NCBI GenBank assembly: GCA_018398585.1
Contig: JAGTTD010000008.1
Span: forward strand, 818,501 to 882,500
From: Simmondsia chinensis
Taxonomy: Eukaryota > Streptophyta > Magnoliopsida > Caryophyllales > Simmondsiaceae
Length of the DNA stretch: 64,000 bases
Direction: 5' to 3'
Each line of letters starts with the position of its first letter. Within the stretch, counting starts at the first letter, position 1. This document shows, piece by piece, positions 1 to 64,000 of this stretch. The notes beneath the pieces are model-generated. The model saw nothing but the letters and a program-made list of their open reading frames with translations. It made no database searches and was not told the origin of the DNA. The position numbers and the translations under genes are program-made.

Positions 1-524
1 ATCACAACGGCTAGAAACTGATGAAATTGATGGGGATGATCATGAAACTCGCCTTGATACAACCCTCCAACGGCTAGAATTCTGCCTTAGCTTTCTGGGT
101 TTTAATCAAACTTCAATTCTAAGCTTTGTGCTATCTTGGGTGGGGTTCCTGGTGATCGGGGTGGCGGTTCCAGTGATGGTTTTGGAGCTCAGCCATTGTT
201 CTGGGTGTGAGGAGTTTCAAGTTAAGGACTTTGAGTTTGATGTTGTGGGCTTTCAAGCTTGTCTTGGTGCTGTATCTTTGATATGTTTGTCACATAATTT
301 AAGGAAATACGGTGTTAGGAAGTTTCTGTTTGTGGATCGGTTTAGTGGCCAAATGTCCAGATTTATGCATCAGTACATTGCAAAGATACGGGTAAGTTAA
401 TTTTAGTGGTTTGAGCTCCGTTTTTGCAGATATGTTGATAGCTATTAGGAAATTTTCTTCATCAGATAGTCTATGATCATAGTTAGTTGCCTTAACTCTG
501 TATTCCGTGCTACAGTGACCCCTA

Positions 525-970
525 GGATGTAAACGATTGGAATACCCGTGGAACTACTCGTGTTTGGAATCGATCACGGACCGTTCATCTTTGTCATGGG
601 CCTCGATAAGTTTAAAGAGCCAAGTTCAACATGGGGTGTTTGGCTTGTTAATGCTAGCGAACTGAGATTGTTAAAAAATCGTCAAGGGCTTATTAGAAGC
701 TCGTTAACAGTCTGTATTAGCTCAAAAATGGTGTAATAATGACTTGATTATAAGCCGAATAGCTCAGCGCAATAGCAAGTTCGGCTCATTTATGAGCTCG
801 ATTCGGTTCGATGACAAGTTCGGCTCGGCTTGGCTCCATAACGAGCTTAAATCAGCTTGATTAGGAGTATCGAACACACTAAAATCTTATATATTCGAGC
901 TCGATACAGCTTATCAAGCTCGAGTTTGTACAAGGGATACTCGGCTTGATTTGGTTCGTTTACACTCCTA
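525..970. mobile_element. hAT-type MITE rich in GAGCTC/AGCTCG, in intron 1 of the DUF3537 gene
   Basis: The left end TAGGATGTAAACG and the inverted right end (TAGGAGTGTAAACG read on the minus strand) match each other and the terminal repeats of the elements at 32629 and 37395. Flanks GTGACCCC and GTACCCCT suggest a degraded 8-bp target duplication. The interior is made of short palindromic AGCTCG/CGAGCT and GGCTCGGCT words and has no coding capacity. The length, 446 bp, equals that of the copy at 32629. Confidence 0.6.
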
Positions 971-2580
971 AGTACCCCTATGTCAGATAAGGATACTTGA
1001 ACATTGGTATGATGGTTCGACACTTCAAATTTGCTCAAAAATATCAAAAAATTTAGAAAATGACTGAGTTCGACCTGTATGCACATACGATGTCTGAATC
1101 CCATACGCAAGTTTGGGTAAAATAGATCTTTGCAGAGTTACATATCAAGTTTGATCAGTTTACATCTCCAATATTCTCCATTGGTGGTACCTTTTATAAG
1201 AACAAAATGCATATCCTACACATATACTCGAGCAACCTTTCACCTGTGAACGTAGGTTCATTATTGAGTTATGGGAGTTGATGCAATGGTAAAACTCCCT
1301 ATTATTAGATCCTAATTCTACTAGGAGAGTTTTTCCCTTTTAGGGTTCTACTTTACTAATCCTATATTATATTTGTTTACTCTTTATGTATATGATAGGC
1401 TGACAACTCTTATATTCAAGATACTTATTCTATTTCTTTTAATTTTAACACTAAATTAAAAGGTTTGGGTTCGAAACTCATTGCCCCTTCCCAAAGAGTT
1501 AGTATCCCTAGTCAGGAAAAAAGTTGTACCTTCCTCACCAATATAAAAGGAATAGATTAACGAGCCGTTGTTACGTTGCGCTATAGTAAATGAAGATTTG
1601 CTCTACCATATCCCGTCCTTGAATCATTGTTCAACGGAACTAGTATGATTACATTAGAGATGGCAAACTTGTCGTTCGTGTCCTATAAACAAGTTAGTCA
1701 TGCCAAGTATTAGCCTTGAAACGGTTAAAACATAGCAAACATGTCAAGTAATTGAACTATGCGTAAAAATGATAAATCATGTTGTGTTTGTCATTCAAGT
1801 TCTTCTCAGCAACTTTGTATCATAATAGACTTTGTCAGTCCATTGACATTACCATTATCCCCTAATGACTTTGTCATTCATTCCTTGCAGTTATAACTCT
1901 ACAGAAGTTAAGCCCTTTCTATTATCCTAATTTCAGGGATCCTATCGAATGCTCATACTATGGCTTCTTCCGTGCTTCATCTTAAAGTCAGGACGCGAAA
2001 TTATACGCATTATACACGTTCATAACGAGACATGGTGGCGATCCACTATTATAGTATCAGGTCACTTCCATAGTCCAAGTAGTTGGGATCATTCTATGTT
2101 TACATGCTGGAACTAAAATTTCTCATAAAGCTCAAGGAATCGCATCAGTGGCAAGCAAATGGCACGCCTCGGTTACTTGCAGTTCTTTGTCTGACGAGCC
2201 TCAATCTAGACGCAATTCTGCTCTCGACTTCACCAGGAGATCAGTTTCGTTAGGCTCATTGCCTTCAAATCTCTCTGAAAGTGATTTGGAATCACTAGAT
2301 TCTCTTCCGATTCCTACCCATTCACAACTGGCATCTTCTGTGTCTTCGTACAATAAGCGTCAATCTTTCTGTAAGCACTTTCACTTCATATTTTTTGCTA
2401 ATTGTAACGTGATTTGCCGTTGTATAACAGTCCATTATACATGTAGGTTATGTTTTATTTATTAGAACAAATTTACGTAAAAGTTAAAAACTACCGAATA
2501 TATAAAACATTACTGATAAACTAGGCTTTTATTTGAATTTTTGCAAACACAGTGCTCCAAAACGACTTACATTCTTCCTA

Positions 2581-2911
2581 AGGCCCTGTTTATTTTGATG
2601 GAAAACTTTTTCTCCCACAATTCTATTGCTTTATTACATAATTTCATAGTAACACCCATAAATCGAGAAAAGTTTTTCCTTCGAGGAGAAACAAACTTCC
2701 CCTGAAAAATCGGGGGAAACATTTTCCTTCGCAATCTCACATCATATGCTTCATTTCAACCTCAACTTAGCCAAGTATATACATCGTACGACCTTAGAAA
2801 CTCAACCCATTTTCTTTAGCTAAAATAACAAACTTCTCTAAGACATCATGGATAATATTTTATGAAGAAAAATTTTCCATAAGAACTTTTTTCATTGAAC
2901 CGAACAGAGTC
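2581..2911. mobile_element. MITE with GGCCCTGTTTATTTTGATGG terminus
   Basis: The left end GGCCCTGTTTATTTTGATGG is mirrored by the right end, which reads GACTCTGTTCGGTTCAATG on the opposite strand. Both ends run into GGAAAA-rich sequence. The same terminal sequence recurs at 51424-51698, so this is a dispersed family. It lies in the last intron of the DUF3537 gene. I cannot delimit a clear target duplication. Confidence 0.5.
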
Positions 2912-3344
2912 AAAAAACTCAATGCAATCACTGTGACGACAAACTATAATGTAATTCTTTGTATGATGCTAAAAAGGCTCATCCATCATACTAACTAGCA
3001 ATACAGTGATGTATTTGCAGATGAATCCGGGAGGCATCACCTTGTACGGATGGACGGTCGATCGAGCGCTACTGACAACAATCTTCTTCATCGAGCTCTC
3101 TCTCGTTCTTTTTGTGCTCGGTCAGACGTTCGTTTTTCCATCAGAACCGATTCCCTGATCTCCTCGGATTCATTTTCACATCAGAAAAGATTCAAAAATT
3201 GAATCAAATATATATGTGCTTGGTGGGCATTCTGGTTTCTTGGTGAGACAACTAGTTGCCAAATTTATAACATGGTGGTCAAATTCTGTTACATTCCCTG
3301 CAATCCCGCTTTGAAAAACTACAAGAGGAAATATCGATTTTTAT

Positions 3345-3562
3345 AGGGCATGTTTGGTATCATTTTCTTTCTTTTTTTGAAAACTATTTCAGGTTTTGCA
3401 AACAGTTTTTCCAATTATTGGATTTCTAATTTCCGTTTTCAATCAAACTGAAAATGTTAAAAATAATAAAACATAACACTAGAAGAAATCTTTTCCAAAT
3501 ATTAGCTTTTGGTTTCTGAAAAATAAAAAATTACAACAAGAAAACTATACCAAACAAGCTCT
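3345..3562. mobile_element. MITE with AGGGCATGTTTGGTAT inverted termini
   Basis: The left end AGGGCATGTTTGGTAT and the right end, reading AGAGCTTGTTTGGTATAG on the minus strand, form an imperfect terminal inverted repeat around a 218-bp AT-rich, non-coding interior. Target duplications are not clear, so the superfamily is left open. Confidence 0.5.
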
Positions 3563-4270
3563 AAGTGAGTTACTCCACCTACTATCAATTGATTTTAAAT
3601 AAAATCATATCCAATATGTGTATTAGAGTCGAGGTTTATACACAGTCGAAAGCCTGCTGTTGATGTTCTCGGATAATCAAAGGAGAGGTTCTAGCGTTGG
3701 AGAAGGTACAAGAACATTTTGTATATGTATATTAATTGTTGATAAATTAAAGATTGTTGATAAATAATTTTATTATTTGGTTTAACTAAGATTGTTGTTA
3801 AATAATTTTTTCATGTTCACAAAAAAAATTTGTTAATCTAAGAATTGTTCACATTCTAGATCTACTTTTTTTTTCCATGTTATGTTTTTGTTCTTGCATT
3901 CATTCATTTTCAATTCTTTCTGTTTAAAATGTCGCACAGCTATTGAGCTCCATAGAGTCCTTAATATTTATAATTTTATTCAAATTAGTCCTAGTATTTA
4001 TAAACTTATTTAAACTAATTATTTATCCTTTAAAATAATTTTTAATGTTCTGTTTTATAATAAAATTAATCTCTAATCTAGTGACTAAATGTAGGTAAAT
4101 TTTTTTTTAAAAATATGAATCAATGTTATCGTAAAATATACATAAAAAGCTATATTAAACATGACAAAAGATTAGATCAAAAAAATCATGACAAAAGATA
4201 TAATACCAATTTGAATAAATTCGTAAACATTAACGGTAAACCAAAAACATATAAATACCCAATTTAAACA

Positions 4271-4500
4271 ACATACCTAATGCCCCAAGGGCTTCCGCCT
4301 AAGCAGGGTAGGGGAGGGTAGATGTACGCAGCCTTTCCCCTTCAGGGTATTACCCCTGAAGAAAGCTGTTTCCCAGTGCCCCTAACCTCAGGGTGAAGAC
4401 TTTTCAAGAGGTTATCCATCCTCGTACTGCTCTCATCTAAACACGCTTAACTTCAGAGTCCTAATAGAATTCAGTGACGGCATGTTTATATCCTCTTTGA
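4271..4500 (-). mobile_element. 5S rRNA-headed SINE, full length, 19-bp TSD
   Basis: On the minus strand the element opens with a 5S rRNA-like head (around GAAGTTAAGCGTG and GATGGATAACCTC) and continues into the shared tail: CTGAAGGGGAAAGGCTGCG, then CTTAGGCGGAAGCCCTTGG, then GGTATGTT. Direct repeats TAAATACCCAATTTAAACA (4252-4270) and TAAATACCCGATTTAAACA (4501-4519) flank it, 18 of 19 identical, which fixes both ends. The head passes straight into CTGAGGTTAGGGG, a junction that marks one of two subtypes in this window. Confidence 0.8.
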
Positions 4501-6784
4501 TAAATACCCGATTTAAACATTATAAATAATTCGTAAGAGAGCAAATTGTACCGCCCATAAAAGTCGTCTTGAATTGTGATGTGAAAACGCGCATACTCAT
4601 TTAATAATTCGCCAGTTTAACCTTTAAAAACATTGTTATATCATGTACATAATTTAATCATGCTATCAATTTAATGACGTTACTTATAACCAAAAGTTTT
4701 ATTATCTATAATATGGGTCATATTTGAATCACAGTTATCTAATCATACCAAGTTTTATTAATTTTGCTCATAAAATCAAAAGTTCACTGTAGAACTTATA
4801 ACTTGGCTTTTGTTTGGGGATCATAAAATCACCTTTAAAAAATGATTAGTTTTCACCTAATTGAAAAACGTAATAGCATATGAAGATTTTAAGGAGAAAC
4901 CCCTTGAAATTTGACATTATGTGATCTTAACTTATTCGGAAAATTATCAAGAAACCCACACATGCCTCATCGAAACTGTTACTTTTAAGATCGAAAGGAA
5001 AACTTGGGTTCTAAGAACACTCTTATTTAAGATATCTCATGTTCTACATCTCGAATGGCAGCACGTGAACGAGCGAGTAGTATGAGAGCTTGTAGTTCAA
5101 CCGGTTAACCATGGCCGAATCTTCCAACTCCACACAAATCGACGTCTAACTTTAAAGCCGCCACAAATAATATAATTGGTATGTACTGATCAGCAACTAT
5201 CCACAAGAAAAACACAACTCAACTCAAAACCAAAGGACCCATTTAGTATCGTTTTCTTATTCCAATTTTTAGTTTTTTAAAAACAAAAACATAGGTTTTC
5301 TAACTTTCAATTCCCACAGGAACTTAAAAACCTAAAAACAAGAAAAACTCACTTGGAACACATTTTTAGTTTTTTAAAGGACAGAAACTCCAAGCACAAA
5401 ATGATACCGAACAACCCCAAAATGTCTCAGAAATCAAGATCGAATCCGGGTTTCCCCAAGCCAGTAATAACCAACCCTTTTTCCCCTCATTCTTCGGACC
5501 GGGTAAACCAATCAAAGTACACCACCACACTCTACCACGAGCATCGAATAAATGATTCCTGCAAAGCTCTTTCCATATAACAGTTCAACATTATCTCCAG
5601 TACATGTTTCATGCCAAAATGCATACCAAGAGCAACTCAACTCCATCAAATGTGTCAAAAATTTGATGGTTAAGTGTGAAGATGCGGCAAAAGGTGAAAG
5701 TGTAAAAATTAAAAATAAAAAAAGAAAGGGATGCCCACATCTCAAAAAGGTAACTTATTTAGGTGAAATCCATCAACAAAGATATAGATATAAAAGCATG
5801 CACATAAATTTGATGGGTCGAACTTGAATGGCGATTTTTAATTACCGACTCTTGCAAGGGATCCTCCATTTACCTCATCAAGCTTGTCGGACGATCATGA
5901 TACTTTCCAAAAATTGAAATTCTTGATCAATGAAGGAATAGGAGGACCATTTGAGTTCAATGAGATACCAAAATGGATGATTAACTCATTCCATAGTAAA
6001 AATAACCGCAGAAAATCCTTTGATAACACGAATTCCTTTATCCCAAAGATACCCCACAGTCAAAATAATTGGTTGAATCCCATGAAACCATTACACTAGG
6101 ACTCAATCTAGAAAGCTAACAAAATCAAACATAAACACAAACTCTCATTTGCTGGCCCTAATTCTATCTTCCCATGCGTTTCCTTCCCCGGAGTTTCACA
6201 GAGAGGCCAAACTTCTTTTTCAATATGCATATGCTCTCGACACAAATGCACAAGACCACAACTTCCAGGCATAATTATCATGTCAAACAGATATATCATG
6301 CATGCTATGTAGACCAGCATCAGGAATGCGAGTCGGCCACCAGTAACGTATCCAGCGTTTAGATTCGACTATGTTCTAAGATTTTTCTTTGTTCTTGTCC
6401 TTATCTGAAGTGTCTAAGTGTCAATAACAATATCTAAGCAGCGTAATCCGACACCAAGGTGTAAACAAGCACGTACAAGTAATCGAAACATAAGGATGTA
6501 CAGTACCTCTATCGAGCCTGGGAGATAAATACAGAGTTTGTGAAGAACGGGAAACACTGGGGAGTTCTACCTCCTCAACCCGCTGGCTTTTGTACTGCAG
6601 TGACATTTGCAGACAATTCATAAAAGTTAAGCAGCTTATAATAAGATTTAATTGTCGAAAAACAGAAAAATACAATACAAAACTAAACAGGGGGAAACAC
6701 TCTTAAATTTTTGTTTATTTAAACTCCCAAATAAAAAGGATCAAGCTAGGCACCTCATAAATGGAACTCTTTGACAAGTCAGTC

Positions 6785-7055
6785 AGCCCTAAAACCGAGC
6801 TCATTTTTAAGTAGCAGAGGCCACGAAGTTCAAAAAGGCCTATATAATCAAATACATGACAAGAGTCACTCAGTTTTAAGTAGCAAAGGCCATAAAATTC
6901 AACACAACCTATATGATCCAACACATGCAAGATTCTGTCTGTCCTAAAAGGGAACTAACACATAACAAGTCCTAAAATGGAGCTTATTTTAAGTAGCAAA
7001 GGCCACAAAGTTCAACGCATGACCTATATATTCTAACAGATGACAAGATTCTGTC
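6785..7055. repeat. Imperfect tandem repeat, three units
   Basis: The core TAAGTAGCAAAGGCCACAAA occurs with small changes at about 6808, 6877 and 6990, each time followed by GTTCAA and then CCTATATxATxxAACA and ATGACAAGA. The spacing of 69 and 113 bp shows diverged units with an indel. There is no coding capacity; the repeat may lie in a 3'-UTR or spacer. Confidence 0.65.
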
Positions 7056-7126
7056 AGTCCCAAAAATTATTTGAAGCCATCAACAAATGATCTATAGCCT
7101 TTTACTTATGCTTACTGATGCAGTCA

Positions 7127-7159
<33 letters not shown>

Positions 7160-8056
7160 GGGGGAGGTGCGGGGGGACATAACACTAAATGTATGCAGTC
7201 ATATTGAGCATTCTGAATAATCAAGTGGTAAAGCGAAACTTCCACTCTATCGTATAGAAGGAACCATCTCGTCTCCATTAACTATTAAAAAAGGCATTCA
7301 TACAGTATGATTCAATATAAACGAAGATAAATAAGACAAGGAAATAAATATCAGCTGCCACATACAACGAAGAGGAGCGACTGACTTAGACGGTATAAGA
7401 TATACCCGTAATTTAGTCTATCTCATCGCAAGTTGACCCAAGATCACCAACAGACAGTCATGGAATGACCAGTAAATCATTCATATGCAAGTAATCAAGT
7501 AAAATCAGAGGGAAATCCTGATCCCAATTACCTTCAAAAGGATTCCTGTCTATTTCGCGGACAGTGAAAAGTAAACGCCTCCTCCGCTTAACACCAACTG
7601 TCTCTTGCAACCACAATTGGGAAATTAAACGATTGCGAAACTGAAAGTATGTAGCAAATCCATACTGGTTCAGCACTCAAAAACCAAATTCTAGCAAGAT
7701 GTTTACAGTGTAACAGAAATATTTTACATACATGTTCAAACTGAATCTCATCTTTCCAGAATGAAACGCTATTATGTCACACCTTGAAGCAGGCAGTGCC
7801 AAGACACATCCTAGGTTAATGACCAAATCTGAGGAAATAGTTAGCCTGCAACAAAGTCCGTTGACAAAGGCAAAGAATAGTAATCCTCCACTCCTTTATC
7901 CATGATGCCTGCTAAAAAACAGCATGAATGATTTTCTCACAAGCCACATGTATAACTTGTGTTGAGTCCATCCCTCTCACCTCGGCCATGTCAATATGTG
8001 AGTATTGAAGAGAATTTTAAGTCACAGATGTCCACTTTGCACCCAGTAAGCTAGTC

Positions 8057-11000
8057 CTAGCCAAACAAGCCCACAGACCCCAGTTCTGCTTGCTGGAGCT
8101 CTTTCCTGCGCTGCTCTTCTAGTGGATCTGGACTCTTCAGAACCCTCCTCATGCGCCTGACAAGTTCATCAACAAATCATTACACAACAAGCAACCAACA
8201 TTGCCCACTCCCAAAAATATGCAATTCATAAAATTAAGATACCTGTCCTGCGCATGTTGAGCAGGAAAAGTAGGCATGAACTCCTTCGATTTGGGAAGCG
8301 GAACTTCACAGAACCACTCATGCTTGAGAGCAGTATCAGCCGTTATACGCTGCATTTTACCGTCACAAATTTATAATAAACATAACAACAAACATACCAA
8401 TATTCAGGGAGAATCAGGCCTCTCAAACAAAGTATACCTTTTCAGGGTCATAAGTTAGAAGTCTGTTCAACAAATCAAATCCAGCATCAGAAAGAACTGG
8501 AGATCCAGTGAAGGATGTTGCTGGGAATTTCTTGCGCAACTGATTATACCTGAAAGAGATGAGCAGAGAGTTAACAATACCAAAGGTATATGCCCTTGAA
8601 ACTGAAAGTGTACCAATGAGGCCAGAAAGCCAGACCAGAATCACCCAAAGCTGGAAGCCTGGGAAAAGAGTGCAGAGAATAAGAAAACAAGGACAAAAGT
8701 GCGATTAGAGCGGAATTATGACAATCAAGAAATACTTACTGGTGCTTCACAAAATTGACCTTCACACCAGGCAACTTGGAAAACCCAGGCCAAATTGTCT
8801 CATTGGGAGTACCAAGGATCCGGAATATCTGCAATCATGACACATCAATGAGATAAAATGACTCCAGCAATCACCAAATAAGTGGAACGTTCAAATAAGA
8901 AAATGACCAGCAACGTTAATTTGTTTTACCAGATGATCAGTTTATCGACCTTGTCAATGCGATCTCTACTTTCAGATAAATTGATGTACCTTGTCAAGCT
9001 GATCAAATTCTGATTTCCCCTTAAAAAGCGGCTCCTTTGACAAAAGCTCAGCCATGATGCATCCAAGTGACCACATGTCAATTGCCGTGGAATATTCTTT
9101 AGCTCCCAACAGAAGTTCCGGTGCCCTTAAAAACAAAAAGACAGAGATCTCATCTCCAGCATAAACATAAACAGAACAATACCATGACAATAACATGTAA
9201 AGATAAGAAGCTAAAAGCCAAACCAGCCCGCAAAAATCTCACAGCAAACAATATCATAAGAGAGACCATCACATTGCTAAGTCCCCGTCTCCTGAAGAGC
9301 GTAGTGTAGTAGTAGGGACTTCCACAAAAAATAGCAACAGCACAAAGAAGACATTCTAACTACACCTACAGCAATGATTGGGATAAATATTTTCGTAACA
9401 ATAATGCAAAATACAATGCTTGAACAATCTACGAATAACAACAGGAAACATAAGTGGATTTTCATAATACAAGAGAAGTCCCCAAATAATGAGAATAGCT
9501 AGAGCAGAGAAAGAACTTAATCTCAACAACAAAGGAAAACAAAGTGAAATCAGTTTTGCAACTAACCTGTACCAGAGAGTGACAACCAGGTGAGTGTAAG
9601 GCTTCAATGGACTACCATATTGACGAGCCAATCCAAAGTCACAAATCTTCACCTCAGCTTGGTTGTTCATAAGCAAATTTGACGTCTTTAAATCACGATG
9701 AAGCACCCAATTGTCGTGAAGATACTTGATGCCCTCTAGCAGCTGCAGCATGAGGCATTTAACTTCGCTTTGACTAAATGGTTGCTTCATTGTCTCTATC
9801 AGTCCTTTAAGATCATGCTCCATATATTCCATTACCATAAAAATACTATCGAGACTGCTCCCCACTACAACCTCCTTAACATTCACAATTGAAGGGTGGT
9901 TCAGTGACAGAAGAATGTTTATCTCCCTAAGAGATGTCAGAGGAAAACCTTCCCGTTCTTTCTCCATTTTTACCTTTTTCAATGCAACAATTTCCCCCGT
10001 CTTCTTATCTCTAGCTCTATATACAACACCATAGGTGCCTTCATCTATCCTATTCAACCTTTCAAACTCATCCACACTTCTACAGCCCTGAAGCATGTTA
10101 AGTGTCCTTTTAGGAGCAGAAGGTTCAGGTGTGTAACAAGAATCGTGTTCATCATCGGAGTCTGTATCTGATGGGCTAATACTAATATCACTGTTGTCAT
10201 ATTTATCATCCACCTCCATACGGACTTCTCTATCCCGGTCCTTATCAATACCACAATCTCCAGTAGATGGTCTACTACGTATGCCCCCATCAGAATCTGA
10301 TGATCTTGTCCTCGCTCCATCAGAAAGATCCCGTTTAACCTCACCGAGTTCAGGACTAGATGATTTCTCATTCATTCTACTATCTAAAATATCAGAAGAG
10401 CGCATATTCTTCCTCCTCATACGTACGTCATCACCGTCAGAAATTTCACCTTCATCAGCAGGAGAGGTAGCATCACCGGCCCATCGTGAAGAAGATATGT
10501 TCCTCGTAGGTATATAATCCTCTTCTTCTAGAAGCTCCACTTCCACATCGTTTCGTTGCTGCTGATGGGGCGACAAGTAATGCAAATCAGCAGGAGACTC
10601 TGGTGCAGTATTTTCTTCCAATCGGCCTTCCATGGGAGCTTTTGCAGTGGAAGCTTGGAGTTCCTGGGGCTTGCCATCTTTTACAGGTGACATATGCCTA
10701 TTTTCTTCAGAAATCACATGAGACAACTGACGGGATGATTCGGAAAATGGAGGACGAGCAGCTTCGGTTGACTTTGCCCTACGTTTCGAAGAATCTTTAG
10801 CATCCTTATCATCCCTGTCCCACACTATAGGAGAAAACTTCCTTTTCCTAGAGACTGGTGAAGATGGAATACCGTTCATTTTCAGCATCACACTTACTTT
10901 TGCTTGCGATTTTGATTCAGATTCAACAGCAGCATCAGACCCACTCTCACTAGATAGCTCGCCTGGCTCACGGTCAGCAATCCCAGCCGAAAACTCACAT

Positions 11001-11281
11001 CTCCTTGGACCTCCACCGCCGCCGCCACCACTAGCACCTGAATTGCTTCTACTAGAAGAAGAGCGATAACCCCCGTTTACAGATTCCCTCTCCTTAATAT
11101 CCTTCTGCCTAATCCGACATCTTTCTCTATCTCTTACATCCCGGCTGCGCATTCTGCTTCCGTTCCCAATCCTATCAGAACTATCCCTGGAGCAAGTAAC
11201 ATCGCGCCTCGACGCATCATAATCAAACCCGCGCTCTCTGAATTCAACATCGTGGTAGGCCCCATGCCTTCCTGCCGCCAT
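8057..11281 (-). CDS. CDKG2: Cyclin-dependent kinase G2-like Ser/Thr kinase (PITSLRE/CDK11 class), 752 aa
   Basis: Coding exons on the minus strand: 11281-9567, 9125-8990, 8828-8740, 8549-8438, 8349-8243, 8156-8057; the sum is 2259 nt in one frame. Residues 1 to about 400 are a low-complexity Ser/Arg/Asp/Glu-rich region, as in CDK11-type kinases linked to splicing and transcription. The kinase domain begins near residue 402 with [13 protein letters not shown] (glycine loop), then PLTSLRE (the plant form of the PITSLRE helix), [10 protein letters not shown] near residue 528 (catalytic loop), DFGLAR, and [12 protein letters not shown] across the first intron. The C-terminus is [12 protein letters not shown]. 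The length equals that I recall for Arabidopsis CDKG2 (At1g67580). Known roles of plant CDKG with cyclin L are pre-mRNA splicing and meiotic synapsis; I infer these here from family only. The ATG at 11281 starts the typical MAAGRHG. Confidence 0.93.
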
Positions 11282-12010
11282 AACTCAATAGTACTTGCAC
11301 CCAGTAATAGATTCAACACCCCAAGAGAACAGAACAGAAACCCTAACCGCCAAATTCGCTACTAAAATCCTTACTCTCAAAAGCACCAATTCAGATTGAA
11401 ATATCTCCCGTTGCACACAGCAAAACCCCACAACAAAGCTAATTTCTTCTATATCAATGATTTCTCCATAACCTAATAGAACAGAAAACAAACCCTAACC
11501 GCCAAAATCAAGCCCAGTACTCCACTCCAATACTCAAATCCCCACCCTCAAAAGCACCAATTCAGACGGAAAAATCTCACTGAACTCAATCTCTTTTATA
11601 TCAATGATTTCTCCCGAACCCTAATTCGAAAATCAACTGCAAACCTAGATCTAAAAACTCAACCAAAACAAGAACAAACAACAAACATATAGCAGCAAAC
11701 CTCGCAAGTACTGTGCACTGAACCTCAAAAAGTCGCTTATTTAAGCACAAATTAAACGGTACACTATCGAAAACCCTAGAAATCGAAGCAATAAATCGAA
11801 CGTAGAAAACCCTAGAATCGGATACTCACTGATTCAACTGGTGCTTCTTATAATCGAATAGAAATTGTGAAAACAGATATAGAATCAATCGAAATTCTTA
11901 CCGCCGGCGGCAGTTATAGAGAGAGAGAGCTGATAATAATCGCGAGGGCTTTCGAGAGCGGAGTAGCAGCCGCACAGAGAGACAGAGAGAGAGGGAGAGA
12001 TATGAAAAGG
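11282..12010 (-). promoter_or_regulatory. 5'-UTR and promoter-proximal region of the CDKG2 gene
   Basis: Upstream of the ATG there are repeated AAACCCTA-type telo-box words (minus strand appears as AACCCTAA and AAACCCTAG at several sites, for example near 11335, 11490 and 11770). A GA-rich leader lies at about 11920-12000. A good splice donor (GGCG|GTAAGAA on the minus strand, exon end 11902) suggests an intron in the 5'-UTR; its acceptor is not decided. Two partly similar stretches (11310-11460 and 11475-11600) share ACAGAAAACAAACCCTAACC-type and CCTCAAAAGCACCAATTCAG words and look like a local duplication. Confidence 0.55.
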
Positions 12011-12502
12011 GGTTGGTTTTAACGCGTCGGTTTTGATTAATAAACCGGCTTATTGTTTTGTTTTATGGAGTTTTTTAATGTAAGTGTATGATTGCTAGAT
12101 AAGCCGGTTCCGATATTTTTGAGGCTTTGAGTAAGGATGACAATAAAGTAAGTAAAATTTGTTATTTGTGGATATCCGTCCCGTTTAGAGAGAGTATGAG
12201 TATAAGTCGGACGAGTATGGAATGGGTGTACCCGTCTCGTATCCTTCACGAGTATTGGGCGGGTACGGGTATACTATTATACCCACCCCGCTCTGCTCCA
12301 TACCCGCCCCACCCTGCCTTATACCATATCCACTTTATTTTATATCTAATTAACTTTAAATTAGCAAATACATGCTTATATTTAATTATCTAAATTATTT
12401 ATCAGTGTTATAAAAAATAATTGAATTTTTAAAAAATAGTATTAAATAATTAGTATAAGCGAGTATAGATAATTATTTTGCACCCATATCAAGGCGGGTA
12501 TT

Positions 12503-12575
12503 GGTATGGGTTTGTACCTACATGGGCAGTGTGGGTATGGGTATAGGTTTGTATCTACATGGGCAGTGTGGGTAT
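12503..12575. repeat. 37-bp tandem duplication inside the hAT-like element
   Basis: The segment TTTGTACCTACATGGGCAGT plus GTGGGTAT at 12511 recurs at 12548 with one or two changes (TTTGTATCTACATGGGCAGT). It is a two-unit tandem duplication just left of the SINE insertion. Confidence 0.7.
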
Positions 12576-12584
12576 AGATAAAGA

Positions 12585-12808
12585 AGGTACCAACACGTCG
12601 ACACCGGATCCTATTAGAACTCCAAAGTTAAACTTGCTTGGGCGAGAGCAGTAGCAAAATGGGTGAAATGAAGTCCTCACCCTCAGGTTGGGGACACTCG
12701 GAAACAGCCTCTCTTCAGGGGTAATACCCTAAAGGGATAAGGCTGCGTACATCCGTCCCCCCAGATCCTGCTTAGGCGGGAGTCCTTGGGGCACTGGGTT
12801 GTTGTTTA
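12585..12808 (+). mobile_element. 5S rRNA-headed SINE nested in the hAT-like element
   Basis: The head reads ACACCGGATCCTATTAGAAC, then TCCAAAGTTAAACTTGCTTG and GGCGAGAGCAGT, clearly 5S rRNA-like. It passes into CTCAGGTTGGGGACACTCGG, then AGGCTGCGTACATCCGTCCC, then TTAGGCGGGAGTCCTTGGGG and TTGTTG. No clean target duplication is visible, perhaps because the host is itself repetitive. Insertion occurred after the host element was in place. Confidence 0.7.
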
Positions 12809-13404
12809 CCCGTCACGGGTAATGGGGCACGCATGGATATTGGATTTTGGTGGCGGGGTACGGGCATAGTGGAGGCACCCCCCGTACCCATCCCGCCCCA
12901 TTGCCATCCCTAGCCTTAAGTGAAAGTTCTAATTGAAATTTTATATATAATAATATTTTTTACTTATTAGAGTTTTGTTTCGGTGATGGGAGGTAGGTGA
13001 TGGGATAGAGTATTGCTTTTAGTCAAAAAGATTGGAGTTCGATACCTTTCTTGAATCTTTCCCTAAAGAGTCTCTGACGACTTTTGTTGTGTGTAAGTCG
13101 TGCATGTGCTAGAGTTTATGGGGTAATCGGGCTCCTTGTTAGTAGAAAAAAGGAAACATTTTAACGATATAATACTAATACAATAAATTATAACAATTTT
13201 AATAGTAAAACTTATAAAAGTTATTTTAAAAACCACAACCCCTAGAAGCGGTTATTTGGGGTCGTGTCTGGCCTCGTTACTTGCTAATAAATATTATTTC
13301 TAAAATTTTATTTTAAAAAAATAGATATTGGGAGTCATTCCTAGAAGTTATTTAATTGTTTATCCAATGATTTAAGTTTATTCAAAATAGTCGTGCATGT
13401 GCCA

Positions 13405-14111
13405 AAAATAACTGGCCGATGGGCTCGGCCCGGCCAGGCCCATGAGCTGGGCCGGGCCCGGAACAACTGCCGTTGGGGCAACGGCTCTAAATAATTAAAA
13501 AAAAATTATATATTTTTTCTTATAAATACGTAATCCTCCTCAACCCATTTCTTCACCAAATTTTCAATCCTCTTTTCTCTCTCTATACATTCATTATCTC
13601 CCATCTTTTTCAACTTTGCTAATTGTAAAATTGTGCTCTAAAGTTCAAAGTTCGTAAAGTGTTTGACTGAAGTTCGAATTTCATTGTTCTCTCGTTTCGA
13701 TAATTTTGGTATCGCAATTTTATTTGGTTCGTATTTTTAATTATTTAATTTGCATTACTACTTGTTACGTTATTTATTTACCATTATTTTTTTGATAAGA
13801 TATTTACCATTATTTACTATTATTTATTGTATATTTTATTTTATTACATATATTTAGGATTATTTTTTTTGAACATGTATATTTAGCATTATTAGTGCTT
13901 GAAAAAAATATATTTGTATCTCATATTATTTATCAATAAATTATAATAATTTTAGTATAAAACGACTTTGTATTATTTAAATTTTGCTTTTTTTTTTATG
14001 CTGACAGAAGCGGGCCAAGCCCAAGCCCGGCCCGACCTGCACTATAGCGGGCCCGAGCCAGGGGCCGGGCCAGCCAGGCCCCGGCCCGACCCGGCCCATG
14101 GCCACTCCTAA
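13405..14111. mobile_element. hAT-like element with GGCCCGGCCC-rich ends
   Basis: Both ends are packed with GGGCCGGGCC/GGCCCGACCC words. The right end read inward is TAGGAGTGGCCATGGGCC, the left end TAACTGGCCGATGGGCTC. The interior (CAACTGCCGTTGGGGCAACG, then a TATAAATACG box and a pyrimidine-rich leader) resembles the promoter and leader of plant hAT transposase genes as I remember them, but no transposase frame follows. The right end abuts a fragment of SINE tail (GAGGCACTGGGATTGTTG, 14115-14144). A target duplication could not be identified. Confidence 0.45.
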
Positions 14112-14453
14112 TTGAGGCACTGGGATTGTTGTTGTTGTTGTTTGTTTTAACCATAAAATAACCCTAGTTAGTTCATGAATTAATTCACATTCAGAGAATA
14201 CTCAAACAGGCTTATAAATTATTCTCTTTCTAGAAATTATAAAATGTAAACTGAAAATGATACCAAATAAGCATTTTATAAATTCAAAAGTAAATAAGTT
14301 ATATGTTTCATTAACTTAGTCAACGACTCAACTGTAGGACATGACCAAGCCGTAGGTAATGAAATCTTAAAGAAAGAAGGGTTTTTTTTTTTTAATTATA
14401 AAAAAAGTAGTTCTGATAATAGTAGGTTTTCACTTAACTGTCATAACTTTTAT

Positions 14454-14513
14454 AACAATAACAACAATAAACCTAGTGTCACAAGGGCTCCCGCCAATGC
14501 AGGGTCTGAACCA
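14454..14513 (-). mobile_element. 60-bp tail-only SINE/LINE insertion with 10-13-bp TSD
   Basis: Only the last ~60 nt of the shared tail are present (minus strand: GACCCTGCATTGGCGGGAGC, then CTTGTGACACTAGGTTTATT, then GTTGTTATTG). TCATAACTTT flanks it at 14441-14450 and 14514-14523, extendable to 13 bp with one mismatch. This is an extreme 5' truncation produced by target-primed reverse transcription, or a very short transposition product. Confidence 0.7.
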
Positions 14514-14792
14514 TCATAACTTTCATATCTTTCAAAAATTTACTGCTCTTAGTTTCAGTCTTTTCAATCAGCCGCCTTTCACCACATATAGTGTACCACC
14601 TAGCTAAAACATTTAACTTACGATTATCAAATGTGAACACGGATGGTTGATTGGGAAAATGTGCACTACAACGGATAGTTTTTTGAAAAAATGTAAAAGT
14701 TATGACGTTTAATTGAAGAATACTGCTTCTGAAAGAGGTTTTCTGTTCAAAAAAAGTTAGGTACATATCACAGACACGGTGCATACTAAGTA

Positions 14793-17514
14793 CTACCAGC
14801 AGATAGAAGGCAACTTGAAAGAGAACAAGGAGGGCAAATGACCAGTCCTCCTTATGTAATCCGCCTTTTCCGATGTGTTGACTGCTTTCTCGTTCAACTT
14901 AGCCTCTGCTTTGGCTCGCCTCTCGGCCGCGATCCTTCTTGTTTCTGCAAGCTTCTTCGCGCACTTCTCTTGCGCTTTGGCTTTCAGTCTTTCCGCTTTG
15001 ACCTGTATTAAGCAGATACAGACTCGGATATAAGAGTCAGACATCTGTATGCGCCCAGAAGTGATTGTAAGACTGCTTAGGACTCCACACATGAGTCTAG
15101 TAAGAATTCGGCACTTGAGTTGTGTGAGAGAGAAGAGATCAACGTATAAACTTAGTTGGGTTACTCCACCTACTGCCAATTAGTTTTAAGATGTAACTCC
15201 ACTTGAACTTATATGTGGGCTTTATATATGCCAACTCTATCAGGCCTAAAGCCCGATGATTTTAACAATAACAACTAACAAGTCTTGGACTCATCGATTT
15301 GATTGCTGATTGTAACAACAATAGTAGCAATCTAAGCATTTTTCAAGTACAAAATCACGTTCAGGGCTGGTTCCAAGATTCTAGGGGCCCAAAGCCAGTT
15401 TTAATGGGTGGACCCCTTGTTTATAGCAGAACTATCCATTAAGCTTAAACACACTTTAAATAATTTACTTTATATTATATTAACAACTAATTATGTTAGC
15501 GCTTTATATCATATATGCTATGTATACATTTATGATGTATCATATATAAGTCGTTATTTCTCTAATTATGAATGGCGATATGCAGTAGAAGCAAACACAT
15601 AATATAGCCATTTTTCAAAAGGGACTCTTTACTATTGGGAGCCTCAACAATTGCTTGAGTTGTTTGGAGTCTCGACCAAAGCTGTGGACATGTCAGTTTG
15701 GGCATTTGCAAGATGAATTACCAAAACAATACGGTACATATGTGCATTTTAGGCTTCCGTGAAAGTAGAGTCTGGAACCTTAGAGAAGACTATTTCCGAG
15801 ACTTGAACCTGGGATCCAAGTACAGAGTAATGATAGGATAATCGACAATGTCTCATCATAAAGTACGACATTAAAAAAAATTACCTCGATTTTCTTCATC
15901 TCCATCTCAGCTTTCCTCTTCTCATGATTTTCCCAGGCTTGTATCTTCACCTCTTCCTGCCTGTACCTGCAGAAAACATTATTTCAGAATTTAATCCATT
16001 GTCACACCATTTATGTTCTATAAGAATTTAATAATTATGTTGCATAATCTAATAAAAACTATGCTCGTTTGGATCCGCTCTAAAGGTTACATTAAGGAGT
16101 GTAAATTAGGCGAGTCAAGACTCGATTCATCCACATTGTACTCTGATCTAGCTAGTCTCGGTGCTCTTTGAGCTTGCAGACCTTGAACCCAAGCTCGTAG
16201 GTCTGGTTAAACTCAAAACGTAGCTCAGAATGCTTAGGGTCAAGCTTGACTCACGAAGTCCCATGTAGGCTGAACCTCAGGTGCATTTAGACTCAGTTAG
16301 GCTCCAACTTAAGCTCTTGGCTAGTTTATGTAGATTTTAGACTTATAATGTAAAATTTCACTGGGCTCTAAGTCTGAGCCACGGAGTTGCCATATGTAAG
16401 GTCTCCATATAAACCCAAGTGAAGTTCCATCGTAAAACTATTTGGCATTGGTGGAGTAGCTCACTAGGCGTATATGTTGATTTATTTTCTCTAGTGGCTC
16501 CAATTTGAGATACTTTATTATACTTACATGTGAAGTTCTCAACACATGGTGTAGCTCAAGATCGACTCATTTACAGTTTGTTAAGATCTTGAGCTACCAA
16601 GCTTGAGCTTATCGACTCACTTAACAAAATGAATTGAGCCGTTCAATCAAACAACGATTGAACTCACATCTTAATTAGCTCATTGCACACATAAGATGAA
16701 CAAAAGTCCAAAATTGACATATTACAGTACTCTGAAATCACCTGGCCATGTATTTGGCACGCTCAGCTTCATCCCAAGCCAACGCTCGTGATTCTAAAGC
16801 ATTGAGCTCCTTAGCTTGTTCTGAGTTCTGATTCTCCTCGACCCTGCAACCGCTAGCCTCTTCTCGATCTCCATAAGGTAATCCAGTGCCCCCATTTTGC
16901 TTACCAAGAGGAGAACCTTGACTTCTACTCTCCACATGTTGCTCAACCCCGCTCTGTGCGCCATGCTGACATCTGACTGGAGTAGACGCACCTGAGGAGG
17001 CTGGGCTCCTAGCCACTGGAGTCATGGCTCGAACCGGGGTAGTAGTCCTAGATGGCTCTTGGCTTGTTATTGGGGTCATCTCAGTCCCCATATCTCTAAG
17101 ACAGACTGACCTAACACCTAACCCCGGACTCTCCATTGGCTTGTTAATCCTCCAATTCGAGTCCTCGCAATCAACCTTCTTCGTTTCGATGTCATTTTGT
17201 CCATGGCCCTCGTTTTCCGCCTTCTCTACTTCTTCGTCACCACCCAAATGGTCAGTTTCTTGCTGGGGAACTGACGCGATCAATCTCATGTCATCAGCAT
17301 TTGAGTTTCTTGGTTTTGTTTTAGAAGGGTTTTTCTCACCGCTTCCTCTTGACAACCCAACTAGCCATTTTTGAGCATCGTCCCACTTGGAGGGCGCCGG
17401 TTTTCCTAGGGTGGTTCGATGGTGAGGAGTGCGAGCACCAACCCCATTTCCTTTATGGAACTCGAATGTAATGGCGTTGCTGCTAGTAATCTCCTTATCT
17501 TCAATCGATCTCAT
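14793..17514 (-). CDS. Long-type remorin family protein
   Basis: Coding exons on the minus strand: 17514-16742, 15966-15885, 15002-14793; 1065 nt, 354 aa, one frame. The N-terminal half is disordered, with the conserved segment TLGKPAPSKWDDAQKWLVGL near residue 35 and the long-remorin signature RDMGTEMTPI followed by SQEPSRTTTPVRA. The C-terminal remorin domain runs over the last two introns (AWDEAERAKYMARRYRQEEV, IQAWENHEKRKAEMEMKKIE, KAERLKAKAQEKCAKKLAE), forms a coiled coil, and ends in RRTGHLPSLFSFKLPSICW. Remorins are plant plasma-membrane nanodomain proteins; the hydrophobic C-terminal end is the membrane anchor in studied members. From memory the closest Arabidopsis gene is At1g67590, next to CDKG2 there as here. 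The intron at 15967-16741 is filled with repeats. Confidence 0.92.
16098..16660. repeat. Degenerate repeats in remorin intron 1: MITE remnant interrupted by the AATTGG-type repeat
   Basis: 16098-16330 begins AGGAGTGTAAATTAGGCGAG and is rich in GAGCTTG/CAAGCTC words like the hAT MITEs of this window. 16340-16560 instead carries the dispersed repeat seen at 19-20 kb and 56.9 kb (CCATATAAACCCAAGTGAAG, then ATTTGGCATTGGTGGAGTAG, then ACATGTGAAGTTCTCAACAC). GAGCTTGAGCTTATCGACTC at about 16605 may be the other side of the MITE remnant. Confidence 0.45.
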
Positions 17515-17790
17515 TGTCTTTTATTTATTTTTCAAACCTCATGTACGGCTCAAAGTACCTACATTGCACAGATCAAACCCAGAACAATAGTAAACTTTCA
17601 ACAAGTATCTTAAATGTAAACTCGAAATGTTGTGCAGACACCCACTAAAACACGAAACAGACACAAGAAAGCGAAAAATAATTTATGTCTATAGGAGTAG
17701 CAAGATCAATTCATTGTCCTTTTTTATTTTAGATGATTACTAGCTACAACCAACTGCCATCCCCAGGTTTGAGTTGCATTTTAGGCCTAA

Positions 17791-17978
17791 CAACAAAAAC
17801 AAACTCAGTACCTCAAGGGCTCCTGCTAGTGCAGGGTTTTTTTTGGGGGGAGGGGGGGGGGGGGACTTACACAGCTTCACCCCCTTCAGGCTGCTAACTT
17901 AAAGGGAGTGTCCGAGGACCCCCAACCTGACAAGCATAAAACACAATAGCATGGAGAGAGCATAATGCGGCAATAAGT
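17791..17978 (-). mobile_element. LINE-type tail copy (no 5S head), perfect 14-bp TSD
   Basis: CATTTTAGGCCTAA stands at 17777-17790 and again at 17979-17992. On the minus strand the insert reads from TTATTGCCGCATTATGCTCT through GTCAGGTTGGGGGTCCTCGG into the shared tail (CAGGAGCCCTTGAGGTACTG, GTTTTTGTTGTT). The upstream part has no 5S similarity and resembles the 3'-UTR-like part of the 362-bp element at 21675. It contains a G-rich run (GGGGGGAGGGGGGGG) within the tail. Confidence 0.75.
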
Positions 17979-18339
17979 CATTTTAGGCCTAAATCTCTGG
18001 TAATTTACTGCCATTTTTGGTTCTTTTTGGTTCTTTTGAGAACTAGGTAATGTATATTTTGTTGGGTATTGGATGCCTGAATCTTAATGTAAATACAAAG
18101 AGCAGATTTATATTCAATCTAAGCAGAAAATCAAGGAGTTTGTGGGTTAATCTCAGACCAAATATATTTTCAACCAAGCATTTGAGGATTTGAATCTGGG
18201 TTCGATTTGGGTCAAGTATCAATGCAATTTTTGATACATATCAGAGGAGTATTCATATACAGCTGACATATAGATGAGTGTTCTTGGTCCAATTTCAACC
18301 TTATTTTTCCCTTAGATTGAATATAGATATATCCTGTGA

Positions 18340-20270
18340 TATTACATAAACATTCAGAAACTCAAATACCCAACGGTATCTACAGTAAATCACTCAAGAT
18401 TCGGACCTAAAATGTAACTTAAACCCATAAAAACAATAGTTGCACGAAAGCGGGAGCGAGAGCGGAGATGGAAGCGGAAACGGGGAGGCGGGTAGTCATA
18501 AAAGTTTCTAAAGTTAAAGAGCGTTGAGGGAGCCCTTATATTACTATTATATTAGATATACAAGAAAAAGTAATGAAGTGTTATCAATTGAGCCGTTGAC
18601 ACATTAATATTAAAACAAAGTCAATATTAAGTAATAACTAAAAAAATTAAGTATTTCAATGAATAAGATTTAGAAAATTGACTCCAAATGTCCCCACAAT
18701 TCATTCATTTTTTAAATATCAACAAATCGTGAATAAGTATTTTCTTATCGAAATGATTCCATGATTGTTCAAATCATGTTCCCGTTGAGTTTGATACACG
18801 TTGGAAACGTGAATCTGACTTTGAAAAGTGGAATCACGTTTCCGAAGCTTGAAACGTTAGCATTTTACGAGTTTCCTACAACTATGATCAAACAACTGTA
18901 AATCACACAATTAACGTTAGAAACTCACCTTCAATGCTTGGTTAAAATTCTCAACAACACCTCCTTATTTCTCCTTAAATTAAATATTGAGAAATTAAAC
19001 AGAGCCATCTGCCCGACCTACAAAGTTGACGTATATTTAGTTTATATTATAGCCTAAGTGAGATCTCATATTAGAACCAATTGGTATCGGATGGACTAGT
19101 CTACTTGGCTTATATATTATAATCTCCTCACTCATAATCCCAATTTGACGCTTCTTACAAGCCTCGCATGTGAAATTATTAACAAACATAAATATATCTT
19201 GTAACATTACATTAACATTCAGAAATTACCCAACAAAATCTAGAGTAAATCACTCAAGATTCAGCTCTAAAATGTAACTTTAACCCATCAAAACAACTAA
19301 AAATTACACTATGAACAAACTCACGAGTCACCTTAAAATGCTTGCTTACATTAACTTTGAGAAATTCAAATCAACTGTAAAATGTACAGTACATACACAA
19401 CTTGACATTTCATCAGCCTTAGGCCTAACCCACCAAGCTGGCGTATACAAGGTCGATATATAAGCGCAGTGTGGTTTAATCCTAAATCCAATTGGTATTA
19501 AACGGAGCAGTTCACGAAACTTATATATTGATTTCTTCTTTATTACAACTATAATGTAGAATTTCTTACTAGACTCATATGTACAGTCCTAAATACACAA
19601 GATTCAGCCCTAAAATATAACTTAACCCATTAAAACAACTGTAAACTACACTATGAGCAAACTCACCAGTCACCTTCAAATGCTTGCTACCTTAACGTTC
19701 AGAAATTACCCAACAAAATCTACAGTGTATTACACAATTTGACATTTCATCAGCTGTAGGCCTAATCCGCGGAGCTGATATATAGGCGATCGATGTATAA
19801 GCCAAGTGGGGTCCCATTTCACTGAGCTTATATGTTGATTTCTTTCCATCGTCACAACCCTGGTGTCTAATTTCTTATTAGACTCACATGTAAAGTTCTT
19901 AACATACACAAGATTCAACCCTAAAAATGTAACTTAAACCCATGAAAACAACTATTCTACCCTACAAACACCTCATAGAGTTGGCATATAAGAGACTCAC
20001 ATGAAGTTCTATTCCGAAACCAATTGGCATTAGATGAATTAGCTCACTCAGCTTACATATTATCTCTCCTCATTCATAACTCCAACGTGAGATTCCCTAC
20101 AGAACTCAGATATAAATCCATAACATTACATTTACATTCAGAAATTCAAATACCCAACAAAATCCATAGCAAATCACTCAAGATTCAAACCTAAAAATGC
20201 AACTTAAACCCATCAAAACAACACTATTTTACTCTACAAAAACATTCACCTTGTACTACTTCACTGTGGG
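18340..20270. repeat. Degenerate tandem array, about five Q and four R blocks alternating
   Basis: Block Q (ATTCAGAAATTACCCAACAA, then AAATCACTCAAGATTCAG, then AATGTAACTTAAACCCATCA) occurs at about 18343, 19200, 19590, 19905 and 20125. Block R (CTTAGGCCTAACCCACCAAG-like, then AATTGGTATT, GCTTATATATTGATTTCTT and CTCACATGTAAAGTTCTTAA) lies between them. The CAAGATTC mark falls at about 18391, 19251, 19596, 19907 and 20176, a period near 270-345 bp once the MITE at 18437 is allowed for. R alone is dispersed elsewhere (16340, 46490, 56885). I see no coding capacity. The array lies upstream of the remorin gene. Confidence 0.65.
18437..18887. mobile_element. MITE with TAGTTGCACGAAAGCGG terminus nested in the first Q block
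   Basis: The left end TAGTTGCACGAAAGCGG and the right end (TAGTTGTAGGAAACTCG on the minus strand) are inverted repeats. Subterminal AGCGGAAACG and CGTTTCCGAAGCTT words repeat inside. Flanks AAAAACAA and TCAAACAA fit an aged 8-bp duplication of the Q sequence CCCATCAAAACAACTG, which the insertion splits. This indicates a hAT-like non-autonomous element. Confidence 0.55.
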
Positions 20271-20871
20271 ATCCATTGAGCCCTTCAAACAAACAAATCT
20301 GACCTCAAAACCTGAATCTTGAAGCAACCCAGATATTAAATGACATTGAATTAAAGAATTAAAAGAAGAATTAAATTTGTTGGGGAGTTAATAGATTGAA
20401 TTGGATAGAACAGAAATCAAAGATTGAAAGGAGCATGTAACTAACACACATAAAAATATACCTGGATAGAATGAGTTAAAGAGAATGCCATTGATTTTTG
20501 GGGAGATTTTCACTGATGAAACCCAGTAAAATTGAAGTTACTGATCCATTGACTTCAGTAAACAGTGACAAACTTACCAAATAAAATAAAATAAAATAAA
20601 CAAGGACAAAATATTTAATATGCCATGGATAGTGATGAGAGTAGAAACTCCACATGCGAGTCAAAACGTGAATCCCATATAGAAATAGTGAGAATGAAGA
20701 GATTAATTTGTAAGGCTAGTGGGTTACTTTACTTAATGCCAATTGGTTTTAGGATGGAACTCTGCTTAGGTTTATATGTAGACCTCGTATGTTCTAATTT
20801 TGTGGGTAGGGCCTAAAAGGCCCAGTGAAATTTAACAGATTGAACCCGGATTGCTTTTAATTATCATTTTT

Positions 20872-21033
20872 GAGGCTGATTGTCAGCTTGTTATTCAGCC
20901 TTCCAAGGGCGATTGTACCCTTTTGTGGGATTTGGCTGCTTTATTTGGGTTTATAGGGATGCCGATATAGTAGCTCATTTTGTTGCTAAGTTTCATAGGG
21001 AGGATCATTATACTCATGATTGGGTGGTGAATC
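20872..21033 (+). pseudogene. RNase H (RVT_3-type) fragment, frameshifted
   Basis: One frame reads EADCQLVIQ and CTLLWDLAALFG; another, overlapping frame reads FIWVYRDADIVAHFVAKFHR. In plant LINE-type and stand-alone RNase H domains the order is a D-C-L-V-Q helix followed by W-V-x-R-x-A-N-x-V-A-H-x-L-A-K. Both motifs are here in the right order but in different frames and with the spacer too short. I read it as a decayed retroelement RNase H domain. Confidence 0.5.
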
Positions 21034-21135
21034 TCCACTCTCAATTTTGTCTGCTTTCCCGGATGCTCGTAATAAATAGCTTACCTTCGGACTTTTTGGT
21101 TAAAAAAATAACCCGGATTACTTTTTTAACTTCTG

Positions 21136-21311
21136 TGAAGTCCTTTTTTATCCAGGATGGGTGACCTCCTGGGAAGCCCTCACCCTTAGGTTGGGGGTAT
21201 TGGAAAACAACCTCTGTTCAGATTAACACCCTGAAGGGGGAAGGCCGCGTACATCCATCCCCCCAGACCCTGCGTAGGCGGGAACCCTTGAGGCACCAGG
21301 TATGCTCCTTT
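21136..21311 (+). mobile_element. 5S-derived SINE with most of the head deleted, perfect 18-bp TSD
   Basis: TTACTTTTTTAACTTCTG stands at 21118-21135 and 21312-21329. The element keeps only the last part of the 5S head (AGGATGGGTGACCTCCTGGG) after a short T-rich start, then CTTAGGTTGGGGGTATTGG and the shared tail, ending GAGGCACCAGGTATGCTCC rather than in TTG repeats. Confidence 0.78.
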
Positions 21312-21674
21312 TTACTTTTTTAACTTCTGGAGTTCTCTGCCATTAAATTATATCTTTTTTAAGGGACAAAATGTGTAACATAGTAACAAATTGGAGGTAA
21401 TTACCCCATTTGTTTAGCATTATAAAAAGTTTGTTTAAATTAATTTTTTATTCTCCCGAAAATTATGACATTAGTGTTTATATTTTGCTCATGCTTTTAT
21501 TTATTTCAGTCAAATTTAATGTTAAAATTAATAGTAAACTGATTTAAATATTTTATTATTTACGTACCCTTGAGCTTTAAAATTTTATCAGTTAAATACT
21601 CCTTTCGTCAAAATTTGATATATTTGCGTTAAAAAATGCTAAAATGGAACACAATTTCAATAATATATTAGTAT

Positions 21675-22036
21675 AACAACAATAACAAAAATAAATCTAG
21701 TGCCTCAAGGACTTCTATCGATGCAGGGTCTGTGGAGTGAGATATATGCTTACCCCTTCATGATGCTACTGTAAAGGAAGGCTGTGTCCGAAAACCCTCA
21801 ACCTGGAGAGCATAACAACAGCACACGCATAGCATAAAACAACAATAAACAATAAAGCAATAGGGCAAGAAAGCAACAAGCAATAAAATAATAAAGCAAA
21901 AGAGCAACAAGCAGCAAAGCACATATAAGTATAGGAGCGTTATTATTGGCCTAGATATGCTCCTCTATTCTAAACTGCTATATCAGCTACACCTATGCTA
22001 ACTTTCCACTTGACTCTATCCAAGGCCATGTCCGAC
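21675..22036 (-). mobile_element. 5'-truncated LINE 3' end with ORF2 C-terminus and the tail shared with the 5S-SINEs
   Basis: Flanks AATATATTAGTAT (21662-21674) and AATGTATTAGTAT (22037-22049) form a 13-bp duplication with one mismatch. Minus strand: an open stretch reads ALDRVKWKVSIGVADIAV, one in-frame TAG where TGG is expected, then NRGAYLGQ and a stop. This resembles the Trp/Arg-rich C-terminus of plant LINE ORF2 proteins (A-x-D-R-x-x-W-x-x-x-I-x-x-A-D). A T-rich stretch follows, then CTCTCCAGGTTGAGGGTTTT and the tail CAGACCCTGCATCGATAGAA, TCCTTGAGGCACTAG, ending in TTATTGTTG. It is the longest copy with this tail in the window. The LINE assignment is an inference. Confidence 0.6.
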
Positions 22037-22305
22037 AATGTATTAGTATGTTCACGAATTTGATGATAAATTTGCCAAAAAAAACAAAATTTTGGCAATA
22101 TTTAAGTAGTTTGTATCAACATTCGATGAATTTTGCATTTCGAGTTTGTATATATTAAAATATCAGAATATATTCAATAATAAATATTAAAACCATAAAA
22201 TATGTAAGTAATAATTTCTCATTAAAAAAAAATAGAGAGAGAGGGCAAACTGGCCTGAATATAAGTTGACTGACAGTGAATATAAATTGGAGGTGCATTT
22301 CTGAG

Positions 22306-22329
22306 ACCTGTCACGTGGCCTGTCACGTG
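22306..22329. repeat. 12-bp tandem duplication carrying two CACGTG G-boxes
   Basis: CCTGTCACGTGG is repeated head to tail, placing CACGTG at 22312-22317 and 22324-22329. CACGTG is the core site of plant bHLH and bZIP factors. No gene start is near, so regulatory use is speculative. Confidence 0.5.
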
Positions 22330-22397
22330 GGGGCCCATTCCCTTTCAGTCGCTAAAATGAATGAATATGAATATTGAATCATATGTGATGTGACCCC

Positions 22398-22547
22398 GGA
22401 TGTCCTTATGTTGTCGGTCCTATAAGATTATGGATTCTCGAAAATAGCCTCTTAGTAGGATTACACCCTAAAAGTATAAAGCTGCATATACCCATCCCAC
22501 AGACCCCGCTTAGGTGAGAGCCCTTGAGACACTATGTCTGTTGTTGT
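22398..22547 (+). mobile_element. 5'-truncated 5S-SINE
   Basis: The element starts in the 3' end of the 5S head (GTCCTTATGTTGTCGGTCC) and runs through TACACCCTAAAAGTATAAAG and CCCCGCTTAGGTGAGAGCCC to TTGTTGTTG. Flanks TGTGATGTGACCCC (22384-22397) and TGTGACGTGACGCC (22548-22561) suggest a 14-bp duplication with two changes. Confidence 0.65.
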
Positions 22548-23131
22548 TGTGACGTGACGCCCTTTTTGTAAATGTTTAATTTACTAAAATTTTTGAGTTT
22601 GATAGTTCGATTCACGAAGTTGACATATAAGAAATTTGTTATGAACCCAAGTACTAGGACTCAATTATCAGTTTGAAAAGCAAAAATCAGTAGCGAGTGG
22701 AGTTCACAGCTGTGAAACAGTAGCAATAGCGGAGAGAGAGGAAAAAAAATTAATCTATAAATTCATTAATAAAAAGAGAATGAATATACATTTTGCTATA
22801 GAATCTCATTATAAACGAAGAAGAAAATATACCCTAATGGTGTTGATTGATAGGCCGTAACCCCCGATCAATCGGTGAACTCCATAACTGACAAATGAAC
22901 TAATCCTTGCCAAATGACCTAAATTACGACAAAATTCACATATAAGTTAATTTAGATTTTATTTTAAAATTAATTAAAATTAGGTTGAGTATTCAACTAG
23001 ATTTATAGACTGGCCACTTCTCTTTTGCAACTTTAATGCGGGATTCAATCAGACAGATCTACGTGTAGAGTTCTCAATAGTTGGCATCGGTGTCCTTAGG
23101 CTTATATGTTTGCCTGTTCTACTAAATAAAT

Positions 23132-23444
23132 TTTTGGGAGCTGTTTATTGCTTATTGTTTATGGCTTTGCTTATTGCCTATTGCTGCTTCTGGCTTCTCG
23201 CTTAAGCTGCTCTGGGCCATTGATTTTATACTCTTATACTCCTATGCTCTGATGCTTTATACTTTATATTTGTATGCGGCCATGCTGGTGTGCTTCTCAA
23301 GTTGGAGGTCTTCCGAAACAGCCTTCCTTTAGAGGTAACATCCTGAAAGGGTAAGGCTGCGTATATCCCTCCCCCTAAACCCTGCTTATGCAGGAGCCCT
23401 CGAGACACTGGTTCGATTGTTGTTGTTATTGTTGTAGTCCACAA
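23132..23444 (+). mobile_element. LINE-type tail copy, 313 bp, 12-bp TSD
   Basis: TACTAAATAAAT (23120-23131) and TACTAAAAAAAT (23445-23456) flank the element. Its first half is T-rich (TTGCTTATTGCCTATTGCTG, ACTCCTATGCTCTGATGC), like the 3'-UTR-like part of the 21675 element and without 5S similarity. The second half is the shared tail (CTCAAGTTGGAGGTCTTCCG, GGGTAAGGCTGCGTATATCC, GTTGTTGTTATTGTTG). Confidence 0.65.
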
Positions 23445-23530
23445 TACTAAAAAAATACTTAATAGAATTTGTATATCATATTTTTAAATAGCGTATGTTA
23501 AGATATATTAATTGTACCTTATTCTTTATT

Positions 23531-23562
<32 letters not shown>

Positions 23563-23898
23563 TGTGCATTTTATTTCACTATGTATCCTTTAATTTATGT
23601 ACCATATTATAGCAGCAGGATGTGACGCTTATAATCGGGCTGCTGCTACTACAGAGAGTACGTCCATTTATATATGATTTATTATGGGCTGGGCCTGGCC
23701 CACTATATATTTGTTTTAGGAAATATTTTGTATATTTATTTTAATATTTCGATATATATTACATTTTTTTAGTTTTAAAATTTTTATTACTTTTTTTATC
23801 ATAAATTTTTTTTTTCATAAAGTTTAATTTTCAATGATTAAATTCCTCTGTTGAAATTTAGCAGATTTTTATTAGAAAATATTGATATAGAATATCTA

Positions 23899-24148
23899 GA
23901 GTTCATTTACACGGCAGTAATGCACCGGATTTCATTAGAACTCCGAAGTTAATCATACTTGAGCAAGATTAGTACCAAGATGGGTGACCTTTTGGAAAGT
24001 CCTTATGTTGCCAACCCTATAAGATTGGGGGTCATCGGAAATAGTCTCTGCGCAGGGTTATACCCTGAAGGGGTAAGGTTACGTACATCTACCCCTCAAG
24101 ATCCCGCTTAGACGGGAGCACTTGAGGTACTGGGTCTATTGTTGTTGT
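23899..24148 (+). mobile_element. 5S rRNA-headed SINE, full length, perfect 18-bp TSD
   Basis: ATTGATATAGAATATCTA is present at 23881-23898 and 24149-24166. The head covers nearly all of 5S rRNA (AGTAATGCACCGGATTTCAT, AGAACTCCGAAGTTAATCAT, AAGATGGGTGACC, GTCCTTATGTTGCC). It is joined through AACCCTATAAGATTGGGGGT to the tail (CCCTGAAGGGGTAAGG, CCCGCTTAGACGGGAGCAC, TTGTTGTTG). Length 250 bp. Confidence 0.85.
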
Positions 24149-24626
24149 ATTGATATAGAATATCTATTATAATTTCATGTTTTTTTTTCCTCATAATTTA
24201 CAGACATGTTAATTATATATATAGATACATCCATCATAATTCGGTGAATTTTTTCGTAATCCGCTGCATTTTTGTTAAACACTGACATAACTTATATATA
24301 TTATCAAAATAATATGTCATGTTAATTTTTTAGTAAAAACTGTTTGAAATTTTGACAAGAATTCACTGTATTTAGATATAAGATATATAGATGATCAAAT
24401 TATCAAAACTAATTGTACTTTATTATATATATGTTAACGTAACATAGTGCATAGGTGCTAAACACTCAAATTTCACGTTACACAAGTGATAATTTCTATT
24501 ATTTATATTGGTAGACGGATCAAAAACTTTCTTAACGTGGATAATAACTTTGGAAAAGCTGTAATAATGAGCTTCGAATCGAATACATATAAGAAATATA
24601 GTGGGAATTTGAACTACCAAGACCAG

Positions 24627-25010
24627 GGGTGTAAATGAGTCAAGCTGGCTCATGAGCCCTCCCGAGCCGGCTCATCATAAAGTTTGAAAAGCTCGGCTGG
24701 CTTTGAGCTCGAGCAGAGCCCAAGCCTATTGAAGCTCAAGCTCGTAGGCTCTCCAGCCTAAACAAGCCTAGGCCAACTTTTTTTAATATAATATATTTGC
24801 TTAAATATTATCTAATGAATCCATATTGGAGCTTAAATGAGCCGCACTCGAGCTTAAACGAGCCGAAACGAGCCTATATTGAGCTTAAATGAGGCAAAAT
24901 ATTGCAAGCCTAATTTGAAGCTCACCGAGCTTAGATCAAGCCGAGCCGAGCCGAGCTTAAAACTAACGAGCCGAGCCTCAAGCCTCGGGCTCGGCTCAAT
25001 AAGCCAACCA
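24627..25010. mobile_element. hAT MITE copy, same family as 32629-33074, right end missing
   Basis: It starts AGGGGTGTAAATGAGTCAAG and follows the copy at 32629 closely (TCATGAGCCCTCCCGAGCCG; TTTTAATATAATATATTTGC; AGCTTAAATGAGCC; CTCACCGAGCTTAGATC; CCTCAAGCCTCGGGCTCGGC). The expected terminal TACACCCCTA is absent, so the right end is lost or degraded and no target duplication can be assigned. Confidence 0.6.
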
Positions 25011-25712
25011 AAAAAGTTTAGTGACAGACTTTTATAGGATAATAATACAATCGTGAACACGTCAACACAGCATCACTCAGTAGAAAAAAAATTTCACATA
25101 CAAAAATTATCATCTCTTATAATATTTTGTTGTATCGATGTCAATGTATTACAATACCCCAGATAGAGTATCACCGTTCGGGGGAGGGGGAGATGAGTCA
25201 CAAATTTAATATATTGTGTTTTAGTGTGGATAATATAACCACTATACTAAACCAAACAACTTATCATCTATTCCAAATATTTAATAAACTTTATAAATAA
25301 TTATTAGTCAAAAAGTTACATATATTTAATAAAATAGTCAAAATAACTGGTGTGCAAGGGTGTGAATTAGGCCCCTGTTTCAAGTCTTAATTATTAGCAA
25401 TGTCACAATATAACGACTCGATGAAGGTTGACAAAACATCAACAGAATAGTAGAGTTATCTCACCAAATTGTTAAATTTTTATTGTTATTTAGATCATTT
25501 TATTAAATATGCGTAACTTTTAAACTAAAAATATTATTTAAAAAATTTTATAAACATAAAAAAATTAATGTATCAACCTCCGGTACCGGAAACACTTCCG
25601 GTCGAAAAGGGGCCACGACACCGCCATTAAACCCTAGTTCAATCCTAATTTCACCATCACGCTCTTCAAAATCACCTCAATTTTTCTTCAGAATCAATAC
25701 AAATTTACAATA

Positions 25713-32094
<6,382 letters not shown>

Positions 32095-32628
32095 GAGATA
32101 CGATTTTGTTATTCTTACCTTCAAACTCGCTTACCTATAAAAATAAGATATGGCAGATTCATTCCGTTGCTTTAAATTAAGTTCATTTACGCCAATTTTT
32201 CATTATGTAATGACTCTTTATCTAATGTAATGCAACATTGATTACATGGTATAGAACTAGATGTGACGCCTTCCTATTGCTGTAAGTTTATTCAAATTGG
32301 TTTCGTTAGATTTTATTTTAATTTCCTTTATCGTTTGATTTTTACTTAAAGAGTTAGTCGAATTTGGTTATAAGATAAAACACGAAGGATTACAATAAAG
32401 TAAAAAGACGAGGTACTAATTTGAAGAAACTACAAATATTACGGATTTCATGTTGGCCATTGCTGAATATCTTAGTTAGCATTATCTGTTGTCAAGTTTG
32501 GGCCAAGTACATAAAAGTTTTCTATCATTGCTTCAGTGAAACTAATATGGCTACCAGTTGGATAGCCAAGTCGAGACCTTATTTGTATTACCCGTTTTGT
32601 TCTCAACTATGTTATATATCGTTTTTAC
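32095..32628. other. Downstream of the monooxygenase gene, no gene seen
   Basis: This is AT-rich sequence with the probable 3'-UTR of the preceding gene. Open frames are short and I recognise none. Confidence 0.5.
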
Positions 32629-33074
32629 TAGCGGTGTAAATGAGCTGAGTCGGCTCACGAGCCCTCGCGAGCCGGCTTGTTATGAAGCTCGAAAAGCTCA
32701 GCTAGCCTATTGAAGCTCGAGCTCGAGCCTACACGAGCCTAAGCGAGCTGTTTTTAATATAATATATTTGCTTAAATATTGCCGATGAATGCATATTGGA
32801 GCCTAAATGAGCCGAGCTTAAGCTTAAACGAGCCCAAACGAACCTCTATTGAGATTTAATGAGCCGAAATACTATAAGCCTAGTTTGAAGTTCACCGAGC
32901 TTAGATCGAGCCAACCGGAGCCCGAGCTTGCGCTTTTGACGAGCTGAGCTCAAGCCCAAATTTTTAAAGCTCGGCGAGCTTCGAGCTAAGCCCAAGCCGG
33001 GCTTAAAGCTAACCAGCCGAGCCTCAAGCCTGGCAGGCTCGGGCTCGGCTCGGCTCGGCTCAAATACACCCCTA
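32629..33074. mobile_element. hAT MITE with perfect 8-bp TSD GTTTTTAC
   Basis: GTTTTTAC stands at 32621-32628 and 33075-33082. The ends TAGCGGTGTAAATGAG and, inverted, TAGGGGTGTATTTGAGCCGA form the terminal repeats. The 446-bp interior is full of GAGCTCG, CGAGCCGA and AAGCTCG words that can fold into hairpins and does not code. An 8-bp duplication with TAGGGGTGTAAA ends is the hAT signature in plants. Confidence 0.85.
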
Positions 33075-33543
33075 GTTTTTACGATGAATGCATTAGGTCT
33101 GTCCGTTCTCAGAAAGGACGCCTAATATTTTTCCCTTACCTTTATTTAAAAAAAAAAAAAAAAAAAACCAAGAATCAAAGATTAGATCAAACATCAAATA
33201 ATCCAATCCAGTCCTACACCAAAAATACACGTCGTTAAAAATAAACAACTTGAAAGAAAAATGAATGTGAATCACACCGTAGAGGTGACCAACAGGTCGG
33301 ATCGGGTCAGGTCAACATACCTTCAATTTCTCTGACTAATAACATTACCCTAAAACACAACAAACTTTACAAGATTATGCATCCTCACAAGTGGTATTTT
33401 AGCTACAAAATAAATTTCAAGAAAAACAAACTAAATAGATTTAAATAAAAAAAGAAAGAAATAAAATACAAATGCCCACCCATAAACTCAAAAGGAGAGG
33501 GAAGAGATTATACCACTAGATATACAAATACATCTCAGTTTCT

Positions 33544-36500
33544 TCACATTATTGTGCAGTTGCATTTAGATTCCAACTTTGGAGGCTTCATACTTTCACC
33601 ATTGTTAGGAACACCGACATTCCGAACCCGAGGTTCTTCTGACCTATCATCGTTCTCCGTGCTGCTCAATGGAGGTTTTTTCTCGGTTTCCGATGACCTC
33701 CTTTGCCTCGTTTTCTGAGGTTTTACAGCGCATTTTCCGGTGCTACTTGCGCTTGTGTCTTTTCTGACAGAAACGGGTCGGTCTGGTATGGTGATTGTTG
33801 GCCTGGAACCTTCGAAAGGTTCTAGATTTTCCTTCTCTTTTTCGATTGCGATATTCGCAGCCTTGAAAGCAAGATCATGAATGATCGAACTGCAGAAGAG
33901 GATGGTGTCGGTTGCTTCTTCGAGCGTTAGGCTTCTCGGCATCCTCCTGCTCTGGTCCTCCATTGTCACCGTTGAACTCTCTAGACAGGAAAGAAGGCGA
34001 TAGCATAGTTAATAGAATACGGTACAAGAACTAGACGGAATTTCGTACCTTTGAGTATTATTCATCTCTATACCAAAAAAAATTTTGGTCCATAGTTCAT
34101 TGAGTTATAAAAGAATTTATATACAATCACATTTATGTCCATAGCAAGTCTTTTCTAAATATTGATATAATGCAGAAGAGGATATAATTTTGTCAATTTG
34201 ACTCTTGTTTAATGGTATTACCCATAATAATAGTAGCAAGAATCATAACACGTAGTAAAAAATAAGGTATAAGCCAATAGTTTAAAAGTTGATAGAAAAT
34301 TTTATAAACATATAAAATTTGAGCACTTAATTTAGGTATAAGTATGACAAGTTTAAACTAAACATTTGTTTTTTTATTAGGGAAAAACAAGGATACATGT
34401 TACAAAACGTGTATTCTATGCCTAACGTAAATTTGGGTATTTTACTATATTATTCACAATGACATTAGGATACGTTTATTTACCAGACACTAATGTACCG
34501 GATCCTATTAGAACTCTGAAGTTAAGCGTGCTTGGGCGAGAGTAGTACTAGGATTGGTGACCTCCCGGAAAGTCCTCATGTTGCCAACCCTATAAAGTTG
34601 GGAGTCCTCGGAAACAGGCTCTTAGCAGGGTTACACCCTGAAGGGGTAAAACTGTGTACATCCACCTCCCAGACCCCGTTTAGGCGGAAGCCTTGAGGCA
34701 CTGGGTCCGTTGTTGTATTGACAATGACATGTGGATGTCCTTTTTAAACAGCAAATACGGATACGTATTTATTATACCTATTATATGCATATTTTTTATT
34801 AACAGTGGGTGTTACAGGTTACCCATTAACATTAAAAGCGCGTTCACTTTGCAAAAATACTCGGTTTTCCAAGGAAAATTTTCCAAACCCTCATTTTTTC
34901 TAGAAATAAAGTGTTCAAAAGAATTAGTTTTCCTGAAGATCTTATCGAACCGGGCTCAAACAAATGTCCGAAAGCTCGATAAAAGCTCAGCTCGAACTTG
35001 AGCTCGATAATTCTTATAGAACTTGAGTTCAAACAAGGGGACGCTCGACTAGACTTAGCTTGTTTACCCCCCTAGTGATAATAATGGAAGTTATGGGATG
35101 AAACACCACATCAACAAACACCAAGACGACACGTACCAGTAATTTCTTGCACACGCTCTGAATCATTAGAATCCGGAATCATGTCCGTCGCATGATGATC
35201 TGGGTGTGTCAGAACCGTTGGATCTTGCAACTCGTCCTTAGCACCAGCATCGATCTGCGACCTTGGCGAACTAGGATGAGAATCATCAACTTCTATTTCA
35301 GACATGGTAGGTAAAGAATCCTGAGCCAAAACTTCTGTAACTTCTATCTCTTGGCCGCTATTGACTGGCTTAGTTTCTTCCAGAAGAGACGACTCGAATC
35401 CAACAATTGATTGGTTTGCATTTTCAACGCTTCTACTTCTCCCTGGGATCCCTTGATCAATCTCAATAGCCAGCTGGGTGCTCCTTGTAATGCCTGAAAA
35501 ATCAGGAGTACAAGCGTCTTTTTCTATATGACTTGCGTCATCATTATCAATATATCCTGTGGATGACACTGCCTTTGTGAAAGAAGGCTCTTTTTCAAGC
35601 AATTCACGATTTTCCGAAGGTAATACTCGTTTATCGGACAATTCATGAATTTCCGCTTTAAGGGCCGGTCTCATGCCACCAATGGACTCATAATCTTCTC
35701 CACATGTGCTAGTTGAATGACTAAAACCTTGGTAAGCATGACTTGAAATTCCTGAAAAAGACGACCCGCTGCTTTGAGGATTCGAGCTCATTTCAGATCT
35801 TCGCGCACTCAATTGCCTTTGCACAAGTGTATCTGCACGTCTAGACGAACTCAGATCGACAGAAGATGACGTTGACAAACTACCATAACCAACTGAGCTT
35901 CTTGTAGAAGCAGTCAAGTCTCTTGCATAAGACACGTCGTCATATGACATGGCACTGGCACTAATGGTCCGACCTTGAAGAAGAGGCCCTTTTATACTGC
36001 TTGATCTTCTCAAAAGAAGCACTGAAATTCCTGTACCTTCAGTAACATCAGTTTTCGAATCACAATGATAACTGTTTTTTTGCGTCACATGATGCGCATC
36101 AAGAGCATCAGATGACCCATAAGCAGTTTCCTGGTCATGCATAATTTCAGTCCCTTCAGTAACATCAATTTTCGAATCAGAAAATTTACTATTTTTTTGC
36201 ATCTTGCAATGCTCGTCAACAGCATCAGATGGTCCATAAGCAGTTTTAATCTCCCTATTTAGAGTCTCGTTATCATTCATAAGATCTCCCTTGTCAGTAA
36301 CATTCTGAGACTCTGGCTGTATCAGTATTAGTTCAGCTACACTTCGTTCCCCAGAGATTTTCTGAGTGTCATCCGTATCAGTCAAAGCGGCAGGGATGAT
36401 CAAACGCTCTTCTTTCTCCTTGCATTCAGGGCATATATTACGTAGAACTTCTGAGGATTCAATGTCATGATACTTCCTACCACATTTATCACATGTTTTT

Positions 36501-39500
36501 TCAGATATATCGACGCTTGGAGAAGCACCCTCATTGTCAAATGCTTCAGAATCAACAGGTCGAATATCAACATTGCTGCTAGCAACATCGATCTTATCAA
36601 AGGCAAATATCTCATCTTGATTATCAGGAGCTGAAGATATCCGACATTCACTGGTGACATCATCCTGGTTTTGCTCGCTACCTTCAGTGTCATGTGCACC
36701 ACTTTGTGCATGGTCGGAGCTGGCATTACTGCTAGTGGTGATAGAAGAGTTTCTTGACATCATAGTATAATATGAAGTCGTCGTTTTTCTGACATGGACA
36801 GAGGTGCTGGGGACGCTTGACAAGAGTGGTCTGAACATGTTTTTAGGCCTGTTCCGATCCTGAAAAACAGTAGCAGGTATGATACACCAATAAGAAGGCT
36901 TACAAAAGGCATTTGAAGAAAAACAAATAGCAAAACAATCAAAGAACGGTTCTGAAAGCGACAAACGAGAATTATCATGATCAGAATACTTTACTAAAAT
37001 GCTATGATGCCCTCTTACAAACACTGAAGTCAGATATCACGAAAAGGAGAGAAGGAACTAAAGATGGGAAGGAAAAGATCCTTGTAGACTGGTAAGGAGA
37101 AGGAGCAGAGTAGCTAATCTTGCCAGTCTTGCAAATGAAATTACATGAGAACAGAATACAAAGAAACCGCCGCACTTCCACCGTTCACAGAAAAAAAACC
37201 ATGTAACTACACTTCAATGTTAAGTGCGTAAATTTGCACTTCAGGAATGAATAATCACAATAAGTATGGTAAGACATAGGAAAGATGTCAGCTGATGGAA
37301 GTTAAATTTCATGGTGTTCAGTTGAAATCAAGGAGATTATGTTTGTCACTGTTGGGTGCGAGGCCAATCCCAGTCCCATGCGTCCAGTCTAACCTAGGGG
37401 TGTAAATGAGTAGAGCCAAGGACAAACCTTCAGGCTTGAAGCTCGACTTCAACATTTAGTTCGACTCGGACTTGGATCAAAGCTTGATGAGCTTGGAAAG
37501 CTTGGCTTAGCTAAGCTCAAACCCAGCTCGACGAGCTCCAAGCTAAGCTCACTTTATTTAGGCTTGAGCTTGACTCATTTAGGCTCAAATTTGGCTCAAT
37601 TAGGACTATTCAGCCCAGTAAATTGTATCAAGATAGACACTAGGCTCACAAGCTTACAAGATCAAGCTTCATTGGGCTCGCGAATGCTCATGATCCTCTT
37701 GGCTCATTTACTCCCCTAGTCTAACCACAGCAAGACATGTTGGCAACCAAGATCCCAGGTTCCGCTCAATCTTAGGTTCAAAAAGTTTAAAAAGTCGACC
37801 TCCAAAACCCGGAGCAACAGAGACCGAACTCTTTCTTGCTTCAATTCGATTTAAGTTTGAAATTTCATTTGCTACAATATTGCTTCAATACGTTCATTAT
37901 ATGCATATGTGCGTACCAGTAAATTAACGTTCACCTCTCCTGCCGAATAAACTTAAGTGATTCGCATAAAGTCGATAATTTCTCACATCCCAAATACCTG
38001 CTCTCCTGAAAATCCCAGAAAAGAAAAAGAAAAAGAAAAAGAAAAAGAAATCCCCTCCAGTTATCCTTACTCTCCCTCTTGTTCTTTCCACTAACAAACA
38101 TCAAATGGTCTGTCCTGATGCTGGCGTAGGATGTCTGTAATTTTTCCTTTTATCAACCTTTTTTCAATCAAGAGGATGTCTACATAATCGCCAATCCTTT
38201 CCCTGTCATTATTTTGAAGGCATTCATTAAGCATTTCTATCATTATTATTTTCAAAGCTAAGTATTATTTACCCAACATGGGCAGACGGAAAACCATGTT
38301 GATAGCAACTTAGCCTAATCCCCCCAGGCATCAATTCAACAGGCTAATAACTCTTAGTTCTACCTCCATACTGATACTCGTTTGAACTCATTGTATATTT
38401 CCTTAGACACTAGAGAAGAAAAAGCAGAGAGAGCGCCAAAAAAAAAAAAAAAAAGGCAGGCTACGCTGATCGCCAAGGGGCTTGACACAGAAACTGTTGC
38501 AAATCAAGCAAAATGACACATCACATTGCAATGCAAATTACGCAATGATTCCAATATCAACAACAAGATGATGATCATCTAAGAATTTCTAAGAGACAAA
38601 CATGTCTCCTTGAGTAAGATAATGGACGTGCTGACTGTAAATGATTGTCTTTCTTCTCATCTCACTTGCCAGGATATGAATCCAATTTTTCCAGGTCGTT
38701 TGTTAATCTATAGAATCTCAGAATTTCTGTTGAGTCCTATGCTCAATGAGTAAGCAATCGTAACAATTAAGATGAGTTAGATAGCATTATACCATTTGCC
38801 GCATTGCAGAATCAAAAGACCTCTTGGGTGCAGAACTTGAAGAGCATGGGTTGTTTGGCTTCCTAGAGAAAGCCATTGGTTTACCAGTAGGACGTCTACT
38901 GACCCCTCTTGCTGATAAAGAATACTCCGAGCCACTGACAGGAACAGACTGCAACGAGTCTGCGTCATCATCACCAGAAGATGCAAGTGAGCCTTTACTA
39001 TGTAAACTGAGTTTATCATGTTCTTGACTATGCGACGAACTAATGCCTCTAGAAGCTGCAGGAGACATCGATCGCCTGCCAAGTTTTGAGGATGAATCTC
39101 TGCTAGTCCTTGATACAGGTGAAGACCCCCTCACATATGCTGCCGCCCTATCAGTACAAAGATTTTTTTATCAGAAATGGAAAATATATTGAGAGAGAGA
39201 GAATCAATGCACAGAGAGTTAAGGATAAAATATCCTCAAAATACAAAACACAACAATAAAAAAACCACGAACCTATCAGTACGAAGATTTGGGGGTGCCT
39301 CCAAGGAGAAACCAGGAATGTTTGATTGCCACGTGCTAATTTTAGGCGATGCTGAATTCCCACGACCTGTTCTAGCCGGGGAGGTTCCCCTAACGCGAGA
39401 TGATACTGCAGTTGCACTAGAACCCGTGCTTGCTCTCCGAGAAGTTGGAGTTAAAGATCTTGGAGGTGGTGTTGAAGGCTTAACTGGGGGTGGGGACGGT

Positions 39501-42333
39501 CTTCTTGATGGAGTACTGGAGCATATACGAGTTGGACTTGAATGGGGGGCTGAAGATGGTCTTCCCCGCGGTTGGAATGTACTCCTAGACTGAGGCGAAG
39601 GGCTCAAGCGTTGAGGACTTGAGCTACCTCTACTGCTTCTGTAATTTGTCTCCATCTGTTATTTATAACCATAATTTGAATACTATGTTAGGGAATTAGA
39701 TTTGTACAGCATACTAAAACAGGAAAAAGATCTGGCTTCAAGGCATCCAACAGACCACTATCCTTAAGAATTATTTCGACCTCATGAAATAGTCTCGCAA
39801 TACAATGAAACTTTACTTTCAGGGGAATGTAGAGAGAACGGTTTTATGAGATTTAGATATAAAAGAATAGTATGAAAAGCAAGTAAATATCTTGAGTATA
39901 GCAGGGAACTACTTGTAGAAGACCGAGTGTCTCTTAGAAGAGACACATCTCTTCCCAAAAGACACAAAGCATTTTCCAAAAGACACTTAAACCGTGCAAA
40001 GTTAACAGCCAAAATTGCCACCATGTGTCGACGCACGCCCTAGCTTTCTAGGTATAATTTCATTACGTGAGTCTTACTAGATTCTTTGTGTCGGCACACA
40101 TCAAGTCCGGGCCAAAGGAATTTATTTTGAAAAAACTTCAATATATCCAAAAGTAAATAAACATAGTAGATTGATGCATTGAACTCATACTCACCGTTAA
40201 TGATCTTGAAATGGCAATGGGTCTGCTACGAGGTCTGCCACTAGGTACAAGATTGGATGGTGTTGGATCATCATCCAGCGACGGGAATAAGGGGGAGTCT
40301 GGAGGAGTTAATAACCTTCCAATTCAAGGCAACGTCATAACATAAGAATACTGCTACAAAATCTAATAACAAAATGAACTAGAAGTCATGTTTATTAAAT
40401 GATAAAATTCTGGTCTCTTTGGGCCTGGAAAAGTGATCCTAAGGTCGTCAATATTCATCAATAATATCTGCACACCCTAAATCCAGCTAAGGAGAACAGC
40501 ATGATTTCAATATAAAAGGCTACAGAAATAAGATTGTGATATGAATGAAAAAGATATACCTATTTTAGATTGAATGGAAAACTTGTGTCTATTTAAGATA
40601 TAATTGTGCAAGTGAACAAAGTAATGATTTTGCTAATATAAAGATGTGGATGGTTTTTGATACTAATACTGATTATGAGTGCCTGCATAGATAAAGATCG
40701 AAATAATGACTTCACAACAAGAGATGAAACTGCTCAAGTATCCTTGATTATGGTGAACTTGAGCATAGAGAGACCTTCAAGACATATCATACAGATGAAG
40801 GAAACTTGGTAAGAGGAACAACGGCAAGCATGGGTTTTAAGCAAAATCAAAGGACAAGTTTAAGAGCCAAGTGTCAAGAGACCAACTATGAGTTCTTCAA
40901 GTAAAAGGGTAAGACGCTTGGTTTCGATGTGCACTCTGGAGTCCTTTCAATATTTTCAAAATCAAACCAAGTGCTTTAAATTGTTTCCTAAGTGTTCAAT
41001 ATGTCTCAAAATGACTAGAATCAACGGAAAAATGAATAAGAAAATCGTGCTCTAAAAGCCCACAAGTATATAAAATGTAGATTAAAATGTCTGATAAATT
41101 AATTATTGGTTACGAATCTTCGTGATTATCTGCAGCATCTACACTGTACTAGTCGGACCATGTTGTAAAACAGCAGCCTAGGATTTCACTTTCTTTTCCT
41201 TTTAGAATGCGGTAAGACCCCATATGCATCTGCTTTATCCAGCCACCCTCTATAACAAAGGATAGATTTTGTGAGCTAGATGGAGAATCAAACACCTCAT
41301 CTTCTTTGAGTCAGATGCCTCACTTTTCTCATGAGCCTGAAAAGGCTCTAAGCGAACTGACAAGGTATCTTTTCAACCCTGCTCAATTACCCAGGGGCTC
41401 GAAAACCTGACTTTCTTTGATCAGTCGTCCTAATTACGATAAATGCATTCTAGGGTGTAGTGACATCGTATGAAGACCAATAGCCTAACTCCAAGGTAAG
41501 GTTCAAACTAAAAGATCACTAACCAGTCATAATCATTCTTGTCCCCTTCTGCATTGAGAAGATCACTGCTCTCTCCTCGAGCAGGAATTGTGACTCCAAT
41601 CTTAAAATCAGGAAACCGCTTCAACTTTGATGCTGTAATAGGAACAATGCAGTCAAAGGCACAGTTAGTGAAATAGGACTACATTAGTAAAATTCACATA
41701 TAATACACATTATGGACACATATCCATAATTTTCCGTTTAAAAGGGCGTTCACATATCATTGCCAATAATACGGTGTCCATATAATACATGTATTATAAT
41801 ACATCCGTATTTTTTTCATTTAAAAATAAATGATAATCAATATCTACAACTAAATTAAATATCCATATTATATATTATGCTAAATTTGTCACTTTAGCTT
41901 TGAAATTATTGATTGTACCCTATCATTTACTATGTTTTATGTTTCTGCTACCTCTATTGCGACTAATATTATCATTTACTTCTACAAGTCAACAAACTTT
42001 TGACCAAGATTTTCGTATATATAGCCGAATAATACACTTAAGTAATAGATGTCAGTCAATTTTTGTATTGTATTTTACCAACAGAGAAATAGGAAGCAGT
42101 AACCACAATTAAAGTAGGGATGAGAATAAGAGATTACAACATATGTCTTCAAAATCATCCGTTGGGAGGAGCAAGAAGTTATCTCTTTCTTTACTCTGCA
42201 TTTCATTGAAAAGGGCAAGATCTTCATCTTTCTGCTTGAAGGATAATCCGCTCTCGAGACTACGCCCTCTCTTGTGAATGTCAATACGAGGCTCCCTCCC
42301 GGGAGAACCCCTCAATGATGGAGAAGGAGGCAT
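33544..42333 (-). CDS. Basic Ser/Pro-rich microtubule-associated type protein (BPP1-like), 1106 aa, C-terminal CaaX box
   Basis: Coding exons on the minus strand: 42333-42141, 41632-41524, 40315-40195, 39655-39273, 39147-38793, 36859-35137, 33980-33544; 3321 nt, one frame. The start [20 protein letters not shown] and [29 protein letters not shown], [20 protein letters not shown] and RGSSPVSR segments match the plant family of Arabidopsis At2g40070, which I recall as BASIC PROLINE-RICH PROTEIN1, a microtubule-binding protein. Residues to about 390 are Ser/Pro/Arg-rich and basic. Exon 6 carries a CDKCGRKY...ICPEC pair of CxxC motifs, a possible zinc knuckle conserved in relatives, and an in-frame 39-residue tandem duplication. 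The protein ends KCNCTIM, a CaaX box with X=Met. Introns hold a hAT MITE (37395-37718) and a 5S-SINE (34466-34720). Function is inferred from family only. Confidence 0.9.
34466..34720 (+). mobile_element. 5S rRNA-headed SINE, full length, 10-bp TSD, in the last BPP1-like intron
   Basis: ACAATGACAT flanks at 34456-34465 and 34721-34730. The head starts TAGGATACGTTTATTTACCA, aligned to the very start of 5S rRNA, and keeps CCGGATCCTATTAGAACTC, GAAGTTAAGCGTGCTTGGGC and GAGAGTAGTACTAGGATTGG. Then come AACCCTATAAAGTTGGGAGT and the tail (CACCCTGAAGGGGTAAAACT, CAGACCCCGTTTAGGCGGAA). It is antisense to the gene. Length 255 bp. Confidence 0.85.
34940..35075. mobile_element. Fragment of a GAGCTC-rich hAT MITE
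   Basis: The stretch GCTCGATAAAAGCTCAGCTC to CTTGTTTACCCCCCTAG has the right terminus of the hAT MITEs here (inverted TAGGGGGGTAAACAAG). No matching left end is found in the intron, so it is truncated or the left part has decayed. Confidence 0.45.
36010..36243 (-). repeat. 117-bp in-frame tandem duplication in BPP1-like exon 6
   Basis: [20 protein letters not shown] is followed 39 residues later by [20 protein letters not shown], and each runs into [11 protein letters not shown] or [11 protein letters not shown]. The DNA marks CATAAGCAG at 36118 and 36235 are exactly 117 bp apart. The duplication keeps the frame and has diverged in sequence. Confidence 0.85.
37395..37718. mobile_element. hAT MITE with perfect 8-bp TSD GTCTAACC in a BPP1-like intron
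   Basis: GTCTAACC stands at 37387-37394 and 37719-37726. The ends are TAGGGGTGTAAATGAG and, inverted, TAGGGGAGTAAATGAG. The 324-bp interior is rich in AAGCTCGA, GAGCTTGG and TTAGGCTC words and non-coding. It is a shorter relative of the 446-bp copies. Confidence 0.85.
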
Positions 42334-43300
42334 CTTTAATGCCCTAATCCCCTGTTTTCATCCGTATCAGTCAACCCAATCCATTCAGACTTAAATCAAC
42401 AACCATTCACTGCACGTAGAACTCCCCACAATGTGTCCGTTCAGCAACAACTTGTAGTACTAATCGCTTAATGAAGCGTTCAAACTTGTAAGTATACAAT
42501 CCAACACCATGTACAAAGATCAAACAGTACTCATTACCCACAAACAAATGTTCTTATACCTGTCATTAATTCAAACCCGAAGTTGACACTAAAAAGATTG
42601 AATTTTGCAATGGCAAACTACAACATCGAATTGAATCACTAAAACCTCCAGAAAAAGCAACAATTTTGGCAGCAAAACCACAAATTTCCACAATAACAAA
42701 TCCCAACAACTGAAGATCTTCAATCACAATGAAACCCTAATTTTCTCCTCTCCACAAAATCACCAATACCACCAGCACTAACTCTCCTTCAATTACACTC
42801 AAGTTTCAGCTTCACACCGCCAAATTCCACTCACACACCACAATGACACCAAAATCAAACCCCTCAAATCCACTAAATTCAAAATTAAACTTCACAACAG
42901 CAAAATGCAAGTGAACACAGAATCAAAACGCACGGATCTGGCGTCGTTTAATGACGATCGAACTGTAGATCGTATGAAAATGAAACCCTAGAATTCGTAA
43001 GTGAAAATCAAGAGAGATAGAGAGAGAAAGAGAGGAATTAAGCGCAACAAGCGAAGATTACTTCAAATGGATTGATGGAATCTAGTGATTTTTGCAGCTT
43101 TGATTTCCACTTCACGAATTCAATTCTCTTTCTTTCTTTCTTTGTTTTTTTTTTTTTTTTTTTCCCTTTTCCCTTTTTTTGGTTAATTTTTTGCTCTCTC
43201 TCTCTCTCTCTGTTTCTGATTATTATTATTATTACTTTTTTTTTGGGGGTTCTTTTTAATAAATGATTTCGTTGCGTGTTGTGTTTTTGTGTGTCACTGT
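42334..43300 (-). promoter_or_regulatory. Leader and promoter region of the BPP1-like gene
   Basis: On the minus strand AAACCCTA-type words occur near 42735 and 42988, and GA-rich sequence (AGAGAGATAGAGAGAGAAAG on the plus strand at 43011) and a CT/T-rich tract (43125-43245) follow. These are usual features of plant leaders. The transcription start is not defined. Confidence 0.4.
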
Positions 43301-43349
43301 GTGTGTGAAATTCGTTGAATTTACAGTTGTGCCACTGGGTTATGTGGAC

Positions 43350-44008
43350 CATAGAGGGTAGTACAAGCAGCAGATACGGCGGGTGCTTCCTTTATACTCG
43401 TACTCGTTACTAAAATTTGTACCCATATTTTTTACGGGTATGAAGCGAATGCATATACCTATTCTGGTGGGTGCAATTCAATCTCGTACCTGCCCTTGTG
43501 CGTGTAGAAAACGATTATGTGTACCTGCTTATATTAAGCATTTAATACTATTTTTAAAGATCTACTTAATGTCATACCCAATACCCCAAGGGTTCCTGCC
43601 TAAGCAGGGTCTGGGGGGCGATTGTACACAGCCTTCCTCCTTCAGGGTATTACCTCTAAAGAGAGGCTGTTTCCGAATGCCTCAACCTATGAGTGAGGAC
43701 TTCCTAGGAGGTCACCATTTTAAAAATTCACTTATATTTTCTTATAACATTGATAAAAAATTTAGGTTATTGAATTTAAGCACTTATTTTTTAATTAGAA
43801 AGTTAATTATATACAAAATGGAGAACATATGGCGGGTATGAGGTGGGGCGGAGTGGGTACAACACCATACCTGTACCCACCCCATACCCGTGGCGAGTAC
43901 GAGGCAAGGACACTAAAACCTTACCCGCTACCCGTCTCACTTATATTTGTACTTGCCTTAAACGCAACGGGTAGCTGGTTTTACTCGCCGCATTGCTATC
44001 CCTAACGA
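43350..44008. mobile_element. Probable second hAT-like element of the GGGTACGGG/GGATGGCAAT family with a nested tail copy
   Basis: The right end reads TAGGGATAGCAATGCGGCGA on the minus strand, as in the element at 12132-12912. Both flanks of the nested SINE contain GGGTATGAAGCG, GGCGGGTATGAGGTGGGGCG and ACCCACCCCATACCCGTGGC words. The left end is not certain and no clear target duplication was found. Confidence 0.4.
43572..43720 (-). mobile_element. 5'-truncated 5S-SINE
   Basis: On the minus strand it begins within the 5S head (ATGGTGACCTCCTAGGAAGT), then TCATAGGTTGAGGCATTCGG, AGGCTGTGTACAATCGCCCC, CAGACCCTGCTTAGGCAGGA and CCCTTGGGGTATTGGG. It lacks the first two thirds of the head. Confidence 0.65.
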
Positions 44009-46084
44009 TCTAATCTGATATAATAACATGATATGAAGATAGTGGGTTTTGATTGAGGTTTTTGAGTCGAGATAAATTTAGGCTGATAAGTTTAACTCAT
44101 TTAGGTAATTGAGTTGAATTTTGATTGTAGTTGAGTTAACATGTTTTCAACATGTTCAACTCATTTATATAACAATGTTAGACATTTAAGTGGTATTTTG
44201 TATACCACGACTATCATATATATGTATTTAACTTCTATTATTATGTTCTGTATGTATTACTAGTATTAACCGTAAGGTATGTTATTAATATGTTTATAAG
44301 TTAACAAATTAACATATGGCGAGCAAAGTCACTGGTCTAATTAGTCAGGTAACATTAGGTTTTGACTACAAATTATTAATGCTCAGGTAATTAATGGGCT
44401 TATATTAACTTAGTGAATGGATTTATATCAAGTCATTTGCATTTTACATAATCAAATCGTTAAAAATTATACCATTAACTTAACTTCAATTTCAACCATA
44501 GGACTAAATTCACAAAATTTAAATTATACAGGGATTAAATTAATACAATTAAAAATATAAAATTAAATTAATACTTTAAATAAAATACGAGGACCTTTCG
44601 CATTAATAACCGTAACATTTTTGAATCCTCACAAGTCTTCCTCGTACCAAGTTACTTATAATGCTTTGACTTGTTGAGACTTCCTAATTATCCAATTGTC
44701 CCTTAGGAACATAGCCGAGTGGTCGTGATGGCCGGGTGCCAACGAGGTGACCCAGGATCGAATCCCACAAAGCTCAAAATGGTATCCTCTTTAATGAGGA
44801 CTTTAAAGGGTTTATCCCCTCCCCCCTTCCCCATGGCTTTACCATCATAAAAATAAAAAATAAATAAATTATCCAATTATTTTATTTATTTATTTATTAT
44901 TTTTGCATATTTTATGAATAGGCATTGAAGTAAATGCTCACAATTTTTTTCATTGATAAATTTCAGATTTCTCATCTTTCAGCCTCAATTTAGTGTTATT
45001 TAAAATTATTTACATTTTAGTACCTGATATTTCTATAAATAATAAAAAGGTCTCTGCCTTTTTTAATTATTTTTTTAGAACTTCAAAATTTTTTTACTAA
45101 TAAATAAAACCCTATCCAACATGTTGAAATCATATTTCAAGAAAAAAGCTGACATAAAAAGCTACTTTATATACTCATTACAGTGTATTAACGAAAATAT
45201 CCCTAGTTGGGAGAAATGAGCTTTAAACTCAAGTCACTCTAGGACAAAAAGGACTCACAACTACTTCAATTCTAAAGGCTCAACTTGTGTTTAATCTTAG
45301 GACCTGCTTAGTCAAGCATCTTTTCTAGAATTTTTTTTTAATGGTTATCACTTGAATTGGATTTCTATAAGTTATAATTCCCAAGTATTCAATTATCGTG
45401 TTAACTTTTCATAAAATTAGTACAAATTGTTTGATTGTTAAGATGAGAAATAAAGTTTTCTTAAAATACTAGTTAAAAATAAAAGAATTAAAACTTACCA
45501 ATGGAAGGTTAAGTAAGTTACTTCAGATATTTTAAATAAACTGAAAATTGCTAAGCAATATTAATTTCCTATATCCTGTCAACTTTCTAATAACTAAATA
45601 AGAAGCCAAATTTGTACTTCTCAGAAATTCAAACTTTCTGAGTCTACTTTCTACCAACCAAGTAAAACCTAAGACTCATCACGAAGTTAATATCACGAAA
45701 TAAATAACTCAAGCAACCAATTATTAAATGAATGTTACTAAACGTTCCAACAAATAGTATGTTATTATAAGTTCTTATATTTTAACCCACTATATATATA
45801 TGGAGTGATATTATAATGGACAGCAAAAATTCTAACAAATTCTAACCCTCTATTATAATGGAAAGCCAAAATTTGTTAACACTAAAAAATAATAATTTAC
45901 AACCAAAATTTGTTAAGTATTAAAAAAAAAAAAATGTTCCTTCCTTACCCTTTTTTTGCCCCATAAAGGAGTATAAGCCACAAATTATATATATTTTTTT
46001 AATATTCAATAAATCTCAGCTGTCCATTACAATAGAGGACCAGAATTCATCCATCTCATACTCTCACCCTTTTATAAGAACACC

Positions 46085-46131
<47 letters not shown>

Positions 46132-46669
46132 TTTCATTTATTTTATGTGTTAATATAATAATATTGGATCCACCTCAATCCAGCTAGACTGTCTCGTGTC
46201 TGCCTAACTCGTACACTGTCAACGTAAACAAAATTGGGTTTCAGCAAATATTTAATAATAAGAAATAAAATGACAAACAAGCATTTTTAAAAAAAATTTA
46301 AAAAAATTAGGAATGTTCCATAAATAAAAAAAATGACATACATGTCACTATAAACGGTTGGTGACAACTATTTTTTTTCCCCACATAATTTCATTAATTA
46401 AAATAAAACCCTAAATCCTAAAATTAGACTTGAATTTAACTACTTTAAACTTTATTTAAAATTCCACCGAACTTAAGCGCGACCCTTAAAATTGGTATAA
46501 AAATTTGCACATATAAACACATATAAGAGGCCATCATAGAATAATTCAGTAGACTTATATGTTAATTTCTTTTCTTACAGCCTTAATGTGAGACAAACAT
46601 ACATGTAAAATTTTCACCATTTTCAAACAAACATAACTTATGTTACATAAGGTTTGAAGAGTGCTAGTT
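44009..46669. other. AT-rich spacer without recognised genes
   Basis: Apart from the tRNA-type SINE at 44698-44866 this is very AT-rich sequence with an (AT)n run at about 46088-46128. It includes a piece of the AATTGG/R-type dispersed repeat at 46490-46615. No open frame looks like a gene. Confidence 0.5.
44698..44866 (+). mobile_element. tRNA-derived SINE with perfect 12-bp TSD
   Basis: AATTATCCAATT flanks at 44686-44697 and 44867-44878. TAGCCGAGTGG at 44712-44722 fits an A box and GGATCGAATCC at 44755-44765 fits a B box, about 43 bp apart, as in RNA polymerase III promoters of tRNA genes. The body ends in an A-rich tail. It does not share the tail of the 5S-headed elements, so it is an independent family. 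Confidence 0.8.
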
Positions 46670-46678
46670 TGACTTAGG

Positions 46679-46935
46679 AGGGTTCATTCACCAAGCACTA
46701 ATGCAATCAAATTCTATTAGAACTCCGAAGTTAAGCGTGCTTGGGCGAGAGTAGTACCAGAATGGATGACTTCCTGGGAAATCCTCTTGTTACCAACCCT
46801 ATAAGGTTAGGAGTCCTTGGAAACAACCTCCCGGCAGGGTTACACCCTGAAGAGGTAAGGCTGCGTACATCCACCCCCGACCCCGCATAGGCGGGAGCCT
46901 GTTGAGACACTGGGTTCGTTATTGTTATTGTAGTA
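46679..46935 (+). mobile_element. 5S rRNA-headed SINE, full length, 9-bp TSD
   Basis: TGACTTAGG flanks at 46670-46678 and 46936-46944. The head contains CACTAATGCAATCAAATTCT, AGAACTCCGAAGTTAAGCGT and GCTTGGGCGAGAGTAGTACC, all typical 5S rRNA. It then goes through AACCCTATAAGGTTAGGAGT into TTACACCCTGAAGAGGTAAG and CCCCGCATAGGCGGGAGCC, ending in TTATTGTTATTG. Length 257 bp. Confidence 0.83.
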
Positions 46936-47110
46936 TGACTTAGGTTAAGAGGCATGCTAAACCACTAATTGAAACTAACCTATGGTTTTGCATCACGAGC
47001 CGCGGTCGTCTAAATGTTGACACTATGATTATAACATTGCCTACATCAAATCAATCCTTCAATAACATTTGTATTCATAGGGCAAGAAGCCGGTGTATAT
47101 AAATTTCTAA

Positions 47111-47343
47111 GAGAGTACTAACATGTAAGCACTCCATTATAACTCTAATGTTAAGCATGCTTGGCTGAGAGTAGTACCAAGATGAGTGACCTCCTAGAAA
47201 GTCCTCGTGTTGCACCCCTCAGGTTGAGGGTTCTTAGAAACAGCCTCCCTTCAAGGAAGCACCCTGAAAGGGGAAAGCTGCGTACATCCACCCTCTCAGA
47301 CCCTGCTTAGGCGAAAGCCTTCAAGGCACTGGAAATGTTACTT

Positions 47344-47345
<2 letters not shown>
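47111..47345 (+). mobile_element. 5S rRNA-headed SINE, short-tail subtype
   Basis: The head reads AACTCTAATGTTAAGCATGC, TTGGCTGAGAGTAGTACCAA, GATGAGTGACCTCCTAGAAA, GTCCTCGTGTTGCACCCC, then directly CTCAGGTTGAGGGTTCTT and the tail. It ends GGCACTGGAAATGTTACTTT instead of TTG repeats. No clear target duplication. Confidence 0.7.
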
Positions 47346-47374
<29 letters not shown>

Positions 47375-47575
47375 ATTAGAACTCCGAAGTTAAGCGTGCT
47401 TGGAAGAGAGTAGTACCAGGATAGATAACTTGGGAAATCCTCACGCCTCAGGTTAGGGGTACTCGAAAACAACCTCTCTTTAGGGTAGCATCCTGAAGGG
47501 GGAAGGCTACGTACATCCATCCCCCCAGACCTTGCTTGGGTAGGAGCCCTTAGGGAATTGGGAATGCTGCTTTTT
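47375..47575 (+). mobile_element. 5S rRNA-headed SINE, short-tail subtype, next to an (AT)n run
   Basis: It begins at ATTAGAACTCCGAAGTTAAG directly after a (TA)n microsatellite, continues GTGCTTGGAAGAGAGTAGTA and CAGGATAGATAACTTGGGAA, then CCTCAGGTTAGGGGTACTCG and the tail, and ends TTGGGAATGCTGCTTTTT. The first third of the 5S head is missing. It lies in tandem with the copy at 47111. Confidence 0.7.
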
Positions 47576-48193
47576 CTAGAGAGAGGGTGAATCTCTCAAC
47601 CGAGTCATTTCTCTATATATATAAATGGTTTAAAAGTTGCTTAATATAGCAAAATGCATGACGCACTTGTTAAAAAATGCATATCTTGCCAAGGCTTGGA
47701 AGCGAGGAGGTAAAACCTGTAACCGGTGAGTCCCAAGTAAAATTACGAGGATTTGAAACACATTAGCTTACATATATCACAAACCTTGTATAACATGTTA
47801 ATTTGAGACTGCATCAAGGGACAAGTGCAGCGCTTCATTGATAACCCAGCGTGCCTATTCGTGTGTTTCTCTAAACTTTCCTCTCTCTGAAGCCAATTCT
47901 GCAAGTTCTGGCTGCTGTCAGTGCAGTGCAATGAGCTCGAGACAGTTAATGCAACGTTAAACTATTGCTTGAAATCCAAGTAATCCCTCAGCTTTCAATT
48001 TTATCAAAATAATTGGGCTCTGTTAGAGTATAAAGTCATTCTTCACCCATCAGTTTAAACTTTTGAGATAGTTGGTTCATCGACATGATTTTAGAGCTTT
48101 GTTGATTAAGAAGTCATGAGTTTAAATCCCAACAACCTCTTCCTTCAATATTAATATTAATACAATTTAAGCATATAGTATGAGGTAGGCATG

Positions 48194-48325
48194 TTAGGGT
48201 TGGGGTTCTTTGGAAACAGCCTCCCTACCGAATAATACCCTATAGGGGTGAGGCTACGTACATCTCACCCTCCCCAGACCCTACCTTGGCGGGAGCCTCT
48301 TCGAGGCATTGGGTTTGTTGTTGTC
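48194..48325 (+). mobile_element. Tail-only SINE/LINE copy, perfect 13-bp TSD
   Basis: TGAGGTAGGCATG flanks at 48181-48193 and 48326-48338. The insert starts TTAGGGTTGGGGTTCTTTGG, exactly where the shared tail begins, and contains no 5S sequence, so its parent (SINE or LINE) cannot be told. It ends TTGGGTTTGTTGTTGTC. Confidence 0.78.
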
Positions 48326-48707
48326 TGAGGTAGGCATGGGCACTATCCACACTTTAAGCCCAATGAGTATTTGCGTGGGATTTAGGAATGGTTGGTTCCT
48401 TGACAAGCTCTCCATTTCTATCCAATATTTTGAACGTGTCCAAAGACAAAATTATGTGAACATCACATGATGTGATATGAAGAATGCAATTCAAATTGAT
48501 CTAGTGATGTACACGTGACTTTGGCTGCTAAAAGAGTTCAAAATTTCAATGGAATAGCGACACTAAATCTAATTAATGCAAACTTGTTAAGGGAATGAGT
48601 TTGAATCCACTGTCCTTTAATCTAGTGGTACAAACTACCATAGCTGAGGTTCTAGGAGATGAGGTCTAGGTTATAATTCTTCTAAACCCACTTTACGTAT
48701 AAAAGGG

Positions 48708-48964
48708 TTAGTTTAATAGGCACTAATACACCGGATCCCATTAGAACTCCGAAATTAAACGTGCTTGGACAAGAGTAGTACTAGGATGGGTGACCTCCTA
48801 GGAAATCCTCGTGTTGCCAACCCTATAAGGTTGGGGATCCTCGAAAACAGCCTCTCGGCAAGGTTACACCTGAAGGGGTAAGGTCACGTACATCCACCCT
48901 GCCCAACCCCACTTAGGCGGGAGCCCTTGAGGCATTGGGTCTGTTGTTGTTGTTGTTGTTGTTG
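48708..48964 (+). mobile_element. 5S rRNA-headed SINE, full length, perfect 20-bp TSD (best copy)
   Basis: CCACTTTACGTATAAAAGGG stands at 48688-48707 and 48965-48984. After TTAGTTTAATAG the head follows 5S rRNA closely: GCACTAATACACCGGATCCC, ATTAGAACTCCGAAATTAAA, CGTGCTTGGACAAGAGTAGT, ACTAGGATGGGTGACCTCCT and AGGAAATCCTCGTGTTGCC. Then come AACCCTATAAGGTTGGGG, ACACCTGAAGGGGTAAGGTC, CACTTAGGCGGGAGCCCTTG and about six TTG units. The long exact duplication and high 5S identity suggest a fairly young insertion. Length 257 bp. Confidence 0.9.
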
Positions 48965-49119
48965 CCACTTTACGTATAAAAGGGGGGATGTGTTTGAAAT
49001 AGAAAGTGGAGAGATTTTATAGTTAAGAGGACCTGTATAATATGTACTCGATGAATAACTTCATACCTCTCAAAATATGAATAAGATGAAGGGCTTGTGA
49101 AGCTTCTGAAGTTGTAAAT

Positions 49120-52100
49120 TTATATGCGGATTATAGATGCGTTTGCAGTGTCTGGACTTCCAAGGTAATCAAGCTCCACAAAAGTACCGCCCCCTATGCC
49201 CTTTGCTAGTCTCCCTGGATTCACACATATGCACTTTGTTTGTTCGTCTTGTTCTTTCCCGTTAAGTATTAGAATCTGTGCCAAATATGAGAAAAAAACA
49301 AAGTTGAATTTGATGGGTGGGAAGCACAATTCTAGTAGTGGTGGAGCCACATTAGTGAGAGTGTGGGCAATCGTCACTTTCATTACTACTGTTGTTGGCT
49401 TATTGTTGTTTGCATTCTTTATTGTTGTTTTATTGTTTCCTTTTTCTTTTTTTAACTTTTAAGGTTGGGGGCCCTCGGAAATAGCCTCTCTTTAGGGTAG
49501 CATACTGAAAGTGTAATCCCCAAACCCTGCTTTGGCGGATTCCTTGAAGCACTGGATTTGTGGTTGTTACCAAAATTAGATAAAAAAATAAGAGGCCATG
49601 GGTTCAAATCTCCATTTTCAGGCACAGATTACCAAGAAAAGAAATAATATATATTTCAATACCTTGATGAAAGGAGCCAAATCTGAGGGAAAAATGAGCA
49701 AGTGTGGAATGAAAGGAATATCTAGAGATTCTGAAGCAATTGAGAAGTCCAGTGGGACGCCCTCTGCTGGTGGATACAACGGATAGAAGCTGCTTGCAAG
49801 AAAAGAATGCAAAAAAGAATAAATAAGGTACAGGCACTGTGCTATTGGGCAACATGCACTGAATGGGCAACATTGCAAGTAGAAAGAGATCTACAACATG
49901 CCTGCGTTGACTGATAATATGAGTTGCCAATCTACTTAACCGGTCTGCAGGTGATCCATCTTTAGGATACCGGCAGATCTCCTCTCCACTGAGTTGTCTT
50001 AGAACATCAACCGTGCAGCAACCTACCTTCATCTGGGAACACAAGAAGACAGTAAATATGAGTGCCTAAGAATCCGTCCAGACAGAAAAGTAGGACCATG
50101 CCAACATATTTAATCTAGGATAGGACTGGGGCTTGTTGCTTGATGTGGACCTATCTTTTCTGATCCAAGTTTGAAGTAATCAACATCATAACGTATTAAA
50201 AATACAAGTCTAACTGAAATTTGATCCGGACTGGACAATTTGGTCCAAGACTGGAGTGAGTTGGTTATTTACTTCAGTCCAGCTTTCTGTCTAATGTTAA
50301 GACCATTGTTGGTCTTTTGTCCAGTCCCATTCATGTTTGGACCGATGAGCACCCCCAACGGTGAACCCTCCTGGAAATGAGATGATAAATTGATTCACCT
50401 CCAAAACCCTGACTATTGACTCTGAAGGGAAGAATGGATGATTACTTGCTATATATTGAAAATATAGAATAAATTATTGAGACATGTAAAGCATGAATGC
50501 TAATACGTACTAACCTCATTTGCATAGAAAATTCCTGGATTGCCGAGACTGGTGATCTGAAGAAAGACATTGCTCAATTAGTCTCTTGAAATTTCACATA
50601 GGAAATTGATAAACAGCAAAATAAGTTTCTGAACTACCTGATCTTTAAGATCAGCAGGGTCCATGTCGAAAGAAGGCTGCAAAACAGAAGAAAAGGAACA
50701 CTCACAACATATAGTATTAACCAGTTCAGCTTATTTCATACTGAGATTTCAGCCAGAAACCAGCGCACCTGAGGAAAAACAAAATCATGGTTCGCATCTC
50801 GTATAGATGGCACCAAAAGAATTCGAGTAGCAGAACCCATATATTCCACGTGGTCTTGCAACTGGAAATATTTAACAGAGAACAGATTGATTCCAGGGAA
50901 AGCGAGAGAGGACAAGTACAAATCGCTGCTTATTGTTCTCAGTCAAACAAATAAAAAGATTATAATTTCAGATACCTTTCTGATTATTTCCTGATAAAAT
51001 ACTTCATCAAAACTTCTGTCAAAAGTTGCCTTCTTAATTTCTGGATGTTCAGAATCAACAAATGGACCCAGCTGATAAAAACATAATCTTTTTGTCATTA
51101 ACACATCCATATTTCTCCATGAAGTATCAAGAGCGAGGGAAATGGTTGTTTACCAGTACAAGCAACTGGGGCTGCTTTCTGCTTGCATATGCAAGCAGCT
51201 CCTTTAGAGGCTCAAATAACAAGTTGTCAGTTGTGGTGAATGGGCCTGCTGCAATGATCTGCTCATATTTTAGATTGAATGTGCACATATGAAATAAGCT
51301 TGCATAACAAACAATAGCCTAGTTACTAGGAGAAGCTTGTAAAATTAGCAAACAGAGCGTTATTTGCACAGATTTTTAAACTTGCCCATGTGAGAGCATA
51401 CATTGTAATTTACACTCTCACTTGGGCCCCATTCGATTCAATAGAAAACATTTTCCTCATAGAAAATTTTTTCACAAAATATTTTCAATTAATAACTATC
51501 ATCCTAGAAATTTGTATGAGATTCATGGTTGGCCAAGTTGAGGTTAAAGTAAAACATATGACATAAGATTACGATGGAAAAGGTTTTCCCCTCCATGGAG
51601 GAAAATATTTTACATATATGTGGTTGTTGCTATGAAATTATATAAGCAAATAATAAAAATGAGACGGAAAATATTTTCCATCAAAATAAATAGAGCCTTG
51701 GAGTCTAAGAAACACTATGGAGTGCAAAAATTTTCCTATTTTGATTTGCCATATAATTTCCGGTCAATGAAGAAAAGTTATTAGATCCACATAGCATTGC
51801 TCATCATCTGAGTTTCTGTAAACTGTTCTGCTGATGATTTACTCCCTTCCCCACACTAAATTCTTAACTGTTAGGATTATGTCTCAAATTACTTGTTTAA
51901 GTTTATGGGTTGCCGAGGGGTCACCGATCGATTGGGAGGGAAGCCCGATCGATCGGGTGATTTAAGTGAATTTTTTGTATTTGGGCCGCAAGAGGGCCGA
52001 TTGATCGGGACCTTCCTTAGCCTGCGGTTATAAATATTGGGGCTAGGGTTTCTGTTTTTGTCATCCAAATCAAGAGTAAGGTAGCCGCACATCTAGAGAG

Positions 52101-55100
52101 AAACCCTACGAGAGTTAAGAGAAAGTGGTTTGTAATTCTTTCATAGATCTCGTCAAGAGGAAGTGCTGTTGTGATTCTTCCGTTCAAGTTAAATAAAGAA
52201 TCTCCATCTCCGCCCGTGGTTTTCTCCCCTCTCGATTGTAGAGGGGTTTCCACGTAAATCCTTGTGTGTTCGTGTTTGTTCTTTCTTTCTCATATATTTG
52301 TTTACTTCTCGTTTGTGTGAGCAATGTATAAAAAGGCGCAAGGCGCACTGAGGCGATAGGGGGTCCCAGGCACAAGGCGCAAGGCGCAAGGCGAAGGCGC
52401 GCACCTTAGCGAAGTGAGGCGCACAGTTTTGTAATTTGCATTCATATTCTATATTTATAAAATATTTTATGAACATAAGCTAAAAAATTAATTAATTATG
52501 TAATATAACAGCTTTAATTAAAAATCTATATAGTGCTTAAGAAAAATACCGCAAAAAGATATTGGTATTCATCAAAAGGCGCTGTATTATACATATCAAC
52601 ATAAGCTTTTTTACAAAAATTGTAAATATATCAACATAAGCTTTTTTACAAAAATTATGCAACACAATAAAAACACACATAATATAATAATATGTTAAAT
52701 TTAAGGCAAAATATACCAAAAAAACAAAAGGCGTGCCTAGGCGCGACTAGACGCGCCTTAGCGCTTCGTGTGCCTTAGTGCGCCTTGGCGCGCCTCACTG
52801 AAGTTGCCTCGCCTGAGGCTTGTGAGGCGATGGAGGTGCGCCTCAACGCGCTTTTTTATACACTGTGGGCGAGTCATATTATTTGAATCGAATCGAGCTA
52901 TCTGGGTTTACGCTTCCGCATCAAGATTTCCCTAACAAATTGGTATCAGAGTATATCAAGTTTGTTCTAGGTTTTTCCGCACATTAACCTTTTCCTGACC
53001 AAAACCATGCCAATTGTTGGGATTTAAAAAGACAAAAACACACCTGTAGTTCCCAGAGTGGCACAATTTTGTTTACATCAAGCCTAGTAGCCTCAAAAGT
53101 GAGCAACAAGAGTGAGGTGATAGAAGAACATTGCTGCTTGCCTAAAGCTGAAGCAGGGAGTAAGAAATGAAATTGAGCTTCACATGCTATGCTTATGAGG
53201 TGATACGGTTAAAAGTTTTGCTGTTTCAATTACAAATTATCTAGTATAATCACTACATACTTACCATTGATAATTCAGCCGATATATCAGATTTGCCATT
53301 GGATAAAGAGCCTTCATCAAGAGCTTGTCGCTTTGCAGGATGAAGATTAATGTCATCAGAGGAAGACAGCGGAATAGAATCAACTGTTTCAGATGCAATT
53401 AAGCAATGGCCACTAGGATTGTTCCCAACAATGCCTATCACCTGGAAAGAAGTCATCACCAGATTGTTGCTCAACATATTTGAATTGTTTGACACAAAAT
53501 TTTCAGTATAAAAAATCAGAAATTAGTTTTGATACCGCACCTGGCCAGGAAAAATGGAATACTGATTTAACTTTTCCAAGTCAAGACGAACACGTTGTCC
53601 TCCAGAATGCTCAACACTGGGGAAGACATGAATGTAGTTAGATATTAAAGTAAAAAAAACATGCAGGCATCGGCTTTTCCGGATTCTGGCAGTAGACCAT
53701 AGTAGTTGCTCATATTCATTAGGAGTCGATTTAGTTACATGCAGCCATAATCTTAACAGTGGTAGCCTCAAAGCTGATACACTATTACATTGCAATCGCA
53801 AAAGATAGCTGTCAAACCCATATGTCAACAGCATAATTTTCCCGTTCATACCAGATTATGTCAGAAGCCAATTTGAATAATCTAAGCCATACTCACGAAC
53901 TGCTTTAACTGCATAGAATTTTATCTGTTTTAGCTAATAATGGTACCAGTAGTTAAGCATATCAAAAAGTTCAGGGCAATTTTGCTAATATTTATTCATG
54001 TTTGATGCCACCACAAATCATGAACATGAAGCTAATTTTCTGGTATCAGAGTGTCAATAAGATCTTCAAGCGGTCTACAATTGTCAAGTGAATTTAGATG
54101 CATCGATTGTACTTGAAAAGATGAAACTATACCTGCTCTGTAGTAAGACAGATTTCTCATTTAATCGACCTTCTCCATCACAACAGATCATTCCAACCGC
54201 AAACATACTTTTCTGAAATGTTCATTGAAATTACGACATTGCAAATTTAATTAGTTGCTCTAAGGTAGCACACGAAGGGCCTCAATATAGAAACCAATAA
54301 GTACAAATAAAAATTAAATTACCTGAGAAGCTACCGTAGGGTCCACGGGTTCTTCATGAATCCCAGAATCAACAAATGTTGATGCGTGTTTCTTAATGCG
54401 GTTTTCTAGCGAATTAAACTAAATGACCAAACAACAATGATTTTAGAACTTCGAAATATGATATTCAAATTGATATACATTTTTGCTCTAGAGCGAAGCA
54501 TCAAGTACCCTGTCTTCGATTCTGTCATACATAAATCTACAACCAGGCTCAAGCTTCGACCCGTGAACAAGCAAAGAACATCTTTTACCAGGTTGAACTC
54601 TCTTAATAATGTCATCCTCCATATTCTCGATTTCATCCGCTTCTTTCTCATTGTGTTTAGTCACTTGATTATTGGTTGTGAACTGAACCACAAACTTGTT
54701 GGCTCGCTGTCCGAACGGTGTCACAAGGCTCGGTGATTTCCCAGCACAAAAAGGAAGACCATTTGTTCGATTTGCTGAATCACCTGATTCTTGGTAGTCC
54801 ATCAGGGGTCTGGCTGTTGGGGTATCTAGAATTCCTTCTTTAGTATCTTCTTGTTCATCACTCAAAATCCTGCAGATAAAATTTGGTGTCATACTTTCTC
54901 AAGAATGATAGTAATATATCTTCTAGCAAGCATGGGCCCTTTATTCCAAAATCAAACATCCCAAGAACTTTGATTCCGACTTGTGGGCAAAATGGCCATA
55001 TTGAATAAACTATGTGCTTTAGCTAGAGTGGCTAATGCGTTAATAAACAAGAATTAAGAAGGGTTAGTAGCTGCAGTGCAGTGTGGGAATTGTTAGATGG

Positions 55101-57253
55101 AAAGTTTGTATTGTTGCTACTTCTGTATTTTCCTTTGATCAGTGGAATGAACGTACTTGTTTGCCTTTTGGCCAAAAAAAAATAAAAAAAAGGAATTAAG
55201 AAGGGTTGGGAAGTCCTTCCTTTTCTTATTGTAGATGTCAGAGAGAATACTAAAGGGTAGCAATTCTCTTCCCGGCAAGTGAGTAAAATCAACGAGTAAA
55301 TATTTGATGAAATCATTGCTTAGAGCAACAAAATCTCAAATGTTTCATGGCCTATATCCCACATTTTGTGCACATTCATTCAAGGAAAGTCTCTTGAACA
55401 AAGAAAGATAATGTAACATAATGAATTAAGCAACATCGTCATGGCAAGTTAGCTGCAAATTATCCCTTAGCCTTACACTCACATATCAACATCGCGACTG
55501 GAGTAGACATAAAGATTAGGCTCTTCCTTGATAAATGCTTCCTTCTGCTCATTTTGTAGGTGCAATAGGAATCCTTCCATCTCATCATTCCGTACAGTTG
55601 AGTCATTTAACTGCCTGTCACATACTTGTTCATATTAGGTAGCTACATACTTCACAAACAAAAAAATGATACAATGCTTTACCTAATGACATTAATTTAG
55701 ATAAAACCCTGTATTATATTCATCAGGATCTTCTTGTTACATAAAATTCTATCTTCAGTCATAAAAAAGCAACTCTAACACTCCATTTAGCCTTCAACTC
55801 TGAGGCTTCAGCCGGATTTTAACATATAAATCAAGTGATTTCATAATTGAGCACAAAAGGAAAAATTTCCATTTTCTAACCAATTTAATTGTTTCTTAGA
55901 ATTAAGCAAATTCCTACATGAAATGAACCAATAGCTGCTGCATATACTTTCCGTTCAACAAACCAACTATTTGAAAAGCTTAAGTTGCTAGGTAAATTTT
56001 CATAAATGATTATCTACTCTAACATAGAACTCGCGGGAAGCCCATTGGGCCTGAATCATAGATAATTCCATAGAACTCCTTTAATCCTCCTTTTTTAATT
56101 ATATTAAAATAAAATTTGAAGTTTGGGCTATGGGATTCGAACTCCAAGCATCTCAATCAAAGAGGATGAGATAACAAGTTGAAAATCAACTACCCTAAGA
56201 TGTTAAGTTGTTAGGTGATGAAAGCCCGTGAATTATTTTATACTCTAACGGTGGATAGCCTTTGTTCCTCTTCTCAACCAATTTAAATTCAAGCCAACCA
56301 CTCAGACCCTAAAATCTACATTTATCATAGGAAATTCAAACAATTTCTAGAATTTTGTAAGGCTAGTGTCAAGGAACCAATCATCCCAAAAGCTTAAACT
56401 AATGGTTGAAGGCCCGGGATAGGTTTTACACTCTAACCATTTTATAGCCCCACCTCACCTCATACCTTAAGCTTAAATTATATTAATATTGAATTCATGA
56501 CTTCTTAATTAACAAAGCTCTAATACCATGTGAAAGAACTAACTATGACAAATGTTGAAGTTGATAGGTGAAAGCTCATGATTAATTTTGTACTCTAACA
56601 GCTGGAGATAAAAAGAAAAAAAACTAGGGATAAGAGAGGCGGAGAAATAACCTGTTGAGATAGTAAACCTCCCAACTTGAAATCAGATCTGCCGGTGTAA
56701 GCTTGTAATTTATACAAAATGTAAGACCTAAAACATAGATTCAGTGCATATTATTAGCATACATTTTAGATAAGACATAATTGCGATTATGCCAAATCCT
56801 TTGTAATGTACTCTTCTCTATATAATGTTATACCAGCAACCCTATTGGATAATGCTCTCTAACTATTATGTCACACAGAACATTAAATTTCACTGGGCTT
56901 TAGGCCTAACCCATGAAGCTGGCACACACGAAATTCACATATAAGCCCAAGCGGACTTCTACCCTAAAACCAATTTACACCACGGAAAAACCCACGGGTA
57001 TTGAATATTGATATCTTTTCTCTTACAACTCCGATATCAAATTATATTTCTTCACTAGAATCACACGTGAACTCCTCAATACACATAGCATCACCAAATT
57101 TCAATCGTCTAGATCTCAGTTTCACAGCAGAAAACCAAAAAAAAGGGCAAAAAAAAGGGAGGAAATCGAACATATACATTTACTGAGAACTGCTTCGTCG
57201 TCGTCGATGGTGAAACCGCTCTTGTTGAATTCTGCTTTGATTTCCGCCTCCAT
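49120..57253 (-). CDS. POLA2: DNA polymerase alpha subunit B (POLA2), 620 aa
   Basis: Coding exons on the minus strand: 57253-57178, 56727-56652, 55614-55483, 54869-54509, 54418-54323, 54212-54133, 53616-53541, 53441-53265, 51258-51154, 51071-50976, 50861-50769, 50676-50638, 50556-50515, 50032-49902, 49789-49663, 49275-49120; 1863 nt, one frame. It is the non-catalytic B subunit that tethers primase and catalytic subunit in the Pol alpha-primase complex at replication origins. The N-terminal domain (MEAEIKAEFNKSGFTIDDDE, SSWEVYYLNR) is followed by a linker (TPFGQRANKFVVQF, GCRFMYDRIEDR), the OB fold (VRLDLEKLNQYSIFPGQVIG) and the inactive calcineurin-like phosphoesterase fold (AAGPFTTTDNLLFEPL, LGPFVDSEHPEI, PSIRDANHDFVFPQ, ITSLGNPGIFYANE). 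The end is CVNPGRLAKGIGGGTFVELD. Exon 14 ends at a GC donor. Length and segments agree with Arabidopsis At1g67630 as I recall it. Confidence 0.95.
49462..49573 (+). mobile_element. Tail-only SINE/LINE fragment in the last POLA2 intron
   Basis: It begins AAGGTTGGGGGCCCTCGGAA and ends GAAGCACTGGATTTGTGGTT, with an internal deletion of the CTGCGTACATCC block. It is antisense to POLA2. No clear target duplication is visible. Confidence 0.6.
49898..49902 (-). other. Non-canonical GC splice donor of POLA2 intron 14
   Basis: On the minus strand the exon ends CAACGCAG and the intron begins GCATGT; the acceptor is GCAAGCAG before CTTCTATCCG. Only this choice joins the frames to SQRSFYPLYPP, as in the family. 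The nearby GT four bases on would break the frame with every nearby acceptor I checked. Confidence 0.75.
51424..51698. mobile_element. MITE (same family as 2581-2911) in POLA2 intron 8
   Basis: The right end inverted reads GGCTCTATTTATTTTGATGG, nearly identical to the left end at 2581. The left end here is GGGCCCCATTCGATTCAATA followed by GAAAACATTTTCC. The interior is AT-rich with GGAAAATATTTTCC words. Confidence 0.55.
51869..52937. mobile_element. Copia-like LTR with primer-binding site, interrupted by a MITE, in POLA2 intron 8
   Basis: The LTR begins TGTTAGGATTATGTC and ends CCCTAACA (TG...CA with the inverted repeat TGTTAGG/CCTAACA). It is followed after AAT by TGGTATCAGAGT (52941-52952), a primer-binding site for initiator methionine tRNA. 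A GCGGTTATAAATATTGGGGC box and a leader lie inside. Without the nested MITE the LTR would be about 530 bp. No second LTR or coding domain is seen; the element seems truncated shortly after the binding site. TTAAC precedes the LTR as a possible 5-bp target site. Confidence 0.72.
52324..52864. mobile_element. MITE with AAGGCGC-rich ends nested in the Copia-like LTR
   Basis: The ends TGTATAAAAAGGCGC and, inverted, TGTATAAAAAAGCGC are terminal repeats. Flanks GTGAGCAA and GTGGGCGA agree in six of eight bases, which fits an 8-bp hAT-like duplication. GC-rich arms (AAGGCGCAAGGCGAAGGCGC; GCGCCTTGGCGCGCCTC) surround an AT-rich middle. It inserted after the LTR did. Confidence 0.65.
56885..57095. repeat. 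Dispersed AATTGG/R-type repeat in POLA2 intron 1
   Basis: TTAGGCCTAACCCATGAAGC, CACATATAAGCCCAAGCGGA, ACCCTAAAACCAATT and TTGATATCTTTTCTCTTACA align block by block with the R units at 16340, 19010-20125 and 46490. The class of this repeat is unknown to me. Confidence 0.5.
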
Positions 57254-57261
57254 TGCTCTCT

Positions 57262-57300
<39 letters not shown>

Positions 57301-57520
57301 GGGTTTGAATTCGGGAGTTCTTCTGCCGGTGAGTAGTGAGAGAGAGAGAGAGGAAGAAATGGCGGGAAATCTCCCCGGCACTGGTTCTTTTCCTATTATA
57401 CCCTTGAGGAGTTGTGTTATTTACGAATTGTGCCATTGGGCCTGTATGTTAAATTGTCTGAATTCGGTGAAACTGTGGCCCAACACAGTTCAACAAAAGC
57501 AGGCCCAACATAAGTTCATG
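57254..57520 (-). promoter_or_regulatory. POLA2 promoter with E2F site, telo-box and three site-II-like motifs
   Basis: Going upstream from the ATG: a CT/GA microsatellite in the leader; a telo-box AAACCCTAA (57298-57306, minus strand); TTTCCCGCC (57361-57369, minus strand), a perfect match to the E2F consensus TTTCCCGC; and GGCCCA/TGGGCC at 57437-57442, 57477-57482 and 57502-57507, which are site-II-type elements. E2F sites drive S-phase genes, and telo-box plus site II pairs occur in plant PCNA and ribosomal protein genes, which suits a replication gene. Confidence 0.7.
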
Positions 57521-58072
57521 TATTTAAGAGGTAAATAAGAAAATATAATATATATGTATATAATATTTAGGAGGATTCATCTTTGGTGGCAAAATCTCCC
57601 ACCGGGTCTGTATGAAATTCTTATTAATGATTTATATAGTGACTCCTAGCCCTCGGGCTTTGTTCTGATAAAAAAAAAATTTATTTAGGTGAATTTATAA
57701 GATAAGACATCTTGAAATTCGGTTTTATTATTAATTAGGTATTCTTTTGTTTCGATATATATTCTATAGTTGGATAAAATTTAATAAATTTATCATTTAA
57801 TACTTGGCAATCGGTAAAAAGAGGTAAAAGAGGAGAGAATAAGATATTATTCTACTGTTATTTAAATATATTTAATGAAAAGCGATAAGAATACATAGAG
57901 TTATATTTTCAATTAAAAAATAGAGTTATACTTAAAATAAGGGTAAAAATATTCAAATTTTTTAAAACTTTGCCTTTTTTTTTTCCCTGCTTGCCCTCAA
58001 ATTGGGAGTAAAGAAAATTGTTTTACCTCCTTTACCTATGACTAGGTATGTTTAAAAAATATAACACCTGAA

Positions 58073-58164
58073 AAAGGTAAAACTGCATACATCTCATCTC
58101 TTTTCAAACCCTGCTTCGGCGGGAGCCCTTATGGCACTGGAATTGTTGTTGTCGTCGTTAAGTC
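58073..58164 (+). mobile_element. Tail-only SINE/LINE copy, 11-bp TSD
   Basis: TTAAAAAATAT flanks at 58062-58072 and 58165-58175. The 92-bp insert runs AACACCTGAAAAAGGTAAAA, CTGCATACATC, CCCTGCTTCGGCGGGAGCCC and ends TTGTTGTTGTCGTCG. Confidence 0.65.
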
Positions 58165-58621
58165 TTAAAAAATATTATATAATGCGATATGATTTTTCTT
58201 TACAATAAACTTAACTTTCTAAAACCTAATATAAAATCCACAACCAAAAACAATATGATTAGATTAATTAGATGACATAACATGAAATTATTACTCAGAA
58301 AATTTTCTAAAAATTTATATAAGACAATGAAAATTTTAACCCAGGTACTTGGATTGGCATATTACCACTCTAACCACTAGGCTATAACGAGAAAGGACGA
58401 GACACTGAAGATGTTTATATATCTTTTCTTTTTGATGAGTAGGATACAAGCTTAAAAGGCACAAAAGTGTAGGGTAGAGTCCAAAGGTAATAAACACCTC
58501 GACAATTAAACAAACACTTGAACCCCAATTAAGAGGCTCAACCCAAAACTCAAATAAACAATGACCAATAGACAAAAGCAATCACATAACAAAACAATCA
58601 AAGCCAAAGCCAAAAAAGCAA

Positions 58622-58759
58622 CAGCAACAACAACAGTAGTCCCAGTGCCACAAGAGCTCCTGCATAAGCAGGGTCTCGGGAGATAGATGTATGCAACCTT
58701 TCCTCTTTAGGGTGCTACCCTGAAGGGAGGCTATTTCCAAGGACCCTCAACTTGAGAAC
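58622..58759 (-). mobile_element. Tail-only SINE/LINE copy, perfect 17-bp TSD
   Basis: CAAAGCCAAAAAAGCAA flanks at 58605-58621 and 58760-58776. On the minus strand the insert starts TTCTCAAGTTGAGGGTCCTT, the start point of the shared tail, and ends ACTGGGACTACTGTTGTTGT. Confidence 0.75.
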
Positions 58760-58796
58760 CAAAGCCAAAAAAGCAAAATATCAAAATAAAACCAAC

Positions 58797-58973
58797 AACA
58801 AACACAACGCCTTAAGGGCACCTGCCGGTCGGAGGGTGAGATGTACGCAGCCTTATCCTTTCAAGGTGCTGTCCTAAGGAGAAGCTATGTCTGACAAACC
58901 CCCAACCTAAAAAGCATAAAAATAATAGTACAAAAAGAGAATAAAACAGCAATGCAATAAGTAATAAAGCAAC
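58797..58973 (-). mobile_element. LINE-type tail copy, 17-bp TSD with one mismatch
   Basis: ATCAAAATAAAACCAAC (58780-58796) and ATCAAAATAAAACTAAC (58974-58990) flank it. On the minus strand a T-rich start (TTGCTTTATTACTTATTGCA, ATGCTTTTTAGG) passes into GTTGGGGGTTTGTCAGACAT and the tail. The T-rich part matches the 3'-UTR-like stretch of the 21675 element, not 5S rRNA. Confidence 0.7.
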
Positions 58974-59409
58974 ATCAAAATAAAACTAACCAAACCAATA
59001 AAATGAAAGTCCCCAAAATATCAAAATAAACAAACTGGAGATGCACATTGCTCATTACGTTCTTCCTGCCAGAAAATTCTCAAAATTGATGGGGTAAATG
59101 GAAAAAAAAAAAGGAAAAGAAAAAATTAGGGGGAACAAGGAAAACCCGATAAGATTTACTTGGTTTTGTCAATTGTGTATATAACCACGGAAGTACAGAG
59201 TTTCATGATCTTTTTCTGAGAAGAGTACAGGAAAATTTTATTCTCGAAGTATAGCTACAGGCACAAACTCAAGTAGAGTGCGCACAAACTCTAATATGTT
59301 TAAAAGACTTAAAAAATACCGGATTGTATTGGGCCCAAATGGAGTCCAAATATTTTCCGAAGGGCCTGATCCTTCGCTCCATAGAACTCAAACAAATGAG
59401 GCTAGACAT

Positions 59410-62400
59410 CTAAAACACAAGACTTCTACAGGCACGTCGTGGCTGTCTGCACCCAACCGAGTCTTCAACAACGAGGCCTTGCGCGCCGAAGCATACATAC
59501 TGATTCATCACTCCCAACTTGCTCAACGAACTCTGCCTTCGATGAGCTGCTGATTTCATCATACTATCACCCCCAAACCGTGCACTTTTATGTCTTCTAT
59601 CCATTGAAGTTGGGCTTGAACCCATCGAGTTACAGAATTGGCTTGAAGGTGAGTAATAAGCCAAGTGAACCGAGGCTGGCGTGGCTTGAATCACACCCTT
59701 CATAAGGCTCGCCGTGAACCTCTCCTTGGCAGAAGGGCTCGGGAACTCCCATTTAAGAGAAACTGCCCTTTTATCCGGCAACGAAGATGAGTTTCTGGTA
59801 AACCTCTGTCGAAGTGGGGTTGGGATATCATCTGAGCTTTTGCATACCTTAAACAACTTAACCGAATCAGCGTCTTCATTACCTTCCATCTTCGTGTTTT
59901 TTCTTCTGCTTTTGCCTTTCCTTTTCGGCCATTTGAGGAGGATTCTCAAGTGCCCTTTACTAGAATCGGAGCCACATTGTTGGCTAGCGCATGAACTCAA
60001 CTCACTACTTTCTGAACGACAAGCATCCTCAGAAGCACTGTCATTGTCGTCATTGTTCTTGTCAGTTAACAAGAAAATCTCGGAATCTGGGGTTCGGAAT
60101 GAAGTGCCAGGGCTATTACCAACGCCCAATTGCACTCTAACTCGTCCATTTCCAGCCACTTGATCTTGACCATTAGCTATAGCACCCATTGAACCTAGCC
60201 GCTTAATCAATACTCGACGACCAACAGTCTCTGGGCCCCGCTTGAGATGATCAAGCGGGGTCAACCCATCAAGATCAACGACATTCACATTGATACAAGG
60301 TACCTTAATCAGAAGTTCAACCAGACCAGTTTCACTCTGCTCGAACACAGCCAAATGCAAAGCAGTTCTGCCACCGTCATTCCTGACATTGATGATGTTT
60401 TCGAGACTGACGGTATTCCCGATGAGTAGCCGAGTCATGAGGTCGAGCCTTAAGTCGAGCCGGTGAAAACCGGGGGCACAAAACCCGAGAATCGCCATGT
60501 GGAGGAAGGTGTTGCCTTGGTGGTTAGTTAAGGATGCCAGTGAAGGAGATGCAAAGAGCAAAGCCTCAACAATAGAGAAGTGGCCTTTGTAAGCAGCCAC
60601 ATGGAGTGGTGTATTGCCCTGGTTATCTCTTGAGTGAACCATATTATCATATGACGCAATTAAGAACTGTACTACCTGCATCAAAATAGTATAAGATTTG
60701 GGCATTTATTACATAAAAATTTGATATTTTAATATATATACAATAAGGTGAGGCTATCCTAACGGTTGGGGTGGCAGTTGGCCGATCTTGGGACATGGGT
60801 TTGAATCTGGCTTCCTCCCCCGACTTTACTGAAGTAAAAACAAAAACGATGAGGTATCTAGGGATTGGAAATTTTATCAACTAGTAAGTACCCTAAGCCA
60901 GATAAACGAGCCATGTAAATTCAATACGCCAGATTTTGAAAGTTTTATCATTTACGAGGTTTAAGCATTTATCACATACACAAGCCAAAATCCGACGCAT
61001 TTTTGTCAGAATTCACCGATTTTTTTCCCCCCAAAAATGTTGAAATAACACAAGATGCTCACAAAACATACGTAACCTAAGTTGGAATCTGGTGAATTTT
61101 TCACAATCTTGTGATATAGAATTCAGACAAAAACTCTCCAAATTCTAATATAGAATATTTAAATGATAAAATTTTCAAACCGTACGACATCTCATTATAT
61201 ATATTAAAATGTCAGAACGTCTAAACAATAAGTGATTAAATTTCATAATATTTGAGTAATAAATAGAAAGAGAGAGACCTCAAGCTGGCCTGTAGCAGAA
61301 GCAGAGGCAGAGTGCAAGACAGTAGAGCCCAGAGCATCTCTAAACCCCAAAACATCCCCACAATCAAATCCAAAATCCCCAAAAAGCCCCTGCAAAACCT
61401 CCAAATTACCTGCCCTACCAGCAGCATGCACTGCCCTGTTCATCACCTCTATGTAGTTACCATTATGCCCCTCTTCCAATGCAGAAATTGCAGAGTCCAG
61501 CAAAACCCTAAAAACAGCACAGCTATGACTCCGTGCACCCGCATACAGGAGATCACTGAGCCCGTACTCCCCTTGACCAAATACTAAAAGTGGGTCCCTC
61601 TCTAACAAGTCCTTCACGAACTCCACGTCACCAGCTGCTGCCGCGCTGTACAGGATCCACCCCCCATACCCTGCCACGGCAGCAAACTATAAGCACCGAT
61701 AAGACCTCAAGCAACATAGACAGTTATTTATACCCTGTTTGGTAATGAGACAAGGAGAAGAAGACAACAACAACATACCCAATGACTCAAGGACTTTCGC
61801 ATATGCAGGGTTTGGGAGGGGTGGGATATACGCAACCTTATCCTTTCAGGGCGCTACCCTCAAAGGAGGCTATATCCGAAGACCCCCAACTTGAGAATGT
61901 TAGACTGTATAGAAGAGAGAGGATAATGTATTGACAAAAATGTTAGACCATAAAGAAGCCATCATATCCCATTTAAGTCGGGGCAAAAACATCTCCCCTG
62001 TCTAGTAATTTTTTGGAAGGGGGCAATAGGGTAAATCTTATCCCCTGTACCAGTAGTCCTCAGTATCCTTTTTTACTTTACCTCTCAATTTAAGCGTAAG
62101 GATAAAGATTTGAAAATTTTAGACTATTTTGTCCCTGTTCAACTGTAACTCTCTTACATCTTATCCCTTTCTCCAAGTGCCAAACATAACATACCCAAGT
62201 AAGAATAATATACCCTCTTGACGTAACTAACAAATTGAGTTCGGGCCTTATTTTGTAAAGGTCCCTATCAGAAAATTTTGCGAAAGTCCTTGCAAGCACT
62301 GGGTTTCTTGTTGGTGTATCAATTGATTCTCTATATAACAACTAAATTTTATTATGTCAGTCATATAAGTGTTTTAATGCAAAGCCACCAATTGACCCAA

Positions 62401-63085
62401 TCAAAACCATGCGTGATTCAATGACTAAACAATTCACTGTCTAACTTAACGCTAGTTTCATTCTAGACTAAATTAACACCACATTAATTTACAAATTTGA
62501 TACAGTTAAAAATAAAAGAATTAGATCGACACAGAGAATGTTATACAGAGACCTATTACCATACATAACTTAAACACCAACCTATGTATACAACATCATA
62601 CGATGAAAATACATCATAGAACAAAAAGGTGTAGACATATATCGAAAAGGTGACGTTATACAATGATGTCACACATCGAATTTTGGAAAAAAATAATTTT
62701 ATTCCAACCAATAGACTAAAAAGATCAAGTAATTATCTATCCTGACATAAAAAAATACCAGTTTTGATATCCTTTTACCTGCCCTTATCAGGGGATTCTC
62801 CTTCTTCTTCTTCCTCCTCCTCTGACCATCACAATAAAGGAGCAGTTGTCGGGCCACCTTGGCGCGCCCAGCGGCGGCAGAGGGGTCGTACCAGAAGGAC
62901 TCAAGGCGGCGCAGCCGTCGCAGAGAGGAGAGCTTGAGGAGGAGGTTGGGGTCAAGGCGCAGTAGCTCCAGTACCAAGTGATAATAGCCGTTGGATGCAG
63001 CCACATCAATTGGGGTTGCATACCACCATTGATTTTCTGTAGATTCCCATCTTAATTGGTGATTATAATAGTACTTTGGATTCAT
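59410..63085 (-). CDS. Plant ankyrin-repeat protein, 654 aa
   Basis: Coding exons on the minus strand: 63085-62779, 61670-61279, 60675-59410; 1965 nt, one frame, GT-AG introns. The N-terminus (LRWESTENQWWYATPIDVAA, NGYYHLVLELLRLDPNLLL) and repeats such as GDVEFVKDLLERDPLLVFGQ, GSTVLHSASASATGQLEVVQ, NQGNTPLHVAAYKGHFSIVE and GGRTALHLAVFEQSETGLVE form about seven ankyrin-type units to near residue 390. The C-terminal third is disordered and basic, with segments I remember from this plant family (SPGTSFRTPDSEIFLLT, PTPLRQRFTRNSSSLPDKRA, SPSAKERFTASLMKGVIQA, MNQYVCFGAQGL). There is no transmembrane segment. Ankyrin repeats bind partner proteins; the partner and process are unknown. The product is unnamed in my memory, so no symbol is given. 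Confidence 0.9.
61749..61895 (-). mobile_element. Diverged tail-bearing SINE/LINE copy in the first ankyrin-gene intron
   Basis: On the minus strand ACATTCTCAAGTTGGGGGTC, TTCGGATATAGCC, AAAGGATAAGGTTGCGTATA, AACCCTGCATATGCGAAAGT, CCTTGAGTCATTGGGTATGT and TGTTGTTG follow the shared tail. No 5S sequence is present and the target duplication is unclear. It is in the same orientation as the host gene. Confidence 0.6.
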
Positions 63086-64000
63086 TTTGGAGATCAGAAA
63101 TGTGGGTAATCCGTGTATATATGTATGTAAGATCTTGAGATAAGAAAGATGAAACTAAGATCGAGTCCTGGTGCAATCGGTAAGGTTTTTTTGGTCAGAG
63201 ATTTGGAAATGGAGAGTGATTTCTCTGCGAAATTGGGTTAGGTCTAGATGGATTATGAAGATGGAATGGAGAGTAATGGGAAATGGAGGGAAGTTATGGA
63301 GAGCTGGACAAAAATAATCATGGAAAAAACTTTAAAACATATAATATAAGATTATAATGAAAAATATTTTTTGCTCTGTGAAGAAAAATATTTATCCCTT
63401 TTGTTTAGGGAACGCCAAGTTTTCCTTAGAGGAGAAAAATATTTTCATATTTGTAATTGGTACTGCAAAATTTATACAAAGAAATAGTAAATTAAAACAG
63501 AAAGTATTTTCCTCTAAAACAAACTGAGCTTAATAAAACATAAAGCTCAACCCAAAGAATAAGAGCAGAAGACTGCTAGCAGAAACAACAAAAAGAAAAA
63601 ACCTGCAAGACTTCAGACATCGCCCTTGAGATGACGATGACGACAACAATATCAAACCCAGTATTTGAAAGAGGTTCCTATCAAGGTAGAGTCTGAAGAG
63701 GGTGAGATATACGCGACCTCACCTCTACAGAATACTATCCTATAAAAAGGTTGTTTATGAAAGGCTCTTGACCTCAAAAAGCATAGCCCCCCAAGACATT
63801 CACATGCTTAAAAAAAAAATAAAGGGAGAGAAAAATTGGAGGGAAGGGGGTAGGAGAGCTAACTGCACCTACACAAACTGTTAGTAAGAAGATGACAGCA
63901 GGAGAATAATAAAAGAATATGGGGTCATACATCAGAACAGATCTTATCTTTGCTTTTCACCTTTCTTTAAGGGATGTTAAAAAGTTGCATAAAAAGGTAA
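63086..64000. other. Upstream region of the ankyrin gene, with MITE-like and old SINE-tail sequences
   Basis: 63330-63535 contains GAAAAATATTTTTTGCTC and AAAGTATTTTCCTCTAAAAC words like the MITE family at 51424. 63646-63775 is an old, diverged copy of the shared tail on the minus strand (GAGGTCAAGAGCCTTTCATA, GTAGAGGTGAGGTCGCGTAT, AGGAACCTCTTTCAAATACT). No gene is seen up to the window edge. Confidence 0.45.

What the first reader, a model, noticed from the sequence alone, without database searches (positions are those of the whole stretch)
48688..48984. A family of 5S rRNA-headed SINEs in a plant genome
Ten elements (4271, 12585, 21136, 23899, 34466, 43572, 46679, 47111, 47375, 48708) contain part or nearly all of a 5S rRNA sequence joined to one and the same ~110-nt tail ending in TTG repeats. 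The best are 230-257 bp, have no terminal repeats, and have direct duplications of 9-20 bp that differ from copy to copy (48708: 20 of 20; 23899: 18 of 18; 21136: 18 of 18; 4271: 18 of 19). The 5S part keeps the A-box to C-box region (AAGCGTGCTTGGGCGAG, GGATGGGTGACC), so copies may carry their own polymerase III promoter. 5S-derived heads are established for animal SINE3-type elements. In plants the best-known 5S-containing elements are Cassandra TRIMs, which are built differently. Whether this plant family has been described I cannot tell.
Basis: partly seen in the sequence, partly recalled or inferred. Interest (0 to 1): 0.88.

Follow-up and report, generated by a model that had tools for sequence, protein, structure and literature searches.

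The report
Plant SINEs with 5S rRNA heads
A flowering plant's genome carries thousands of copies of a small jumping element whose front is the plant's own 5S ribosomal RNA and whose tail is that of an RTE-type retrotransposon; elements with 5S fronts are known from animals and a fungus, but I found no report of one in a plant.

Summary
The window has 10 headed copies, and the family is genome-wide (about 30,000 headed copies, wide error). A 5S rRNA head with its promoter region runs into a 117-133 nt tail. TSDs of 11-21 bp differ from copy to copy: 47 of 91 local copies against 17 of 546 swapped-flank controls, 13 of 20 against 3 of 380, 13 of 14 against 1 of 182. I also found where the tail comes from: 22 of 22 RTE-clade LINE 3' ends read (of 150 scored) carry it and end in TTG repeats. 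The head shares T39 and A49 with all seven host 5S genes read. Types: B (TTG-ended), C (GTTCC/T-rich end; scored copies 97-99% identical to consensus, so recent) and a rarely sampled A that looks ancestral. Best reading: a 5S-headed SINE born in this plant lineage, probably Caryophyllales, by joining 5S rRNA to an RTE LINE 3' end, and mobilised by RTE LINEs. The same architecture is known from springhare Ped-1. Ten searches of an open-licence library showed no plant case. Repbase, SINEBase, Seibt 2020 and other plant genomes could not be checked.

The parts
48688..48707 (+). target-site duplication, 5' copy (20/20); its last GGG may belong to the element
48708..48822 (+). 5S rRNA-derived head of the best B-type copy (A-box, IE and C-box region present)
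   Evidence: Rfam RF00001 66.7 bits; box names from general knowledge
48823..48827 (+). end of the short B-type junction segment (CCAACCCTATA) between 5S head and LINE tail
48828..48964 (+). RTE-LINE-derived tail ending (TTG)7
   Evidence: tail shared with LINE 3' ends
48965..48984 (+). target-site duplication, 3' copy
34466..34715 (+). B-type copy; TSD 34451-34465 / 34716-34730 (14/15)
23899..24147 (+). B-type copy; TSD 23880-23898 / 24148-24166 (19/19)
46679..46930 (+). B-type copy; TSD 46665-46678 / 46931-46944 (13/14)
4271..4499 (-). C-type copy; TSD 4500-4519 / 4251-4270 (19/20)
21136..21311 (+). 5'-truncated C-type copy; TSD 21118-21135 / 21312-21329 (18/18)
12583..12806 (+). C-like copy ending GGGTTGTTG, no convincing TSD
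47111..47332 (+). A-type copy with the full 5S 3' end joined directly to the LINE tail; no TSD found
47375..47562 (+). 5'-truncated copy directly downstream, after an AT repeat; no TSD found
43573..43716 (-). 5'-truncated C-type copy; weak repeat only (10/11)
48194..48322 (+). tail-only copy with TSD 15/16 (truncated LINE or SINE)
58622..58758 (-). tail-only copy with TSD 18/18 (truncated LINE or SINE)

Best explanation
These are copies of a non-autonomous non-LTR retrotransposon, a SINE with a 5S rRNA head. SHOWN: a head derived from 5S rRNA joined to the 3'-terminal 117-133 nt of RTE-clade LINEs of the same genome; variable TSDs; 5' truncation; dispersal over many contigs. INFERRED: RNA polymerase III (with TFIIIA) transcribes the element from its internal 5S promoter. 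The T-run that follows the host 5S gene is absent from the B and C consensus, so the transcript can read on through the LINE tail. The endonuclease/reverse transcriptase of an RTE LINE recognises that tail in trans and copies the RNA into a nicked site by target-primed reverse transcription. The family probably arose when an RTE reverse transcriptase copying a LINE 3' end switched to the 3' end of a 5S rRNA; this fits the A type, where the junction falls at the mature 5S 3' end. The family later split into B and C, and C was active recently.
For: 5S head: Rfam; the B consensus is identical to a host 5S gene at 110 of 117 aligned positions, with 2 deletions and 2 insertions besides. Host 5S genes are in arrays on contig C8 (47 of 51,838 first-look candidates scored); all 7 read carry T39 and A49, as do the B and C consensus and copy L004. 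TSDs at score >=11 against swapped flanks: 47/91 vs 17/546; 13/20 B copies on 19 contigs vs 3/380; 13/14 young C copies vs 1/182. LINE partner: an RTE RT query gave 150 scored of 10,719 candidates at 74-78% identity; all 22 3' ends read match the B tail at 73-89% and end in perfect or slightly broken TTG repeats. B copies start within 3 bases of the same 5' end in 18 of 20. Tail tree of 58 rows: SINE tails one side of a branch at 90/92, B 99/97, C 100/98. Activity: 40 of 40 scored C copies are 97-99% identical to the consensus. Precedent for a plant SINE sharing an RTE tail with TTG end: tobacco TS and potato RTE-1_STu (passages of PMC3747384).
Against: No transcript data, so Pol III use is untested. 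A 5S (type 1) promoter may depend on upstream signals that a SINE cannot carry (a speculation repeated in PMC8010984, passage). The promoter region is not clearly better kept than the rest of the head in B: 3 of 48 positions differ from the host gene at 50-97, against 6 changed or lost positions and 2 insertions in the other 71. The shared tail structure has no covariation support: 16 predicted pairs, 0 with changes on both sides. C-type copies lack the TTG end seen in all 22 LINEs read, so their partner is less certain; the search meant to test this did not complete (and repeats). 44 of 91 local copies, 7 of 20 and 1 of 14 gave no TSD at the threshold; at least three of the 47 positives are doubtful (an AT repeat, a TTG run, a piece of the element), and one of the 13 C positives (L082) lies about 40 bases upstream of the element. 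The SINE-LINE split of the tail tree is short of strong support, and the A type rests on 2 copies.
Confidence: 0.93

Rival explanations
1. The copies are remnants (solo LTRs or fragments) of Cassandra TRIMs, the known plant elements with 5S sequence in their LTRs.
For: Cassandra is widespread in land plants and carries 5S sequence (PMC10853983 and PMC10886601, passages).
Against: B copies begin at 5S nucleotide 1 (18 of 20 within 3 bases) and end in an RTE LINE tail; TSDs are 11-21 bp, not the short fixed TSD of LTR elements (5 bp, recalled for Cassandra); no second LTR-like repeat around the type copy. Cassandra itself was not searched for in this genome.
Confidence: 0.02
2. Independent 5S retropseudogenes: 5S rRNA was repeatedly fused to LINE tails by template switching, with no SINE family of its own.
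For: Template switching by LINE reverse transcriptases onto small RNAs is known (recalled); the A-type junction is at the 5S 3' end.
Against: B copies share one junction and C copies another; B and C tails form lineages of their own; C copies are 97-99% identical to a consensus that differs from host 5S at many positions, so copies come from copies.
Confidence: 0.03
3. The elements are RTE LINE derivatives in which the 5S part is only a passenger, transcribed from neighbouring promoters.
For: The tail is LINE sequence; no expression data; in B the promoter region is not clearly better kept than the rest of the head.
Against: In C the ends of the 5S part are rebuilt or lost while 45 of 48 positions at 50-97 match the host gene; B starts at 5S +1 in 18 of 20 copies, as expected of a transcript begun there.
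Confidence: 0.05

Closest known systems
Ped-1 of springhare (5S head, BovB tail)
   Same: 5S head and tail of an RTE-clade LINE (table row in PMC3747384, passage; that BovB is RTE-clade is recalled)
   Different: mammal; a different 5S and LINE, so presumably a separate birth
SINE3 superfamily (zebrafish SINE3, AmnSINE1; HaSE3 and PxSE4/5 in moths)
   Same: 5S rRNA-derived head; HaSE3 is thought to use RTE (PMC7245038, passage)
   Different: reported from vertebrates and some insects (same passage); vertebrate ones use CR1; the B head here is closer to host 5S (110 of 117) than the ~63% given for PxSE4/5 (PMC8010984, passage)
TS SINE of tobacco and RTE-1_STu
   Same: plant SINE whose ~100-base tail is that of an RTE LINE and ends in TTG repeats (PMC3747384, passage)
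   Different: TS has a tRNA head (recalled); this one has a 5S head
Au / Angio-SINEs (Angio-domain superfamily)
   Same: my recollection of the 37-bp Angio-domain resembles the GGTAAGGCTGCGTACATC..CCCAGACCC stretch of this tail; not confirmed
   Different: a 2022 review calls plant SINEs tRNA-derived (PMC9033089, passage); the defining paper was not available
5S-related SINE of Aspergillus fumigatus
   Same: 5S-related head outside animals (PMC5063351, start of abstract in listings)
   Different: fungus; not compared by sequence
Cassandra TRIM
   Same: plant element carrying 5S sequence
   Different: LTR retrotransposon, not a SINE

Membership tests
SINE (non-LTR, non-autonomous) | short (<1 kb) and dispersed | tested here: met
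   about 230-260 bp; 39 of 40 further scored matches near full length over many contigs
SINE (non-LTR, non-autonomous) | variable target-site duplications | tested here: met
   each with swapped-flank controls
SINE (non-LTR, non-autonomous) | 3' end shared with an autonomous LINE | tested here: met
   22 of 22 RTE LINE 3' ends read, of 150 scored; for C the last bases differ
SINE (non-LTR, non-autonomous) | Pol III transcription from the head | not testable with these tools
   promoter region present in the consensus; no RNA data
SINE3 (5S-headed SINEs) | head derived from 5S rRNA | tested here: met
SINE3 (5S-headed SINEs) | common descent with animal SINE3 | tested here: inconclusive
   T39 and A49 shared with host 5S genes point to a separate birth; no animal family was compared directly
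TS-type plant SINE | tRNA-derived head | tested here: not met
   head is 5S; ARAGORN found no tRNA in the window
TS-type plant SINE | RTE LINE tail ending in TTG repeats | tested here: met
   B type; not met by C type
Angio-SINE superfamily | 37-bp Angio-domain at the 3' end | not testable with these tools
   Seibt et al. 2020 appeared only in reference lists; its sequence is only recalled
Cassandra TRIM | two LTRs and short fixed TSD | tested here: not met
   no LTR pair around the type copy, TSDs 11-21 bp
Cassandra TRIM | PBS and PPT | not tested
   not scanned

The most novel reading that the evidence does not exclude
The first 5S-headed SINE lineage of plants, born within one eudicot lineage by a switch from an RTE LINE 3' end onto the end of the plant's own 5S rRNA, and roughly datable because it carries some host 5S changes (T39, A49) but not others (A81, T95). 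One branch (C) has since replaced the (TTG)n end by a GTTCC/T-rich end and stayed recently active, so it may have changed how, or by which LINE, it is primed.
Probability: 0.5. Interest if true: 0.78.

Novelty: new variant of a known kind. Interest (0 to 1): 0.68.

Why it matters
[quoted passage not shown] One plant SINE annotation tool searches de novo for tRNA A and B boxes and drops candidates nearly identical to Rfam RNAs (AnnoSINE, PMC8825457, passages). An abundant, partly recent 5S-headed family could therefore be overlooked elsewhere. It shows that the plant 5S promoter can be captured by the SINE route as well as by Cassandra, and it puts a 5S-SINE, its likely RTE helper and its parental 5S genes in one assembly, so its birth and promoter needs can be tested directly.

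Tried and rejected
Cassandra origin, independent 5S pseudogenes and passenger 5S in a LINE derivative were considered and rejected (see rivals). Covariation in the tail: none. Heads folded alone: B closes with GGGTT/AACCC where 5S has GGGTG../..CACCC, one compensated pair only, too little to claim selection on structure. RT-like open frames in the first loci did not look RTE to me (no family search was run on them), so the LINE came. Species: the ankyrin gene's best hits were scattered over angiosperms; the CDKG-2 gene's best named hits were Ancistrocladus, Beta, Chenopodium and Nepenthes, followed closely by Vitis, suggesting but not proving Caryophyllales. Never answered: B-consensus search for the youngest B copies (not repeated), matK family, C-type LINE-end pattern. 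No other plant genome was searched. Ten paper searches showed no plant 5S-headed SINE; in three of them only the first 20 papers were listed (35, 27 and 51 found). I judged by titles and starts of abstracts, and looked up passages in ten papers; no whole paper and no supplement was read.

Full report
What is there. The window lies in an 831-Mb, 35-contig genome (G000:C3:818501-882500). Rfam's 5S model finds four heads above its cut-off and three below it in the window. The type copy has a 5S head 48708-48822, a short junction segment, a LINE-like tail 48828-48964 with seven TTG, and a perfect 20-bp TSD at 48688-48707/48965-48984.

Is it a family? The 5S 17-mer AAGCGTGCTTGGGCGAG occurs 5,566 times in the genome and its reversal 0 times. 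All 8 loci first returned show the 5S part followed by tail, in L005 only part of the tail. In the window and L001-L028, 35 of 35 such 17-mers lie in matches to the element and 33 of 35 in a match that also covers the tail; these 28 loci were chosen by that 17-mer. Among copies not chosen by it, 6 of 32 carry it exactly (2 of 8 in the window, 4 of 24 elsewhere), so 5,566 hits suggest roughly 30,000 headed copies, with a wide error and some true 5S genes among the hits. With the window copy as query, 6,068 first-look candidates were found and 40 scored, giving 41 matches: the copy itself, 39 others near full length at 87-91%, and one 47-base piece.

TSDs. In the window and L001-L028, 99 places matched the B or C consensus; 8 did not reach the 3' end and were dropped. 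Of the 91 left, 47 have a direct repeat scoring at least 11 (match +1, mismatch -2), against 17 of 546 when 5' and 3' flanks of different copies are paired. By class: full B 10 of 18, full C 16 of 23, truncated headed 12 of 19, tail-only 9 of 31. At least three of the 47 are doubtful. A second set, 20 of the 39 other near-full matches, on 19 contigs: 13 of 20 against 3 of 380. A third set, the 14 best of 40 scored C copies: 13 of 14 against 1 of 182; one of these (L082) has its repeat about 40 bases upstream. Repeat lengths run from 11 to 21 bp in the first set.

Types. Near-full local copies: 23 B and 30 C. B starts GGGTTCATTT at 5S nucleotide 1 and ends in TTG repeats; 18 of 20 copies begin within 3 bases of that start. 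C starts ACCAAAGAGGGCACC, has a rebuilt 5' part, lacks seven 5S bases near the 3' end, and ends GTATGTTCC plus T-rich or repeated GTTCC. An A type (L004, window 47111) keeps the 5S 3' end..GTGTTGCACC(C/T)CT, directly followed by CAGGTTG; LINEs often have TTCTC before AGGTTGG, so the exact junction base is ambiguous by two or three bases. The 40 scored C copies are 97-99% identical to the consensus (1,008 candidates); the B set is 90-96% identical to its consensus, but was picked by likeness to the window copy.

Where the tail comes from. Two were cut out with flanks and the next 20 rows of the table were read at their 3' ends: 22 of 22 carry the SINE tail, 73-89% identical to the B tail, in 17 of 22 with the match beginning exactly at AGGTTGG, and with TTG repeats (a few broken) at the end. 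One (L036) aligns over only 88 bases of the query. A tree of 58 tails separates LINE from SINE tails at 90/92 and places A, B and C together, with B and C each strongly supported; it has few columns and most inner forks are unresolved. RNAalifold on 32 tails found 16 pairs, none with compensatory change. A tobacco SINE (TS) shares its TTG-ending tail with a potato RTE LINE (PMC3747384, passage), so RTE tails in plant SINEs are not new; the 5S head is what I could not find in print.

Where the head comes from. True 5S genes sit in arrays on C8, with one hit on C29 among the 47 scored. The seven read all carry T39 and A49, as the B and C consensus and copy L004 do; the canonical plant 5S that I recall has C at both. 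At 81, six of seven host genes have A (one has C), at 95 all seven have T; B and C have G81 and C95, the canonical states that I recall, while L004 has A81. At 79 the hosts have T, the SINEs C. The simplest history is birth from this lineage's 5S after T39/A49 and before A81/T95; this leans on a recalled outgroup. The host 5S gene is followed at once by TTTTT; the B and C consensus as folded contain no TTTT.

Mechanism. Shown: composition, TSDs, truncation, dispersal, shared LINE tail. Inferred: Pol III transcription from the 5S promoter, read-through into the tail, recognition by RTE protein in trans, target-primed reverse transcription, and birth by template switch.

Literature and novelty. 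Kojima 2020 places 5S-headed SINE3 in vertebrates and some insects (PMC7245038, passage); a 5S-related Aspergillus family is reported (PMC5063351, start of abstract in listings); a 2022 review says plant SINEs derive from tRNAs (PMC9033089, passage); the 2024 Cassandra paper mentions SINEs 'in animals' when it speaks of acquired promoters (PMC10853983, passage). Ten searches showed no plant case. This is an open-licence library; Repbase, SINEBase and Seibt 2020 were not readable, so priority is unproven. The grade 'new variant' rests on a 5S head in a plant SINE; the 5S-plus-RTE build itself is known from Ped-1.

Host. The CDKG-2-like gene's best named hits are Ancistrocladus, Beta, Chenopodium and Nepenthes at 64-65%, with Vitis close behind at 64-65%, suggesting Caryophyllales; the species is not identified.

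Noticed in passing
window 57245-57381: Weak matches, mostly on both strands, to several unrelated miRNA precursor families; probably a foldback or MITE-like hairpin.
   Followed up: no
whole genome G000; L029-L050: RTE-clade LINEs are very abundant (10,719 first-look candidates, 150 scored), many of the scored ones without stops in the RT match, suggesting recent activity; several 3' ends carry long poly-C tracts (L030, L035, L043).
   Followed up: partly
G000:C8:4685657-4702430 and 6396691-6414603; C29:34924734: Two groups of 5S genes on one contig, whose units read differ at positions 12, 24 and 106, plus a 5S hit on C29.
   Followed up: partly
window 47111-47573: Two 5S-SINE copies in the same orientation separated by an AT microsatellite.
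   Followed up: no
window 9356-11281 (-), 59410-60705 (-), 27866-28420 (+): Open frames of a CDKG-2-like kinase, an ankyrin-repeat protein and a FAD-binding-domain protein; the SINEs sit in a gene-bearing region.
   Followed up: partly
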